Positions 1-64,000 of a DNA stretch of 64,000 nt are shown piece by piece. The stretch spans positions 368,022 through 432,021 of the forward strand of contig NZ_JH711483.1 of the NCBI RefSeq assembly GCF_000269805.1, written 5' to 3'. Below the pieces are notes generated by a model. The model was not told where the DNA came from. It searched no databases and was given only the letters and a program-made list of their open reading frames with translations. This stretch comes from Actinomyces massiliensis 4401292 (lineage in GTDB: Bacteria > Actinomycetota > Actinomycetes > Actinomycetales > Actinomycetaceae). The position numbers were made by a program, and so were the translations under genes. The first letter of the stretch is position 1; every line of letters starts with the position of its first letter.

Positions 1-78
1 GGGATCGTCACCGCCTTCATCGGCGGGCCCGTGCTGCTGGCCATGGTCATTCGGCGCTCAGAGGCGGGGGCGCAATGA
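1..78 (+). CDS. FecCD-type iron-siderophore ABC permease, 3' end only
   Basis: The first 25 codons read GIVTAFIGGPVLLAMVIRRS and then EAGAQ before a TGA stop. A Gly-Pro-rich end followed by a hydrophobic helix and basic residues is the usual C-terminus of FecCD permeases (iron-siderophore or B12 import, inner membrane). The start lies outside the window. Its stop overlaps the ATG of the next permease (ATGA), so the two are probably translated together as a heterodimeric permease pair. The assignment leans partly on that neighbour. Confidence 0.7.
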   Translation, partial: GIVTAFIGGPVLLAMVIRRSEAGAQ

Positions 79-1241
79 GGCTGAATCCGCGGCGGCACCG
101 GGATCGGCAGGATCATCAGGGCCGTCAGGGCGTCCGGTCGGAGACCGCCCCCTCCGCCCCCTCCGCCTCCCACCGCCTCGGCCCGCCGGCCTCGCAGCAG
201 CGCCTGCCCCTGGGGGCCGGGCGGGCTCTCATGATTCACCGCCGGGCCCTCGTGGTCACCGGCCTGCTGATCCTGGCGGCCCTGGCGGTCATGGGCATCA
301 TGCTCGTGACGGGAGCCTATGAGCTCTCCGCCGCCGGTGCGCTGCGAGTCCTGGGAGGACAGGGCAGTGATCTGGACCGCTTCATCGTGCTCGGCCAGCG
401 CCTACCGCGGGCGATCGCCGCTGCGCTGGTGGGAGCGATGCTGGCGCTGTCGGGGGCGATCTTCCAAAGTCTGTCGCGCAACCCTCTGGGGAGCCCCGAT
501 ATCGTCGGCTTCACCACGGGCGCCTCCACCGGGGGACTGGTGGTTATCCTGCTGAGCGCCGCCTCCTCCACCCTCCAGATCGCCACCGGCACGATCCTGG
601 GTGGCTTCGCCACCGCGGCCGTCGTCGTCCTGGTGGCTCTACGGCGCGGAGTCGGCGGGGAGACCCTGGTGCTGGCCGGTATCGCGCTGTCGGAGATGCT
701 CTCGGCCACCAACGACTACTTGATCTCCCGAGCCACGATTCAGGATGCCGAGGTGGCCAAGGCCTGGCAGTACGGCTCCTTCAACGCCATCACCTGGACC
801 CAGGTGCGCCCGCTGATCCTGGCGGCTGTCGTACTCCTTCCCCTGGTCGTCTGGCTCACGCGGCCCGCAGGTATTCTGGAGCTGGGCGACGACGCCGCCA
901 CCGGCCTGGGGCTGAGCACCGCCCGGGTGCGCGGGGCCATGCTCGGCTACGGCGTCGTCCTGGCCGCCGTGTGCGTGGCCGTCTCCGGGCCGATCGGCTT
1001 CCTGGCCCTGGCGGCCCCGCAGCTGGCGCGGCGGGTGAGCCGGACCGCCGGGATCACCATGGCGGCCTCGGCGGCCATGGGCGCCCTCGTCCTGGCCGGG
1101 GCCGACCTGCTGGCGCAGCGCCTGCTCTCCCCCTTCCAGATCCCGGTGGGGCTTCTTAGCGCCGCCTGCGGCGGGCTCTACCTCATCTGGCTCCTGGTGA
1201 TCCCCTCCGAGCGCATGGGTGGCCGCGAGTCTCCCGCGTGA
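75..1241 (+). CDS. FecCD-type iron-siderophore ABC transporter permease
   Basis: This is an inner-membrane permease subunit of a BtuC/FecCD-family importer, expected to move ferric siderophore or heme with an ATPase and a binding protein that are not in the window. The protein is strongly hydrophobic. Family landmarks are RLPRAIAAALVGAMLALSGA near residues 110-130, RNPLGSPDIVG near 135, and a GPIGFLALAAPQLAR loop near 305. It overlaps the upstream permease by 4 nt. The first 52 residues are Arg/Pro-rich and not typical; ATG 231 (MIHRRALVVTGLL) gives a normal-length protein of 336 residues and may be the true start, although the ATGA overlap favours 75. The substrate is not readable from the sequence. 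Confidence 0.85.
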   Translation: MRLNPRRHRDRQDHQGRQGVRSETAPSAPSASHRLGPPASQQRLPLGAGRALMIHRRALVVTGLLILAALAVMGIMLVTGAYELSAAGALRVLGGQGSDLDRFIVLGQRLPRAIAAALVGAMLALSGAIFQSLSRNPLGSPDIVGFTTGASTGGLVVILLSAASSTLQIATGTILGGFATAAVVVLVALRRGVGGETLVLAGIALSEMLSATNDYLISRATIQDAEVAKAWQYGSFNAITWTQVRPLILAAVVLLPLVVWLTRPAGILELGDDAATGLGLSTARVRGAMLGYGVVLAAVCVAVSGPIGFLALAAPQLARRVSRTAGITMAASAAMGALVLAGADLLAQRLLSPFQIPVGLLSAACGGLYLIWLLVIPSERMGGRESPA

Positions 1242-1450
1242 GTCCGGGTTCGGGAATCGAGTGGGCGGCGTGGTCGATGCTCGGTCGCGGCCCGATCCGG
1301 CGCGTGCCCGTCCGAGTCGCCTGTAGAGCCCGTTGTTCCGAAACGCCTATAGCGCAAGGCTTCAACTCATTGAATCCCTGATCGGGCCGATCCCCCTTCG
1401 GGGTTGAGGTTGCGCATGCATACGACCTGATAGCGGCTCGGGGCGGGACG

Positions 1451-1583
1451 TGTCCAAAACGGAGGAGATTAAAGCACCGTTGGTCTCGGTTCCCACGGGA
1501 AACTCGGCTCTAACGCTGCTCTGGACAGCGCGTTTGATTCTCTGTCTTCTTGGTGGCGGGTGAAAAATCCTCCGTTTTGGACA
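1451..1583. repeat. MITE-like element with perfect inverted ends
   Basis: The 16 bases at 1451-1466 (TGTCCAAAACGGAGGA) recur exactly as the reverse complement at 1568-1583; including the flanking CG on each side the arms are 18 bp. The 101 bp between them contain no convincing gene. Short length, perfect ends and lack of coding capacity suggest a miniature transposable element. A second element at 55733-55852 begins with the same eight bases, TGTCCAAA. No target duplication is obvious. Confidence 0.6.
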
Positions 1584-1664
1584 CGACGAGGCGAAGCTTG
1601 TTCATAGAGCCGTCCACGTCCTGTGTTTCTGTGGGTCAGGACCCGCTGGCACGACGCTGTGGAT

Positions 1665-1979
1665 GACTCTCACTGCGGGTGCAGCCACTGATCTTGGCGA
1701 CAACATGCTCGTGCTCATGGCCGTCTGGCTCGCTCGGCCCGCGGGCATCCTGGAGTTGGGCGATAGTACCGCGACAGGCCCGGGACTGGGGGCGCCCGGG
1801 TGCGCGAGACCATGCTCGGCTAGACCCTCGTCCTGATCTGAGCCGGTCAGCTCGCTCAGCGCCTGTTCGCACAGCGACTGCTCGCTCCCTCCTTCCAGAT
1901 CCCGGTGGGGCTGCTGTCCATTGCATCGGGCGGCCTCCACCTCACCTGGCTGTTGGTGATCCCCACGGAGAATCCCTGA
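1665..1979 (+). pseudogene. decayed partial copy of FecCD permease C-terminus
   Basis: The stretch aligns by eye with the 3' third of the intact permease at 75-1241. GCAGCCACTGATCTTGGCGA matches the region near 805, the segment encoding VWLARPAGILELGD matches VWLTRPAGILELGD, and the end encoding SFQIPVGLLSIASGG then LHLTWLLVIP closely resembles the intact C-terminus. The middle is deleted, and in-frame stops follow ETMLG. There is no usable start. It is best read as the remains of a tandem duplication or of a second transporter operon. Confidence 0.7.
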
Positions 1980-2123
1980 AACCCCTGAGCATCGCACCAG
2001 GGCGGAGCCCGGGCTGAAGGTCGCTGACGTCGGCGATTGCGTGGCCCATGAGGGCCTTGTGGAGTAGCGTCCACGGTGCTCGCAATACTGCAGCGAGCCC
2101 TGCTGCCCAGCTGAAAGGACCGT
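1980..2123. other. upstream region of ltrA
   Basis: No gene is seen. The bases before ATG 2124 include a GAAAGGAC ribosome-binding-site-like run about 8 nt upstream of the start. Together with the MITE-like element and the pseudogene, this accounts for the whole 1242-2123 gap; 1242-1450 shows nothing recognisable. Confidence 0.4.
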
Positions 2124-3320
2124 ATGCCCGGCATGCCCAGCACTGACCATGACCTGGAGGTAGCCCCCGGCGAGGAGCAGGACGTCACCAAGCTCGAGCT
2201 CTTCTTCGATCTCATCTACGTCTTCGCCGTCTCCCAGCTCTCCGAGCACCTCCTGGACAACCTCACCTGGCGCGGCGCCCTGGAGACCCTGGTGATGTCC
2301 CTGACGGTCTTCGGGGTGTGGGCCACCACCACCTATGAGTCCACGATGGTGCTGTCCAGACGGCGTACGGCGCGCTACCTCCTGATGGGCGTGATGGTGA
2401 TCGGCCTGATCATGAACGCCTCCATCACCCGGGCCTTCGAGCACTCGCCGTGGATGTTCGTCGCCCCGCTGCTGGCCATCCAGATCGGCAGGCCGCTGCT
2501 GACCCGGCGAGTGGACGTTCTGCCCGCCATGCGTCTACACCGCATCAACATGGTGGTGTGGGCGGCGGTCTCGGCCGTGCCCTGGGTGGTGGGCGCCCTG
2601 GTCGACGAGCACAGCCGCCTCGTCTGGTGGGCGGCGGCCGCCGCCATCGACCTGCTGGGCATGCGCCTGCGTCACCCGGTGCCGGGCCTGCCCGTGCCCG
2701 GCCGCGACGAGATCGACTTCGACCTGCCCCACCAGATCGAGCGCTGCCAGCTCTTCCTCATCATCTGCCTGGGCGAGGCCATCCTCACCACCGGCAACGC
2801 GATCATCCACGGCCTGGACGAGCCCTTGGTCGTGGCGGCCGGAGTGACCTCCCTACTCGTCATCATCGGCGTGTGGGCGCTGTTCTTCGGCCCGGCCAAT
2901 GAGGAGCACGTCCTGGCCCCCATGACCTCCGAGGCCCACGGCGACGACCCGGCCGCCAACGTCTCACTGGCCGTCCTGGCCACCAACGGCCAGCAGGTCC
3001 TCGTCCTGGGCATGGTGGCCCTGGCCGTCGGGGCGGAGGTCGTGGTGGCCGAACCGGCTGAGCCGATCGCGCCGGCGGCCGTCATGGCGCTGTTCGGCGG
3101 CATGGTCATCTGCGTCACCGCGTTCTGGTTCTTCCTCACGCGCTCGGCGGGCCGCAGCATGTGGGTCAGCCTGGCGGCCTGCGATGCCGTCCTCATCTGC
3201 GCTGCGGGAGTGTCCGTGCTCGCTGGCCTGTCCGGGATCGCGGTGATGGGGCTGCTCGTGGTCGTGACGGCCTCGACCGCCTGGGGCTTCAACCGGGAGG
3301 CCCGTCTTCTGGCTCGATAA
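2124..3320 (+). CDS. LtrA family (low temperature requirement A) membrane protein
   Basis: The 398-residue polytopic membrane protein has the LtrA N-terminal signature: a short acidic leader followed by VTKLELFFDLIYVFAVSQLS near residues 20-40. At least eight hydrophobic helices follow. A conserved-looking DLPHQIERCQLFLIICLGEA motif lies near 200-220. LtrA was named from Listeria growth in the cold, but its biochemical role is unknown. It stands alone between the iron permease remnants and the convergent mod genes, with a GAAAGGAC Shine-Dalgarno-like site before the ATG. The family call is firm; no substrate is suggested. Confidence 0.85.
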   Translation: MPGMPSTDHDLEVAPGEEQDVTKLELFFDLIYVFAVSQLSEHLLDNLTWRGALETLVMSLTVFGVWATTTYESTMVLSRRRTARYLLMGVMVIGLIMNASITRAFEHSPWMFVAPLLAIQIGRPLLTRRVDVLPAMRLHRINMVVWAAVSAVPWVVGALVDEHSRLVWWAAAAAIDLLGMRLRHPVPGLPVPGRDEIDFDLPHQIERCQLFLIICLGEAILTTGNAIIHGLDEPLVVAAGVTSLLVIIGVWALFFGPANEEHVLAPMTSEAHGDDPAANVSLAVLATNGQQVLVLGMVALAVGAEVVVAEPAEPIAPAAVMALFGGMVICVTAFWFFLTRSAGRSMWVSLAACDAVLICAAGVSVLAGLSGIAVMGLLVVVTASTAWGFNREARLLAR

Positions 3321-3428
3321 CGGGTCGCCCGTGCGGGCCGGAGATCGGCTGACAGGGGCGAACGGTCGGCAGTGATGGGTGCTGTCGAGTGCGCGGGATT
3401 CTCGTGCCCGGGTCATTCGGTCGCTCAG

Positions 3429-5588
3429 TCACTCAGCACGCTCGGCGGCGCTCTCCTCCGCGCCCGCTCGGCTCCGGCGTGCGGCCGAGTCGCGCTCGCG
3501 CCGGGGTACGATGCGCACCTCGACGGCCTTGATAGCGCACCACAGCTCCTGGTCGACGGCGATGCCCATCTCGGCGACGGCGCCTGCGGTGACCGCGGCG
3601 CGGATGGTCTGCCCGCCGGTCAGGCGCACCTCAACACTTACCAGGGCGCCGGCCCGGTCCACTCCGGTGACTCTGCCCGCCAGGACATTGCGCGGCGAGC
3701 CCTGGGGAGGCTCCCGGTACATGGCCACGGCGTCCGGCGGCACCAGGGCGATGCCGGGCCCGCCGAGGCGCAGGCTCTCGCGGCTCCCACCGGCTCCCTC
3801 GCCATCCCAGCTATCGCCGTCATCGCCGCCGTCGCTTCGAGGGCGCCCGTGAACAACCTGTCCCTCATCCAGCTTCAAGGCCGGACTCTCGTCGTCGCCT
3901 GCCAGCCGCCCGGTCAGGACCGCGGTGCCGGTAAGCCTTGCGGCGAAGTCCGAGACCGGCGCGGCCAGCACCTCGGCTGTGGTTCCGCGCTCAGCCACCC
4001 GGCCGTTCTCCAGGACGACGACGTCCTCGGCCAGGGCGGTGATGTCCAGGACGTCATGGGTGACCAGCAGGACCGTCAGCCCCTCCTCCGCGGCCCGGCG
4101 CGCCACCAGGCGCCGCATCTCCCGGCGCGCGGTGACGTCCAGGGCCGACATCGGCTCGTCGAGGACCAGCAGGCGCGGGCTCGTCGCCAGGGCCCGGGCG
4201 AGCGCCACGCGAGCCGCCTGCCCGCCCGAGAGCTCGGAGCCCCGACGAGCGGCGAGGTGCTCAACTCCGGCCGACTCCAGTTCGGCATGGGCGCGCTCGC
4301 GGGCGGCGCCTTTGGTGACATGGCGGCAGCGCGGCCCGAAGGCGACATTGTCCAGGACGCTCATGTGGGTGAAGATCCCCGGGGCCTGGGACAGCAGGGC
4401 GACGTCGCGACGACCGGCGGGCACGAAGCCGCTCGGGCCATCCAGCTCCCGCTCGCCCAGGAGCACCCGGCCGCCATCGGCGTCGAGCAGGCCGGCCACG
4501 ACCCCGCAGACGGTCGACTTGCCCGAACCGTTGGGGCCGATGAGGGCGAGCGTGCGTCCGGCCCCGACCTCCAGGTCCGCGGTGACATTCCGTTGGGCGG
4601 AGGCGAAGGAGACGTGGAGATCCAGGCCGCGGGGCGCGGTGGGGACGGGGCGGGAGGCCGTCGTCGAGCGCGGCGATGACATCTGGGCGCGCCGAGACGG
4701 ATGCGGCAGGCGGCGCACGAGCTCGGGCCAGGAGATGTTGGTCGCCCCCACGATGAGGAAGGACATGGCGATGAGCACCACCGCCAGTGCCAGAGAGGTC
4801 GCCGTGTCGTTCTCCCGCTCCAGATAGATCGCCAGCGGCATGGTGCGCGTCACCCCCTCCTTGGAGCCGGCGAAGGCGATGGTCGCTCCGAACTCGCCCA
4901 GGCTCCTGCCCAGGGCGAGTGCTGTGCCGCGGGCCAGGGCCGGTCCCACCAGCGGCAGGGTGATGCGCGTCAGCAGCGTCCACGGGCCCGTGCCCAGAGT
5001 CCGGGCGATCGTCTCGACGTGGGTGTCGCGGCTGCGCAGCGCGGCCTCGAGGGTCACCACGAGGTAGGGCATGGCGACGAAGACCTGTGCGATGACGACG
5101 GCCGTGGTCGTGAAGGAGATCTGCACGTCCATGACGCTCAGGGTCCGCCCGAGCAGACCCCGCTTGCCCAACGTCGCCAGCAGGGCGATTCCCGCCACTA
5201 CCGGCGGCATGGTCATCGGCAGCACTGCGAGCACGCGGCCCACGCGCACGCCTCGCCACTGCCGCGCCAGCAGGAGCGCCAACGGCACGCCGAGGCAGAC
5301 CGAGATCGCGGTGGCGATGGCGCAGGTGCGCAGCGACAGGCCCAGAGCGCGGGTGGCCGCCTGCGACGTCAGCAGCGTCGGCAGCTCTGTCCAGGCCACG
5401 CGCGTGCCCAGTCCGACGAAGGGCAGGACGATGGCGCAGGCGCCGAGCACGCCGAGTGCGAGCACGGGCAGCGGAAGCGGCGAGTGGGCGGCTCGTGATT
5501 GGCCGCGGCGCTTGCCGGAGCGGGAGGCGGACCCCGGCTCGGTGGCGGCACCGGGTTCGGCCGGGCGGGTGGAGGCGCGGAGTGTCAC
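3429..5588 (-). CDS. modBC: fused molybdate ABC transporter permease and ATPase (ModB-ModC)
   Basis: One 719-residue chain joins two subunits that are usually separate. Residues about 40-290 form a ModB-like permease with an EAA-loop sequence (IARTLGTGPWTLLTRITLP). Residues about 320-560 form an ABC ATPase with Walker A GPNGSGKS near 353, signature LSGGQ near 453, Walker B LLVLDEP and H-loop THD. Residues about 625-700 look like a molybdate-binding TOBE domain (NVLAGRVTGVDRAGALVSVE). It imports molybdate, possibly tungstate, with ModA encoded 247 bp upstream on the same strand. Supply of Mo to the nar enzyme nearby supports the substrate. The fusion has no frameshift or internal stop. Confidence 0.9.
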   Translation of the reverse strand: MTLRASTRPAEPGAATEPGSASRSGKRRGQSRAAHSPLPLPVLALGVLGACAIVLPFVGLGTRVAWTELPTLLTSQAATRALGLSLRTCAIATAISVCLGVPLALLLARQWRGVRVGRVLAVLPMTMPPVVAGIALLATLGKRGLLGRTLSVMDVQISFTTTAVVIAQVFVAMPYLVVTLEAALRSRDTHVETIARTLGTGPWTLLTRITLPLVGPALARGTALALGRSLGEFGATIAFAGSKEGVTRTMPLAIYLERENDTATSLALAVVLIAMSFLIVGATNISWPELVRRLPHPSRRAQMSSPRSTTASRPVPTAPRGLDLHVSFASAQRNVTADLEVGAGRTLALIGPNGSGKSTVCGVVAGLLDADGGRVLLGERELDGPSGFVPAGRRDVALLSQAPGIFTHMSVLDNVAFGPRCRHVTKGAARERAHAELESAGVEHLAARRGSELSGGQAARVALARALATSPRLLVLDEPMSALDVTARREMRRLVARRAAEEGLTVLLVTHDVLDITALAEDVVVLENGRVAERGTTAEVLAAPVSDFAARLTGTAVLTGRLAGDDESPALKLDEGQVVHGRPRSDGGDDGDSWDGEGAGGSRESLRLGGPGIALVPPDAVAMYREPPQGSPRNVLAGRVTGVDRAGALVSVEVRLTGGQTIRAAVTAGAVAEMGIAVDQELWCAIKAVEVRIVPRRERDSAARRSRAGAEESAAERAE

Positions 5589-5835
5589 GTCATCAAACCT
5601 GTCACATCATGTGGGCCGGCGTCCGAGCGGGACGCCGGCCCAGGCCGGGGTGAATTCTGGTGAAATCTGGCGAATCAGAGGGGGGCGAGTGCAGTGCGGC
5701 CGGCCCCCTCGGTGCGGCCAGTGCGGCCGGCCCAGCCAGCCCAGTCGGCGCAACCCGCACAGTCGGCCGGGCTCAGTCGGCTGAGCAGGTCAGGTCGGCC
5801 CAGCCGGCCCAGCCGGTCGAGCGCACTGCCGGCCG
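5589..5835 (-). other. modA-modBC spacer with GC-rich short repeats
   Basis: There is no gene. Beyond the hairpin at 5613-5641, bases about 5690-5825 are an imperfect run of CGGCCCAG/CCAGTCGG-like units, a simple-sequence block likely to vary by slippage. The spacer separates two genes that should be co-expressed, so it may tune the level of the permease/ATPase relative to the binding protein. Confidence 0.4.
5613..5641 (-). terminator. strong hairpin between modA and modBC
   Basis: GGGCCGGCGTCC at 5613-5624 is followed by a 5-nt loop and its perfect reverse complement at 5630-5641, a 12-bp GC-only stem. It lies downstream of modA and 25 bp upstream of the modBC start in the direction of transcription. 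No U-run follows, so it may stabilise the modA mRNA end or attenuate read-through rather than act as a classical terminator. Confidence 0.5.
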
Positions 5836-6738
5836 TCAGTTGGACTCGCCGGACTCAGCGGGTTCGGTGGCCTCGGTGGATTTCTCCATCGCCGGCTTGG
5901 TCGCGGCGGCCGAGTCGGCGGGAGCCCCGAACTTGTAGGTGTTCTGCAGGATCTCCTGGCCCTTGTCGGAGAGCACGAAGTCGACGAAGGCCTTGCCTCC
6001 GGCCTCGTTCTTCGAGGAGGAGGTTGTGGCGATCGGGTAGTGGTTGACGACGCCGAGATCCGGGATCGTGATCTCCTCGGTGCCCTTGGCTGTCGCGGCG
6101 TCCGTGACGTAGACGATCCCGGCATCGGCCTCGCCGGACTCGACCTTGCTCCGCACGTCACTGACCTTGGTCTCCTTCGAAGCCGGATTGGCGAGGGTGA
6201 CGCCGGTGGTCTCCTCCATCTTCTTGGTCGCGGTGCCGCAGGGGACGTGGGACTCGGGGTCGCAGATGACGAGGTTGACGCCCTCGGCGTTCAGGGAGTC
6301 GTCGAAACCGGTGATGCCGGCCGGATTGCCCTCGGGGACGATGATGCTCAGGGTGTTAGTGGCGAACTCCTGCGGATCGCCCACGAGCCCCTGGCTGACG
6401 GCGCTGTCCATGATGTCGGTGTCGGCGGTGGCCAGGACGTCCGCGGCCGAGCCCTCGGACAAATTGGACAGGAGCTCCTGAGAGCCCAGGAACTCGAAGT
6501 TGACGGTGGCGTCGGGGTTGGCCTCTTGGAAGGCGGCGCCGATGTCCTCATAGGCCTTCTTCAGCGAGGCCGCTGCGAAGACATTGATCTCTCCGGAGAC
6601 CTGTTCGGCGGCCGCTCCCGAGGAGGCGGCGTCGGAGGCCTCCGTCGTGGGGGTGGAGGCCGAGCCCCCGCAGGCGGCGAGCGAGACGGCGGATAGGAGG
6701 GCGACGGCGGCCAGGGCCGCGCGACGGTGCATGCGCAT
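5836..6738 (-). CDS. modA: molybdate-binding lipoprotein ModA
   Basis: This is the extracytoplasmic molybdate receptor of the ModABC importer, about 300 residues. A lipoprotein signal occupies the N-terminus: a basic MRMHRR start, a hydrophobic core and lipobox LAAC with Cys23. The mature part carries ModA features: INVFAAASLKKAYEDIGAAF, a phosphate-binding-like GSQELLSNLSEGSAADV stretch, and SDVRSKVESGEADAGIVYVTDA toward the C-terminus. ATG 6738 was chosen because AAAGGA precedes it by 8 nt; an earlier in-frame ATG at 6807 would only prepend a non-signal leader. Modest Thr/Ser/Ala-rich low complexity follows Cys23. Confidence 0.92.
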   Translation of the reverse strand: MRMHRRAALAAVALLSAVSLAACGGSASTPTTEASDAASSGAAAEQVSGEINVFAAASLKKAYEDIGAAFQEANPDATVNFEFLGSQELLSNLSEGSAADVLATADTDIMDSAVSQGLVGDPQEFATNTLSIIVPEGNPAGITGFDDSLNAEGVNLVICDPESHVPCGTATKKMEETTGVTLANPASKETKVSDVRSKVESGEADAGIVYVTDAATAKGTEEITIPDLGVVNHYPIATTSSSKNEAGGKAFVDFVLSDKGQEILQNTYKFGAPADSAAATKPAMEKSTEATEPAESGESN

Positions 6739-7164
6739 GGAAGTGGTCCTTTCGTCATGGGTCCCGTGTGACAGAGGGCCTGTGCCGGTTGGCGGTGAGC
6801 TGAGCAATGACGGCTCGCAGCCGACGAGCGGCCGGCTAGTTGTTGACTACCGGCCGACTCAACGTCGGGTCGTGGTTGGCTGCTAACCGATTCAGAGTCT
6901 CATGTGGCCGGGCCAGATGAAAAGCGAATGAGTTCGGGTGTCCGAAAAGTTTGGAGGTCGGCATCGTCGCGAGTTGATCGAGCGCGTCCGAAATCCCTCT
7001 GATCTGGTGCGGCCGGTGCGCGCATGTCCTGTTGGCCCGCGGTCAGGCGGACCGATCTCGGTGCGGAGGTGCTCGGTTGGTTAACACCGCTGTCAGGGGC
7101 GGTAGGCGCTGATGCCTGGGTGAGCCGGGATGCTTGACACGCTCTGCAGGACTGCTGCCCTGCA
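6739..7164. other. modA upstream region
   Basis: No gene is seen. It should hold the modA promoter. One isolated copy of the 22-bp-family motif (GACCGATCTCGGTGCGGA) lies at 7050-7067. No convincing molybdate-repressor palindrome could be picked out by eye. Confidence 0.35.
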
Positions 7165-7488
7165 CTCTGTCGGTGTCCGCGTGGTCTGCGTGGGCTGGGG
7201 GTGGTGGGTGTTGCACACTCGCGCGTGCTCTGCGTCGGTGGGAACCGCGGAATCATGCGGGACAGCAATGTCAGTAGCGGTCACGGTTCCGCTCCCATGT
7301 GCAACACCGACGACAACCACGCCCCACACCGAGATCGGTCCACTTCCGGCACGAGATCGGTCCAGGTCAGCCCGGCCAACCCGACGTCGAGGCACGCACG
7401 ACAAGCTCGAGGGCGAAGGCCGCATGCCGCACCTCAGAACCATTGGCGAGCAGCAGGCCCGCAGCAGCGCAACCGATCTCGGTGCGGA
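7165..7488. repeat. long intergenic repeat element, copy 1
   Basis: About 324 bp are nearly identical (roughly 95 %, about a dozen mismatches plus a small indel) to 35154-35475. It contains an 11-bp inverted repeat, GGTGTTGCACA at 7207-7217 and TGTGCAACACC at 7298-7308. Inside that is a second pairable stem (GGAACCG/CGGTTCC). Two inverted copies of the ACCGATCTCGG motif sit at 7328-7362, and the element ends in a direct copy at 7472. Both copies lie between two minus-strand genes, downstream of one (narI here) and upstream of the next (modA here). No ORF in it has a codon pattern like its neighbours. Confidence 0.75.
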
Positions 7489-7511
7489 AGCGGACCGATC
7501 TCGGTGGAGTT
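7472..7511 (+). repeat. 22-bp-period repeat, two units, at narI 3' end
   Basis: ACCGATCTCGGTG begins at 7472 and again at 7494, exactly 22 bp apart, finishing about 13 bp beyond the narI stop. The core ACCGA-TC-TCGGT is itself an interrupted palindrome. See the other arrays at 27647-27728 and 35459-35540. Confidence 0.65.
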
Positions 7512-7523
7512 GGCGGCAGTCGG

Positions 7524-8318
7524 TCAGGCGCCCTGCGAGGGGGTGACGTCGTCGAAGCCCTGGTTGCCGGTTCCCTGGGTGCGCACGGGCGTCCATCCGC
7601 GGCGCGGAGCGGCGGCGGAGGTCGCCCCCTCCCGCGAGCGGTAGACGACGTAGGGCCTGGTCATGTACCCCACCGGGACGCTCACCACGTGGACCAGCCG
7701 GGTGAAGGGCCAGATGGCGAAGAGCAGCAGGCCGGCCACGATGTGCAGCTTGAACACCGTCGGCACATCGGCCATGAGCTCGGGCTGGGGATTGAGCAGG
7801 AAGATCGAGCGGAACCACGGGCTGATGGTCTCGCGGTAGTCGTAGCCGCCGTGCAGACCGCCCAGCAGCTGGGTGGAGACCGTCGCCCACGCTCCCAGGC
7901 AGATCGGCACGAGCAGGAGGACGTACATGATCTTGTCGTTGGTCGTCGTCGCCAGGCGCACGGACTTGACGACGATCCGCCGGTAGATCAGGCCGCCCAG
8001 GCCCACCAGTGTCATGATTCCCGCCAGCGTGCCGGGAATGACCGCCATGAGGTGGTAGACGTGCTCGGGGATGCCGGCCGCCTCGGTCCAGTCCTTGGGG
8101 ACCCCCAGGCCCATGCCGTGGCCGGCGGCCACGAACAGGATGCCGAAGTGGAATAGCGGGGAGGACCAGCGCAGGATCCGCGACTCGTTCCACTGGGAGG
8201 ATCGGCTCGTCCAGCCGAACTGGTCGTTGCGGTAGCGCCACACCAGTCCCGCGCCCAGAAGGAAGAACGACACGTACGGCAGGGCGATCCACAGGAAGTA
8301 CTGCTCGAAGGCGCTCAT
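7524..8318 (-). CDS. narI: respiratory nitrate reductase gamma subunit (cytochrome b)
   Basis: NarI is the membrane anchor that oxidises quinol and passes electrons through two b hemes to NarH. The 264-residue product has five hydrophobic helices, typical family length, and histidines in the expected helices (LFHFGILFVAAGHGMGLG near 55-72 and LHIVAGLLLFAIWPFTRLVH near 195-215), which are the likely heme ligands. Its ATG overlaps the narJ stop by 4 nt, so it is the last gene of a narGHJI operon. The C-terminal 25 residues are a variable tail rich in Gly/Thr. Confidence 0.95.
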   Translation of the reverse strand: MSAFEQYFLWIALPYVSFFLLGAGLVWRYRNDQFGWTSRSSQWNESRILRWSSPLFHFGILFVAAGHGMGLGVPKDWTEAAGIPEHVYHLMAVIPGTLAGIMTLVGLGGLIYRRIVVKSVRLATTTNDKIMYVLLLVPICLGAWATVSTQLLGGLHGGYDYRETISPWFRSIFLLNPQPELMADVPTVFKLHIVAGLLLFAIWPFTRLVHVVSVPVGYMTRPYVVYRSREGATSAAAPRRGWTPVRTQGTGNQGFDDVTPSQGA

Positions 8319-9226
8319 GATCGGGACTCCTGTGATGCTGCTCGGGGCTCGGGTAGGGAAGCCGCCCGGGCCGGTTCTGAAACGTCTGAGGCTTCCGCGA
8401 CTTCTGCGGGACCGGCCGGGTCGATGGGGCCGCCGGCCGCTGTGGTCGCTGCGTCCGCTGCGGTTGCTGTATTGAGCGGGCCGATCGGGCTGAGCGAGCT
8501 GATCGGCGTCGAGGGGAAGGGCAGCATGTCCGTGACTCCGACGGTCTCAGTGGGCGGTCCGGCGGCTACCAGTGCCCGCACCCGATCGGCCGTGGCGGCG
8601 TCGATCTCGGGCAGGGTCATGGAGATCGCCTCCACCAGGTGGGCGTAGGGGGAGCCGGCGTCCACCAGGGCGCTGCGCAGCACCTCAATGCCCTCACGAT
8701 GGCTGGACAGCAGCGTCTGGGCGATCTCGTCGCCGCTGCGCGCGGACAGCTCCAGCACCACGGGCAGGTAGTCGGGCAGCTCATCGGCGGCCATCTCGTA
8801 GCCGGCCGCCGCCAGCGCCTGCTTGAAGGCCAGCAGCGCCGCCCCGCGGTGACGGGTGTCGCCCACCGCGTAGTAGGTCAGGTACAGGCAGCAGCGCCGC
8901 CTCCGATCGAAGGTCTCCACGTAGTGCTCGGCCAGCACGCGGGCGCCCCAGGAGCGAGCAGTGGCCACGAACTCCTCCACGGGGGCGGCGACCGCTGCGG
9001 GCGGGGCATCCGGGCCGGTCAGGGCGGCCTCGACCGCCTCCAGCCGCGCCTGAAGGGCGTCCTCGGCCGGGTAGTCCAGCAGCAGGGAGGCGGCCATGTG
9101 CACCGTCGCCCGCTGCGGCGCCGTGAGCGCCACCCGCTCGGGCGCCGCCAGTAGGCGCGGCGCCCGCACGAAGGAGGGCGTGCGGACCCTCGTGGGGTTT
9201 CTCTTGGGGGTTCTCTTAGGGATCAT
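8315..9226 (-). CDS. narJ: nitrate reductase molybdenum cofactor assembly chaperone
   Basis: NarJ is a cytoplasmic chaperone that holds apo-NarGH while the Mo cofactor and Fe-S clusters are inserted; it is not part of the final enzyme. Residues about 40-210 carry the NarJ/TorD-type fold, with ASLLLDYPAED, a YVETFDRRRRCCLYLTYYAVGDTRHRG-like core and DELPDYLPVVLELSA. The C-terminal 70 residues are Ala/Ser/Pro-rich and probably disordered, making it longer (303) than the usual 220-240. Start and stop overlap narH and narI by 4 nt each. Confidence 0.92.
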   Translation of the reverse strand: MIPKRTPKRNPTRVRTPSFVRAPRLLAAPERVALTAPQRATVHMAASLLLDYPAEDALQARLEAVEAALTGPDAPPAAVAAPVEEFVATARSWGARVLAEHYVETFDRRRRCCLYLTYYAVGDTRHRGAALLAFKQALAAAGYEMAADELPDYLPVVLELSARSGDEIAQTLLSSHREGIEVLRSALVDAGSPYAHLVEAISMTLPEIDAATADRVRALVAAGPPTETVGVTDMLPFPSTPISSLSPIGPLNTATAADAATTAAGGPIDPAGPAEVAEASDVSEPARAASLPEPRAASQESRS

Positions 9227-10869
9227 GGTCGGCCGCTTCCGACCGGGGAGCCGACCTCGACCACGGAGTCGATTCCGATCCCGGCCCCGGCCTTGTCCGG
9301 GCCCGCGGCCGGCACCGGATCGCGGCGCACCGTCGGCGTCGGCAGGAGCACCGGAGTAGAACCCGGCCGTCCGTGGAAGGAGGAGACGTCGGAATGGCAG
9401 CCGGCCGGGGCGCCCTCGCCCAGCAGCGTGCGCACGTCCGCGCCCATCGCCTCCATGCCGCGGGGGATCTCCGGCTTGGAGGTGGGGATGACGTAGCGGT
9501 CGTCGTACTTGGCGATGGCCAGTAGACGGTACATGTCCTCCAGCTCCTGTCCACTCATGCCCACCGAGGCGGCGATGGCCGGGTTCGCCTCGCGCTCCAG
9601 ACGCACCTCACGCATATGGGAGCGCATGGCCGCCAGGCGGCGCAGGGAGCGCTCGACCGGGTCGGTATCCCCGGCGGTGAACAGTCCGGCCAGGTACTCC
9701 AGCGGGATGCGCATCTCGGCCACGGCCGTCAGCAGCACCCTGTGGTCCTCGCCGTCCAGTCCCGCGGCCGCGACCTCATCGACGAGGGGGCTCAGCGGCG
9801 GGATGTACCACACCATCGGCATGGTCCGGTACTCGGGGTGCAGCGGCAGGGCCACCTCGTAGGTGGTGATGAGGTCCCAGATGGGCGAGGCCTGAGCCGC
9901 GGTGATCCAGGTCTCGGGCACGCCCTCGGCGCGGGCCGCCCGGATGACGTCGGGATCGTGCGGGTCCATGAGGATCTCGCGCTGGGCCATGTAGAGGTCC
10001 CGCGGGTCCTTGACGGCGGCGGCCTGGGAGACGCGGTCGGCGTCGTAGAGCAGGACGCCCAGGTAGCGCAGGCGCCCCACGCAGGTCTCCGAGCACACGG
10101 TCGGCTGGCCGATCTCCAGGCGCGGGTAGCACAGGGTGCACTTCTCGGCCTTGCCGGTGGCGTGATTGAAGTAGACCTTCTTGTAGGGGCAGGCGGACAC
10201 GCACATGCGCCAGCCGCGGCAGGCGTCCTGATCCACCAGGACGATGCCGTCCTCGGTGCGCTTGTACATGGCGCCCGACGGGCAGGCGGATACGCAGGTG
10301 GGGTTCAGGCAGTGCTCGCAGATGCGCGGCAGGTAGAACATGAAGGTCTGGTCGATCTGGTGCTGGACCTTCTCGCTCATGCCCGCCAGGACCGGATCGT
10401 CCGCCAGGGTCTCGGTGGAACCGCCCAGGTCGTCGTCCCAGTTGGGTCCCCACTGGATCGTGGGCATGTACTCGCCCGTGAGCTGGGACTTCGCCCGGGC
10501 CACCGGGAGGGTGGGGGAGTCCTTGGGCGCGGACAGTAGACGGTCGTACTCGTAGGTCCACGGCTCGTAGTAGTCCTCGACGCCCGGCATGTCCGGGTTG
10601 GAGAAGATCTGCGCGAGACGGCGCAGACGACCTCCGGAGCGGGGCACCAGGCGGCCGCCCGGGGTGCGGGTCCAGCCGCCCTTCCAGCGCTCCTGATCCT
10701 CCCAGCCGCGCGGGTAGCCGACGCCGGGACGGGTCTCGACGTTGTTGAACCACATGTACTCGGTGCCCTCGCGGTTCGTCCACGCCTGCTTGCACGTGAC
10801 CGAGCACGTGTGGCAGCCGATGCACTTGTCGAGGTTCATCACCATCGCGATCTGGGCCATCACCTTCAT
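9223..10869 (-). CDS. narH: respiratory nitrate reductase beta subunit (Fe-S)
   Basis: NarH relays electrons from NarI to NarG through three [4Fe-4S] and one [3Fe-4S] clusters. The 548-residue protein shows CIGCHTCSVTC from Cys16, then CEHCLNPTCVSACP, CRGWRMCVSACP (Trp in place of the second Cys, the hallmark of the 3Fe cluster), and a last group CTLCYPRLEIGQPTVCSETC. ATG 10869 is chosen because it overlaps the narG stop by one base and begins the conserved MKVMAQIAMVMNLDKCIGC. The reading frame stays open far upstream, but that part is only antisense shadow of narG composition. Confidence 0.95.
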   Translation of the reverse strand: MKVMAQIAMVMNLDKCIGCHTCSVTCKQAWTNREGTEYMWFNNVETRPGVGYPRGWEDQERWKGGWTRTPGGRLVPRSGGRLRRLAQIFSNPDMPGVEDYYEPWTYEYDRLLSAPKDSPTLPVARAKSQLTGEYMPTIQWGPNWDDDLGGSTETLADDPVLAGMSEKVQHQIDQTFMFYLPRICEHCLNPTCVSACPSGAMYKRTEDGIVLVDQDACRGWRMCVSACPYKKVYFNHATGKAEKCTLCYPRLEIGQPTVCSETCVGRLRYLGVLLYDADRVSQAAAVKDPRDLYMAQREILMDPHDPDVIRAARAEGVPETWITAAQASPIWDLITTYEVALPLHPEYRTMPMVWYIPPLSPLVDEVAAAGLDGEDHRVLLTAVAEMRIPLEYLAGLFTAGDTDPVERSLRRLAAMRSHMREVRLEREANPAIAASVGMSGQELEDMYRLLAIAKYDDRYVIPTSKPEIPRGMEAMGADVRTLLGEGAPAGCHSDVSSFHGRPGSTPVLLPTPTVRRDPVPAAGPDKAGAGIGIDSVVEVGSPVGSGRP

Positions 10870-13800
10870 CAGAAGGTCACCTCCTGGTTGCTGCGGCGAC
10901 GGATGAGGGTGACCTCGTCGCGGTTGTTGCCGGTGGGGCCGATGTAGTTGAAGGCGTAGGACAGCTGGGCGTAGCCGCCGGCGAAATGGCTCGGCTTGAG
11001 CACGATGCGGGTCAGCGAGTTGTGCGTGCCGCCGCGGCGCCCGCTGGTCTCGGTCACCGGGGTGTTCATGGTGCGCTCCTGGGCGTGGTGCATGAAGACC
11101 ATGCCCTCGGGGATGCGGTGGGAGACGATCGCCCGAGCCGCCACGATGCCGTTGCGGTTGTAGGCCTCGACCCACTCGTTGTCCCTGACCCCGATCTTCT
11201 CGGCGTCGGCCGGGCTCATCCAGATGGTCTGGCCGCCCCGGCCCAGCGTGAGCATGTGGAGGTTGTCGTAGTACTGGGAGTGGATCGCCCACTTGTTGTG
11301 GACCGTCAAGTACCGCACCGCCACCTGCGCGGTGCCGACCGGCGAGGTGGAGACCGATCCAGGTGCGGCCTCGCCGTACAGGGAGGCGTAGTCCAGCGGT
11401 GGCCGGAAGGCGGGCAGGGCCTCGCCCATGTCCCGCATCCAGTCGTGGTCGAGGTAGTAGTGCATGCGACCGGTCAGGGTGTGCCACGGCTTGGCGTGCT
11501 CGACGTTGACGACGAAGGCGGAGTAGCGCCGCCCTCCATGCTCGGAGCCGGACCACTCGGGCGTGGTGATGACCGGCTGCGGCTTGATCTGGGTGTCGGC
11601 GAAGGTGATCTGCTTGCCGGCCTCCTCCTCGCTCAGCTCGATCAGCGGAGTGCCGGTGCGCTTGGACAGCGTTCCCCAGCCCTGGGTGGCCAGGCGGCCG
11701 TTGGTCGCCCCCGACATGTGCATGACCGCGTCGCCGGCCTTGATCGGGGTATCGACGAGCGGGCGGTTCTCCCCGGCGCCGCGGCCGGTGCCGTGGGCGC
11801 GGCGGAGCTTGTCCATCTCCTTGTCGGCGATCAGCATGATGCCCTTGGCCGGGATCCCCGGCTTCTCCACCAGCGGGCCGATCGTGTCGAACTTGTTGAG
11901 GATCTGGGTGTAGTCGCGTTCGACGGGCACCAGCTTGGGCATGGTGACCCCCGGCACCCACTCCTGCGGCAGCGAGGAGATGTCGCCGTGCGGCATCGTC
12001 ATGGCGTCGGGGGTGTCGTGGGTCAGCGGGACCGCGACGACGTCGGTCTGGGCGCCGAGGTACTGCGGCGCCCAGGCGCTGACCATGGCGGCCAGCTGGC
12101 GGTAGATGTCGAAGTCGCTGCGGGCCTCCCACGGCGGGTCGATGGCCGCGTTGAAGGAGTGGATGAAGGGGTGCATGTCCGTGGTGGACAGGTCGTACTT
12201 CTCGTACCAGGTGGCCGCCGGCAGGACGACGTCGGAGTGCAGCGTGGTGGACGTGTTGCGGAAGTCCGCCGTCCACATGAGGTCGAGCTTGCCCTCCGGG
12301 GCCTTATCGCGCCACGTCATGGACACCGGCCGGCGTCCCGGAGGCGTCTCGGCGGCATTGACGTCGCCCCCCGTGCCCACCATGTGGCGCAGGAAGAACT
12401 CAGTGCCCTTGGCCGAGCTCCCCAGCAGGTTGGTGCGCCAGGAGGCCAGGATGCGGGGGAAGTTCTCCGGGGCGTCGGGGTCCTCCGCCGCGAATCGCAG
12501 CTGGCCGCGCGTCAGCTGGTCCACGACGTAGTCCTTGGGTGCCATGCCGGCGTGCCGGGCCTGCTGTCCCAGCAGGAGGGGATTGCGGTTGAAGGTCGGG
12601 TACGACGGCGTCCACCCGCGCTTCATGGCCTCGACCATGGTGTCCGAGACGGTCTTGCCGGCCAGCACCCCCGGACCCAGCGGGGAGGCGAGGCGCTCGG
12701 CGGGAGTGTCGTCGTAGCGCCACTGGTCGGTGGTCAGATACCAGAAGCCCGTGGAGATCATCTGGCGGGGCGGCCGCTGCCAGTCCAGGGCGAAGGCGAA
12801 CTGCGCCCAGCCGGCGATGGGGCGGACCTTCTCCTGACCCACGTAATGGGCCCAGCCGCCGCCGTTGACGCCCTGGGTGCCGCACATGGAGGTCAGCGCC
12901 AGAATCGAGCGGTAGATCTCATCGGCGTGGTAGTAGTGATTGATGCCCGCGCCCATGAGTACCTGGGAGCGGCCCTTGGATTCGACGGCATTGGTGGCGA
13001 ACTCGCGGGCCACGCGGATCATGGCCGGTGCCGGCACGCCGGTGAGCTCGCTCGCCCACGCCGGGGTGCCGGGCACGGTGGCGTCGTGGTAGTCCTCGGG
13101 CCACTGACCCGGCAGGCCCGCCCGGTGGACGCTGTAGTTGGCCAGGAGCAGGTCGTAGACGGTCGTCACCAGACGGCCGTCGGACAGGCGGGTGGCGGGC
13201 ACGCCCCGGTGCAGGACGCCGCCGCCCACAGAGCCGGTGGGCGTGGTGGAGCCGGGCAGGTCGAAGCGGGGCAGGAGCACCTCGACGCCCTCGACGGGCG
13301 AGGTCGTGGTGCCCAGCTCGGCGATGCTCATGATCGGGGAGATGCCCTCCATGAGCAGGTTCCACTTGCCCTCGCCCTCGGGGGTGAAGCGGTCGGCCAG
13401 GGTGCCGCCGGGATCGGTCGGGCCGCGATCGCGGTCCCACACCAGGGGCCGGAAGTCGTTCTTCGGCTGCCCGTCGGCCGTGCCCGGCACGCCGTCCGCG
13501 GTCAGGAAGCGGCCGGGAACGTACCCGCCGCCATCGGGCGAGGCGTCGAGCTCCAGCAGGAAGGGGGAGTCGGTGTAGCGCCGCATGTACTCCATGAAGT
13601 ACGGCTCGTGGCGGGCGACGTGGAACTCCTTGAGGATGACGTGACCCATGGCCATGGCCATGGCGCCGTCGGTGCCGGGGGCCACGCGCAGCCACTGGTC
13701 GGCGAATTTGGTGTTGTCCGCGTAGTCGGGGGAGACCACCACGACCTTCTGCCCGTGATAACGGGCCTCGGTCATGAAATGGGCGTCCGGCGTGCGGGTC

Positions 13801-14630
13801 AGGGGCAGGTTCGAGCCCCACATGATGAGGTACTGGGAGTTGTACCAGTCGCCCGCTTCGGGGACGTCGGTCTGGTCGCCGAACACCTGCGGCGAGGCCG
13901 GGGGCAGATCGGCGTACCAGTCGTAGAAGGACAGCATGGTGCCGCCGATGAGCTCGTGGAAGCGGCCGCCGGCCCCGTAGGAGAGCATGGACATGGCCGG
14001 GATGACCGAGAAGCCGGCGCAGCGGTCGGGACCCCAGGTGCGAATGGTGTGGACGTAGGCCGCGGCGATGATCTCCATGGCGTCGTCCCAGCCCACGCGC
14101 ACCATGCCGCCCCTTCCGCGGGCGGACTTGTAGGCCTGTGAGATCTCGAGGTTGCTGGTGATATCGGCCCAGGCGGCCACGGCGTCGCCGTCGTGACGCT
14201 CCTTGGCATCGCGGAAGGCGTCGAGCAGCACGGAGCGCACATAGGGGTAGCGGATGCGCGTGGGCGAGTAGGTGTACCAGGAGAAGGCGGCGCCGCGGGG
14301 ACAGCCGCGGGGCTCGTACTCCGGCATGTCCGGGCCCGTGGTCGGGTAGTCGGTGATCTGCTTCTCCCAGGTGATGATCCCGTCGGTGACGTAGACCTCC
14401 CAGGCGCACGAGCCGGTGCAGTTCACCCCGTGGGTGGAGTGGACCATCTTGTCGTGGCTCCACCGGTGCCGGTAGAAGGTGTCGGCCTCGCGACCGCCCG
14501 TGAGGAAGAGACGGCGGGCGTCCGAGCTGGCCCGGCCGCGACGCAGGTAGGAGCCCAGGGCGAACAGCGCGGGGGTGTTCTCGACCTGCTTGTCGGGTCC
14601 GTCAACGAGAGGGTCGGTGAAGGTGGTCAT
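10869..14630 (-). CDS. narG: respiratory nitrate reductase alpha subunit (Mo-bisMGD)
   Basis: This is the catalytic subunit of the membrane-bound nitrate reductase, reducing nitrate to nitrite on the cytoplasmic side. The 1253-residue length is normal. The FS0 cluster ligand set is visible as H67, C71, C75 and C110 (HGVNCTGSCAWE and RGCPRG), with the same spacing as the well-studied enterobacterial enzyme. Conserved bis-MGD contact stretches include LIMWGSNLPLTRTPDAHF, GWDDAMEIIAAA and MWTADFRNTSTTLHSDVVLP. It leads the narGHJI operon and lies 121 bp after narK. The whole antisense strand is also open, as expected at this GC content. Confidence 0.97.
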   Translation of the reverse strand: MTTFTDPLVDGPDKQVENTPALFALGSYLRRGRASSDARRLFLTGGREADTFYRHRWSHDKMVHSTHGVNCTGSCAWEVYVTDGIITWEKQITDYPTTGPDMPEYEPRGCPRGAAFSWYTYSPTRIRYPYVRSVLLDAFRDAKERHDGDAVAAWADITSNLEISQAYKSARGRGGMVRVGWDDAMEIIAAAYVHTIRTWGPDRCAGFSVIPAMSMLSYGAGGRFHELIGGTMLSFYDWYADLPPASPQVFGDQTDVPEAGDWYNSQYLIMWGSNLPLTRTPDAHFMTEARYHGQKVVVVSPDYADNTKFADQWLRVAPGTDGAMAMAMGHVILKEFHVARHEPYFMEYMRRYTDSPFLLELDASPDGGGYVPGRFLTADGVPGTADGQPKNDFRPLVWDRDRGPTDPGGTLADRFTPEGEGKWNLLMEGISPIMSIAELGTTTSPVEGVEVLLPRFDLPGSTTPTGSVGGGVLHRGVPATRLSDGRLVTTVYDLLLANYSVHRAGLPGQWPEDYHDATVPGTPAWASELTGVPAPAMIRVAREFATNAVESKGRSQVLMGAGINHYYHADEIYRSILALTSMCGTQGVNGGGWAHYVGQEKVRPIAGWAQFAFALDWQRPPRQMISTGFWYLTTDQWRYDDTPAERLASPLGPGVLAGKTVSDTMVEAMKRGWTPSYPTFNRNPLLLGQQARHAGMAPKDYVVDQLTRGQLRFAAEDPDAPENFPRILASWRTNLLGSSAKGTEFFLRHMVGTGGDVNAAETPPGRRPVSMTWRDKAPEGKLDLMWTADFRNTSTTLHSDVVLPAATWYEKYDLSTTDMHPFIHSFNAAIDPPWEARSDFDIYRQLAAMVSAWAPQYLGAQTDVVAVPLTHDTPDAMTMPHGDISSLPQEWVPGVTMPKLVPVERDYTQILNKFDTIGPLVEKPGIPAKGIMLIADKEMDKLRRAHGTGRGAGENRPLVDTPIKAGDAVMHMSGATNGRLATQGWGTLSKRTGTPLIELSEEEAGKQITFADTQIKPQPVITTPEWSGSEHGGRRYSAFVVNVEHAKPWHTLTGRMHYYLDHDWMRDMGEALPAFRPPLDYASLYGEAAPGSVSTSPVGTAQVAVRYLTVHNKWAIHSQYYDNLHMLTLGRGGQTIWMSPADAEKIGVRDNEWVEAYNRNGIVAARAIVSHRIPEGMVFMHHAQERTMNTPVTETSGRRGGTHNSLTRIVLKPSHFAGGYAQLSYAFNYIGPTGNNRDEVTLIRRRSNQEVTF

Positions 14631-14751
14631 CGATGGTCTTTCACTGTGATGGTCAGCGGCTGTCGGTTCACTGGGGGCGGGCCGATATGCGCCCGGGAGG
14701 GGCGCCGCCCGGACGCTCCGGACCGGCCGTCCCGCCGTCGTCGGGAACGGA

Positions 14752-16083
14752 TCAGCCCGGGAAGGGAGCCCCCGGTCGGGCGTAGCGGATCCAGCAGATG
14801 ACGGCGCACAGGGCGCAGAAGGCCACGGAGATCCAGTACCAGGCGGTGGCGCCGAGCGAGGCGATGGCGACGCCCACGATGAAGGGGCCGAGGCTCGCGA
14901 TCGCGGCGGTGAAGCCGATGGCGCCGCCGGCCTGGCGCTTGGGCATGATCATCGGCATCTGCTTGAAGGTGCCGGCATTGCCCAGGCCGGAGAAGAAGAA
15001 CATCGCCAGCATCGACCACAGGAAGCCGGGGAACTGGGCCGGATCGGTGGGGTGGAGGAAGAACGTGGTCACTGCCAGGGTGACGCCCATGCCGACCACG
15101 GAGACGAAGGTCCAGATGGCGCCGCCGAACTTGTCGCACAGCGGACCCCAGCACATGCGGATGACCGAGCCGATGAGCGGGCCCAGGAACGCGTAGGTGG
15201 CTCCCAGGGGCAGGAGCGACTTGTCGAAGGTGGCGGCCAGCTCCGAGCTCGGCCCGTAGGTGTTCTTGATGAGCAGCCCGAACTGGGCTGCGAAGCCGGA
15301 GAACAGCCCGAAGGTCGCTACGTACATGAGGGTCATGTACCAGGTGTCGGGGTTGGAGAAGATGTCGATCTGCTGGCGGATGTTGGCCTTGACGGGCACA
15401 TCCTTGAGCAGGGTGAAGGCCAGGATCGCGGCCACGATGGTCCATGGTACGAAGAAGATCGCGACGTTGTGGACCCACACCTGGCCATCCTTGGCTTGCT
15501 GGGGCGCGATCCAGGTGATGCCGAACAGTCCGAAGCCCATGAGCCAGGGGCCCATGAGCTGGATGATGCTCATGCCCATATTGCCCACGCCCGCCTGGAT
15601 GCCCAGCGCGGTGCCGGCCAGGCGTCTGGGGAAGAAGTAGCCGGTGGAGGGCATGTAGCCGGAGAAGGAGCCGCCGCCGATGCCGCAGGCGAAGGCCAGC
15701 GCCATGAGCACCCCGAAACTGGTGCCGGTGTTCTGCACGGCGAAGAACCACCCCAGCATCGGCAGGGCGTAGAGCAGGGAGGAGTAGGCCACCAGCTTGC
15801 GCGTGCCGACGATGGGCGGCAGGAACATGTAGATGAAGCGGATAAGCCCGCAGGCCAGGCCCGGCATGGCGGCCAGCCAGTACAGCTGCCCCTCGGTGAG
15901 GGTGAAGCCGATCTCAGTGAGCTTGGGAGCGATGGCGCTGGGCAGGAACCAGACGCAGAACGCCAGGATCATCGAATAGGTGGTGATGATCAGGGTTCGC
16001 CAGGCGATGGGGGCCGACCAGTTCTCCGGCTCCTCCGGGTTCCAGTCGGTCAGGACCCGGCCTGTGGTGTCGAGCTTGCTCAT
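14752..16083 (-). CDS. narK: NarK-type nitrate/nitrite transporter (MFS)
   Basis: The 443-residue major-facilitator protein has about 12 hydrophobic helices and the nitrate-porter signature region GGSFSGYMPSTGYFFPRRLA followed by GTALGIQAGVGNMGMSIIQL. A second signature-like stretch, GLGNAGTFKQMPMI, lies near residue 350. It moves nitrate in and/or nitrite out. It precedes narGHJI on the same strand with a 121-bp gap and is likely co-induced. The promoter should lie in the 269-bp divergent gap shared with mog. The NarK subtype (symporter or antiporter) cannot be told from the sequence alone. Confidence 0.93.
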   Translation of the reverse strand: MSKLDTTGRVLTDWNPEEPENWSAPIAWRTLIITTYSMILAFCVWFLPSAIAPKLTEIGFTLTEGQLYWLAAMPGLACGLIRFIYMFLPPIVGTRKLVAYSSLLYALPMLGWFFAVQNTGTSFGVLMALAFACGIGGGSFSGYMPSTGYFFPRRLAGTALGIQAGVGNMGMSIIQLMGPWLMGFGLFGITWIAPQQAKDGQVWVHNVAIFFVPWTIVAAILAFTLLKDVPVKANIRQQIDIFSNPDTWYMTLMYVATFGLFSGFAAQFGLLIKNTYGPSSELAATFDKSLLPLGATYAFLGPLIGSVIRMCWGPLCDKFGGAIWTFVSVVGMGVTLAVTTFFLHPTDPAQFPGFLWSMLAMFFFSGLGNAGTFKQMPMIMPKRQAGGAIGFTAAIASLGPFIVGVAIASLGATAWYWISVAFCALCAVICWIRYARPGAPFPG

Positions 16084-16352
16084 GAGGCTCCTGTAGTGAC
16101 GTGGGGACGGAGCGCGGTCGCGGGCCTCGGGCCGCGTCGTCCGGGGCGGGCGCCACGAGATACGAGTCCTTGTGGCTCAGACCGACCCATGATGACGGAG
16201 CCGGTGCGCGCACGGGGAGAGTGCGCGTCGTATCCCGTCATTCCAATGGTTGTGCAAGGGACCTTTTTCACGGTGTGCGCCGTATTTAGCAAACATCATG
16301 TATCGTAATAAATGACGGTGCGCAGGCGGGGCGGCATCATTACGGTGGTCTC
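16084..16352. promoter_or_regulatory. divergent narK / mog control region
   Basis: The bases near 16250-16315 are the most AT-rich in this part of the window, as expected for promoters. On the minus strand TTTATTACG at 16312-16304 is followed by a string ending GATG that matches 15 of 19 positions with the sequence just upstream of the nitrite-reductase locus at 29548. A common nitrate/nitrite or oxygen-responsive regulator is possible. No standard FNR box is apparent. Confidence 0.4.
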
Positions 16353-16919
16353 ATGCGTCAAACCGCCGACAGTCCCCGTCATGATCAGCCCGCCGCCGAG
16401 GTCGTCCAGAAGACCCTTCATCCGTTGCCCGAGCCGGTTAAGGGCGCGGTCATCACCGTCTCCGATCGTTGCTTCAACGGGGAGCGCGAGGACGCCTCCG
16501 GGCCGCTCGCCGCTCAGCTCCTGGCCCGGCACGACGTCATCGTCGATGAGGTGCGCGTGGTGCCCGACGGGTCCGAGCCGGTGCGGGCGGCCATCGAGGT
16601 CGCCGTGGCCGCGGGCGCCCGGGTCGTGCTCACCACCGGGGGGACCGGGGTCACCCCGCGCGACCTCACCCCGGAGGGCACCGCGCCCCTGCTCGTGGCG
16701 CGGATGGAGGGCCTGGAGGAGCAGATCCGCGCCCACGGCCTGACCAAGACTCCGCTGGCCGGCCTGTCACGAGGGCTGGTGGGCGTCACGAGCCGCGGAG
16801 ACGACGGCGCCCTCGTGGTCAATGCGCCGGGATCGCGCGGCGGGGTCAAGGACACCGTGGCCGTCATCGGCCCCCTGGTGCCGCATGTCCTGGAACAGCT
16901 CGGCGGCGGCGACCACTGA
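16353..16919 (+). CDS. mog: molybdopterin adenylyltransferase-like protein (MogA/MoaB family)
   Basis: This enzyme class adenylates molybdopterin with MgATP before molybdate insertion by MoeA. The 188-residue product carries the family core: GAVITVSDRCFNGEREDASG near residues 30-50, VLTTGGTGVTPRDLTPE near 90-105 (the TGGTG substrate loop), and a C-terminal VVNAPGSRGGVKD stretch. It is transcribed away from narK and is the only Moco gene on the plus strand besides moaE. A leader of about 28 residues precedes the domain. Whether MogA- or MoaB-type is more apt is not separable by eye. Confidence 0.9.
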   Translation: MRQTADSPRHDQPAAEVVQKTLHPLPEPVKGAVITVSDRCFNGEREDASGPLAAQLLARHDVIVDEVRVVPDGSEPVRAAIEVAVAAGARVVLTTGGTGVTPRDLTPEGTAPLLVARMEGLEEQIRAHGLTKTPLAGLSRGLVGVTSRGDDGALVVNAPGSRGGVKDTVAVIGPLVPHVLEQLGGGDH

Positions 16920-17074
16920 GCACGCGAGCGCTCGTGGGCGTTCGTGGGCATTCGCGGGCGCTTGTGAGCACTGCTAAGGCGGCGATCCAAGCACCGATCG
17001 GGCCGCTGCTGGGCGGTTTACTGGGCCGCCACCAGGCACTGGCCGGTATCGCGGACTCGCCCGTTCGCATTGGC

Positions 17075-17917
17075 TCAGTGGCGGTCCCAGGCGCGGACGT
17101 CCTCCCACGTGTCCAAGTCGCGGGCCGCGGATCGCAGCTCTCCCAGATCCACATGGACCACCGACATGCCCCCCAGGGCCCGACGCACGGAGATGTCCCG
17201 CAGGGCCGCGCCCCCTGGCGCCACGCACTGCGTCAGTGCCGCTGTGCGGTAGACGCCGAGCAGGTACTGGACGTGGTCGCCATCCAGCGCGCAGGCGCCG
17301 TCCGCGTTCTGCGCGCTCCCGGCGGCCGCCACGAGAGCGGGGAGCCCGCGCCCGGACTCGGGCGCATCGCAGGTGACGACCGCGGTCAGCTCTGCCGGAG
17401 CCGCTGTGTGGGCTACGCGGGCAGCTGGTGCTGTGCTCCCGGGGGACCCGGGTAATTCGGGCGATCCTGAAGATCCTGAGGATTCGGCCAGTCGTGCGAG
17501 CCCGGCGGCGATACCGGCGACCGGGCCGCCCAGCGGCGGATCCTCCAGCGCGCGCAGGACGCCGGCGGGCAGCGCGACCTCTGCGGGCGCCACGACGACG
17601 ACGCGACCCACTGTCGCCACTGTCGCCACTGCCGGGCTGCGCTTCTCCGGCGCGGACCGCCCCGTCGGCTCGGCCCCGCTCGCCGGTTCAGCCAGATCGG
17701 TCAGCCCAGACAAGCCGGCCAGCACATGATCGAGCAGCCGGGCACCGCGCGCGACGACATCGGGCTTGGAGGCCCCGCCGAGCCGACGCCCGGTTCCGCC
17801 CGCCAGCACGACGACGTCGAGCCGTCCTCCATGGGCCGTGCCGGGCGGATCGGGTGAGCCCGTCGTGCTCCCGTTGCCGACTGCGGCGTCGCCCCCGCCG
17901 TCCGGTCCACTGGTCAC
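17075..17917 (-). CDS. mobA: MobA-like molybdenum cofactor guanylyltransferase
   Basis: The enzyme is predicted to attach GMP to molybdopterin, making the MGD cofactor needed by NarG. The nucleotide-binding signature VVLAGGTGRRLGGASKPD sits near residue 33 of 280, close to the MobA consensus LAGGxSxRMGxDK. Later family-like parts are EDPPLGGPVAGIAAGLARL, a VVTCDAP motif, and LLGVYRTAALTQCV near 235. GTG 17917 is chosen because it overlaps the pafA stop as GTGA, which implies translational coupling to the pupylation operon. Two low-complexity Pro/Ser/Gly insertions are present. The activity could instead be CMP or other nucleotidyl transfer. Confidence 0.8.
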   Translation of the reverse strand: MTSGPDGGGDAAVGNGSTTGSPDPPGTAHGGRLDVVVLAGGTGRRLGGASKPDVVARGARLLDHVLAGLSGLTDLAEPASGAEPTGRSAPEKRSPAVATVATVGRVVVVAPAEVALPAGVLRALEDPPLGGPVAGIAAGLARLAESSGSSGSPELPGSPGSTAPAARVAHTAAPAELTAVVTCDAPESGRGLPALVAAAGSAQNADGACALDGDHVQYLLGVYRTAALTQCVAPGGAALRDISVRRALGGMSVVHVDLGELRSAARDLDTWEDVRAWDRH

Positions 17918-19389
17918 GCCGGTCCCAGGGCGTCGATCTCGGCCAGGAGCGCCTCCACGTCGGCGTCCTCGGTCTGCGTCGGGTCGGGCAGGTCGATCTG
18001 AGGACGGGGCGGATTGTCCAGGCGCACATGCGCCCAGCCGATGGAGGCGACCCGCCCAGTGCGCTCGCAGGCTGCGACCACCCGACCGCGCAGGCCGGCC
18101 CGGGTTCCGCAGGGCGGCCCGATACGGGCGGCCTCCACCTCCTGCGGGCTCACAAGGGGCTTCATGAGCCCGGCCGACGTCAGCGCCCCGCGCAGGCCGC
18201 TGTCCGCAGACAGATCGTGGTAGGCCAGCTCGGCGCGCCGCACTCGAGGGTCCCGCCAGCCCGAGGCGGCGCGCTCGGCCACCCGGGCCAGGACCCGGTG
18301 CTTGATCGCCCAGTCCAGCTCGGTGGCCACGAGCTGCGGGCACCCCGACCGCAGCGCCCGCGCTCCCCGCTCCGCCAGATCGAGCACACTCGCGGTCAGC
18401 GCGTCGGTCTTGCTCGACAGCCGGCCGGTCAACCGCTCCAGGGCGAGTTCCAGCAGCTCGGGGCAGGTGATGGAACTGCGCCCGCCCACCCGCTCGCATG
18501 CGGCATTGGGCTCCCGGTTCCATGCGTGGACGGCGCGCGCCGGGTCGGCCAGCTCGCACTCGGCCATGTCCCACTCGCCGCGCTCGACCAGGGTCAGGGC
18601 GGCATCCATCACGACGATCTTGATGGCGGTCGTCCACGGGCTGACCGCGGAATCGCCGGCGACCACGTGCAGGCGCCGCCAGCGGCTCGCGTCGGCGTGG
18701 GGCTCGTCGCGGGTGTTGACGAAGGCGCGCTCGTGGGTGGGGTCGGCCGAGGCCGCCCCATGAATGTGGTCGGCGCGGGCCGAGTAGAGCATGGGGCCCA
18801 GCGGGTGATCGAGAGGGGGATCAGGAGTGTCGGGAGCGCCGGTGCCACCGTCATCGGTCCGGCTGCCGGCATCCGCCTGGCCGCCCCGCCCGCAGGCCAG
18901 CGACCCGGTACCGGCCAGGATCTGGCGCGCCGCCAGGAGCCCCACCATCCCGCCCAGAGGCAGAGGGGCGTCGCGTGTCACCTGGTAGTTCTCGTGGCAG
19001 CCGAAGGTGCTGCCCCATGCGTCCGTGTTCGACTTCAACAGGTGGATGCGCACGCCGCGGGATTCCAGTCGGGCGTTGGCGGCGCGGGTCATCGATGCCA
19101 GCACCGCGTCGCCGGCCAGGTCCTGGGCCACCGCATCGGTTACCCACACGCACTCCGGCCCCGCGTACTCCGGGTGCATGCCGATGTCGATATACAGGCG
19201 CGCCCCGCTGGTGGTGAAACGGTGCGTGCCGCTGGGCGGGGAGGAGACGTCGCGGAAGACCTCCTGCACCGCCTCCTCGACGCTCAACGGCGCGCCGTCG
19301 AGACCGGCGGCCACGTGCGCGCTGGTGACTCCGTACTCGGTCTCGATCCCGACGGCGCGATGCAGACGCCCGGCAGGGGCAGGGCTCAC
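17914..19389 (-). CDS. pafA: Pup-protein ligase PafA
   Basis: PafA uses ATP to link the C-terminal Glu of Pup to lysines of target proteins. The 491-residue protein has the PafA/Dop carboxylate-amine ligase fold: GIETEYGV near residue 13, SGARLYIDIGMHPEYAGPE near 62-80 and KSNTDAWGSTFGCHENYQV near 118-136. It is called PafA rather than Dop because the N-terminal region goes quickly from GIETEYGV to NGARLY-type sequence with no long Dop loop, and because the HPEYA motif is preceded by Gly-Met, not Asp-His. It overlaps pup upstream and mobA downstream by 4 nt each. Confidence 0.9.
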   Translation of the reverse strand: MSPAPAGRLHRAVGIETEYGVTSAHVAAGLDGAPLSVEEAVQEVFRDVSSPPSGTHRFTTSGARLYIDIGMHPEYAGPECVWVTDAVAQDLAGDAVLASMTRAANARLESRGVRIHLLKSNTDAWGSTFGCHENYQVTRDAPLPLGGMVGLLAARQILAGTGSLACGRGGQADAGSRTDDGGTGAPDTPDPPLDHPLGPMLYSARADHIHGAASADPTHERAFVNTRDEPHADASRWRRLHVVAGDSAVSPWTTAIKIVVMDAALTLVERGEWDMAECELADPARAVHAWNREPNAACERVGGRSSITCPELLELALERLTGRLSSKTDALTASVLDLAERGARALRSGCPQLVATELDWAIKHRVLARVAERAASGWRDPRVRRAELAYHDLSADSGLRGALTSAGLMKPLVSPQEVEAARIGPPCGTRAGLRGRVVAACERTGRVASIGWAHVRLDNPPRPQIDLPDPTQTEDADVEALLAEIDALGPA

Positions 19390-19580
19390 TGGCCGCCCTT
19401 CTGCCGGAAGCTCTGCACGAAGGTCAGCGCGTTGACCTCCAGGACGTCGTCGATACCGTCCAGGACCTCGTCCAGCCCCTGGGCTCCCTGGGTCGCGGAA
19501 CTGGGCGCCGCCGGTGCCGGTGCCGGCTCGGGATCGGGCGCCTCTTCGCGCGAGACCTCCTTGTGGATGCGATCAGCCAT
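19386..19580 (-). CDS. pup: prokaryotic ubiquitin-like protein Pup
   Basis: The 64-residue acidic, mostly disordered protein ends in VNALTFVQSFRQKGGQ, the diagnostic Pup C-terminus. The final residue is Gln, so Dop must deamidate it to Glu before PafA can conjugate it. The predicted helix region GLDEVLDGIDDVLEVNA is the likely docking site for the ARC coiled coil. Its Pro/Ala run (PDPEPAPAPAAPSS) is unusual but does not affect the tail. A strong AGGAGG site lies 7 nt before the ATG, fitting a highly expressed tag. Confidence 0.96.
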   Translation of the reverse strand: MADRIHKEVSREEAPDPEPAPAPAAPSSATQGAQGLDEVLDGIDDVLEVNALTFVQSFRQKGGQ

Positions 19581-19642
19581 GTCACTTCCTCCTGAGTGCG
19601 TGAATGCGTGAGTGCGTGTGCCGGGCCCGGTGCCCTAGTGCT

Positions 19643-21526
19643 TCAGTGCCCTGAGTGCCCTGAGTGCGCAGTGCCGTCGTCGTCCGCCGGTGCTTCGGCG
19701 TCGGATGCTCGCGGGTGGAGCGGACCCGCACCGGGATCAGCGTAGAAGCCCTCATCCCAGGCGTAGGTGCGCGGCTCGTCGGGGATGTCGATGCCCAGCG
19801 CCTCCAGCACCGCGATGAGGCGCGCGGCCCGGTCGTCATCGGCCCCCTCAGAGCTACTGGCCCCGCCGGGATCGCCAGGACCGACGCCGCTGTGCGCGAG
19901 GGCGCGCTCCACCTCCGCCGCGGTCGGGTGGAACGGATCGGGCAGGCTCACCCGCAGCAGGTCGGTGGCGTCGATATCGACCACCAGTGAGGTCCAGCTC
20001 GCCGCCCACACCCGGTCGGGGAAGGCCCGCAGGAACTCGGCCCGTCCGCCTGCGCGGGTGTCGGCGGGCGCCCGGCCGACGGCGGCGCGCACCGCTTCGT
20101 CATCCACGACCCGGCGCACCGAGCCGGCCCGCTCCAGGGCGGCTGCCAGCGACGCCGCCGGATCGACGACGGCGAACTGCAGATCGGCGGCCCGGATGCG
20201 GGGATCGTCCCAGTCGCAGTCGTAGCGTGTGCGCAGCCGCTCCAGCACCGCGAGCTTGGCGCACCACTCCACCAGGTGAGCGGCCCGGAGCGGGCCGTCC
20301 TCCAGGGCGTCGAGCGCCTCGCCCCACAGCGCCAGGACCGCGGCGGTCTCCTCGTCGAGTCCGTGGCGGCCCTCCGCGGCTCCACCCGCCGCCCCGCTCC
20401 CGTCCTGGTGGGCGGCATGAGCGGCGGCGATCTCATCGAGAAAAGCGCGCTGGACCTCCAGGGCGCCGACCGCGCCGCCGTCCGCCAGCTCGCAGCGCAC
20501 CCGCAGCTCGGGATCGTGGGAGAAGGCGCGCAGTGCGCCGACCGGGTCGGCGAAGGTGAAGCGCTCGGCCAGGGCGCGCGCCCTGTGAGGGTGCTCCTCG
20601 ATCAGGGACAGCAGCGCCGCCATGGACCCGGTGCGCAGCAGGCCCGTGACCGCCAGGGATGAGGAGTCGGCGGTGATGACGTGCAGGCGCCGCCAGCGGC
20701 GCTCCTCGGCGTGGGGCTCGTCGCGGGTGTTGACGATGGGGCGCTCACGGGTGGTGTAGAGCGAGACCGCCTGCTCGATGTAGTCGGCGCGCGCGAAGAT
20801 CTGGAAGCCGGGCGTCCGCCCCTCCGGGCCGACGCCGACCCGCCCGGAGCCGCCGATCACCTGCCGAGTCACCAGGAAGGGCAGCGTGACGGCGGTGAGC
20901 AGGTCCCAGGGCACATCGCGGCGCACCGCGTAGGACTCATGGGCGCCCCAGGCGGCGCCGTGACCGTCGGTGTTGTTCTTGATGACCTGGATCCGGGAGC
21001 CGCGCTCCCGGCTCAGGGCGGCCTCGGCGTGATGCATGAGCAGGTCGCCGGCCTTGTCGTACAGCACCGCCTCGCGGGGGCCCAGGGCCTCGGGGGAGGC
21101 GTACTCGGGGTGGGTGTGGTCCACGTAGAGCCGGGCCCCGTTGACGGCATGACTGGCCGAGCCCCGGTAGTAGTGGGCCTCGAAGGGAGCCACACGCTTG
21201 ACCCAGCGCGTGGGGGAGCCGGTCAGAACCGCTCCCGCCTCCTTGTCGGTGCGGGCCTCCGGGGCCAGGTCGTGGTCGGCGCCGTCGCGTGCGTCCCTGG
21301 TGGGCAGCTCCCCGGAGTAGTCGAAGCGGCAGCCCGCGCCGACCAGCAGATCCCGCCCGGTGGCGGCCGGCACGTGATCCGTGGACGGCGCACCGCCGGC
21401 GGCCGCATCGCGCGCATAGGCGAACAGCAGGTCGCGGGCCAGCCCGTCGGGCTCGGCAGCCGGGTCGTCGCGGTCGATGAGGGCGTACTCGGTCTCCACG
21501 CCCATGACCCTGCGCACGGTGATCAT
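19643..21526 (-). CDS. dop: Pup deamidase/depupylase Dop
   Basis: Dop converts the Pup C-terminal Gln to Glu and removes Pup from substrates. GVETEYAL near residue 9 is followed by a long insert (about residues 20-110, the Dop loop region) before NGARLYVDHTHPEYASPEA; the Asp-His form is typical of Dop and separates it from PafA. IKNNTDGHGAAWGAHESYAV follows. At 627 residues it is longer than most family members (about 500), owing to Ala/Asp/Gly-rich inserts and a tail of SGHSGH repeats. ATG 21526 is supported by GGAAGGAG and a 4-nt overlap with arc. The last codons are a tandem CACTCAGGG repeat that continues after the stop. Confidence 0.9.
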   Translation of the reverse strand: MITVRRVMGVETEYALIDRDDPAAEPDGLARDLLFAYARDAAAGGAPSTDHVPAATGRDLLVGAGCRFDYSGELPTRDARDGADHDLAPEARTDKEAGAVLTGSPTRWVKRVAPFEAHYYRGSASHAVNGARLYVDHTHPEYASPEALGPREAVLYDKAGDLLMHHAEAALSRERGSRIQVIKNNTDGHGAAWGAHESYAVRRDVPWDLLTAVTLPFLVTRQVIGGSGRVGVGPEGRTPGFQIFARADYIEQAVSLYTTRERPIVNTRDEPHAEERRWRRLHVITADSSSLAVTGLLRTGSMAALLSLIEEHPHRARALAERFTFADPVGALRAFSHDPELRVRCELADGGAVGALEVQRAFLDEIAAAHAAHQDGSGAAGGAAEGRHGLDEETAAVLALWGEALDALEDGPLRAAHLVEWCAKLAVLERLRTRYDCDWDDPRIRAADLQFAVVDPAASLAAALERAGSVRRVVDDEAVRAAVGRAPADTRAGGRAEFLRAFPDRVWAASWTSLVVDIDATDLLRVSLPDPFHPTAAEVERALAHSGVGPGDPGGASSSEGADDDRAARLIAVLEALGIDIPDEPRTYAWDEGFYADPGAGPLHPRASDAEAPADDDGTAHSGHSGH

Positions 21527-23205
21527 CTGGTCTCCTTCCTGGGTGCCGGGGCGAGTGCGATGACGGGGTCGGTGCGCTGGCCACGTCCGATGACGCGCGC
21601 CCACTCCTCCGGATCCGAGGCGCCGGGCAGCTCGGCGGACTCGGCCACCTCGGCGTGCAGGGCCTGCAGGAGATGGGCGGTGGTCAACCCGCGTCGGCCC
21701 GCCAGGGCGTCCTTGACGGCGGCCGCCTTGGCGCGCTCGACGACCGAGGCGATCATGGCCCCGGAGACCAGGTCGACCAGGTGCCAGGTCTCGACCGCCC
21801 CCGAGCGCCGGTGGACCTCCAGGACAGCGGTTTCGGGGCTGCGGGAGAACAGGGCCTCCAGCAGTGCCTCGCCCATGACCCGCACGGCCCGGCCCGCGGA
21901 TCCGGCGGCGGCGAGCTCATCGGGGTGGATCGGCAGGTCCTCGGTGAGATAGCGCCCCAGGATCTGGCGGCTCGCCTCCCGATCGGGGCGGTCGATGCGG
22001 ATGCGCACGTCGAGGCGGCCGGGCCGCAGGATCGCCGGATCGATCATGTCCTCGCGATTGGAGGCGCCGATGACGATGACGTTGCGCATCTCCTCCACGC
22101 CGTCGATCTCGGCGAGCAGCTGGGGGACCACCGTGGTCTCGACATCGCTGGACACTCCGGTGCCGCGGGTGCGGAACAGGGACTCCATCTCGTCGAAGAA
22201 GACCACCACCGGGACGCCGCGGGCCGCCTTATCGCGGGCGCGGGCGAAGATGAGGCGGATGCGCCGCTCGGTCTCCCCGACGTACTTGTCCAGCAGTTGC
22301 GGGCCCTTGATGTTGAGGAAGTGGGTGCGCCGGCCGGTGGTGCGCGCCAGGGAGGTGGCCACGGCGCGGGCGATGAGGGTCTTGCCGACACCGGGCGGCC
22401 CGTACAGCAGCAGGCCCCGCGGGGGTCGCAGGCGGTGCTCGACGTAGAGCTCGGGGTGGGCCATGGGCAGTTCGATGGCGTCGCGTATGCGCTCGATGGT
22501 CGCGTCCAGTCCGCCGATCATCTCCCAGGAGGTGTCGGGGGAGTCGTCCAGAAGGAGGTCCTCGACCTCGCGGCGGGCGATGCGGCGCAGGGCGACGCCG
22601 TCCTTGAGGTCGGCCATCAGGGCGTCGCCGGGCCGCAGGCGGACGGCGACCAGGGCGGGGGACAGGCGCAGGACGCGGGTGTCCTCGCTGCGCACGGCGA
22701 CCAGAACGTGGCGCTCGTCCAGGCGCTGCTCGACGGTGACGAGTTCACCGACGTCGTCCGGCTCGGCCGTGGCCACCGCGTTGAGGCGCTCATCGAGGAC
22801 GAGGGCGGTACCGGGCTCCAGGCCGCCCAGCGGCAGTGCGGACGAGGCCGTCACCCGCATCCGCCTTCCGGCCACGACGACGTCGATGGTGCGGGCCATG
22901 GCGTCGACGACGGTCACATGCGTGGCGAAGGAGAGCGGGGGCGCCGTCAGGCGCTCGATCTCCTCCTGGGCGGCCGCCAGCTCCCGGCGGGCCGATGTCA
23001 GGGCGCGGGCCAGGCTGCGGTTCTTGCGCACGAGCACGTCGGCGTCGGGAGTGCTCGGATCGGGTGGGGTGACTCCGGTGGCTTCGACGGCCCCGGCTGG
23101 TTCAGCAGCGCCGGCTGCTGCGGGGGCGGTGTCGGTGGAGCGCCCGGCACCGGCATCGGCGCCGGTGCTATGCGGCTGCGCGGGTGCCGCTTCGCCCTCA
23201 TCCAC
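21523..23205 (-). CDS. arc: AAA ATPase ARC/Mpa, Pup-dependent unfoldase
   Basis: ARC hexamers recognise pupylated proteins through N-terminal coiled coils and unfold them. The predicted 560-residue chain has a disordered Pro/Ala leader, a coiled coil (RKNRSLARALTSARRELAAA) near residues 60-90, OB-type interdomain sequence, then an AAA module with Walker A GPPGVGKTL and Walker B VVFFDEME. GTG 23205 was chosen because AAGGAG lies 6 nt upstream; the frame is open to 23622 but that part overlaps moaC in an unlikely composition. The C-terminus ends APRKETR and lacks the HbYX (QYL-type) proteasome-docking tail, matching the absence of prcBA nearby. Confidence 0.92.
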   Translation of the reverse strand: MDEGEAAPAQPHSTGADAGAGRSTDTAPAAAGAAEPAGAVEATGVTPPDPSTPDADVLVRKNRSLARALTSARRELAAAQEEIERLTAPPLSFATHVTVVDAMARTIDVVVAGRRMRVTASSALPLGGLEPGTALVLDERLNAVATAEPDDVGELVTVEQRLDERHVLVAVRSEDTRVLRLSPALVAVRLRPGDALMADLKDGVALRRIARREVEDLLLDDSPDTSWEMIGGLDATIERIRDAIELPMAHPELYVEHRLRPPRGLLLYGPPGVGKTLIARAVATSLARTTGRRTHFLNIKGPQLLDKYVGETERRIRLIFARARDKAARGVPVVVFFDEMESLFRTRGTGVSSDVETTVVPQLLAEIDGVEEMRNVIVIGASNREDMIDPAILRPGRLDVRIRIDRPDREASRQILGRYLTEDLPIHPDELAAAGSAGRAVRVMGEALLEALFSRSPETAVLEVHRRSGAVETWHLVDLVSGAMIASVVERAKAAAVKDALAGRRGLTTAHLLQALHAEVAESAELPGASDPEEWARVIGRGQRTDPVIALAPAPRKETR

Positions 23206-23393
23206 GTCCTGCTCCTTCGCCTCGGTGGTGGTAGGCGGCCCTCCGGGAACCGGAGTGGCACGCTCGTACCAGAACGAGGTTAACGCGTCGGGCGGCACGG
23301 CAACAGGGGAAACAGGGGGATAGGGCCGGATTCGGGGCGGTGAATGATTGATTCCATTCATTGGGAGGAATCCAGGGGGCGGCCGGCTCCGGC

Positions 23394-23888
23394 TCAGTCG
23401 GCGGGGCGCACCCAGTCGCCCGAACGGCCGCCCGATTTCGCAGTCACCCGGGCCTCGCGCAGCGACACGCCCCGGTCCACGCCCTTGACCATGTCCACGA
23501 TCGCCAGGCCCGCAACGGTCGCCGCCGTCAGCGCCTCCATCTCCACGCCCGTGCGGTCGGCCGTGCGCACGGTCGCGGAGATGCGCACGCCCTCCTCCTC
23601 GACGACCAGGTCCACCGCACACCCGTGCACGCCGATGACATGCGCCAGGGGCAGCAGCTCCGGAGTCCTCTTGGCCGCCGCAATACCGGCCACGCGCGCC
23701 ACGGCGAGCACATCCCCCTTGGGGACGCTCCCGTCGCGCAGCGCGGCGACGATGCGGGGCGAGCAGGCCACGAATGCGGTCGCACTCGCCGTGCGCACGG
23801 TAGGACTCTTGGCGGTCACATCCACCATGCGGGCGGCGCCGGTCTCATCCAGGTGAGTCAGACGGGGCGGATCGGACGGGTCGGGCAT
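23394..23888 (-). CDS. moaC: cyclic pyranopterin monophosphate synthase
   Basis: MoaC turns the MoaA product into cyclic pyranopterin monophosphate, the first stable Moco intermediate. The 164-residue product is normal in length. It shows ARMVDVTAKSPTVRTA near residue 20, LLPLAHVIGVHGCAVDL near 80-95 (family HxxxxxxC-type site) and EMEALTAATVAGLAIVDMVK near 115-135. ATG 23888 is preceded by GGAGGAG. It follows moeA by 47 bp and precedes arc by 188 bp on the same strand, so cofactor and pupylation genes may share transcripts. Confidence 0.93.
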   Translation of the reverse strand: MPDPSDPPRLTHLDETGAARMVDVTAKSPTVRTASATAFVACSPRIVAALRDGSVPKGDVLAVARVAGIAAAKRTPELLPLAHVIGVHGCAVDLVVEEEGVRISATVRTADRTGVEMEALTAATVAGLAIVDMVKGVDRGVSLREARVTAKSGGRSGDWVRPAD

Positions 23889-23935
23889 GGGCTCCTCCGG
23901 GTACTTCTCCAGGTAATTCGGGGTTCCATTGAGGT

Positions 23936-25435
23936 TCAGTGCAAGTGAGTGCGATTCAGCGCGATAAGGCCGACCTCGTCGCCCACGCCGACCTCGGTCA
24001 CCTCCTCGCCCACGACGGCCAGCGCCTCGGCCGCGGGCAATGAGGCCACGAGGTGCGAGCCCGAGCCCAGGCGGTGGGTCGGTTCCACCCATAGAACTGG
24101 GCTCGCGGTGCTCCCGGTGCTTTCAGTGCGCTCAGCGCATTCAGCGCGCTCGGTGCTCTCGGCGGCCGCGCCCGGCGCTGAGTTCTCCATGTCCTCCATG
24201 TCCTCCACGGACGCCCGGGCCGGAGCCTGGACGAAGCGCACGGGGATGTGCTGGCGCCTTCCCGGGGGTGTGCGCCAGGCCGCCGCGGCCCGTGCTCGCA
24301 TCGAGAGGGCGTCATGAGGGCGGCGAACTCCGCTTCCGGGCAATGGGCCGGGAACAGAGTCGCGCCCGGCCAGGCGCGCCAGGGCCGGGGCCACCACGGT
24401 GATGAAGGACACGAGCACACTCACCGGGTTACCCGGCAGGGTGATGATGGGCACCTGCCGATGCGTCCCGCCGTCCTCGATACGCACCACGCCGTGGCCC
24501 TGCGGCTTGCCCGGCTGCATGGCGACCTTGGACAAACGCAGCCGCACCGTGCCGTCTGCAGTGTTCTCGCCGTTCTCGCCGTCCTCATCATCCTCAGCCA
24601 GCATGACCAGGGGGTCGAAGGCGCCGGCCGACACCCCGCCGGAGGTGACGATGAGATCGGCCCCGCGCGCCGCCTCGATGAGGGCCATCGCCAGTGACTC
24701 GGCGGTGTCACCGCTGCGGGAGACCGAGGCGAGCCGCGCTCCGTGCTCGGCGACCAGCCCCGCCAGCAGCAGGGAGTTGGAGTCGGGGATGGCGCCGGCG
24801 GGAAGCTCCTGGCCGGGCTCGACGAGCTCGGCGCCGGTGGACACCACGGCGACCCGCGGTCTGGGGAAGGCGCGCACTGCGGACAGGCCGACCGAGGCGA
24901 GGGAGGCGACGGCCGTCGCTGTCATGAAAGTGCCCGCCGTCAGGACCGAATCGCCGATGCCGACATCCTCGCCCGCCTGGCGCACGTTGAGGCCCGGCCT
25001 CGCGGCCACACGGATCCCGACCTCGGCGGGCGGCGGGTGAGGGCCGGGCGCCTGGTCGGTGTCCTCGACCTTGACAACGGCATCGGCGTTCTCGGGGAGC
25101 ATGGCGCCGGTCATGATCCGCTGGGCCGTCCCGGGAACCAGGGGGGCGGGCGCGGTGCCGGCGGGCACATCCCCGGCCACCGGCAGGATGACCGGTGCCT
25201 GGGGGACGGCCGACTCCGTGTCCCGGGCGCGCACCGCATAGCCGTCCATGGCCGAGTTCGTCCAGGGGGGCACGGGCAAGGCGGCGGTGACGTCCTGGGC
25301 GAGTACCAGACCGTGTGCCGCGAATAGGGGAGTATCGACGGCGGGCAGAGGCGTCAGTGCGGCGAGGACCTCGGCGACGTAGGCCTCCACGCTGAGCGTG
25401 TCGGGCATGGCGGGCTTCTCAGCCGTCTCGGGCAT
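23936..25435 (-). CDS. moeA: molybdopterin molybdenumtransferase MoeA
   Basis: MoeA inserts molybdate into adenylated molybdopterin. The 499-residue chain shows the domain order of the family: ALPVPPWTNSAMDGYAVRA near residues 55-72, AQRIMTGAMLPENADAVVKV near 105-125, the MPT-binding domain with VVSTGAELV and TSGGVSAG, and ITLPGNPVSVLVSF near 330. The C-terminal domain is interrupted by a Ser/Thr/Glu-rich low-complexity stretch (about 420-450) that explains the excess over the usual 400-420 residues. GAAGGAG precedes the ATG. It heads the minus-strand moeA-moaC-arc-dop-pup-pafA-mobA run. Confidence 0.93.
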   Translation of the reverse strand: MPETAEKPAMPDTLSVEAYVAEVLAALTPLPAVDTPLFAAHGLVLAQDVTAALPVPPWTNSAMDGYAVRARDTESAVPQAPVILPVAGDVPAGTAPAPLVPGTAQRIMTGAMLPENADAVVKVEDTDQAPGPHPPPAEVGIRVAARPGLNVRQAGEDVGIGDSVLTAGTFMTATAVASLASVGLSAVRAFPRPRVAVVSTGAELVEPGQELPAGAIPDSNSLLLAGLVAEHGARLASVSRSGDTAESLAMALIEAARGADLIVTSGGVSAGAFDPLVMLAEDDEDGENGENTADGTVRLRLSKVAMQPGKPQGHGVVRIEDGGTHRQVPIITLPGNPVSVLVSFITVVAPALARLAGRDSVPGPLPGSGVRRPHDALSMRARAAAAWRTPPGRRQHIPVRFVQAPARASVEDMEDMENSAPGAAAESTERAECAERTESTGSTASPVLWVEPTHRLGSGSHLVASLPAAEALAVVGEEVTEVGVGDEVGLIALNRTHLH

Positions 25436-26144
25436 GGCTCTCCTTCTCGGGGCCGGCTTGGCGCGCCGGCGGTCCGGGCCGTGCGGGCTGCGGCGGCGAT
25501 GACTTCTCGGTGCCCATCATGGCCCATCATGGCCGTCCGGATGCACTAATGCGGGGCGGCCCGGTGGCGGGAGGTGAATAAGGTGAATTAGGAGGCGAAT
25601 GAGCCCTTATGCCTTAAATCCCCATCATCCCTCATCATTCCTCGTCATCGTTTAGCGGCGCTCCGACCAGCTGGTGTCGCCCCGGGGAGGCGCTCGCGGA
25701 TGCCAGGCCATCGGGGCTGCACACTCGTCCACCACCTGAATCGAGAAGAACCGCGGAATCATGCGAAATTCAGATCTCGGTCGGCATCATCACCCCGCTC
25801 CCATGTGCGCACACCCCCCTCAGTGCACATGGGAACCCGACAACGAATCCTGGCCGCTCGCAATAAACCCCGGAAATCCGCCCAAAAATGTATTTTGCCT
25901 GCAGCAACTCCCTTCCTCCCATGTGCAACCTCGCCCCACGGCGCCCAGCTCCGTCCCGTGACCTTTGGAATCACTCATCTGCTGGTGGTGGCGCGGCGAG
26001 CCGGGATACTGGAATCACGACCGGGGCTGAGCCGAATGCTGAGTAATCCTGAGTAATCCTGAATACGGTCGACGCGCGCATCGGCGTGTAGCCTCCCCTG
26101 CAGCAGCCCGCATCGTGAGCGCGGACCGCCTGGGAGGAGCGGGC
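25436..26144. promoter_or_regulatory. divergent moeA / moaE region with diverged repeat element
   Basis: About 700 bp carry no gene. The stretch 25715-25835 resembles the long repeat element of 7165-7488: CTGCACACTCG, AACCGCGGAATCATGCG and GCTCCCATGTGC appear in the same order. CCCATGTGC at 25800-25808 and GCACATGGG at 25825-25833 form a 9-bp inverted repeat, and CCCATGTGCAA recurs near 25917. A moderately AT-rich block at 25560-25640 may hold the promoters. Confidence 0.45.
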
Positions 26145-26600
26145 ATGACCCACACCACTGAATCGAGAGAGCAAGCAGCTGCGCGCGTCGCGCGGGCCGG
26201 GGTGATCCGCGAGCCGGTCTCGGTCCCCGAGTTGGCCGCTGCCGTTCAGGACCGGGCGGCAGGCGCCGTCGTCACCTTCGAGGGCGTGGTGCGCGACCAC
26301 GACCGCGGACGGGAGGTCACCGCCATCGCCTACTCGGCCCACCCGAGCGCGGATGAGGTGATCGTCCGGATCGCCCGCGAGACCGCCGAGCAGTCGGGAT
26401 TGCGGGCGGTCGCCGTCGTCCACCGCATCGGGGAGCTGGGAGTTGGGGACACGGCGCTCGGCGTCGCCGTGAGCGCGGACCATCGCGCGCCGGCTTTCGA
26501 GGCCGTCCGCGACATCGTCGAGGAGGTCAAGAAGCGACTGCCGGTGTGGAAGCACCAGCTCTTCGCCGACGGTACGCGCGAGTGGTCCGGCTGCCCGTGA
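26145..26600 (+). CDS. moaE: molybdopterin synthase catalytic subunit
   Basis: MoaE forms a heterotetramer with MoaD and transfers two sulfurs to cyclic pyranopterin monophosphate. The 151-residue protein has the family motifs AGAVVTFEGVVRDHDRGREV near 40-58, IGELGVGDTALGVAVSADHR near 98-118 and the C-terminal KKRLPVWKHQLFADGTREW carrying the catalytic Lys pair. ATG 26145 is preferred over GTG 26115 because GGAGGAG lies 6 nt before it. It converges on moaD, with only 26 bp between the stops. Confidence 0.93.
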   Translation: MTHTTESREQAAARVARAGVIREPVSVPELAAAVQDRAAGAVVTFEGVVRDHDRGREVTAIAYSAHPSADEVIVRIARETAEQSGLRAVAVVHRIGELGVGDTALGVAVSADHRAPAFEAVRDIVEEVKKRLPVWKHQLFADGTREWSGCP

Positions 26601-26626
26601 CGGCGGGGCCGGCGGGGGCCGGGGTC

Positions 26627-26908
26627 TCACCCGCCGGCGAAGGGCGGCAGGATGTCGATGCGGTCGCCGTCCTCCAGGGGCGTCAGCGAATCCGCCGGTG
26701 TTGAGAGGGCGTTGACCAGGTAGCTGGAGACGCCGATGATCCGCGCCATCTCCAGGCCGCGGCCCGCCAGCTGCTCGCGCAGGGAGGCCAGCGTCGTGCC
26801 GGCGGGCAGTTCGAGACGCTCCTCGGGGCGCCCCGCGGCTTCGGCGGCTGCGGCGAAGTAGCGCAGCTCGACGTCGATCGCGTGATTCGCGGAAGAAGAA
26901 GTGGTCAC
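26627..26908 (-). CDS. moaD: molybdopterin synthase sulfur carrier subunit
   Basis: The 93-residue beta-grasp protein ends in FAGG; the terminal Gly is thiocarboxylated and supplies sulfur to MoaE. The internal pattern VELRYFAAAAEAAGRPEE, LASLREQLAGRG and LVNALSTPADSLTPLEDGDR then IDILPPFAGG is that of MoaD. GTG 26908 is used because GAGGAG precedes it by 6 nt; the longer open frame upstream has an unrelated composition. It faces moaE tail to tail, an odd arrangement for a two-subunit enzyme whose genes are usually adjacent in one operon. Confidence 0.9.
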   Translation of the reverse strand: MTTSSSANHAIDVELRYFAAAAEAAGRPEERLELPAGTTLASLREQLAGRGLEMARIIGVSSYLVNALSTPADSLTPLEDGDRIDILPPFAGG

Positions 26909-27069
26909 GTCGGCTCCTCTCGGGCCCGGATCCTGAACGGGCGTTCCCGGCTCATGCGGGCGAGGCCCGGTGCCGTAGGGGTCGCGTGGATGGTACCCCG
27001 CTGTCGGCTCCCGGTGGCGAGATGCGCCGGGGTGCGGGTTGGTCGCATGCGATGTGCGAGAGTCGACCC

Positions 27070-27639
27070 ATGGATGTGGATGCCGCATGGGACATCGTGG
27101 AACAAGTACTGTCCGACCGCGTGCCGACTGTCGCGGCCACGCTGCGGGGGCCGGCGGCCTCGGAGGATATCGAGCGCCTGAGTGCGAGGGTCGGCCGTGA
27201 CTTGCCGGCCGACTTCGTGGCGAGTCTGCGCCGCCATGACGGCCAGGACAATCCGACTCGGCTCCTCGACCTTTTCGACCACTTCACCCTGTTGGGCGTC
27301 GAGGACATGATCGCGACTTCCGACATGCGTGCAGAGGTCTTCGTGGGGGAGGAGGAGACGCCCATCGACTGGATGGTCCCCGACAAGGTCCGCACCGTCA
27401 TGAACCGCCGGGGCTGGCTGCAGTTCACCGACGCCGAAGGCCGTGGCTACGCCCTCGACCTCGACCCGCTCCCGGCGGGCCGGGCGGGGCAGGTCATCTA
27501 CCTGCCGATCGACGGCCTTACGCCCGAGCCCGACTACCCCTCCTTCACGGCCTGGTTCTCCGAGGTCGCGGAGAAGTTCGCCGCCGGCGCCTTCAGCGTC
27601 GAGGACGGCGATGCGATCTGGCTCGATTACGACGAGTGA
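27070..27639 (+). CDS. SMI1/KNR4 family protein
   Basis: The 189-residue soluble protein has the SMI1/KNR4 fold signature: GPAASEDIERLSARVGRDLP near residues 27-46, DFVASLRRHDGQ near 47-58, and the C-terminal YPSFTAWFSEVAEKFAAGAF near 155-175. Family members are often immunity proteins of contact-dependent or polymorphic toxins, but no toxin gene lies next to it. ATG 27070 is a guess: an in-frame ATG lies 18 nt upstream and no strong ribosome-binding site separates them. A 22-bp repeat array begins 8 bp after its stop. Function here is unknown. Confidence 0.75.
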   Translation: MDVDAAWDIVEQVLSDRVPTVAATLRGPAASEDIERLSARVGRDLPADFVASLRRHDGQDNPTRLLDLFDHFTLLGVEDMIATSDMRAEVFVGEEETPIDWMVPDKVRTVMNRRGWLQFTDAEGRGYALDLDPLPAGRAGQVIYLPIDGLTPEPDYPSFTAWFSEVAEKFAAGAFSVEDGDAIWLDYDE

Positions 27640-27646
27640 CGTCTGG

Positions 27647-27728
27647 ACCGATCTCGGTGCGGAATGCGACCGATCTCGATGCGGAACCGGACCGATCTCG
27701 CGGCGGAAGCGGACCGATCTCGGTGCTC
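27647..27728 (+). repeat. 22-bp-period repeat array, four units
   Basis: ACCGATCTCG starts at 27647, 27669, 27691 and 27713, exactly 22 bp apart each time. Units share GACCGATCTCG(G/A)TGCGGAA and differ in the last four to six bases. The array fills the space between the stop of the SMI1/KNR4 gene and the stop of convergent moaA. It is too short-period for CRISPR. Confidence 0.75.
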
Positions 27729-27738
27729 AGCCTCAGCC

Positions 27739-29052
27739 TCAGCCGCCGATGGCGGACATGGTGCGGGCCGGCCGTGCGAAACCGGTGCGGCCCCGTTCCG
27801 GGGCGTCCGCGCCATGGGCGAGCGGCTTGTACCAGGTCGCCCCGGCCCAGATCCGGATGAGCTCGTCGTCGCTCGCGCCGGCGCGCATGGGGCCGCGCAG
27901 ATCCGTCTCCTTATTGGAGAACAGGCAGGTCATGAGTCGTCCATCCGCCGTCAGGCGGGTCCGATCGCAGTCGGAGCAGAAGGGCGCGGTCACCGAGGCG
28001 ATGATCCCTACCGTCCCGGCTGGGTAAGGCCCCTGCCGATTCGCACCGGCGGCGACCTCCCACACGGCCGCCGGACGGTGGTCCGGTCTTCCCCGCGCGT
28101 GCAGCTCGAAGCCCGCCGCTGCCAGGACCTCGAGCACCTGCTGGGCGCCGACCACGTCCTCGGCGCGCCACGACTCGCGCGGTCCCAATGGCATGTGCTC
28201 GATGAAGCGCAGACTCCAGCCGCGCCGCAGGCACTCGCCCAGCAGTCGGGGGGCGCGCTCAGCGAGACCGTCGGGCATGGCCACGGCGTTGATCTTGATC
28301 GGCGACAGCCCCGCCGCCTGTGCCCCGGCCACGCCCCGCAGAACCCCGTCGAGACGATCGCGACGGGTCACGCGCGCATATTCGGCCGGATCCAGGGTGT
28401 CGATCGAGACGTTCACCCTGTCCAGGCCTGCTTCTCGCAGGCCGACGGCGCGCCTGTCCAGGCCCAGCCCATTGGTCGTCAGGCCGATGTCGGGCTTGAC
28501 TCCGCGCCGCGTGTGCAGACCGGCCACTGCGGCGACGATCTCTTCCAGGTCCCGTCGCAGCAGCGGCTCCCCGCCGGTCAGGCGAATCCGCTCCACTCCG
28601 AGGCGCTCCACCGCCAGTCGCGCCAGCCGCCCGATCTCAGTGGTGGTGAGCAGACTGGGCGTCGGCAGCCACTCGAGCCCGGCGGCGGGCATGCAGTAGG
28701 TGCAGCGCAGATTGCAGCGGTCCGTGATGGACAGGCGCAGGTCGCGCACGGTGCGCCCGTGGCGGTCGGTCAGCCGGTCGGGGACCGTGCCTCCCGCTGT
28801 TATCGGAGCCGTTATCGGCGCTGCCGGTCCTGCCTGTCCTGCCTGCGCTGTCAGGGCCGGCAGGGCTGCCGGCGCCTCTGGAGCGAGAGGGGCCCGACCT
28901 CTCTCAAGCCCGGTGCTCCCGGCGTCATGATGCGGCCCGGCCGGCGGCGCCGGAAGCGCAGACGGCACCGGGCGCACCGCCGGAGTCGGCAGTGCCACGG
29001 GCGTGCGCACCGTCATCTCGGCGACGCGGCCGTCAAAGGGCGAAGGAGCCAT
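27739..29052 (-). CDS. moaA: GTP 3',8-cyclase MoaA (radical SAM)
   Basis: MoaA uses S-adenosylmethionine and two [4Fe-4S] clusters to start Moco synthesis from GTP. The radical-SAM cluster motif is RCNLRCTYCMPA near residue 112; the second cluster is seen as FCSDCDRTRLTADGRLMTC near 375. GGEPLLRRDL and a DGVLRGVAGAQAAGL stretch also fit. The conserved C-terminal Gly-Gly tail is present (SAIGG). Before the domain lies an 85-residue Pro/Ala-rich extension that is atypical; the true start may be later, but no better site with a ribosome-binding sequence was found. It is convergent with the SMI1/KNR4 gene. Confidence 0.93.
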   Translation of the reverse strand: MAPSPFDGRVAEMTVRTPVALPTPAVRPVPSALPAPPAGPHHDAGSTGLERGRAPLAPEAPAALPALTAQAGQAGPAAPITAPITAGGTVPDRLTDRHGRTVRDLRLSITDRCNLRCTYCMPAAGLEWLPTPSLLTTTEIGRLARLAVERLGVERIRLTGGEPLLRRDLEEIVAAVAGLHTRRGVKPDIGLTTNGLGLDRRAVGLREAGLDRVNVSIDTLDPAEYARVTRRDRLDGVLRGVAGAQAAGLSPIKINAVAMPDGLAERAPRLLGECLRRGWSLRFIEHMPLGPRESWRAEDVVGAQQVLEVLAAAGFELHARGRPDHRPAAVWEVAAGANRQGPYPAGTVGIIASVTAPFCSDCDRTRLTADGRLMTCLFSNKETDLRGPMRAGASDDELIRIWAGATWYKPLAHGADAPERGRTGFARPARTMSAIGG

Positions 29053-29128
29053 GACGAGGAGGATACGGGTCCGTGCGGGCCGGCCTTCTCCCGCAACCGG
29101 AAGGTCCGGCTGGCCGGCGTAGGATCAC

Positions 29129-29431
29129 TCAGGCGACGCGCAGGATCTCGACGCGCGCGTAGCCGTCCTCGGCCTCCAGCAGGGTGTGCTGGAAGGTGAA
29201 GGGCAGCTGGTCGATCTGGTTGAGCAGCGGCGTGGGCACGTGCGGGGCGACCAGGTCGAAGCCCTCGCCCACGTTCAGCGAGGAGGCCGCGCCGATCACG
29301 GCGGCGTGACGCAGGCGGTGCGGGATCGCGCGGGCGTCGAGGGTCAGACGGTCGGAGTCGTGCTCCTGGCACCCGCAGGCGTGGGAGTGCTTCTTCTCCT
29401 CGATCGGGATGAGGTTGGGGTTATCGCTCAT
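29129..29431 (-). CDS. DUF2249 domain protein
   Basis: The 100-residue protein contains the DUF2249 pattern: LTLDARAIPHRLRHAAVIGA near 27-46 and a LPFTFQHTLLEAEDGYARVE-type C-terminus. The N-terminal KKHSHACGCQEHDSD stretch, with three His and two Cys, could bind metal. ATG 29431 is preceded by AAGGAGAG and is favoured over 29485. It is divergent from the nitrite-reductase operon across a perfect palindrome. DUF2249 genes are often near denitrification or hemerythrin-type genes, so a role in NO or nitrite handling is an inference. Confidence 0.8.
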   Translation of the reverse strand: MSDNPNLIPIEEKKHSHACGCQEHDSDRLTLDARAIPHRLRHAAVIGAASSLNVGEGFDLVAPHVPTPLLNQIDQLPFTFQHTLLEAEDGYARVEILRVA

Positions 29432-29463
29432 GGCGCTCTCCTTGTCGTGAGTGTGACCGCTGT

Positions 29464-29488
29464 CGGTTGCGCATCGGATGCGCAACCG
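29464..29488. promoter_or_regulatory. perfect 25-bp palindrome in divergent nirK-locus promoter
   Basis: CGGTTGCGCATC at 29464-29475, one central G, and its exact reverse complement at 29477-29488 lie between the DUF2249 gene and the membrane-protein/nirK operon. Such a site is a plausible dimeric-regulator operator; its position allows control in both directions. No equally perfect palindrome was noticed in the other intergenic regions here. Confidence 0.55.
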
Positions 29489-29556
29489 CCCGATCTGTGA
29501 CGCTGAGCCGGAGCGCGTCGTGAGATCATTGCCCGGCCTGCGGCTACTTTATTACG

Positions 29557-30912
29557 GTGAACGATGTGGAAAAAAGTGAGGTGAGTGTGTCGAAGGACCC
29601 ACGTTCGGCCGCCTCCGATCAGATCTCGGGTGCATCCCAGCCGGCTGTATCTTCTGCATCGACTGCATCGGCTGATCCGGCCCGCTCCGGTGCTCCTCGG
29701 CTGGCCCCCAGGCTCGTCGCCCTCGCCCTGGGCGGCGCATGCCTCCTGTCCGGCCTCGATGCGGCCCTGCTGAGACTGGGGGCATGGGCGCCGGTGGACG
29801 GCGCGGCACTCGCGGCCTTCCACGGTCCTCTCATGCTCGTCGGCTTCCTGGGCACGGTCATCGGTCTGGAGCGAGCGGTGGCGGCGCGCACGAACTGGGC
29901 CTTCCTGTCGCCCGCGGGCAGTGCCCTGGGGTGCCTGTCCCTGGTGGCCGGGGTCCCCGAGCCGGTCGGTCAGGTCCTGGCACTCCTCGGCTCTGCGGCT
30001 CTGTGCGCGGTCTACGTGCACGTTCACCGGCGCGTCGCCTCCATCGCCGTGGATGTCGAGGCCATGGGCGCCATCGCCCTGACACTGGGGAACCTGCTGT
30101 GGCTGCGAGGCATGGCGATCGAGACCTGCGTCCCCCTGTGGCTGCTCTTCCCGGTGCTGACCGTCGTCGGCGAAAGGCTCGAGCTGGCCCGGATCGCCTT
30201 CGTCGGTGGTGCCGTTGAGGAGGTCGTGCGCGCCCTGTCCGCCGCCTCCCTGATGGGCGCCTGCATGCTGGCCGTCACCGGCACCGCCCGTCTCGTGATC
30301 GGCCCGGCCCTGCTCGCCCTGGCGGTGGTCATGGCCCGCTACGACGTCGCTCGCCGCACGATCCGCGCCACCGGGGCCGTGCGGTTCGCCGCCGCGGCCA
30401 TGCTCGCCGGCTACTTCTGGCTCGCCGTCGCCGGATTGGCCTGGAGCCTGGGTCCTCTGGACGCCGCCTACGACAATTACGACATCATCATCCACTCCAT
30501 CGCCCTGGGCTACGCCTTCTCCATGATCCTGGCTCACGCACCGACGATCATCCCCGCCATCGTCCACCGCCGTCTGCCCTACCACCGGGCCATGTGGCTG
30601 CCCTACGCCCTGCTGCACGTCGGGCTGATGGTGCGGGTCGTCGCCCGACTCCGCGCCGGGGTCGCTGAGCTTGCCGAGGGCACAGTATGGCGAGCCGGCG
30701 GCGTCCTCGGCGTCGTCGCTGTGCTCGTCTTCCTGCTGCTGACAGTCGCCCGCGTCGCCACTGCAGGGCGGATCGGCGCCGGCCGGCCAGCTTGGGCGAC
30801 TGGGCCCGCCGACCCCGGAGGACCCACTGAGCCCGGAGAGCCCGCTGAGCCCGCCGGGTCGGTCGGGGCCGGGGCGGACCCGACCGCCGGCACTGCACGG
30901 GGGAATGAATGA
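29557..30912 (+). CDS. polytopic membrane protein of the nitrite-reductase locus (NnrS-like pattern)
   Basis: The 451-residue protein has about 12 hydrophobic helices and conserved-looking histidines within them: AAFHGPLMLVGFLGTVIGLE near residue 90, VHVHRR near 155, and IIIHSIALGYAFSMILAHAP near 312-332 followed by VHRRLPYHRAMW. Intramembrane His of this kind recalls NnrS and heme-copper-oxidase-like proteins. It ends 4 nt into the next gene. The cytoplasmic N-terminus and a Pro/Gly/Ala tail look disordered. GTG 29557 lies right after TTTATTACG; if that is a -10 box, translation may start at GTG 29581 instead. The function is inferred from context only. Confidence 0.75.
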   Translation: MNDVEKSEVSVSKDPRSAASDQISGASQPAVSSASTASADPARSGAPRLAPRLVALALGGACLLSGLDAALLRLGAWAPVDGAALAAFHGPLMLVGFLGTVIGLERAVAARTNWAFLSPAGSALGCLSLVAGVPEPVGQVLALLGSAALCAVYVHVHRRVASIAVDVEAMGAIALTLGNLLWLRGMAIETCVPLWLLFPVLTVVGERLELARIAFVGGAVEEVVRALSAASLMGACMLAVTGTARLVIGPALLALAVVMARYDVARRTIRATGAVRFAAAAMLAGYFWLAVAGLAWSLGPLDAAYDNYDIIIHSIALGYAFSMILAHAPTIIPAIVHRRLPYHRAMWLPYALLHVGLMVRVVARLRAGVAELAEGTVWRAGGVLGVVAVLVFLLLTVARVATAGRIGAGRPAWATGPADPGGPTEPGEPAEPAGSVGAGADPTAGTARGNE

Positions 30913-32432
30913 TGCCCGTGTCCATCGGACGTCCCGACGAAACCGGCCGTCGGGAGGAACGAGCCCGCAGAAGGCCCGCATCCGCTACCGCGGCCGGCCT
31001 GCAGCGGCGCCCCGAGCGCAAGCCGTCCCGCCGCAACACCCAGGTGCGGCGCAACGCCCTCGTGCTGGCCTGGATCGTGGTCGCCGCCGTGCTCGCCGTG
31101 CTCATCATCGCCGGACCACTGGCCTCCTGGGGCACGTGGCTGCCCCTGCACGCCCTCCTGCTGGGCGGCATCGGCTCGGCGATCACCGTGTGGTCCGCCC
31201 ACTTCGCCGACACCCTGCTGCACCGTCCGGCGCTGGGCGGAGCCGCTCTGCTCGACGCCCGCCTGTACGCCCACGGGGCGGGCACGGCGCTCGTCCTGGT
31301 GGGGATCACCGCGAGCCTGCCGGTTGCCGCCATCGCCGGCGTCACGATCATCGTACTGGCCGCCCTGACGGGCGTGGTCGCCATCTCGGTGCAGTACCGG
31401 CGCGCCGTGGCGCCGCGCCTGGCGGCCCTGGCGATCCACTACGCCGTCGCCCTGATGCTCCTCGCGCTCGGCGCAGTCTTCGGCTACCTCACCAACTGGG
31501 CCGAGGCCCGCGGATCGATGCACCTGTCCGACGTCTTCTACGTGGCCCACACGACCACCATGGTCCTGGGCTTCGTCGGCACCACCGTGCTCGGCACGCT
31601 CACCGTGTTGTGGCCCACCATGCTGCGCACCAAGATGGAGCCGGAGGCGCCGCGCTGGACCACCCGCGGCCTGCCCCTCCTGGTGTGCGGCACTGCGCTC
31701 GTGGCGGCCAGTGGGCTGTTCTCGCCGCTGGCCGTAGTCGGCATGATCGTTTACCTCGCCGGGGCCTGCGGCGTCATCGTGCCCGGGTTCAAGACCGCTC
31801 GGCGAGTGCCGCCCACATCCTTCGCCACCGCCTCGGCCGCCGCCGCGGTCATCTGGTTCCTCATCGGCGTGGTGCGGATAGGCACGGGCATCGGCGTCTC
31901 GGCGCTCGGCGACGCCGGGGCCGTGGGGCAGGCGGCCGCCGCTCGAGAGGTCATCCACGGCGTGCGCGTGCTCCTGGCTGCGGGCTTCGCCCTGCAGGTG
32001 CTCGCCGGTGCCTTGAGCTACCTCAGTCCCGTCATGCTCGGCGGCGGGCCCGCGGCCACGCGCGCCACCAACGCCATCATGGACCGCGCGGCCGCCTACC
32101 GGGTCGTCGCCGCCAACGCCTGCCTGGCCCTGGCGCTGCTCACCGTCCTTCCCTGGGAGGTGCGCATGAGCGGGGCCGTCACGGCGGGCGCCATCGCCGC
32201 CTACGTCCCGATCGGAATGGGGCTGAGCGTGCGGGAAGTCGTGGTCCGTGCCCGCGAGAAGAAACGCGGGGCCGCCGTTACGATCCCTGGTGGTTCACCC
32301 GCTGCGGCGCCAGGTGCGTCGTCGTCCAGAATGCCGGTCTCGTCCGTCAGGCAGCCGCACCCGCGAGCCGAGAACGGCCGGAGGCCGGCAGCATCCCAGC
32401 CCCCTCAGCCCCAGGAGAGCGCCGATGAGTGA
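30909..32432 (+). CDS. second polytopic membrane protein of the nitrite-reductase locus
   Basis: The 507-residue protein begins with a basic Arg-rich cytoplasmic stretch, then has about 12 hydrophobic helices. Helix histidines include VWSAHFADTLLH near 100, FYVAHTTTMVLGFVGTTVLG near 212-231 and EVIHGVRVLLAAGFALQVLA near 350-370, followed by SYLSPVMLGGGP. This resembles membrane proteins encoded next to, or fused to, actinobacterial copper nitrite reductases. It overlaps the gene before by 4 nt and nirK by 8 nt. A same-length open frame shifted by 4 nt on this strand is an Arg-rich artefact. Possible roles are quinol oxidation, copper delivery or NO handling; none is proven. Confidence 0.75.
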   Translation: MMPVSIGRPDETGRREERARRRPASATAAGLQRRPERKPSRRNTQVRRNALVLAWIVVAAVLAVLIIAGPLASWGTWLPLHALLLGGIGSAITVWSAHFADTLLHRPALGGAALLDARLYAHGAGTALVLVGITASLPVAAIAGVTIIVLAALTGVVAISVQYRRAVAPRLAALAIHYAVALMLLALGAVFGYLTNWAEARGSMHLSDVFYVAHTTTMVLGFVGTTVLGTLTVLWPTMLRTKMEPEAPRWTTRGLPLLVCGTALVAASGLFSPLAVVGMIVYLAGACGVIVPGFKTARRVPPTSFATASAAAAVIWFLIGVVRIGTGIGVSALGDAGAVGQAAAAREVIHGVRVLLAAGFALQVLAGALSYLSPVMLGGGPAATRATNAIMDRAAAYRVVAANACLALALLTVLPWEVRMSGAVTAGAIAAYVPIGMGLSVREVVVRAREKKRGAAVTIPGGSPAAAPGASSSRMPVSSVRQPHPRAENGRRPAASQPPQPQESADE

Positions 32433-34119
32433 GAAGAACGCCCCCGAGGATTCTGGGAATTCCGGGGAATCTAAGGCCCGCGGTCGGGCTCGGGCCGGCG
32501 ACGCCGGTGACGGCCGGAGCGGTGCGACTGGCCGCGCCGGCGCTGCCGAAGGAGTCGGGAGTGCCAGTCAGGCCGGTAACCCCGATGGCCCTGGCCGTGC
32601 GGATCGAGCGGGCCGGGCGGATCGAGCAGATCGTGCCGACGGGGCGCGCATCCATCGCGGGGCCGTGACGGCGGGCACGGCCCCCGCCGTCGGCCGCGGG
32701 CGCGCCGTCGCCTCCCCTCAGGACGCCGATGCCGCCCGCCGGCAGGCGCGCGCCGTCGACCGCCGAGGAGCTCTCTTCGGGCTGCTCACCGCCGGGGCGG
32801 CCGTCGTCGTGGGCGCCGCGGTCGGCGGTCGCGGAGAGGGAGGCGCGGGGACGCGGTCGGTGACCGCCACGGGCAACACCGTCGAGGCCGCCATCAGCGT
32901 GGACGGCATGCGCTTCGTGCCCGACACTGTGGACGTCGCTGTCGGGGACCGGCTCGTCATCACCCTGGACAACACCTCCGACCAGGTCCACGATCTGGTC
33001 GTCGAGCTCTCCGCCGGGGGCACCGCCACCACCGGGCGCATCGCAGCGGGGGCCAGCGGAACCCTCGATGCGGGTGTCGTTGCCGGGCCGCTGGAGGGCT
33101 GGTGCTCGATCGCCGGGCACCGCGCTCAGGGCATGGTCTTCCACGTCACTACCGGTGGGCGCAGTGCCCAGGCGAGCGACCATGCGGGCCACGGCGATGG
33201 CGGCGCCCGCTCCGGGGTCTCCTCCGGCGATGCGGTGCCGGACTACTCGGCGACTCTGCCCGACGATGTCTCCGCCTTCGACGCCGTCCCGCCCTCGGCG
33301 GACACCTCCACGGTTCATGAGCACACCTTCACCGCCACCGAGCTCGTTGCCTATGTCGGCGGTGGAGTCACCCAGAAGCGCCTGACCTTCAACGGCCAGG
33401 TCCCCGGACCGGTGCTGCGCGGCCAGGTGGGCGACACCTTCAGAATCACCCTGGTCAACGACGGCACCATGAGCCACTCGCTCGACTTCCATGCGGGCGT
33501 CGTCTCCCCGGACGAGGTCATGCGCTCGATCAATCCCGGGGAGCGGCTCGTCTACGAGTTCGTCGCCGAGCGCGCGGGCATCTGGCTCTACCACTGCTCG
33601 ACCTCCCCCATGAGCGTGCACCTGTCCAGCGGCATGCACGGCGCCGTCATCATCGATCCACCCGGTCTGAGCGGAGTCGACCGCGAGTACCTCATGGTCC
33701 AGTCCGAGATCTATCTGGGGCCCGAGGGCGAAGAGGCCGATGCCGCCAAGGTGGCGGCCAAGACTCCCGACCTGTTCGCCTTCAACGGCATCGCCTTCCA
33801 ATACCGCGACCGGCCGCTGCCCGCCAAGCCCGGTGAGCGCGTCCGCTTCTGGGTGCTCAACGCCGGTCCGTCGGAGCCCATGAGCTTCCATTGCGTGGGT
33901 CTCCAGTTCGACCAGGTGTTCTTCGAGGGCGCCTGGACCCTCGGGGGGCCGGACCGGATCGGTGCCGCGTGGTCGGGCGGAGGGCAGGCGCTGGGCCTGC
34001 AGCCCGCTCAGGGCGGCTTCGTCGAGTGCGCGCCGGCCGAGTCCGGCACGTACACATTCGTCTCCCACGCCTTCGCCGACATGGAGAAGGGGGCCATGGG
34101 GAAGCTGGTTGTCTCCTAG
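32425..34119 (+). CDS. nirK: copper nitrite reductase with N-terminal cupredoxin domain
   Basis: NirK reduces nitrite to nitric oxide. The 564-residue chain starts with about 105 disordered residues, then a twin-arginine-like DRRGALFGLLTAGAAVVVG helix near 112-130. Residues about 150-242 form a blue-copper domain with ligands H189, C227, H232 and M237. Residues about 296-564 form the two-domain reductase: type-1 ligands H351, C391, H399 and M404; type-2 ligands H356, H390 and H548; catalytic D354 and H489. All active-site residues are present. ATG 32425 has AGGAGAG upstream and overlaps the previous gene. The extra cupredoxin probably shuttles electrons to the type-1 site. Confidence 0.93.
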   Translation: MSEKNAPEDSGNSGESKARGRARAGDAGDGRSGATGRAGAAEGVGSASQAGNPDGPGRADRAGRADRADRADGARIHRGAVTAGTAPAVGRGRAVASPQDADAARRQARAVDRRGALFGLLTAGAAVVVGAAVGGRGEGGAGTRSVTATGNTVEAAISVDGMRFVPDTVDVAVGDRLVITLDNTSDQVHDLVVELSAGGTATTGRIAAGASGTLDAGVVAGPLEGWCSIAGHRAQGMVFHVTTGGRSAQASDHAGHGDGGARSGVSSGDAVPDYSATLPDDVSAFDAVPPSADTSTVHEHTFTATELVAYVGGGVTQKRLTFNGQVPGPVLRGQVGDTFRITLVNDGTMSHSLDFHAGVVSPDEVMRSINPGERLVYEFVAERAGIWLYHCSTSPMSVHLSSGMHGAVIIDPPGLSGVDREYLMVQSEIYLGPEGEEADAAKVAAKTPDLFAFNGIAFQYRDRPLPAKPGERVRFWVLNAGPSEPMSFHCVGLQFDQVFFEGAWTLGGPDRIGAAWSGGGQALGLQPAQGGFVECAPAESGTYTFVSHAFADMEKGAMGKLVVS

Positions 34120-34198
34120 GGCATCAGTAGTGCACTAGCAGAGCACTAGTAGGACACGAGGACAGGGGCACCGCACCCGGCGGGGCCGTGGGCGCGGC

Positions 34199-34945
34199 TC
34201 AGTTCTCGACGCTGACGTGGCAGCCGTTGTCGAGCAGCGGTGCCAGTACGAGGCGGGTGCGCCCACCGGCCTGATCGGCGGGAGAGTCGGGGGCATCGTG
34301 GGAGTCGGGGGAGTGCTGCGGCCCTCCGCGTTCGTAGACCTCATTGAGGTAGCCCTCATGCATGATGCACACCAGCGGATGGGGTGCCCGGGCGCGGGTC
34401 ATCAGCGGGCAGGCCTTGAGGATGATGGTCTCGCCATGGGCTTCGGGGGCGAAACCCATGATGGACAGGTTCGGCAGCAGATTCGCGGCGCGCTCCGCAG
34501 GGCTCGCCGTCTCGTCCTCCTGGGGATCCTCGCCCTCCTGCATCGATGGCGTCATCTGCGCCCATCGCCGTCCGATCGCCAGGGCGAGCTCGCGGGCCTG
34601 CGGACCGGTGCCCAGTGTCTCCGAGATCGCGTCCAGCAGGGTCAGGTAGGAGTCCAGGACCTCGGTCGGACTCGGAGCGGTCGAGGTGTAGCGCAGTGCG
34701 GGGCGGCCGCGTCGGCCTGTCGGCTTGGTGGAGACCTCGACGAAACCCGCGTCGAGGAGCGCGTCGAGGTGCTCGCGCACGGTGTTGTGGTGAAGATCCA
34801 GGGCGGAAGCCACATCGGCCGCGGTCATCGGCCGACCGGCGGTCTCGATGAGTTCGAGAACCCGACGACGGGCGACTGTCAGCTCAGTGCGCGCCGACAG
34901 GTCCACCCAGGAGGGACGCGGTAGGCGCGCAGAGACATCAGACAT
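34199..34945 (-). CDS. winged-helix regulator with Cys-rich sensor domain (SufR/ArsR-like)
   Basis: The 248-residue protein has an N-terminal winged helix (RRRVLELIETAGRPMTAADV then HHNTVREHLDALLDAGFVEV, residues 27-71). The C-terminal domain contains C179, C193 and C242 in a CPxx...VCIMHEG context like SufR-type Fe-S regulators, with C-X13-C spacing. An Fe-S or NO-responsive switch is therefore plausible. It is convergent with nirK, 79 bp away, and is the natural candidate to control the nitrite-reductase locus, perhaps through the palindrome at 29464. An Asp/Ser/Pro-rich loop separates C193 and C242. DNA targets are not shown by the sequence. Confidence 0.8.
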   Translation of the reverse strand: MSDVSARLPRPSWVDLSARTELTVARRRVLELIETAGRPMTAADVASALDLHHNTVREHLDALLDAGFVEVSTKPTGRRGRPALRYTSTAPSPTEVLDSYLTLLDAISETLGTGPQARELALAIGRRWAQMTPSMQEGEDPQEDETASPAERAANLLPNLSIMGFAPEAHGETIILKACPLMTRARAPHPLVCIMHEGYLNEVYERGGPQHSPDSHDAPDSPADQAGGRTRLVLAPLLDNGCHVSVEN

Positions 34946-35153
34946 GTAGTGAGCCTACGGGAGCGATATCGCTTGCACAAAGCCCATGGTTGGTCCCCGG
35001 GTGCCGTCGTCACCCGGATGCTCGGCCCGTGTAGACCGATCTCGATGCGGAATGTGGCGTGTTAGGACATCCGGGACAGGGCGAGTGTTCCTGGTGGGGC
35101 GGTTCTCGGGGCAGGGGGGTCGTATGAGTGGGGCTTGGACGGCTGCGGGCCGG
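34946..35153. other. upstream region of the Cys-rich regulator gene
   Basis: No gene is seen. It should contain the regulator promoter. One single 22-bp-family motif, ACCGATCTCGATGCGGAA, lies at 35035. The rest of the gap to 35556 is filled by the long repeat element and a repeat array. Confidence 0.35.
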
Positions 35154-35475
35154 CTCTGTCGGTGTCCACGTGGTCTGCGTGGTGGGGGTGGTGGGTGTTG
35201 CACACTCGCGCGTGCTCTGTGTCGGTGGAAACTGCGGAGTCATGCGGGACAGCAATGTCAGTAGCGGTCACGGTTCCGCTCCCATGTGCAACACCGACGA
35301 CAACCACGCCCCACACCGAGATCGGTCCACTTCCGGCTCGAGATCGGTCCAGGTCAGCCCGGCCAACCCGACGTCGAGGCACGCATGACAAGCTCGAGGG
35401 CGAAGGCCGCGTGCCGCACCTCAGAACCATTGGCGAGCAGCAGGTCCGCAGTAGCGCAACCGATCTCGGTGCGGA
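35154..35475. repeat. long intergenic repeat element, copy 2
   Basis: About 322 bp are about 95 % identical to 7165-7488 and in the same orientation. The 11-bp inverted repeat is conserved exactly at 35194-35204 and 35285-35295; the two inverted ACCGATCTCGG motifs recur at 35314-35348. Context is also the same: between two minus-strand genes, here downstream of a GNAT gene and upstream of a regulator. High conservation between non-coding copies 28 kb apart points to recent transposition/duplication or to selection on the sequence. Confidence 0.75.
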
Positions 35476-35540
35476 GTACGACCGATCTCGGCGCGGAACC
35501 GGACCGATCTCGAGCCGGGTTACGACCGATCTCGGGGTGG
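35459..35540 (+). repeat. 22-bp-period repeat array, four units, at GNAT 3' end
   Basis: ACCGATCTCG begins at 35459, 35481, 35503 and 35525, again with an exact 22-bp step. The first unit is the end of the long element; the array stops 17 bp past the GNAT stop codon. The copy at 7472 has two units at the matching place, so unit number differs between loci. Confidence 0.75.
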
Positions 35541-35556
35541 TCGCTGTCGTCGCAGG

Positions 35557-36222
35557 TTACCGGTGGTCGTTGGCAGGGCGGGTCATGGCCCAGTAGGCCG
35601 ACGGCAGCGGCGGAGCATCGAGCACGGCGACCTGCTCGAAGCCCAGGCGCTCGTAGAGGCGCCGTGAGCCGGGGCTGGTGGACTCCAGATGAGCGGGCAC
35701 GCCATCGGCGTCCACCCTCTCCAGACCGTGACGCAGCAGGGCGCTGCCGGTGCCCGTACCCCTGGCCTCGGGGGCGACGGCGATCATGTACAGGTACCAG
35801 TGCGGAGTCGGCGGGCGGTGGGCCTCGCACGTGCGGTTGTTGAGCAGGCACAGCTCCCACGCGCCTCCAAGCAGCCCGAGGTCCAGCCCGGGCGGCAGCG
35901 CGCCAGCGAGTCCGAGCGGTCCCGCGACGTCGTGGGCCTCGCCGTCGGTGCCCGGGGCGTCCCACAGGGTGACGCCGAGAAGACGACCCGAGCCGTCGAC
36001 GGCGGCATCGACCCGGGCGCTCGCACGTACCGCCTCATCCTCGCTCAGGTAGTGCGAGGCCAGCTCGATGCGGTGGAGGTGGTCGAGGGCCGCGCGCGGG
36101 TCGGGGGCCGCGGCGACGATGACGCTCATGATCGGGTCGGGGAGGAAGGCGTCGGTGAGCAGGTCGGCGACGGCGCCCAGATCATCGGGGCCGGCAGCGC
36201 GGATCATGGGCGTGTTCACCAT
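35557..36222 (-). CDS. GNAT family N-acetyltransferase
   Basis: The 221-residue protein shows the acetyl-CoA-binding motif A, MIAVAPEARGTGTGSALLRH near residues 146-165, preceded by the beta-4 stretch HWYLY and followed by LESTSPGSRRLYERLGFEQV. It should transfer an acetyl group to a small molecule or protein amine, but the acceptor is unknown. It stands alone with a 151-bp gap to rsgA on the same strand. Confidence 0.85.
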   Translation of the reverse strand: MVNTPMIRAAGPDDLGAVADLLTDAFLPDPIMSVIVAAAPDPRAALDHLHRIELASHYLSEDEAVRASARVDAAVDGSGRLLGVTLWDAPGTDGEAHDVAGPLGLAGALPPGLDLGLLGGAWELCLLNNRTCEAHRPPTPHWYLYMIAVAPEARGTGTGSALLRHGLERVDADGVPAHLESTSPGSRRLYERLGFEQVAVLDAPPLPSAYWAMTRPANDHR

Positions 36223-36373
36223 TGCAGTATTTCCTCAGTTCCTCTCGCGCCGGCCGGACCGGTCGGGGCGGCCGGACCGGCGCCACTGTTCCACGGATGG
36301 TGCGCGGGAGCGAATCGGCCCGACGGCCCCGCGCCCGGCATCGGTAGGCCCTTCAGCGGATTGCAGTACCGCC

Positions 36374-37597
36374 TCAGCGCCGGTGCCCGAGCTGGATCGT
36401 GGGGTCCTCGGCCTCCAGGGAGGGCGCCAGCAGCCTGCGGAAGGAGTCCACTCGCGCACGGCGAGCGGTCCGGGCGGCGTCGGAATCACCAGCGGTCCGC
36501 GGCTGCTCCACCGTATCGGCATCGGCGGCGACAGTATCAACTCTCTCGGCCCTGCCGTCCGTCTCACCCGACTCACCCGGCTGACCGCTGTCGGCCCCGC
36601 CTGCCGCCCATTCGTCCAGGGCGCACTCGAGAACACCCGCCTCGTGCGTGCAGCCGCGCGGGCACTCCTTCGCGACCTCGGCCAGATCCGGGAAGCCGCG
36701 CAGGACGTCGGCCGAGCTCACGTGCGCGACCCCGAAGGAGCGCACCCCGGGGGTGTCGATCACCCAGCCGCCGCCCGGAAGCTCCAGGGCCTGGAGGCTG
36801 GTGGACGTGTGGCGCCCTCGGCCGGTGACCGCGTTGACGCGGCCGATGGCCCGGTCCGCCCCGGGCACGAGGGCGTTGATGAGTGTCGACTTGCCGACCC
36901 CCGAGTGCCCCACGAATACGCTCGTTCGTCCCGAAATCGCCTTGCGCACGGTCTCGACGCCACGACCGGGCGCATGCGAGACATCCTCGCGATCAGAGGG
37001 ATCCAGGTTGGGATCCAGGCGGGTCGTCACCGAGGGCACGCCGAGCGGCTCGTAGAGGGCGAGCAGGTCGGCGGCGTCGGCCAGGTCGGACTTGGTCAGC
37101 ACCAGCAGCGGCTCCATGCCGGCGTCGTAGGCGGCCACGAGATAGCGGTCGATCATGCGCGGTCGCGGAGCGGGGTCGGCCACCGCGACGACGATGACGA
37201 GCAGGTCGGCGTTGGCCACGACCGGCTTCTGCGAGCCCGCGGCGTCTCCGTCCTCGGCGGAGCGGCGCAGCAGTGTGCGGCGCTCCTCGACGCGCACCAT
37301 GCGGGCCCGCGTGTCCCTGCGGCCGGAGATGTCCCCGACGAGTCCGACCCGGTCCCCGACGACGACCCGGCCCCGTCCCAGCTCACGCGCCTTCATGGCC
37401 GTGATGTCTCCGGTCCCGTCCTCGGTGAGGGAGGGGTCCGCCAGGCGGATGCGGTAGTGCCCGCGGTCGATGCGGATCACCGTGCCGATGACTGCGTCGT
37501 TATGGGCGGGGCGCTGCTTGGTGCGCGGACGCGAGCCGCGGCCGGGCCGCACCCGTACGCGCGGGTCGTCAGTGCCGATATCGCGCCGGCGCGTCAC
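36374..37597 (-). CDS. rsgA: ribosome small subunit-dependent GTPase RsgA
   Basis: RsgA is a circularly permuted GTPase that checks late 30S maturation. The 407-residue chain has an N-terminal OB-type domain (GTVIRIDRGHYRIRL near 36), then permuted G motifs: LTKSD (G4), GHSGVGKSTLIN (G1) and IDTPGVRSFG (G3), followed by the zinc site CPRGCTH with the later Cys in GVLECAL. GTG 37597 overlaps the aroA stop as GTGA. The C-terminal tail after residue 330 has a low-complexity Glu/Ala/Thr insert. Confidence 0.93.
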   Translation of the reverse strand: MTRRRDIGTDDPRVRVRPGRGSRPRTKQRPAHNDAVIGTVIRIDRGHYRIRLADPSLTEDGTGDITAMKARELGRGRVVVGDRVGLVGDISGRRDTRARMVRVEERRTLLRRSAEDGDAAGSQKPVVANADLLVIVVAVADPAPRPRMIDRYLVAAYDAGMEPLLVLTKSDLADAADLLALYEPLGVPSVTTRLDPNLDPSDREDVSHAPGRGVETVRKAISGRTSVFVGHSGVGKSTLINALVPGADRAIGRVNAVTGRGRHTSTSLQALELPGGGWVIDTPGVRSFGVAHVSSADVLRGFPDLAEVAKECPRGCTHEAGVLECALDEWAAGGADSGQPGESGETDGRAERVDTVAADADTVEQPRTAGDSDAARTARRARVDSFRRLLAPSLEAEDPTIQLGHRR

Positions 37598-39073
37598 CGC
37601 GGGACGCCGCTCTGATCCAGCCCCCGGCTCGGCTCCCGACCCAGCAGGCCCGCCCAGAGAGCGGGGAAGTCCGGAAGGGTCTTGGAGGTGCATTCGACGT
37701 CGTCGAGCTCGGTTCCGGGCACGCCGAGGCCGATGAGGGCGGCGAAGGCGGCGATGCGGTGGTCGGCGTAGGAGCGCAGGAGCGCCGGATGCAGCCGATC
37801 GCCCGCCGGCAGGGCGTCGATCATCAGGCCGTCGTCGGTCTGCCGGGCGATGCCGCCCACTCGGGTGATCTCGGTGACCAGGGCCGCTAGACGATCGGTT
37901 TCGTGGCCGCGCAGGTGGGCGATGCCGCGCAGACGGCTGGGATGCCCGTGCTCCGAGGCGAGGGCGGCCAGCGCAGCGACCACGGGAGTGAGCTCGCCGA
38001 CGGCGGACAGGTCCGCGTCGATGCCCCGCAGGCTGGAGGCGCCCGCTCCGCGCACCACGAGGGTTCGCACGCCCTCCGGCCCGTCGCGCAGCTCGACGTC
38101 GCCGCCCAGGCGCGGCAGCAGCTCGCGCCAGGCGTCGCCGGCCTGGGTCGTGGGCGCGGGCCAGCCGGGGAGGCGCACCTCGCCGCCGGCGATGAGCGCC
38201 GCGGCCAGGAAGGGACCGGCGTTGGACAGGTCCGGCTCGATGCCCGCCCGCCCGCCGGCGGGACGCCCCGGGCGGACGGTCCAGGTGCGCTCCCTTACGG
38301 CGGCCGTGGCAGAATCGGCGGAGCCGTCCGGTTCCCCGGGCATCTCGGGTTCCTCGACGACAATGCCGCGTTCACGCAGGCTGGCGACGGTCATGGTTAC
38401 GTGCGGCAGGGACGTGACGGGTCCGACGGCGGTCACGGCGAGTCCGCCGGGCAGCAGTGGACCGATCAGCAGCAGGGCGGACAGGAACTGGGAGGAGGCG
38501 GAGGCGTCCACGCTCACCCGGTGCGGCCGTTCGGGCCGGGCGGGGTCCGCCGGTCGGCGGAGGGCGCCGTTACCGGGGCCTACGCGCACGGGCAGGCGGC
38601 CGGGCTCGCCCAGGCAGGTCACCTCGGCGCCCAGTTCCGTCAGGGCGTCCAGCAGCGGGCCGAGGGGGCGCAGGCGCGCGGCCCGATCGCCGTCGAAGAC
38701 GACGGGAGCGTCCGCGATCGCGGCCAGCGGCGGGACGAAGCGCATGACGGTGCCGGCCAGGCCGACGTCTATGCGCCCGGCCCCGTCGGGACCGGTCTCC
38801 ACATGCGCGGGCAGCGGGACGGGGCGGGCGCGCAGGCGGGTCGGGTCCCCGTCGATCTCCTCGAAACGGGCCCCGAGCGCGGTCAGGGCCGTCAGCATGA
38901 GATCGGTGTCGCGCGAGCGCAGAACCCCGGTGAGCGTCGTCGGAGCCTCGGCCACCGCGGCCAGCACGAGGGCGCGGGCCGTCAGCGACTTCGAGCCCGG
39001 CAGGGCGACGGTCGCGTCGAGGGGGCCGCGGGCGGGCGGTGCGGGCCAGGGCTCGCGAGCGGACAGAGCGGGG

Positions 39074-39084
<11 letters not shown>
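37594..39084 (-). CDS. aroA: 3-phosphoshikimate 1-carboxyvinyltransferase (EPSP synthase)
   Basis: AroA makes EPSP from shikimate-3-phosphate and PEP in aromatic amino-acid synthesis. The 496-residue protein has [18 protein letters not shown] near residue 30, [20 protein letters not shown] near 125-145 (usual LGNAGT replaced by VGLAGT), and [20 protein letters not shown] near 405. A conserved [10 protein letters not shown] lies near 450. It overlaps icd by 11 nt and rsgA by 4 nt. Slight expansion over the usual 430 comes from Gly/Ala-rich loops. Confidence 0.93.
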
Positions 39085-41293
<2,209 letters not shown>

Positions 41294-41472
41294 GCGCATG
41301 TCCTTCACTGGTGGCCGCTGGTGGCAGCTGGTGGCATTGTGATGGGGCAACCCTAACGAGTGAGCTCTGTCCTAAGGAGGGGCGCCCACTGGAGGAGACG
41401 AGCGATGCTGCTCTCTTGCGTCTTTGCTCTCGTCTCTGCTCGGCTGCTCGGCTGCTCGGCTGCTCTGCCGCT

Positions 41473-41982
41473 CTACGCCGTCTTCCTCCGGGGGCGACTG
41501 GCGTGCCCCGCGGCCCAGGCCGCGGCGATGGCCTTCCGCTGTTTCTCGCGGTTCGCGACCCGCCAGGTCAAGGACGGGCGGCCCTCGCGATCGACGGCGG
41601 CCAGCAGGAGTCCGGCGCCGACCGCACCGCCGCGGGCCAGTCCGGACAGAGCTGCTTTGCGCGCCTCCTTGCCCTTGACCGCCCACACCGGGTTGTTGAC
41701 CAGGGTCAGGGGGATGTTGAGCCCCGCCAGCACGGCTGCGCAGGTGCGCGGGGCGCGACTCGTCGCCAGCCCCAGGCCGGCTGCGACGCTCACCGCGCCG
41801 CAGGCCCGGGTCAGCATGCGGGCGTCCGAGGTGAGCACCGGCGGCAGTCCGACCTTCTCCAGCAGTGGCGAGACCTTCTCGAAACGCTCCACGTGGCGCG
41901 CGGGACGGGTCAGGGCATCGACTCCGTCCAGGACGAAGGACGCGGCGAGCATCGGGCGGGCGAAGGCGCGCAGAACGTTCAT
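41473..41982 (-). CDS. DoxX family membrane protein
   Basis: The product of about 169 residues has four hydrophobic helices and begins MNVLRAFARPMLAASFVLDG, a typical DoxX/DoxD start, followed by ARMLTRACGAVSVAAGLGLA. The role is unknown in most bacteria; some members assist redox enzymes. ATG 41982 is chosen for its GGATGGAG site; ATG 42000 is possible. Between this gene and icd (41294-41472) there is no gene but a short run of TGCTCGGC-type tandem repeats near 41436-41466. Confidence 0.75.
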   Translation of the reverse strand: MNVLRAFARPMLAASFVLDGVDALTRPARHVERFEKVSPLLEKVGLPPVLTSDARMLTRACGAVSVAAGLGLATSRAPRTCAAVLAGLNIPLTLVNNPVWAVKGKEARKAALSGLARGGAVGAGLLLAAVDREGRPSLTWRVANREKQRKAIAAAWAAGHASRPRRKTA

Positions 41983-42069
41983 GGCTCCATCCTGACCCAC
42001 GGGAGCGCCCGCGGCCAGGTTCTCGCCGCATGTCTTGCGATCCGCAATGGGGAGTCGCCCGTTCTCGAT

Positions 42070-42822
42070 TCAGCGGCTCGTTCTGAGGCCGCTTGATGTG
42101 AATTGGCTTCCCGTCCACGCCAGGTCGGCGTCGCCCTTGCCGGTGGAGCACAGATGGCACTTCCGGTCATCACTGATCTCCTGATTGACCCATTCGAGAT
42201 GGGCCATTCCCTCTGAGGTCGTGATCGACGCGATGATTCCGGCTTCTGCTCCGGAGTCGATATCGCGAAGACCGATACTGCCCGCCAAGGAGAGGGAATC
42301 CGTATAAGCCGCGATGTCCGTGTGGAAGAGGTCCTTGCCCTCGCGATGGCATTCGAGCGGCACCAGGGTCAGGGGGCCCGTGCTCGTGTTCATGATGGTG
42401 GCCGGGTGGCGGACGTAGGCGAATGCTGTTGTGCCGGTGGAGTCCTGGGCCGAGGCGTATCCGTCTGTGAATGACGCCGTCGTGCCGCCATCGGCGATGC
42501 AGCCCTTGGGGAGGGGGAGACTCGCGTTTCTCAGGTCCGGGGAATCGGGGACGTCCAGTGTCGGCGGATCGAGTGCCTCTGCGGTGGTCGGGGCCGTCGT
42601 GGGGGAGACGGAGGGGCGCGGGCTGCCGGAGTCGCTACCGTTGGCGTCTCCGGTTGCGGCGTCCGAGGGATCCTGAGCGGCTGCTGACTCCTTCGACCCC
42701 TTGGTCGTCCCCGGGTCGTCGGTGGTGCTGCGGTCGCCCGTGATCAGCGAGCAGGAGCTGATGAGCGCGAGTGCGGCGATGACGCTGGTGGTGGATAGGA
42801 GGCGCTGAGAAATGTAGTGCAT
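42070..42822 (-). CDS. predicted lipoprotein, unknown function
   Basis: The 250-residue protein has a signal peptide with lipobox ISSC near residue 24 (LSTTSVIAALALISSC), then a 70-residue Ser/Thr/Asp/Pro-rich linker. The C-terminal domain of about 150 residues carries four Cys (GCIADGG, LECHREG, KCHLCSTG) and was not recognised. It follows the frameshifted kinase on the same strand after 95 bp and may be its partner or target in the cell envelope; that is inference. Confidence 0.7.
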   Translation of the reverse strand: MHYISQRLLSTTSVIAALALISSCSLITGDRSTTDDPGTTKGSKESAAAQDPSDAATGDANGSDSGSPRPSVSPTTAPTTAEALDPPTLDVPDSPDLRNASLPLPKGCIADGGTTASFTDGYASAQDSTGTTAFAYVRHPATIMNTSTGPLTLVPLECHREGKDLFHTDIAAYTDSLSLAGSIGLRDIDSGAEAGIIASITTSEGMAHLEWVNQEISDDRKCHLCSTGKGDADLAWTGSQFTSSGLRTSR

Positions 42823-42917
42823 GTCGGGATCGGATCCTCACGTGGGGGCGCGGGCGGCGGTGAGACGAGCGATGATCTGGCTGACCTGTATGTCGCTATA
42901 TGTCGCTCCGATGGCTT

Positions 42918-44590
42918 TCAGTGATTCGCGAAGTTGATGGAGTCTACTTTGTCTGAATCTTTTTCCAGGATGATTATTGGACTGGAGCAGCTCGCCTGAC
43001 ACGAGAGATCTACTCGGCATGCGAACTGGTCGGCGTCCACTTGGATTCCCGCCGCTGCGGCGTCGGTGCTGTTCATGCAGGTGCTGACGGTGTAGCCGGC
43101 GGATGCGCTGCTGACGATGTTATCGCGTGTCGACTGATAGCCGGGGGTCGGTGAGGAGTTCTCCAACTGCTGGCGCGATTGCGGGGTCGTCAGGCGCCAT
43201 ACGCTCGCCTCATCGGCCTGCGTGAGCGAATCGATGAATGTTCGTGTGACGGTGGTCTTGACGGTGGTCTTGTCGTCCGCTCCGTTGGTGCCGGCGGCGG
43301 TCGGCTCGTCGCTCGCGCTCGGTGCGGTGGGAGCCGGCTGCTGCGAGGCGGACGTCGGCGCGTCATCGGCTTCGTTCGCCGTGGTGTCTCGGTTTCCGTG
43401 GTCGGACAGCCGGGTGTAGGCGAAGACTCCGATGGCGCCGGCGAGCACCAGAATGCATACCATCGCCGCGACGATCGCTATCACCGTACCCGGGCGCCTG
43501 GATGGCGATGCCGGAGCGGGGCTCCCCATGGGGCCGGGATGCCCGGGAAGTCCGGGACGCCCGGGATACCCGGGGTGCCCGGGGTATGCGGGCGCGGCGC
43601 TCGACGGGTGCGGCCAGATGGCCGGATGCGATGCGGCGAGGGTTTCGGCGCTCTCCGGATTCTGAGGATTGTCCTGCGGGTTGTGAATCGCGGGCGCGCC
43701 CGACGTCTCGGGCGTGCAGGGGGACGATTCCAGGGCGGGCGCTGCGGGGATTCCCGTGAGTGCGTGTGCGAGGTGATCCAGATTCTGTTTCGCCTCGCCG
43801 ATCTGGGGACGCGCATCCGGATTCTTGTCCAGCATCGTGCTGAGGAGATCCCAGAGCGGGTCGGGAATTCCGGTGGGACGTATGGGGATGGTTTGAGCGT
43901 GGGCTGCGATGACGTAATTGTAGGGTCCGTTGAACGGGGTGACCCCACAGGCCATCTCGTACAGTACGATTCCCAGCGAGTATACATCCATGGCGGGGGA
44001 GGACCTGTATCCTCCGTTGACTTCCGGGGCCATGTACAAGGGGGTTCCCGCTCCCGCCGCTGTGCGGGTGGCCGATGTCGAGTCGCATATGGATGCGATG
44101 CCGAAGTCCGCGATCTTCGGTGTGCTCGGGGATGTGGAGGAGTCGATGAGAACATTCTCCGGCTTGATATCCCTGTGGATTATTCCCGCATTGTGCACGG
44201 CCATGATTCCGGAGGCCATGTGGGAGCCTATCCGGGCGACTTCGTGCGGGGGCAGAGATCCCTGGGATCGGATGATGTCTCGAAGGCTTCGCCGTCGGCG
44301 TAGTCCATGACCAGGCCGAGCGTATTCCTCTCCACGACGATGTCGTGCACTTCGATGACATTGGGGTCTGAAGCCTTTTTCAGGGCGGTCCACTCTTTGA
44401 GGAAGGCGTCTATGACGCTGCTCTCGGTGGTGATGACAGTGTGCAGGATCTTGAATGCGAGAGGCTGCGGGGAGTCTTTCGCACGGCCTTTCCATACCTC
44501 CCCCTGTGCTCCCGAACCTATCTGCTCCTCCAGCACATAGCTGTTGCCGAGATGCCGAGGCGATGGAGTCGATGATGGAGTTTCCGTCAT
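42918..44590 (-). pseudogene. membrane Ser/Thr protein kinase (PknB-like) with frameshift
   Basis: The N-lobe lies in one frame from ATG 44590 (EEQIGSGAQGEVWKG, AFKIL) and the rest in another: GIIHRDIKPENVLID, KIADFGIASIC, LYMAPEVNGGYRSSP, then a Pro/Gly-rich linker, one membrane helix (VIAIVAAMVCILVLAGAIGV) and an extracytoplasmic domain. The switch falls at about 44288-44290: restoring one base would read DYADGESLRDIIRSQG. All catalytic motifs are intact on both sides, so the lesion is recent, a sequencing error, or reversible. The intact form would be about 556 residues, signalling across the membrane. Confidence 0.8.
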
Positions 44591-45202
44591 AAGAGTTTGC
44601 CTGATTCTGCGGGGAGTGGGGCGGAGAGGGCGGGAGACGTGAAGAAGCCGGAATAATTCAGAAGAAGTTATGGGGGAGGTTGGGTGAACCGATATAGCGA
44701 GACTACCAGAGCCGGACGGGGCGGCGGCCGGTCCGCCTGGGGCGGGTGCGGTGCGCGCGACGAGGTCGGACGTAATGCGGCTAGTGACTGCTGACGACTG
44801 CTCGTGACTGCTTGTAGCTGCTTGTGGTTGCTCGCGCCGGCGTCGCCCGATCGCTATTGCGCGAGGCGATCGTGAGGCCAGGCGGTCGCGATGGGGTCTG
44901 ATTCTGGGACGGGAATGAAACCGGCTTGCGCTCCTGTTGACCAGCACGTGACTGCGAAACCGTCGAGCAGACCGTCGCCTCCGGCGCCGCCGCGCCGTGC
45001 GGGCTCTCCATCGCGCGCCCCGTCGCGCGCCCACGCGCCGGCTGGAGGGCCGCGGGGCAGGGGAGATCGTTCGGTGCGTCCGGGGAGTCATTCCTCCGGC
45101 GGCGGGGAATGCGGGCCCGGCCGTCTGGACGCGCCGAACGTTTCCAATGCTCGCAGCGGTGCGGCTGGCACCTGCGAGTGCCCGGGGGCGCTAGGCTCGT
45201 GG
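44591..45202. other. gap between kinase and sigma factor genes
   Basis: About 600 bp without a convincing gene on either strand. It should hold both divergent promoters. Near 44781-44838 an imperfect run of GACTGCT/TGCTTGT units is present. A long plus-strand frame upstream of 45203 is open but lacks coding-like composition. Confidence 0.4.
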
Positions 45203-45910
45203 ATGATGACGGACACCGACGAGCCACGCCCCGACGGCGCTCCTCGCGCCAACGGCGAGGCGGCCACCGACCTTCTCACCGATATCGACCCCGACGGCTC
45301 CGGCAGCCTCGACCGGGCGCCCGAGGACGAGTCCGAGGAGGAGCGCGCTGCGCGCTTCGAGGCCGACGCCCTGCCCTATCTCGACCAGCTCTACGGTGCG
45401 GCCATGCGAATGACGCGCAACCCGGCCGACGCCGAGGACCTGATCCAGGACGCCTACGCCAGAGCCTTCGCCTCCTTCCACCAGTACCGTCCGGGCACGA
45501 ACCTCAAGGCCTGGCTGTATCGGATCCTGACCAATACCTTCATCAACTCCTACCGCAAGAAGCAGCGCGAGCCGCTCCAGTCGGACGCCGACGCGGTCGA
45601 GGACTGGCAGCTGCATCGGGCCGCCTCCCACGACTCCACCGGGCTGCCCAGCGCGGAGAACATCGCTCTGGACGACCTGCCCGACGAGGAGATCAAGGCG
45701 GCCTTCTCCGAGTTGAGCGAGGACCGGCGTCTGGCCGTCTACCTGGCTGATGTCGAGGGCTTCTCCTACAAGGAGATCGCCGAGATCATGGACACGCCCA
45801 TCGGCACCGTCATGTCCCGCCTGCACCGCGGGCGCCGCCAGCTGCGCGAGCTCCTGGCCGATCATGCACGCCAGCTGGGCTACACCACGACCCGGGAGGA
45901 GGGGCGCTGA
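45203..45910 (+). CDS. ECF sigma factor, SigR/SigH type
   Basis: The 235-residue sigma factor has region 2 ([20 protein letters not shown] then [20 protein letters not shown], residues about 75-115) and region 4 ([20 protein letters not shown] then [14 protein letters not shown], about 180-220). The close fit to actinobacterial SigR/SigH, plus a zinc anti-sigma gene directly after it, indicates control of the thiol-oxidative stress regulon. ATG 45203 follows no clear ribosome-binding site; adjacent ATG 45206 is equivalent. Its stop overlaps the next start by 1 nt. Confidence 0.88.
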
Positions 45911-46272
45911 TGGGCGGATCGCAGGAGAAGGACGAGCCCTGCTCGTGCTCGGAGGCCCGTGAGCACCTGGAGCGCTTCCTCGACCACGAGTGCGACGTCG
46001 ACCTGACCGCTCGCCTGGCCGAGCACGTGGCGACCTGCGAGCACTGCTCGCGCATCGCCGACGCCGAGACCCACCTGCGCGAGATCCTGCGGTCGCGCTG
46101 CGCGGAGCAGGCGCCGCCCGGGCTGCGAGCCCGGGTGCTGGGGAGGCTGTCGGTCATGCGGTCGACGACCTCGGCGGCCTCGGTGACGTCGGTGACCTCG
46201 ATGACGTCGGTGACGACCGCCGACGGCACGACGACGGTGCGCAGCCAGTCCGTCCACTACCGGCGCGGGTGA
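45910..46272 (+). CDS. zinc-binding anti-sigma factor, RsrA-like
   Basis: The 120-residue protein carries the ZAS motif: a Cys-rich start (PCSCSEAREHLERFLDHECD) and HVATCEHCSRI near residue 38, giving the H-x3-C-x2-C set expected to bind zinc and to release the sigma factor when oxidised. It overlaps the sigma gene by one base. After residue 80 the sequence becomes Ser/Thr/Val repeats (TSAASVTSVTSMTSVTT) from a short tandem DNA repeat, which makes the C-terminus atypical and possibly unstable in length. Confidence 0.85.
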   Translation: MGGSQEKDEPCSCSEAREHLERFLDHECDVDLTARLAEHVATCEHCSRIADAETHLREILRSRCAEQAPPGLRARVLGRLSVMRSTTSAASVTSVTSMTSVTTADGTTTVRSQSVHYRRG

Positions 46273-46376
46273 TCGGTGCAACTGGGCGGGCGGGTGGCTC
46301 GCGATCGTCGACGTGTGCGAGAATGAAGGATGTTTCGTGTCCCCTCGTGGGGCGGTCCATCCACGAGGAGGCAGTC

Positions 46377-46451
46377 ATGAGCAAGCGCGGTCGTAAGCGT
46401 CGTGCACGCGCCAAGAGCAGCGCCAACCACGGTAAGCGCCCGAACGCCTGA
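46377..46451 (+). CDS. 50S ribosomal protein bL37 (24 residues)
   Basis: The 24-residue ORF reads MSKRGRKRRARAKSSANHGK then RPNA. It is almost entirely basic and ends in the ANHGKRPNA signature of the tiny actinobacterial ribosomal protein bL37. It binds 23S rRNA. A GAGGAG site lies 7 nt upstream of the ATG. It is shorter than automated gene finders usually accept and is easily missed. Its place after a SigR/RsrA-like pair is also seen in other actinobacteria to my recollection. Confidence 0.85.
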   Translation: MSKRGRKRRARAKSSANHGKRPNA

Positions 46452-46562
46452 GCCGTCGGCGCGCAGCGTCGGCTCTCACAGTCCGATGACGGCGGTGGCC
46501 GATCACCCGTGCGGTGGTCGGCCACCGTGCGCGTCGGGGGTGCGTGTGACAGAATCGGCGGC

Positions 46563-47150
46563 ATGAGGGCCGAGGACGTGCGTTGCGTCGAGGAGTTGAG
46601 TCGGGTGGTGCGCTCCGGGGGCCGAGTCGAGTACCTCCACTTCTGGAAGCCCCGGGCCCGCCCGGACGGGAGCCTGGACGGTTCATGCTTGAGCCAGTGG
46701 TGGCCCTCCCCCTTCGAGGCCGACGGCGAGCGCTTCCCCAGCGCGGAGCACTACATGATGTGGCGCAAGGCCCGGCTTTTCGATGACCGGGGGCGAGCCG
46801 CCGAGATCCTCGCCGAGCCCAGCCCCGCCCGAGCTCGGGTGATCGGGCGCCGGGTCGCCGGCTTCGACCAGGAGATCTGGACGGCGCACCGCTGGGAGAT
46901 CGTTGTGGACGCCTCGCTGGGCAAGTTCGGGTCGGACGCCGCGCTGGGCGACTATCTGCTCGGCACGCGCGATCGGGTGCTGGTGGAGGCCTCCCCGTTG
47001 GACCGGATCTGGGGCATCGGCCTGGCGGCGGACTCGGAGTTCGCCGAGGTGCCCTCCAGATGGCGGGGGCTGAACCTGCTGGGCTTCGCCCTCATGGAGG
47101 CCCGCGCCCGCCTCGTCCCGCCCTCCGCCTCTTCCCGTCGGGATCGGTAG
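46563..47150 (+). CDS. NADAR/YbiA family protein
   Basis: The 195-residue protein has the NADAR pattern: YLHFWKPR, LSQWWPSPFEADGERFPSAE near 46-65, HYMMWRKARLFDD near 66-78 and LGKFGSDAALGDYLLGTRDR near 125-145, ending RGLNLLGFALMEAR. Family members cleave N-glycosidic bonds in ADP-ribose-type or riboflavin-pathway intermediates. ATG 46563 was chosen over 46509 because family similarity starts just after it. A hairpin follows 6 bp after the stop. Confidence 0.85.
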   Translation: MRAEDVRCVEELSRVVRSGGRVEYLHFWKPRARPDGSLDGSCLSQWWPSPFEADGERFPSAEHYMMWRKARLFDDRGRAAEILAEPSPARARVIGRRVAGFDQEIWTAHRWEIVVDASLGKFGSDAALGDYLLGTRDRVLVEASPLDRIWGIGLAADSEFAEVPSRWRGLNLLGFALMEARARLVPPSASSRRDR

Positions 47151-47155
47151 GCGCC

Positions 47156-47184
47156 CTCGTCGGGACCCGCCGGGTGCCGACGAG
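47156..47184 (+). terminator. hairpin after NADAR gene
   Basis: CTCGTCGG at 47156-47163 pairs with CCGACGAG at 47177-47184 across a 13-nt loop. It lies 6 bp past the NADAR stop, has no clear T-run, and ends 4 bp before the duplicated segment. Confidence 0.45.
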
Positions 47185-47187
47185 TGG

Positions 47188-47309
47188 AGGTCGTCCCCGG
47201 TCTGACCCCGCTGTTCAAGGCCGACCCCGACATTCGCGTCTACACCGTCGCCTGATCCATCGAGATCGGCCGGCTCCGCCGTGAGCTCGACCGGCTCCGC
47301 CGCGGGGGG
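47188..47309 (+). repeat. 122-bp exact direct duplicate of 56795-56916
   Basis: The segment is identical to the last 68 bp of the small gene at 56578-56862 plus the 54 bp after its stop, including its GC-rich GAGATCGG/GAGCTCGACCGGCTCC repeats. It carries only the gene fragment ending VYTVA. The copies are in the same orientation, about 9.6 kb apart. The IS110-family element begins directly after this copy. Confidence 0.85.
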
Positions 47310-47329
47310 GGGTGCCCCTATGTGGTGTG

Positions 47330-48538
47330 TCAAGCGGTGGTGGGTAGTTTCGTGGCTGGTTGGGGGTTGTAGAGGGTGTTGTTGCGGATCATGGCGTGCA
47401 GGGTCGGGGTGCGGCGGTGGGCCAGGGCGAGGACGGCCTGGTTATGGCGTTTGCCTTGGTCGCGTTTGCGCTGGTAGTAGGCCCGGGAGACGGGGTCGGA
47501 GCGCAGTGAGGCGAAGGCGGACAGGAACATGGCGCGCTTGAGTCTCTTGTTGCCGCCGTGGGAGACGTGCTCGCCGCGGATCGATGAGCCGGAGCGGCGT
47601 GTGACGGGAGCGAGCCCGGCGTAGGAGGCCAGCTGGGCGCCGGTGTCGAAGGTCTTGCCCAGGGTCTCGGCCAGGAAGACGGCGGAGGTCCTGACCCCGA
47701 TCCCGGGCATGGAGGTCAGGACCTGGTAAAGAGGGTGGGCCTGCACCAGGGTCTCGACCCGGGCGGCGACATCGGCCCGCTGAGCGTGCAGCGCGATGAG
47801 CTGCCTGGCCAGGTGAGGCAGAACCACTGCTGCGGCGTTGGTGCCGGCGACAGTGACACTCTGAAGTTCCAGGGCCGAGACGATCTGGCCAGCCCAGGTG
47901 GCGTGCCGCCTGCACCCGTGCTTCTTGAGCCTGGCGTCAATCCTTGCCTTGCCCGCGCTCTTCAGCTTGGCTGGGGTGGGCCAGGCGGCGATGACCTCCA
48001 GGATGGCGTCATGCTCCAGCCAGGGCCCCAGCACCCGTTCGAGGGCTGGGTGGATCTGGGTGTACAGGCCCCGGACCCGGTTGGCGGTCTGGTTGACCTG
48101 GCGGGCCAGGTCCAGGTCGAAGCCAGTCAGCATGCTCAGCGCCGCGGCGTCCTCGTCCGAGGTGCTAATGGCACGCAGAGTGTGGGGCATGGTCCTGGCG
48201 GCCTGGACGATGACGGCAGCGTCCTTCGCGTCGGTCTTGGCGCTGCCCGGCGTCAGGTCGGCGATGCGTCTCATGGACAGTCCGGGCAGGTAGCCCACGG
48301 TGATGCCCATGTCCTGAGCCACCGCCACCGCCAGGGCCCCGATGGTGGCGGGCTGATCGACCACCACCAGCAGGTTCCCATGATCGGCCAGCTTCTTGTA
48401 GAGAGCACGCAGGCGCTCCTCGTCGTTGGGTAGGGCCCTGTCGAGGACCTTCCGCCCGTCCCGGCTCAGGGCCGTGGCCCAGTGCTCGCTCTTACCGACG
48501 TCGATGCCGATGAAGACGTCGATGTCTTCGATATCCAT
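47330..48538 (-). CDS. IS110-family transposase (RuvC-like DEDD recombinase)
   Basis: The 402-residue protein begins with FIGIDVGKSEHWATAL near residue 9, the first Asp of the DEDD site, and continues with VVDQPATIGALAVAVAQ and KTDAKDAAVIVQAAR near 110. The C-terminal Tnp_20 region shows LTSMPGIGVRTSAVFLAETL followed by FDTGAQLASYAGLAPVTRRS with the serine that marks the family. ATG 48538 is preceded directly by AGGAGAG. Length and motifs are complete, so it may be active. Confidence 0.92.
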   Translation of the reverse strand: MDIEDIDVFIGIDVGKSEHWATALSRDGRKVLDRALPNDEERLRALYKKLADHGNLLVVVDQPATIGALAVAVAQDMGITVGYLPGLSMRRIADLTPGSAKTDAKDAAVIVQAARTMPHTLRAISTSDEDAAALSMLTGFDLDLARQVNQTANRVRGLYTQIHPALERVLGPWLEHDAILEVIAAWPTPAKLKSAGKARIDARLKKHGCRRHATWAGQIVSALELQSVTVAGTNAAAVVLPHLARQLIALHAQRADVAARVETLVQAHPLYQVLTSMPGIGVRTSAVFLAETLGKTFDTGAQLASYAGLAPVTRRSGSSIRGEHVSHGGNKRLKRAMFLSAFASLRSDPVSRAYYQRKRDQGKRHNQAVLALAHRRTPTLHAMIRNNTLYNPQPATKLPTTA

Positions 48539-48780
48539 CTCTCCTGCCGCCTCTCGGTCAAGTCGATACGGGGTCAGCCAGTGGACGACCGGTCCCGCAC
48601 CCACGTATGCGTTAGACCTCACACTCGATGGGTCGTTCCCCTTATCAGCGGTCACCAGCGCCCGGCTGCCGCGGGTGACAACACCCCCCCGGATCATCAG
48701 AAGACAGGGGCAAGACATCATGCCCACAGCAGCTGGCCCAGCCCCCGGCACCTACCACCAGGGACCACCAACAAGGTAAC
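48539..48780 (-). ncRNA. probable bridge-RNA region of IS110-family element
   Basis: The 242 bp upstream of the transposase lie inside the element but hold no ORF of sensible composition. In characterised IS110-group elements the 5' non-coding end is transcribed into an RNA with two loops that pair with target and donor DNA. The position and length here fit. The structure and loops were not derived, so this is an inference from family layout. Confidence 0.45.
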
Positions 48781-49341
48781 GGGGGAGAGGCGCTCATCCA
48801 GGTCGGCTTCGTCTCACAATGCCTGACCCGCCTCAAGGAGCAGGGGATCCACACCGCGATCGACACCGCCGGGAACGTCCCCTGGGGCTACTTCGCGAGG
48901 GTCGTCGACCGCACCGACCTGTTCCTCTACGACATCAAGGCCATCGACGAGGACGCGCACCGCCGGGGCACCGGCGTGTCCGGCCGCCGCGTCCTGGACA
49001 ACGCCCGGCGGCTCGCCGAGGCCGGGAAGACCATGTGGATCCGCCTCGTGGTGATCCCCGGCTGGAACGACGCCGCCGCCGATCTCGCGGCGCGCGTCCG
49101 CTTCGCCGCCTCCCTGGGCCCCGCCGTCGAGAGGGTCGACCTCCTCGGCTACCACACGCTCGGCGTCGGCAAGCACCTCAGGCTGGGCATGGACTACGAG
49201 CTGAGCGAGATCCCGGCCGTGGACGAGGCCCTCATCGACTCCGTACTCGAGCTCGGCCGCGAACTGGGACTGGCCATCAAGTACGAGCCCGGTGTCCAGG
49301 CCGCGGCGCGGCGGACCTCGGTGCGGGGCAGGATCGCCTGA
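48781..49341 (+). pseudogene. glycyl-radical enzyme activase (PflA-like), 5'-truncated
   Basis: The frame opens with GGEALIQVGFVSQCLTRLKE and continues GIHTAIDTAGNVPWGYF, LFLYDIKAIDEDAHRR, WIRLVVIPGWNDAAADL and LLGYHTLGVGKHLRLGMDYE to the stop. This is the C-terminal two-thirds of a radical-SAM activase for pyruvate formate-lyase-type enzymes. The CxxxCxxC cluster domain is missing because the sequence begins at the IS110 border. The N-terminal part is not on the other side of the element, so a rearrangement besides insertion took place. It is unlikely to be functional. Confidence 0.85.
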
Positions 49342-49405
49342 GCCCGGTCCGCCCGTGGGCGACAACCCGCGGCCGACACGGGTCGGCACCGGCACGGACC
49401 AGCGC

Positions 49406-49441
49406 GGACGGCCGGCCACCCTGCGGGATGACCGGCCGTCC
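49406..49441. terminator. bidirectional-type hairpin between convergent genes
   Basis: GGACGGCCGG at 49406-49415 pairs with CCGGCCGTCC at 49432-49441 over a 16-nt loop. It lies between the activase remnant and the convergent ABC-2 permease gene and could end transcripts from both sides. No strong T-runs are seen. Confidence 0.5.
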
Positions 49442-49471
49442 GCCGTCGTGCCGGCACGATGAGCGGATCGC

Positions 49472-51076
49472 TCACCCGGCCCGCAGACTGCGCCGCGAGA
49501 ACACCAGGAGGGACAGTGCCAGCAGCGCCGCGGCCGCCGCGCACTGCCCGGCGATCACCCGCGGATCCGGGTCGTCCACGGGCAGGCTGCCCACCATGTG
49601 CGTCGGCGAGAGGTCACGGGCCCACTCGGGCAGGCGCAGAGCCTCCGCCAGGAAGTCGACGACCGCCGTCCATGCCACCGGCACCCATCCGAGCGCGCAC
49701 CAGCGGGGACCGAGGGACGCCAGCAGCGCCTGCAGGGCGCCGATGAGCACCACGGGCGGCAGGTAGGCCCAGCCGACCTCCAGGACCGAGGCGACCGGCA
49801 CGGACCGATCGGCCACGCCCCAGATGCTCACCCCCAGCACCGATGCGGATAGGCCGAGGACGCAGGCCGTGGACAGCAGCGTCGCGGCCCACCAGCCCAG
49901 CCAGAACCGGGATCGCCCGAGCCGGGTGGACAACGCCAGCCCCAGGCGGCCCGAGGACTCCTCGGCGGCCAGGTGCGCGGCGCCCTGCACCGCCGCACTG
50001 GTGCTGCCGATGACCATGATGGTGGCGGCCAGCTGCACCACCAGGTCCGACGCGTGCTCGACTCCCATGCTGGCCAGCATTGAGGGGTTGGCGGCGATAA
50101 CCTCGGTCATCTCCTGACTGAACAGTCCGATGAGCAGCGCCCACAGGCACACGAGCGTGAGCCAGGTTCCCGTGACCGCGCGCTCCAGTCGCAGTGCCAG
50201 CACCCAGGGGGCGGCGGCGCGCGTCGAGCCGCGCGCCGGTCCGGGCCGCGGGGCGATGACACCCGCGCCGGCGTCGCGGCGCACGGCCACCACCGCGGCC
50301 GCGGTCAGCAGCGCCACGGAGGCGAGGCAGTAGGCCGCCAGGGGCCACGCCCGCGGTGAGTCGAAGGCACGGACCTCCGGCAGCCACCCCAACGGGCTCG
50401 CCCACGCGGCGTCCCACCCCATGGCGTCGATGACGAAGCGGGTGAGGTAGACCATGCTGACCGCGCCCAGGCCGAGCTGCTGGGCGGTGTGCGCCTGCTG
50501 GCACAGCTCGCCCAGGAGCAGGCCGACGGCGGCGAAGAACAGGACGCACGCGCCCACGCCGGCCGCGTACCAGGCCGAGCCGACCACGGGCAGGCCGGTC
50601 GCCGCCATGGAGACCGTCAGCCCCACCGCCGTGACGGCGCAGGTCAGGACCAGCAGCAGGGCGGCGGCGGCCGGCGGGGCCAGCCGTCCCACGCGCGATG
50701 CGGTGAGCAGCTCGGTGCGCCCGGCCTCCTCCTGGCGCCTGGTCAGTCCAATGGCCGTCACCACGCCCAGGATCGGGAAGAGGATCTGCCCCATGAATCC
50801 GACCTCGACGCCGGTGATCCCCCCGAGGGTGTCCAGCGCGTAGCCGCGGCCGTTGAAGGCGGTGGAGATGCCCGAGACACCCGCGGTCGCGGCGTACTCG
50901 ACGCGCTGGGCCCGGGTGGGGTAGAGCCCCTCGACGCCCACGGCGATGGCCGTCACCAGGGCGATGCAGATGACCGCGACCAGCGCCGGGCCGCGCCATG
51001 AGGTGCGCAGCCCCAGGACCGTCATCCCTCCCAGGCCTGCCAGCGGGCGGCTGCGACGGTGAGCGGACCGTGTCAT
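49472..51076 (-). CDS. ABC-2 type exporter permease
   Basis: The 534-residue integral membrane protein has about 12 hydrophobic helices and the two-half layout of actinobacterial drug/polyketide exporter permeases. LTRRQEEAGRTELLTASRVG near residue 115 and a second equivalent, HLAAEESSGRLGLALSTRLG near 370, are the usual EE-containing loops of each half. It overlaps the ATPase gene by 4 nt and should form the membrane part of one efflux pump with it. The substrate is unknown; the adjacent TetR regulator suggests induction by a toxic ligand. Confidence 0.88.
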   Translation of the reverse strand: MTRSAHRRSRPLAGLGGMTVLGLRTSWRGPALVAVICIALVTAIAVGVEGLYPTRAQRVEYAATAGVSGISTAFNGRGYALDTLGGITGVEVGFMGQILFPILGVVTAIGLTRRQEEAGRTELLTASRVGRLAPPAAAALLLVLTCAVTAVGLTVSMAATGLPVVGSAWYAAGVGACVLFFAAVGLLLGELCQQAHTAQQLGLGAVSMVYLTRFVIDAMGWDAAWASPLGWLPEVRAFDSPRAWPLAAYCLASVALLTAAAVVAVRRDAGAGVIAPRPGPARGSTRAAAPWVLALRLERAVTGTWLTLVCLWALLIGLFSQEMTEVIAANPSMLASMGVEHASDLVVQLAATIMVIGSTSAAVQGAAHLAAEESSGRLGLALSTRLGRSRFWLGWWAATLLSTACVLGLSASVLGVSIWGVADRSVPVASVLEVGWAYLPPVVLIGALQALLASLGPRWCALGWVPVAWTAVVDFLAEALRLPEWARDLSPTHMVGSLPVDDPDPRVIAGQCAAAAALLALSLLVFSRRSLRAG

Positions 51077-52011
51077 CGCGGCTCACCGCCGTCGTCGGAC
51101 CCCTGCCCGGTGTACTGGTCCAGGAAGAGCTGCTCGAGGCTCGGGGGGTGCACGGCGACCTGCAGCGGCCGGGCCGCTCCGATCGCGCTGAGGACCGCGG
51201 GGAGCGCGGCGGCCTCGGCCAGCAGCGTGGTGCGGCGGCCCCGCGGCTCGGCCTGGGAGTGCAGGCGGTTGACGCCGTCCATGCGCTCCAGCTCGGGCAC
51301 GGCGGCGGGGGTGACGACGTCGACGGCGGTGGCGGCGCTGGAGCGCAGCTGCGCCAACGACCCGGTGAAGACGGCCCGCCCGGCGCGCACGACCGTGAGC
51401 CGGTCGCACAGGGTTTCGACCTCGGCCAGGATGTGGCTGGAGAGCAGGACGGAGGTCCCGGCGGCGGAGCGCTCGGTGACGACGGCCTGGAAGACCGCCT
51501 CCATGAGGGGGTCGAGTCCGGAGGTGGGCTCGTCCAGGACGAGCAGCTCGACGTCGCAGGCCAGGGCCGCCACGAGTGCGACCTTCTGGCGGTTGCCCTT
51601 GGAGTAGGTGCGGAAGCGCCGGGTGGGGTCGAGCTCGAAGCGCTCGACGAGCTCGTCGCGGCGGACCCCGTTCATGGTGCCGTGGAAGCCGCCGAGCAGG
51701 TCGATGCACTGGCCGCCGGTGAGATTGGGCCACAGCATGGTGTCACCGGGGACGTAGGCCAGGCGGGAGTGGATGTCGACGGCGTGGCGCAAGGCGTCCT
51801 GGCCGAAGACTGCGACCGTGCCGGAGCTGAGCCGGAGCTGGCCGAGCAGAGCGCGGATCGTGGTCGACTTGCCGGCGCCGTTAGGGCCCAGGAAGCCATG
51901 GATCTCACCGGTGCGGACGGACAGGTCCAGTCCGTCCAGGGCGGTGACGGCGCCGAAGCGCTTGACGAGTGACTGTGCCTCAACAACACAATCTGACAGT
52001 GACTTGCTCAT
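51073..52011 (-). CDS. ABC exporter ATP-binding protein
   Basis: The 312-residue ATPase shows Walker A GPNGAGKSTT near residue 42, a YSKGNRQKVALVAAL signature (Ser-Lys-Gly-Asn form) near 138, Walker B LLVLDEPTSGLDP and H-loop LSSHI. The C-terminal 90 residues match the extension found in drug-exporter ATPases (LEQLFLDQYTGQG). ATG 52011 is used because the inverted repeat at 51998-52021 spans it and the preceding frame lacks a start with a binding site. It heads a two-gene operon divergent from the TetR gene. Confidence 0.92.
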   Translation of the reverse strand: MSKSLSDCVVEAQSLVKRFGAVTALDGLDLSVRTGEIHGFLGPNGAGKSTTIRALLGQLRLSSGTVAVFGQDALRHAVDIHSRLAYVPGDTMLWPNLTGGQCIDLLGGFHGTMNGVRRDELVERFELDPTRRFRTYSKGNRQKVALVAALACDVELLVLDEPTSGLDPLMEAVFQAVVTERSAAGTSVLLSSHILAEVETLCDRLTVVRAGRAVFTGSLAQLRSSAATAVDVVTPAAVPELERMDGVNRLHSQAEPRGRRTTLLAEAAALPAVLSAIGAARPLQVAVHPPSLEQLFLDQYTGQGSDDGGEPR

Positions 52012-52021
52012 GAGAGTCACT
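51998..52021. promoter_or_regulatory. candidate TetR operator
   Basis: AGTGACT at 51998-52004 and AGTCACT at 52015-52021 form a perfect inverted repeat with a 10-bp spacer, across the start of the exporter ATPase gene and 52 bp before the divergent TetR start. Another AGTGACT occurs at 51968-51974. Position and symmetry suit an autoregulated TetR site. Confidence 0.5.
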
Positions 52022-52073
52022 TTACTTGTTAAGGTGGGGCTGTCAAGAGCCGACGACGCCCCAGGAGAGCCCC

Positions 52074-52748
52074 GTGTCCGTCCCCTCCAGGCGCTCCGGT
52101 GCCGACGCCCCGGAGCGTGACGCCGCCGACAGCGCCGCGAACGCCGCCCGCGCGCCGCGGCCGGGCCTGCGCGAGCGCAAGAAGGCGGCGACAATGCACC
52201 GCATCCAGGCCGCCGCCCTCGACCTGTTCGAGCGGCACGGCTTCGACGCGGTGAGCATCGAGCAGGTCGCCGACGCCGCCGAGGTCTCACCGTCCACGGT
52301 CTACCGCTACTTCGGGACCAAGGAGGGACTGGTCGTCCACGACGAGTACGACGACCGCGTCCTTAAGCTGCTCGTCTACTACCTCCAGCGCGACGGCGAC
52401 CTGGCGCACGTGCTGACCCGGGTGCTGGACGAGCTGTGGGCGGAACACTTCGTCAAGGACGCCGGACCCTCCTGGGTGCGCACCCGCTGGTGCTTCGAGC
52501 ACCCCTCGATCCAGGGCGCCATGTGGGTCCTGGTCAACGAGCAGGTGGAGACCATCGCCCGGGCCGTGAGCGACTCGCGACGGATGCCGCTGCTGCGGGC
52601 CAGGATCCTGGCCTCGGCGACCGTGTGGGGGATCGTGGCGGTCCTGCGCACCTGGTACGAGCAGGACGGGGCGAGCGACTTGCGTGCGGACATCGGCCAG
52701 GTCATCGACATGCTGGCGCGCCTGGAGCAGACGTCGCCCGGGTTCTAA
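52074..52748 (+). CDS. TetR family transcriptional regulator
   Basis: The 224-residue regulator has the TetR helix-turn-helix: RIQAAALDLFERHGFDAVSI near 43-62 and EQVADAAEVSPSTVYRYFGT near 63-82. The ligand-binding half begins after that with no recognisable specificity. GTG 52074 has AGGAGAG 6 nt upstream, whereas the earlier in-frame ATG 52026 does not. It is divergent from the ABC exporter and likely represses it. Confidence 0.9.
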   Translation: MSVPSRRSGADAPERDAADSAANAARAPRPGLRERKKAATMHRIQAAALDLFERHGFDAVSIEQVADAAEVSPSTVYRYFGTKEGLVVHDEYDDRVLKLLVYYLQRDGDLAHVLTRVLDELWAEHFVKDAGPSWVRTRWCFEHPSIQGAMWVLVNEQVETIARAVSDSRRMPLLRARILASATVWGIVAVLRTWYEQDGASDLRADIGQVIDMLARLEQTSPGF

Positions 52749-52905
52749 GACGTAGGGCCGACGGGGGCGCCGGGCCAGTAGGGGCTGGCCACCGTGCTGC
52801 CCGGGCACCGCGACGAGCAGTCCGGGGACGCCGGGCCGGCAGGGGCCGATCGAGCGCGGCGAACGGGGGCGATGCCTCCGATGAATCGGTTCGTAGACTG
52901 CGCGT

Positions 52906-53904
52906 GTGAACGATCGACTCAGCTTCGAGGGTCTGCGCTACGCCCAGGCGGTCGCCCGCACCGGCTCCTTCAGCGCGGCCGCCCGGGAGTACGACCTCAC
53001 CCAGCCGGCGCTGTCCAACGCCATCCGCCGCCTGGAGAAGATCCTCGGAGCCCGGCTGTTCGAGCGCAATACGCGCGGCGCCCGCCCCACCGTCTTCGGC
53101 GCGACCATCCTGCCCCGGATCGACGCCGCCCTGGCCGCGCTCGACGCCATCACCGCGGAGGCCCGGCACTGGCGGGCGGGCGAACCGCGGCCCGTGCGCA
53201 TCGGCGTCTCCCCGCTCATCAGCGCCGACGTCGTCGCCCGCGCCCACAGCGCCGTCGCGGGCCTCCTCGGTCGCGGGAGGGGCTCCTTCGTCCTGCGCGA
53301 GGCCGATCTGTCCGAGTTGTGCACGGCCCTCGACGACGACGAGCTCGACCTCATCGTCGTCCCCGCGGTTCTCCCGCTCACCCGTTATCGTCATCACGTC
53401 ACTGGCAGCGAGCCGGTCGTGCTCGTCGAGCCGGGGGCGGGCGATGCGGCGGGCCCCGTGAACTCTGCGAGCCCGACGGACCCGACGCGGGCAGCGGACC
53501 CGGCGAACTCGGCGGACCCGGTGGGCTCGGCGGATCCGGCGAGCCCGGCCGAGGTGCGCGCGGCCGCCGCCCGCATTGACGATGTCGCGCGCCGCACCCT
53601 CCTCCTGGTCCCCGACACCTGCGGGCTGACGACCTTCACCCGCGACCTGCTCGCTGATCGCGGACTGCCGCTTCGGGCCTACTCGGGGGAGGCCGCCAGC
53701 TACCGGGTGCTCGAGGACTGGGCGGGGATGGGGCTCGGTAGCGCGCTCCTGCCCCGCTCGAAGGTGACCCGCGTTGACTCGAGCGTGCGGCCCGTGGTCG
53801 ACGCCCGCGGCGCGGTCGTCACGATCGCCTACGAGGCGGCCTGGGACGGCGCGTCGCCGATCGCGGGCGAACTCGAAGCCCTGGCGGAACTCCTCGCCTC
53901 CTGA
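52906..53904 (+). CDS. LysR family transcriptional regulator
   Basis: The 332-residue protein has a standard LysR winged helix: LRYAQAVARTGSFSAAAREY near residues 9-28, DLTQPALSNAIRRLEKILGA near 29-48 and RLFERNTRGARPT. The effector domain is interrupted at about 190-220 by an Asp/Ala/Ser/Pro repeat (SADPVGSADPASPAE) that is unlike the family and encoded by tandem DNA. GTG 52906 starts the conserved region. No divergent target gene is adjacent; the next gene downstream is a dead transposase. Confidence 0.85.
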   Translation: MNDRLSFEGLRYAQAVARTGSFSAAAREYDLTQPALSNAIRRLEKILGARLFERNTRGARPTVFGATILPRIDAALAALDAITAEARHWRAGEPRPVRIGVSPLISADVVARAHSAVAGLLGRGRGSFVLREADLSELCTALDDDELDLIVVPAVLPLTRYRHHVTGSEPVVLVEPGAGDAAGPVNSASPTDPTRAADPANSADPVGSADPASPAEVRAAAARIDDVARRTLLLVPDTCGLTTFTRDLLADRGLPLRAYSGEAASYRVLEDWAGMGLGSALLPRSKVTRVDSSVRPVVDARGAVVTIAYEAAWDGASPIAGELEALAELLAS

Positions 53905-54272
53905 GCGCCGCCTCGTTCCTCGTCGCCACGATTCTCCTACCCACCACCGCGCCCCTCCGCCTCTGCTACGCTCCTTCTCCCTTTGCTACGCTCCCTTTTC
54001 TCGTACAGTGAAGGGTCAAGGGGCGTAGTAGACGTCGCCACGCCGCATGGTTGATTTCAACGACGGCTGGGATCAAGTGGGTTGTCAGTGAGATCGGCTT
54101 GAATAACCGCCGGAACCGGCCCGGCGGCCACCGGAACCGACCGAGCCGGTGTGCCGGAAGCGGTCGAGCCTTTCTTACCGGGAGTGACGGGTCCGTGGGC
54201 CCGGATCGGTGCGGTGATGGGGATGGGCGGGCGGTGGTGCGGGTCAAGTCTCTTGGTGTGGTGTTCTTCCGG
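53905..54272. other. gap after LysR gene
   Basis: No gene is seen. TGCTACGCTCC occurs twice within 53964-53991, and a CCGGAACCG-type repeat lies near 54107-54140. The region may include an end of the adjoining IS256-type remnant, but no matching terminal inverted repeat was found. Confidence 0.35.
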
Positions 54273-55560
54273 TCAGGTGGTGATGGCGGGCAGGGCGGGG
54301 CGACTGTTGACGCCGTCGGTGCTGTTGTCGGTGTGGAGCATGTCGGTCAGGTGTCGCAGTGAGGTCTGGGAGAGGTATCGGCGTTCTCCGTACTGCCACT
54401 CCTCGTTGCTCTGGCAGGACGGAGCCGATCAGACGGGTGACGGACTCGCTGTCGGGGAAGACCTGGACGACGTCTGCGCGGCGCTTGATCTCGCGGTTGA
54501 GGCGCTCGATGGGGTTGTTGGACCAGATCTTGGTCCAGTGCTCCCCGGGGCGGACGGGTCGTGGCGAAGGCCGTTGGGTCCGGCTCGGCGTCGGCCGGCA
54601 TCTGAGCGATCTCGGGGAAGGCGTCCCTCAAAGTGTCGATGACGTGCTGGTACTGGGCGGCGACGGCCTCGGGCGTGGTCTGGGCGAAGATCGTGGAGAC
54701 CAGGGCGCCCGCGGGCTTGGACTGGGCCGACCCCAGCTTGGAGGTGATGGTGCGGGCGAAGTGGACGCGGCAGCGCTGCCAGGACGCCCCGGGCAGGATG
54801 GCCCTGACCGCGGCGCGGATGCCGGCGTGCGCGTCACTGGTGACCAGGACCACGCCCTCGGGGTCGTGGGGCGAGGGGACCTTGAGTCCCCGTTCGCGCA
54901 GGGACCGCAGGAAGGACGTCCAGAAATCGGTGGTCTCGGCGTCCCCCAGGGCCATGTTCCGGGATCTCCCGGCGGCCCTGGGCCGACACGCCGGTGGCCA
55001 CCACCAGCGCCCGGGAGACCACCCGGCGCCCCGCCCTCACGTCCAGGTACGTGGCGTCCACGAACAGGTAGGGGAATCGGGTGTGGTCCAGGCGGCGGGA
55101 CAGGAACTCGTGCACGTCCTCGTCGATGTCCTTGCAGATCCGGGAGACCGTGGACCTGGAGATCCCGGACTCATTGCCCAGGGCCTTGACCAGGTCGTTG
55201 ACCTTGCGCGTGGAGACCCCTTCGATCCACGCCTGGCAGATCACGGCGCAGGGCCTTGTCCACGCGCCTGCGCGGGTGGAGCAGGGACGGGAAGAAGGAT
55301 CCGGTCCGAAGCTTGGGGATGGCGAGCTCGACCTCGCTGGCGGTGGTGGCCACCGTCTTGAGGCGCTTGCCGTTGCGCCTGTTGGTGCGCTCCGGCGTGC
55401 GCTCGTAGCGCCCCGCGCCGATCACGGCGGCGGCCTCGGCGTCGACCAGGTCCTGCAACCCGGCCTGGAGCAGGCGGCGGAAGACGTCGTCGTGAGCGAG
55501 ATCGGGGTCGGCAAGGACTTCCCGGATCAGCGTGGACACGGCAGACTGGTGACTGGGCAT
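54273..55560 (-). pseudogene. IS256/Mutator-family transposase, multiply frameshifted
   Basis: Pieces in different frames together make a full transposase. From ATG 55560: IREVLADPDLAHDDVFRRLL and GAGRYERTPERTNRRNGKRL; then IEGVSTRKVNDLVKALG and FPYLFVDATYLDVRAGRRVV; then GVVLVTSDAHAGIRAAVRAI and GASWQRCRVHFARTI; then, near 54520-54480, NNPIERLNREIKRRADVVQV. At least four shifts are needed, near 55240, 54960, 54550 and 54410. The element is therefore dead. Confidence 0.85.
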
Positions 55561-55732
55561 CGTGGGTGCACTCCTTGTGAATCTTGGTCGAAGAACTGGG
55601 GCTCCCACGATGCCCGCCGCCCTTCACGGGCCGGCGGGCCCCTCGACGCCGAGGGCCCGCGGGAATTGCCACCACACTAAGAGACGCACCCGTGGTGCGG
55701 GTGGGGCTCCTGGGATGGTCCGGGACGGGGCG

Positions 55733-55852
55733 TGTCCAAATCTGTTGCAAAGGCGCTCCGGGCTGGGATCGACCACGGAAGAAAGTGCGGAATATCAACG
55801 TTTTTTCTCGTGCATCTCGGCTCGACCCGGGCCTTTGCAACAGATTTGGACA
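55733..55852. repeat. 120-bp MITE-like element with 22-bp perfect inverted ends
   Basis: The 22 bases at 55733-55754, starting TGTCCAAATCTGTTGC, recur exactly as reverse complement at 55831-55852. The 76-bp centre has no ORF of note and contains a TTTTTT run. It shares the outermost TGTCCAAA with the element at 1451-1583, so both may be moved by the same transposase. Confidence 0.6.
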
Positions 55853-56269
55853 ACCCGCGCCGCTGCGGGCCCCGGGAGGGGCGCCGCGAGCCGGACGACG
55901 ACCACGGCGGCATCCCGATCGGCCGGGCGGGCCCACGAGAACGTCCACCAGGGGCTCGTCCTCGCGGGTCGGGGCACCCGGCGTACCCCGGCGCACCGCT
56001 GTGCGCGAGAGGCCGGCTCGTCCTCGCGGGTCGCGGTGTCTGGCCCCGGGCGCCTCCTGGCATCGGGAGTGTATTTCGCTCTCGAGAAGGCGTTTCCGAC
56101 CGCTGCTCTCGAGAGCGGGGCGGACATCTCGGCGAGAAAGGGGCCGACCGCATCCGACGAGGGGCGGTTCCGGCGCCCCACTCCATTCCGCTCGCCGATC
56201 GTCCCGCATGGTGGGGCAGTGTCTCGCATGTCGTGACGCGGTCGCTCTGCTTGGACCACTTGCGTGCGG

Positions 56270-56342
56270 TTGGACCACTTATGTTCCGTTGGACCACCGT
56301 ATTTCGTGAACCAGGTGGTCCAACGGAACATAAGTGGTCCAA
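56270..56342. repeat. long palindromic element, 29-bp perfect arms
   Basis: Bases 56270-56298 (beginning TTGGACCACTTATG) are the exact reverse complement of 56314-56342, with a 15-nt loop. TGGACCAC occurs three times on the left side (56252, 56271, 56290), so the arm can pair in more than one register. An upstream GCTC-TGCTTGGACCACTT at 56244-56261 is a second copy of the distal arm. Confidence 0.65.
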
Positions 56343-56577
56343 GCAGAAGAGCGCCGCCATGAGCCCGCTGGCGACCCTGCGACCCGCACCCGCATCACCG
56401 TCCTATGAATATTGATGATCACTCGGAGCGGCTCGCTGGCCAAAATATAACTTTGAGTGATGCCGACATTAAGGAGAATCCTCTACCGAATCAGCCTCGT
56501 CGACCCTACGGTGCGGGCAGTGGCGCACCGGCAGCCGGTCGAGCACCGAGACGCCACCCGATATCGAAGAAGCCATC

Positions 56578-56862
56578 ATGACCGCATATCTCCAGGTCAC
56601 CATGACCATCAACCCGGACGACCGCGCCGCCGGCGCCAAGGTCTACTCCGACTACCTGCAGGAGTTCCTCGACACGGTCCCCGGCGCGAGGACCAAGGAG
56701 CTTCTCGTCCGCGATGAGGATGTCCAGGTCCTCCACGGCTTCGAGACCCCCGAGCAGGCCAACGCCTACCTGAGCAGTGAGCTCTTCACCACCAAGGTCG
56801 TCCCCGGTCTGACCCCGCTGTTCAAGGCCGACCCCGACATTCGCGTCTACACCGTCGCCTGA
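56578..56862 (+). CDS. small protein, possible ABM-like alpha-beta barrel
   Basis: The 94-residue protein, MTAYLQVTMTINPDDRAAGA onward, has alternating strand and helix segments and a size like dimeric ABM-fold proteins, but no catalytic residues are diagnostic; the call is tentative. GAAGAAG lies before the ATG. Its last 23 codons and following 54 bp are duplicated exactly at 47188-47309. The stop is followed within 8 bp by two GC-rich units related to the 22-bp repeat family (period 21 here). Confidence 0.6.
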   Translation: MTAYLQVTMTINPDDRAAGAKVYSDYLQEFLDTVPGARTKELLVRDEDVQVLHGFETPEQANAYLSSELFTTKVVPGLTPLFKADPDIRVYTVA

Positions 56863-56983
56863 TCCATCGAGATCGGCCGGCTCCGCCGTGAGCTCGACCG
56901 GCTCCGCCGCGGGGGGCGGCGGTCCTGTGCTGTCTCGGTGCGGAGCTCGACCGGTCCGGGTGAGGGGGACTCCTGGGCCGCGC

Positions 56984-57574
56984 TCAGCTCGGCTGCTCCA
57001 CTCCCAGCCACTCGTACCAGCCGCGGTGCAGCACCAGCCAGGCGAGCAGCCCGTAACCGGCCTGGCCGGGGTGGCTGCCGCCGGCCGCGGCGACGTCGGT
57101 CATCCACTGCTCATGGTTGTGCAGCGGCTCGAAGGTCTCCACGTAGGGGATCTTGCGCCGGTGGCACACCTCACTCACTGCACGCGACAGCGCCGCCGTG
57201 GCATCGGGATTGACCCCGGGCAGCGGTGGGGGCCCGACGACGAAGCAGGACCGTTGCTCGCCGGCCGCCTTGTCCAGGATGTTGGCCAGCGCCAGACGGC
57301 TGCGGGCGGGCGAGATGCCGGAGTTGACGTCGGCCGCGCCCAGTCCGATGACCAGGCGGTTGGTCCCGGTGTGGGTGGAGCGCGCAGCCACCTCGGACGG
57401 CCAGCGGTCGGCGAGTTGGACCGTCGTCTCCCGGGGCACGGCCAACGTTGCCCAGAAGGCCTCCAGGTCTCGGGGAGTGCGCGCCATGACGCGCCCTGTC
57501 CACCCCAGTGCCCGGGGATCGCCGTAGCCGGCCACGAGTTCGTCGCCGATGAAGTGGATCCGGGTCTCGTCCAC
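56984..57574 (-). CDS. SGNH/GDSL hydrolase-like protein lacking the usual Ser
   Basis: The 196-residue protein resembles SGNH esterases. Block I reads FIGDELVAGYGDPRALGW near residue 8, where the nucleophile of GDS is replaced by Glu. Block III reads VIGLGAADVNSG near 75, in place of GxND. Block V, GGSHPGQAGYGLLAW near 168, keeps the His. With the nucleophile missing it may be a binding protein or use another mechanism; alternatively Glu at this place is normal in a subfamily I do not recognise. It is separated from kgd by 236 bp on the same strand. Confidence 0.7.
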   Translation of the reverse strand: MDETRIHFIGDELVAGYGDPRALGWTGRVMARTPRDLEAFWATLAVPRETTVQLADRWPSEVAARSTHTGTNRLVIGLGAADVNSGISPARSRLALANILDKAAGEQRSCFVVGPPPLPGVNPDATAALSRAVSEVCHRRKIPYVETFEPLHNHEQWMTDVAAAGGSHPGQAGYGLLAWLVLHRGWYEWLGVEQPS

Positions 57575-57810
57575 GTCGCTCCTTTCTCGCCGTCGGCGGT
57601 CGGACCGGGCCTGGTGATCAGCCCGGGGTCCGGGCGCCGATGCGGCCGTGGCCCGATGTCGCCGCCGTCGCGCAGTGGCTCCTGGAGGACGACGCTACCG
57701 CGCTCCGGGCCGGGACGCCGCAGCGCCGCGATCGATGTTCCCGGGTGGCGCGGTTTCTCGGGAGCGGCGGGCGTCCGCCTCGGGGCCGCTCGGCTCCGCC
57801 GGGGCCGCTC

Positions 57811-60800
57811 TCAGGGGCGCGCGAAAGCGGCCTCCATGAGCGCCGCCTGCTGGGCCCGGTAGGCGCCGGCGCTGCCGACCGCCGGGGAGGCCGCCTCGGG
57901 CGGCGAGACCAGCTGCAGCTGCCTGCCCCCGGTGATCGCCGCGGGCATGTGCAGGGCGAGCCACGGCCAGATCCCCTGGTTCGCGGCCTCGTCCTGGACG
58001 AAGACGAGCTCGGCGTCCGGGTAGGGCGCCAGCGCCTCGGCCAGCTCGGCCTCCGGCAGCGGGTAGAGCTGCTCGAGGCGGATGATCGCCGTTGAGGTGT
58101 CTCCTCGTTCGGCCCGCTCCTCGGCCAGCGCGTAGTACGCCCGACCCGAGCACAGCAGCACCCGGTCGACCCCCGCACCCGCGCCGATCCGCTCATCGAC
58201 CTCGCCGATCACCGGTAGGAAGGCTCCGGAGGTGAAATCCTCCACCTGGGAGGAGGCGGCCTTGAGACGCAGCAGCTGCTTGGGGGTGAACACGACCAGC
58301 GGACGGCGCGGGCGGGAGTAGGCGTGCTCGCGCAGCAGGTGGAAGTGGTTGGCGGGAGTCGAGGGCATGGCCACCCGCATGTTCCCCTGGGCGCACATCT
58401 GCAGATAGCGCTCGATGCGGGCCGAGGAGTGATCCGGCCCCTGGCCCTCCTGGCCGTGGGGCAGGAGCATGACCAGCCCGGAGCGCTGCCCCCACTTCTG
58501 CCCGGCCGAGGTGATGTACTCATCGATCACGCTCTGGGCGCCATTGGCGAAGTCGCCGAACTGCGCCTCCCAGACCGTCAGCCCCTCGGGGCGCTCCACC
58601 GCGTAGCCGTACTCGAAGCCGAGCGCCGCGTACTCGCTCAGCAAGGAGTCGTAGATGCTCAATGTCGCCTGATCCGGGGTGAGGAACTCCAGCGGCGTCC
58701 ACTCGGCGCCCGAGTCGTGGTCGTGCAGCACGGCATGACGCTGGGCGAAGGTGGCGCGCCGGGCGTCCTCGCCGACCACGCGCACCGGCACGCCCTCCAT
58801 GAGCAGCGAGCCGAAGGCGATGAGCTCTCCCATGCCCCAGTCGATGCCGCCCTCGCGCGTGGCGCGCCGGCGCTTGGCCAGCATCGCCTCCAGCTTGGGG
58901 TGGACCGTGAACCCCTCCGGATAGGCGACCTGGGAGTCCCCGATCCGCTCGACGACATTGCGCGGGACCCCGCTGGTCCAGCCGATCATCATGCCCTCGC
59001 CGGCCCGCTGGGAGGCGGGCACCTCCAGACTCGTGGTCTGCAGCCCCACCTTGGTGGGGTCGGTGGCGTCGAACGCATCGCCGGAGGAGCCTTGGCCGGC
59101 GCGGGGGGAGTGCGCGTGAGCGGCCCGGGTCTCGGCGAAGATCCGCTCCAGCTCGTCGTGGAACTCCTTCTCGATCCGCTTGGCGTCCTCGGCCGCGATG
59201 TCCTTGCGCCCCACCAGGTCGGCGGTGTAAACGGCACGAGTCGAGGGCAGGGAGTCGATGAGTCGGTACATGACCGGCTGGGTCATCGACGGGTCGTCGC
59301 CCTCGTTGTGACCGCGACGGCGGTAGCAGATCAGGTCGATGATGACGTCCTTGTGGAAGGCCGCCCGGTACTCGTAGGCGCGGCGGGCGGCGCGGGCGAC
59401 CGTCTCGGGATCATCGGCGTTGACGTGGAAGATCGGCACCTGCAGGCCCTTGGCCAGGTCCGTGGCGTAGGTGGTCGAGCGCGCCGATGCGGCGCCGGTG
59501 GTGAAGCCGATCTGGTTGTTGACGATCACGTGCACGGTGCCGCCGGTGCGATAGGCGGGCAGCTGACTCATGTTGAGGGTCTCGTAGACCACTCCCTGCC
59601 CGGCGAAGGCGGCATCGCCGTGAACCAGGACCGGCAGCACCGTGTAGCCCTTGTCGCCCAGGCCGATGCGGTCCTGCTTGGCGCGCACGATCCCCTCGAC
59701 GACGCCGTCGACCGTCTCCAGGTGGGACGGGTTGGCCGCTAGGGACACGCGCGTGCTCACGCCGTCGGTGCCAGTGAAGACGCCCTCGGTGCCCAGGTGG
59801 TACTTCACGTCGCCGGTGCCCGCGCCCTCGATGACGTTGGTGCCGTCGAACTCGTCGAAGATCTGCCCGTAGGACTTCCCGGCGATATTGGTCAGGACAT
59901 TGAGGCGGCCGCGGTGGGTCATGCCGATGACGACCTCGTCCAGGCCATCGTGGGCCGCCGAGTCCAGCAGCCGGTCCAGCAGGACGATGAGGGACTCCCC
60001 GCCCTCCAGGCTGAAGCGCTTCTGCCCCACGTACTTGGTCTGCAGGAAAGTTTCGAAGGCCTCGGCCTGCTCCAGCTTGGTCAGGATCCGACAGCGCTCG
60101 TTCGGGGTGATCGCCAGCCACTCGCCCTCGAGGCGCTCCTGCCACCAGGCGCGCTGGGCGGGATCCTGGATGTGCATGTACTCGATGCCGACGGTCCGGC
60201 AGTAGGCGCGGCGCAGACGCGCGAGGATCTCGCGCAGAGTCGCCCGTTCGGTGCCGCCCAGACCGCCGGTGGGGAAGGTGCGGTCCAGGTCCCACAGGCT
60301 CAGTCCGTAGGTGGACAGGTCCAGATCCGGGTGGCGGCGCAGGCGGTGGGTCAGCGGATCGGTGTCCGCGGCCAGGTGCCCGCGCTGGCGGAAGGCGTGG
60401 ATGAGTTCGGCCACGCGGGCGGGCTTGCCGGTCTCCAGCTCGGGGTCGTAGGTGGTGTCACGGGCCCAGCGCACCGGTTCGTGCGGAATCCGCAGAGACT
60501 CGAAGACCCGGTCCCAGTACCCGTCCAGTCCCAGGAGCTTGTGCTCCACCAGCCGCAGGAATTCGCCGGAGGCCGCGCCCTGGATGACGCGGTGGTCGTA
60601 GGTCGAGGTCAGGGTGACGACCTTGCCGACTCCGCTGCGGGCCAGGGTCTGCTCACTGGAACCCGCGAAGGCGGCCGGATAGGACATGGACCCCACCCCG
60701 ACGATGAGGCCCTGACCGGGCATGAGGCGCGGAACCGAGTGAAGGGTGCCGATCATGCCGGGATTGGTCAGGGTCACGGTGGTGCCCCGGAAGTCGTCCA

Positions 60801-61602
60801 CCTCCAGCTTGCCCTTGCGCGCCTTGGCGACCAGATCCTCGTAGGCCGCGACGAAGCCGGCGGCGTCCATCAGGTCCGACTTCTTGATGGAGGGCACCAG
60901 GAGACGGCGCTCGCCGCTGGGGGAGGGGATGTCGATGGCCAGGCCGAAGGCGACATGGGCGGGGGTGTGCGCAGTGGGCCTGCCGGCGTCGTCCGTGGTG
61001 TAGGAGACGTTCATGGAGGGCATCTCGGTCAGGGATTCGACCACGGCCCATCCGATGAGGTGGGTGAAGGAGATCTTGCCACCATGGGTGTGACGGAGGT
61101 GGCCGTTGATCACCGCGCGATTCTCGATGAGGACCTTGGCGGGGATGGTGCGGGCGGAGGTGGCGGTCGGGATCGACAGCGATTCCTCCATGTTCTTGGC
61201 GGTGCGGGCCGCGGCGCCCTTCAAGCGCACGTTGGCGTCCTGGCAGGTGTCGCCCTCCGGCGAATTGACGTGCTGGTGCGCCCTGCGCTGGGCGTAGGGC
61301 GATGTGGGCGGGGCGGCGTCGGAGGGAGGGGCGGGAGGCAGGTCGGAGCGGGTGACGTCCTGGACGGCCGTGGGAGCGCGTCGGGGCGAGGAGCCCGATC
61401 CCGGTGCCGTCGGCGGGTCTTCGAGAGCTGCGTCCTCAGGGCTCTCAGGACTCTCGGGGTGATGAGGGCTCTCGGAGCCCTCGAACAGCGCCCGCCATTG
61501 GGGACTCACCGAGGAGGGATCGGCCTGCCAGGCATCCCGCATCTCCTCCACCATCCACTCGTTGGCTCCGAAGCCTGCGGCGGCGCTGTCCTGTGTCGAC
61601 AC
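57811..61602 (-). CDS. kgd: multifunctional 2-oxoglutarate dehydrogenase E1/E2-like enzyme (KGD)
   Basis: The 1263-residue protein has the actinobacterial KGD layout: an N-terminal segment (GANEWMVEEMRDAWQADPSS), a disordered linker (about 45-110), an acyltransferase-like domain (about 140-370, with YDHRVIQGAASGEFL) but no lipoyl domain, then a thiamine-diphosphate E1 domain (EYMHIQDPAQRAWWQERLEG, GMTHRGRLNVLTNI, HVNADDPETV) and a C-terminal transketolase-like half. It makes succinyl-CoA with partner proteins, or succinic semialdehyde or 2-hydroxy-3-oxoadipate alone. It is a single gene, linking metabolically to icd in this window. Confidence 0.95.
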   Translation of the reverse strand: MSTQDSAAAGFGANEWMVEEMRDAWQADPSSVSPQWRALFEGSESPHHPESPESPEDAALEDPPTAPGSGSSPRRAPTAVQDVTRSDLPPAPPSDAAPPTSPYAQRRAHQHVNSPEGDTCQDANVRLKGAAARTAKNMEESLSIPTATSARTIPAKVLIENRAVINGHLRHTHGGKISFTHLIGWAVVESLTEMPSMNVSYTTDDAGRPTAHTPAHVAFGLAIDIPSPSGERRLLVPSIKKSDLMDAAGFVAAYEDLVAKARKGKLEVDDFRGTTVTLTNPGMIGTLHSVPRLMPGQGLIVGVGSMSYPAAFAGSSEQTLARSGVGKVVTLTSTYDHRVIQGAASGEFLRLVEHKLLGLDGYWDRVFESLRIPHEPVRWARDTTYDPELETGKPARVAELIHAFRQRGHLAADTDPLTHRLRRHPDLDLSTYGLSLWDLDRTFPTGGLGGTERATLREILARLRRAYCRTVGIEYMHIQDPAQRAWWQERLEGEWLAITPNERCRILTKLEQAEAFETFLQTKYVGQKRFSLEGGESLIVLLDRLLDSAAHDGLDEVVIGMTHRGRLNVLTNIAGKSYGQIFDEFDGTNVIEGAGTGDVKYHLGTEGVFTGTDGVSTRVSLAANPSHLETVDGVVEGIVRAKQDRIGLGDKGYTVLPVLVHGDAAFAGQGVVYETLNMSQLPAYRTGGTVHVIVNNQIGFTTGAASARSTTYATDLAKGLQVPIFHVNADDPETVARAARRAYEYRAAFHKDVIIDLICYRRRGHNEGDDPSMTQPVMYRLIDSLPSTRAVYTADLVGRKDIAAEDAKRIEKEFHDELERIFAETRAAHAHSPRAGQGSSGDAFDATDPTKVGLQTTSLEVPASQRAGEGMMIGWTSGVPRNVVERIGDSQVAYPEGFTVHPKLEAMLAKRRRATREGGIDWGMGELIAFGSLLMEGVPVRVVGEDARRATFAQRHAVLHDHDSGAEWTPLEFLTPDQATLSIYDSLLSEYAALGFEYGYAVERPEGLTVWEAQFGDFANGAQSVIDEYITSAGQKWGQRSGLVMLLPHGQEGQGPDHSSARIERYLQMCAQGNMRVAMPSTPANHFHLLREHAYSRPRRPLVVFTPKQLLRLKAASSQVEDFTSGAFLPVIGEVDERIGAGAGVDRVLLCSGRAYYALAEERAERGDTSTAIIRLEQLYPLPEAELAEALAPYPDAELVFVQDEAANQGIWPWLALHMPAAITGGRQLQLVSPPEAASPAVGSAGAYRAQQAALMEAAFARP

Positions 61603-62141
61603 GGTGCGTGTTCTCCTCGTCGCGGGGTCAGCGCCACCCGCCCGCGAGCCCGGCGGCGAAGCGATGACGATGACGCAGACGGGCGGGTGAGGCAGATGGT
61701 GCTATGTCGTAGTGCTGTGTCGGGCGTCATCGTACGGGTCGAGCCTGCGGCACGGGAGCGAAACGCGGGGCCGAAGGCGCACGTGTTTCGAGCATGTGAC
61801 GGAGTACGGAGTGGGGTGCGGGGTGTCGCGCGAGAACTCGAGAGCTGCTGGGTTCCCTGCGTTCCCTGGGGTCCCTGCGTCTCCCGCGCGCTCTGCAGCA
61901 CTCCTGAGCGCTTCTGCAGGCTCTTCATGCCCCTGCTGTCCGTGCCGTGAGCTGGTGATAACGTGCGGGCCACTATGCGAGCGGCATCCCGGCGGGCGCG
62001 CAGATGCGCCTCCCGCCATCATCCGGAACCTGACCATCCTTACCCTGCGCGTCAACGGGTGCCGGCCACCGCCGCGGCCGGCACCCCCCTGATCTGTCTG
62101 AAGCCAGCTCTGAAGCCAACGCCAGCCCCGGGCGGTGCCGC
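61603..62141. other. divergent gap between kgd and the CNNM-type gene
   Basis: About 540 bp without a recognised gene. It contains a short run of GGGTTCCCTGC/GTTCCCTGGG repeats near 61850-61885 and should hold both divergent promoters. No tRNA or obvious operator was seen. Confidence 0.4.
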
Positions 62142-63587
62142 GTGACCGACGCGACCGACTGGCTCATGATCGCCCTGGGGATCCTGCTGACCGCGGGCAC
62201 GGCCCTGTTCGTCTCCGGCGAGTTCTCCCTGGTCGCTCTGGATCCCTCCACCGTCGAGACCCGTGCCGCCGCGGGGGACAGGCGCGCCGCCGCGGTCCGC
62301 AAGGCGCTGAGGCGCCTGTCCACCCTCCTGTCCGGCGCTCAGGTCGGCATCACTCTGACCACGATCCTGCTCGGATACACCATGCAGGACGCTCTGGCGA
62401 GGCTCCTCGGCGGCCTCATGAGCACCTGGCTGGCCCAGTCCGCGGCCACCGCTGCCGCCGTCGTCATCGCCCTGGTGGTGGTCAACGCCTTCTCCATGGT
62501 CGTGGGCGAGCTCATCCCCAAGAACGCCACCCTGGCCGATCCCATGCGCACCGCCGGGTTCGTCGCCCCCTTCCTCGTGGCCTTTACCGTTGTGCTCAGG
62601 CCCGTCATCGTCCTGCTCAATGACACCGCCAACCTGGTCCTGCATCGCATGGGCATCGAACCGGTCGAGGAGATCAGCGGCACCCGCAGCGCCGGTGAGC
62701 TCGCCGCCCTCGTGCGCCACAGTGCCGAGGAGGGCGCTCTCGATCCCTCCACCGCCACCCTGCTCACCCGGTCGATCGGGCTCGGCGCACTCACCGCGGT
62801 CGACGTCATGACGGACCGGGGCCGCCTTCACGTCCTGGATGAGGCGGACACCGCCGACGCCGTCGTGGCCCTGGCCCGCGCCACCGGCCACTCCCGCTTC
62901 CCCGTCATCGGGGACGACGCCGACGACGTCCTGGGCATCGTCCACCTGCGCCGCGTCATCGCCGTGCCCTACGAGCGGCGGGCGGGCGTGCCAGTGACTT
63001 CCTCCTCCCTCATGACGCCGGCTCCGCGCGTGCCCGAGACCATGCCCCTGGCGAGCCTGCTGGTCGAGCTGCGCAATCAGGGCTCTCAGATGGCCGTCGT
63101 CGTCGATGAGTACGGCGGGACCGCGGGCGTTGTCACCCTCGAGGACGCCATTGAGGAGATCGTCGGCGACGTCGCCGACGAGCACGACCGTCGCCGGGCC
63201 GGAACGCGTGCCGATGCCTCGGGGGACTGGCTCGTGCCGGGCTGGACGCGCCCCGACGAGCTGGCCGCGCGCACCGATATCCATGTGCCCGACGACGGCC
63301 CCTATGAGACCCTCGCCGGTCTGGTCATGACCGAGCTCGGCCGCGTCCCGCGGATCGGCGACACCGTGACGACGTCGGGGGCGAGGCTCACCGTGGAGGC
63401 CATGGAGGGGCGGCGCGTCACCCGTCTGCGGGTGTGCCCCGCCGGGGAGGATGACGAGGCCGCGGAGGTCGGAGAGCCCGGGGCGGCCGACGAGTCCGGG
63501 AAGGCTGAGGAGGACGTGCGGTCAATGGGACATCCGCGGCGCCGGGGCCCGGCCGGGCGCGATGACGGGGCGGGGGCCGCCCGATGA
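62142..63587 (+). CDS. CNNM/CorC-type membrane protein with CBS domains
   Basis: The 481-residue protein starts with a DUF21 membrane domain of four helices (LFVSGEFSLVALDPSTVETR near 23-42 and LLSGAQVGITLTTILLGY), followed by two CBS domains (about 215-340; SRFPVIGDDADDVLGIVHLR, MAVVVDEYGGTAGVVTLEDA) and a CorC/HlyC C-terminal domain. Relatives transport Mg2+ or Na+ or were once called hemolysins. GTG 62142 is the start; the tail after residue 440 is acidic and Gly-rich. It overlaps the next paralogue by 4 nt. Confidence 0.9.
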   Translation: MTDATDWLMIALGILLTAGTALFVSGEFSLVALDPSTVETRAAAGDRRAAAVRKALRRLSTLLSGAQVGITLTTILLGYTMQDALARLLGGLMSTWLAQSAATAAAVVIALVVVNAFSMVVGELIPKNATLADPMRTAGFVAPFLVAFTVVLRPVIVLLNDTANLVLHRMGIEPVEEISGTRSAGELAALVRHSAEEGALDPSTATLLTRSIGLGALTAVDVMTDRGRLHVLDEADTADAVVALARATGHSRFPVIGDDADDVLGIVHLRRVIAVPYERRAGVPVTSSSLMTPAPRVPETMPLASLLVELRNQGSQMAVVVDEYGGTAGVVTLEDAIEEIVGDVADEHDRRRAGTRADASGDWLVPGWTRPDELAARTDIHVPDDGPYETLAGLVMTELGRVPRIGDTVTTSGARLTVEAMEGRRVTRLRVCPAGEDDEAAEVGEPGAADESGKAEEDVRSMGHPRRRGPAGRDDGAGAAR

Positions 63588-64000
63588 GCACTCCGGTCGC
63601 CCTGATCGTCACCGTAGCGCTGTTGGCGGGCAACGCCTTCTTCGTCGGCTCCGAGTTCGCCATCACCTCTTCTCGTCGGGCTCAGCTCGAGCCTCTCGCG
63701 CAGGCAGGCGATGCCCGGGCGGTGACCGCGCTGTGGGCCCTCCAGCACATCTCCCGAATGCTCGCCACCGCGCAGCTCGGCGTCACCGTGTGCTCCACGG
63801 GGCTGGGCGTCGTCGCCGAACCCGCCATCGCACATGCGCTGACGCCCCTCCTGGCCAGGATCGGCATCGCCGACGCCGGAGCGCACGCCGTCGCCGTGGT
63901 CATCGCCCTGGTCCTGGTCGTCTACGTCCATGTCGTCTTCGCGGAGATGGTGCCCAAGAACATGTCGATCGCCGCCCCTGAGAGGGCGGTGCGCCTGCTC
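63584..64000 (+). CDS. CNNM/CorC-type membrane protein, partial (5' end)
   Basis: The visible 139 residues repeat the DUF21 pattern of the gene before: LLAGNAFFVGSEFAITSSRR near 14-33, LATAQLGVTVCSTGLGVVAE near 60-80 and VHVVFAEMVPKNMSIAAPER near 115-135. ATG 63584 overlaps the preceding stop (ATGA). The CBS part lies beyond the window. Paired DUF21/CBS genes of this kind are common in actinobacteria. Confidence 0.88.
   Translation, partial: MSTPVALIVTVALLAGNAFFVGSEFAITSSRRAQLEPLAQAGDARAVTALWALQHISRMLATAQLGVTVCSTGLGVVAEPAIAHALTPLLARIGIADAGAHAVAVVIALVLVVYVHVVFAEMVPKNMSIAAPERAVRLL

Follow-up and report, generated by a model that had tools for sequence, protein, structure and literature searches.

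What is a row of four short repeats, each starting exactly 22 bp after the one before, doing in the gap between two genes of Actinomyces massiliensis? The window, the whole stretch of 64,000 nucleotides analysed here, contains several such rows, which we call arrays. The arrays may constitute a transcription-stop signal that has not been described before; a mobile element inserting at gene ends is nearly as likely.

Arrays in the window and the 22-bp unit

The final unit of an array stops short after about ACCGATCTCGGCG, and we call this side the closing end. The features of the window are as follows.

27647..27728, plus strand: four-unit array, units at 27647, 27669, 27691 and 27713; fills the gap between the convergent SMI1/KNR4 (+) and moaA-type (-) genes, 13 nt from closing end to moaA-type stop
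35459..35537, plus strand: four-unit array, units at 35459, 35481, 35503 and 35525; 19 nt from closing end to the stop of GNAT (-)
7472..7506, plus strand: two-unit array, units at 7472 and 7494; 17 nt from closing end to the stop of narI (-)
7324..7361, minus strand: inverted two-unit array, partner of 7472-7506
35311..35348, minus strand: inverted two-unit array, partner of 35459-35537
7051..7066, plus strand: single unit
35035..35050, plus strand: single unit
7362..7471, minus strand: 110 bp between inverted arrays, resembling the 3' end of a LacI-family regulator gene
35349..35458, minus strand: 110 bp between inverted arrays, repeating the LacI-family 3' end of 7362-7471
7165..7504: composite repeat of 340 bp (palindromic piece, inverted arrays and LacI-gene fragment)
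35154..35491: second window copy of the composite repeat, 95.3% identity with 7165-7504
56869..56909, minus strand: 21-bp-period repeat after the stop at 56862; second copy at 47262-47302

The coordinates and the 22-bp spacing given in a sequence-only reading of this DNA were right, and its inverted pairs correspond to the minus-strand arrays at 7324-7361 and 35311-35348. It had also placed the arrays near three stop codons. Our own gene calls with Pfam agree, with SMI1/KNR4 (+) ending at 27639, narI (-) at 7524 and GNAT (-) at 35557, and add the moaA-type radical SAM gene (-) ending at 27739. Allowing up to three mismatches, the 16-mer of the repeat matches 21 times in the window against 2.46 expected, and none of 100 shuffles reaches 21. 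The looser relative suggested after the stop at 56862 fared less well: with its period of 21 bp and its copy at 47262-47302 it is a degenerate relative at best, and its membership in the family is doubtful. The same gene 3' end, followed by this 21-bp tandem repeat after the stop codon, occurs at both places, which are probably a duplicated segment.

Two side observations concern the same window. The palindromic piece at 7187-7328 and 35172-35317, of the form GTTGCACA...TGTGCAAC, is found beside arrays at several loci of the source genome and elsewhere with CTCCCATGTGC hairpins; it may be a separate miniature element. A truncated Mutator-type (IS256-like) transposase is located at 55171-55560 (Pfam E 8e-25).

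The phase is not a peculiarity of the window. Across the 3.37-Mb source genome the 16-mer has 566 matches with up to two mismatches (285 forward, 281 reverse), and its backwards control has one. Exact pairs of the 10-letter core ACCGATCTCG at a distance of 22 bp number 544, with none in the control; over all start distances from 12 to 41 bp there are 545 pairs, so that 544 of 545 keep the 22-bp spacing. Among neighbours up to 100 bp apart in an 864-kb sample of this genome, the distance is 22 bp in 159 of 164 cases. A motif-free scan gives 22 bp, together with its double of 44 bp, as the leading tandem period in the source genome, in A. israelii and in a further genome of the genus (G031). The earlier claim of a strict phase with variable unit number holds genome-wide, and the phase is kept in these two further genomes; the arrays observed have 2-9 units.

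The unit itself was characterised in 96 internal units from an unselected 1,024-kb sample, the sole selection criterion being that both neighbours were exact. The core is exact in 87 of them and every core position is kept in at least 96%. In the linker, the CGG and the last G are kept in 97-100%, as well as the core itself, and one A in 86%, while at 7 of the 12 positions the commonest letter reaches 33-65%. In partly overlapping or selected loci, the 12-bp linkers are drawn from a small set of words. In such loci, too, the position directly following the 10-letter core shows A (53%) or G (44%) in most units, and only 25% have a T at the next position. The second half of the would-be palindrome therefore varies, and the core is not a kept palindrome as had been proposed. 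In 80 arrays with at least four units, where loci partly overlap and some arrays are counted twice, the mean number of mismatches is 0.45 in the innermost unit and 0.14 in the outermost, a gradient of decay that is suggestive only. Exact cores facing away from each other are separated by no more than 60 bp in 16 cases, six of which have gaps of 5-7 bp with the arrays standing back to back; no inward gap was seen. Long runs of arrays on a single strand were considered and rejected, as both strands are intermixed in the sampled stretches.

The strict phase, close to two helical turns, and the asymmetric kept core suggest a DNA-binding protein rather than an RNA structure. Repeated binding to DNA, already raised in the earlier reading, would be the most natural interpretation of the unit.

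Placement and direction relative to genes

Gene calls were made with our own simple codon-score caller. The 864-kb sample contains 62 arrays of at least two units, which extrapolates to about 240 per genome. They were compared with 105 arrays from two named species, taken from loci with at least three exact units among the matches listed (64 of 66 loci used; L098 and L131 omitted). None of the 62 and two of the 105 are inside called genes. Leaving these (0 and 2) and six edge arrays per set unclassified, 56 and 97 arrays could be assigned. In 31/56 and 45/97 of them, respectively, a gene 3' end lies no more than 60 bp from the closing end. Random intergenic placement gives means of 10% and 9%, with maxima of 23% and 18% in 300 simulations, and the opposite end of the array is near a gene 3' end in 21% (source genome) and 10% (named species). 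No enrichment is seen at start codons (inner end 7% and 5%, closing end 11% and 6%, null 10-12%). The intergenic position near gene 3' ends, as claimed earlier, is therefore confirmed and non-random. The direction of the arrays is new: both sets contain oriented sites just past gene 3' ends, the closing end being turned toward the gene end more often than by chance. In 18/56 arrays of the source genome and 36/97 of the named species, it is a gene 5' end that lies on the closing side.

Reading outward from a gene, one passes the stop codon and a short, often C/T-rich stretch before reaching the CGCCGAGATCGGTC repeats. A C/T stretch of at least 10 nt is present at the boundary of 32% of 153 arrays, compared with 1.7% at random 3' intergenic points. 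Pyrimidines make up 88-89% of the six nucleotides preceding the core where a stop lies 12-110 nt away (61 arrays). The figure is 79-80% for the 54 arrays that face a 5' end, and 62-80% for the other two groups. A pyrimidine-rich stretch before the site is thus a property of the group, and in the three window arrays it is not clear. Since the enrichment is also present, somewhat weaker, at the 5'-facing arrays, it may belong to the element itself.

Hairpins do not distinguish the arrays. Strict terminator-like hairpins are found at 1/81 array ends, 31/438 control ends and 26/438 reversed controls, and the hairpin energies at array ends are like those of the controls, reversed ones included. A strong upstream hairpin is present in some arrays only, with no excess over controls.

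Among the 16 tRNA genes in the sampled stretches of the source genome, tRNA-Phe and tRNA-Arg are followed by same-sense arrays 75 and 57 nt on, and these arrays recur in A. israelii at 104 and 93 nt. An opposite-sense exact core was found within 250 nt of none of 21 tRNA 3' ends. No own array is close by at 14 of the 16 tRNA 3' ends in the source genome; tRNA-Asp sits 194 nt ahead of the tRNA-Phe array.

Distribution and turnover among relatives

The source genome is a separate lineage near A. israelii and A. gerencseriae, being 75-90% identical to them in alignments longer than 1.5 kb. Exact core pairs at 22 bp occur in one of 396 genomes sampled across the phylum, namely the source genome. 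Among the matches listed, the named records that contain three exact phased units all come from Actinomyces, and the exact 22-bp pair has no match in viral contigs. With a looser pair pattern, 16 of 49 genomes of the genus are positive: 649 pairs in the source genome, 291 in A. israelii DSM 43320, 251 in A. gerencseriae DSM 6844, 69 in G031 and at most 19 in every other genome. With core and spacing fixed by the search pattern itself, the linkers between the cores vary by species group. Pairs of CGAGACCGT occur in one of the 49 genomes, at two places. A motif-free scan of 140 kb of another genome (G024) gave nothing comparable to the 22-bp period. In G008 (120 kb plus loci) there are three two-unit arrays with the core AGACCGT, again 22 bp apart and after a C-rich stretch; with three loci only, the evidence for this alternative core is thin.

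The arrays come and go between species. In directed comparisons of orthologous positions, 35 of 54 have no array in the same orientation, four of these having one in the opposite orientation. Arrays are shared in 5/8 comparisons from the source genome to A. israelii and 8/20 in the reverse direction, in 1/5 and 1/5 with A. gerencseriae, and in 3/12 and 1/4 between A. israelii and A. gerencseriae in the two directions; 'shared' is loose here, because some of the orthologous intervals span as much as about 5 kb. At one site A. israelii has a single decayed unit where the source genome has six units. In a separate set of ten orthologous comparisons, two aligned straight through. When orthologous arrays were compared by eye, gain and loss of units made counts of core versus linker rates unreliable.

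Readings of the arrays and known systems

Our leading interpretation, tentative and somewhat short of an even chance, is that each array offers one putative protein an oriented row of binding sites, and that this protein would block RNA polymerase at gene ends. Copies of this candidate protein would sit on one helix face every 22 bp just past the gene end and form a one-way roadblock. RNA polymerase exiting the gene would reach the closing end, stall over the preceding C/T-rich stretch and then be released, perhaps with Mfd or Rho, which would insulate the next gene. The kept core, the fixed period, the orientation at 3' ends, the species-specific linkers and, for the arrays as a group, the C/T-rich stretch are all observed and speak for a roadblock, as do the same-sense tRNA arrays, the lack of enrichment at start codons and the unremarkable RNA folding. 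Together, the 3'-end orientation and the pyrimidine-rich lead-in resemble Pol I terminators.

Other explanations account for part of these data. The arrays could act in RNA: transcribed in 3' untranslated regions, the CGAGAUCGGUC repeats might be recognised by a protein or a small RNA that influences decay or processing. The preferred-sense position after stop codons fits this; however, an exact 22-nt phase would have no obvious meaning in single-stranded RNA, the three window arrays fold no better than shuffles (z -0.7 to -1.2), and Rfam gives no match in the window at gathering thresholds, so we regard a role in RNA as very improbable. Sites for a nucleoid or chromosome-organising protein, put between genes where they are least harmful, would agree with hundreds of sites per genome, the strict phase and the near absence from genes (0/62 and 2/105). 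One particular array end is tied to gene 3' ends, however, and the matches are split almost evenly between the strands (285 forward, 281 reverse), which makes such sites unlikely, if slightly less so than action in RNA. A stronger competitor, with a probability of about one third, is that the arrays derive from a non-autonomous mobile element, as its ends or as solitary leftovers; the element would insert preferentially just past gene ends, and its transposase would bind the phased sites. Neighbouring arrays up to 800 bp apart point outward in 13/13 pairs of the source genome and 10/12 pairs at the named loci, and certain interiors recur between paired arrays at several loci, forming composite repeats in the source genome. 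The 110-bp interior resembles the end of a LacI-family gene, two orthologues being LacI-family regulators by Pfam. The C-terminal peptide of such a gene matches at 15 places in the source genome (E up to 1); one of these places carries a 362-aa open frame and may represent the LacI-family gene itself. Array presence varying between species at orthologous sites and an outer boundary motif common to all position groups also favour mobility. On the other side, solo arrays are frequent (30/56 in the source genome, 77/97 at the named loci), and no target-site duplication was established at the array-free orthologous sites, whose flanks are too diverged to define one.

The search for a transposase bears on the same question. 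The interior peptide was considered as a transposase tail and rejected, its orthologues being LacI-family regulators. A search for IstB, which bears on an IS21 origin, gave two low-score matches in frames of about 480-550 aa. The source genome has three rve matches. No exact core lies within about 1.5 kb of two of them, and the third is an IS inside an array (L199, G000:C1, about 404.2-405.3 kb) with its own TGTACTCGGTCA-type inverted ends; no IstB or rve transposase gene was found bounded by arrays in this genome. Y1 transposase was found in 0/6 genomes and detected in 5/14 control genomes. None of nine recurrent protein families at the sampled loci looked transposase-like by its first residues, and one of them, with five members, adjoined arrays in four cases. 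Thus none of these searches (IstB, rve, Y1, neighbour families) tied a transposase to the arrays, and a known transposon end, which the sequence-only reading had named as the outcome that would speak against it, was not matched in these few searches. At two A. israelii loci (L116 and L134) the interiors beside or between arrays differ from each other and contain long inverted repeats with no relation to the arrays.

To return to the roadblock, several observations count against it. Closing sides face gene 5' ends in 18/56 and 36/97 arrays; absence at 35/54 orthologous comparisons is fast for an essential signal; 14/16 tRNA 3' ends of the source genome are without their own array; the LacI-gene fragment is found between inverted arrays at many places, like a mobilised unit; and neither the hairpin tests nor the window arrays, which have no clear C/T stretch, are of help. 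The roadblock and the gene-end-targeting mobile element are not mutually exclusive. With rather more reserve than for the roadblock as such, we consider that the arrays might form a dedicated genome-wide system of phased protein-binding rows at gene ends for stopping transcription, evolved in a bacterial genus, convergent with Pol I terminators and with a code drifting between species. This possibility is drawn from the linkers that differ by species group and from the arrays with the core AGACCGT in G008, which keep the 22-bp phase and the C-rich lead-in. If the roadblock is real, many gene ends would carry DNA marked by a bound protein; this would be the bacterial equivalent of Pol I termination and would offer polar insulators ready for use. 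If the mobile element is real, a phased element family would land at gene ends in a preferred orientation. Either way the system lends itself to counting: it has a single 10-bp site with a single spacing, and related species provide natural pairs with and without an array. Among the matches listed, the open-licence literature contains no description of a 22-bp phased array family.

Several known systems share features with the arrays. Tn7- and IS21-type transposases bind repeated end sites. The arrays resemble such ends in their repeated sites of about 20 bp, inverted at the two ends of paired arrays, but no IstB or rve transposase was found between them in the source genome and many are single-ended. 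CRISPR arrays and plasmid iterons are tandem repeats with regular spacing, as are the arrays, whose linkers, unlike CRISPR spacers, are a few words and not unique. MITEs have inverted terminal repeats around a shared interior; 26/56 arrays of the source genome and 20/97 at the named loci are in outward pairs, and the remaining arrays are solo.

REP/BIME elements are short dispersed repeats found mostly downstream of coding regions; the REPs are palindromes with either a GTAG end, in which case RAYT transposases accompany them, or a CGTC end, in which case they do not (as given in an excerpt of PMC3733652). The arrays are likewise short, dispersed and mainly downstream of genes; in contrast, they are same-strand phased rows with no kept palindrome, and Y1 transposase is found in none of the six genomes. 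In bacterial roadblock termination, a DNA-bound protein such as LacI stops RNA polymerase, with Mfd as a major release factor and the part of Rho unclear; the excerpt of PMC10310618 describes this without a dedicated genome-wide family of end-of-gene sites such as is proposed here for the arrays. According to an excerpt of PMC12366685, a roadblock protein at eukaryotic Pol I terminators makes the polymerase pause 15 bp ahead of the protein's site, within a stretch rich in T or pyrimidines on the non-template strand; a hairpin located before this stretch brings about release. The arrays differ in being bacterial, in lying at many gene ends and in forming rows of 2-9 phased units, and homology is not claimed; the hairpin that Pol I terminators have before the stretch is seen at arrays in some cases only. 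What the arrays have in common with the Reb1/Nsi1 and TTF1 terminators of that excerpt (PMC12366685) is a candidate protein site at the gene end with a pyrimidine-rich stretch before it.
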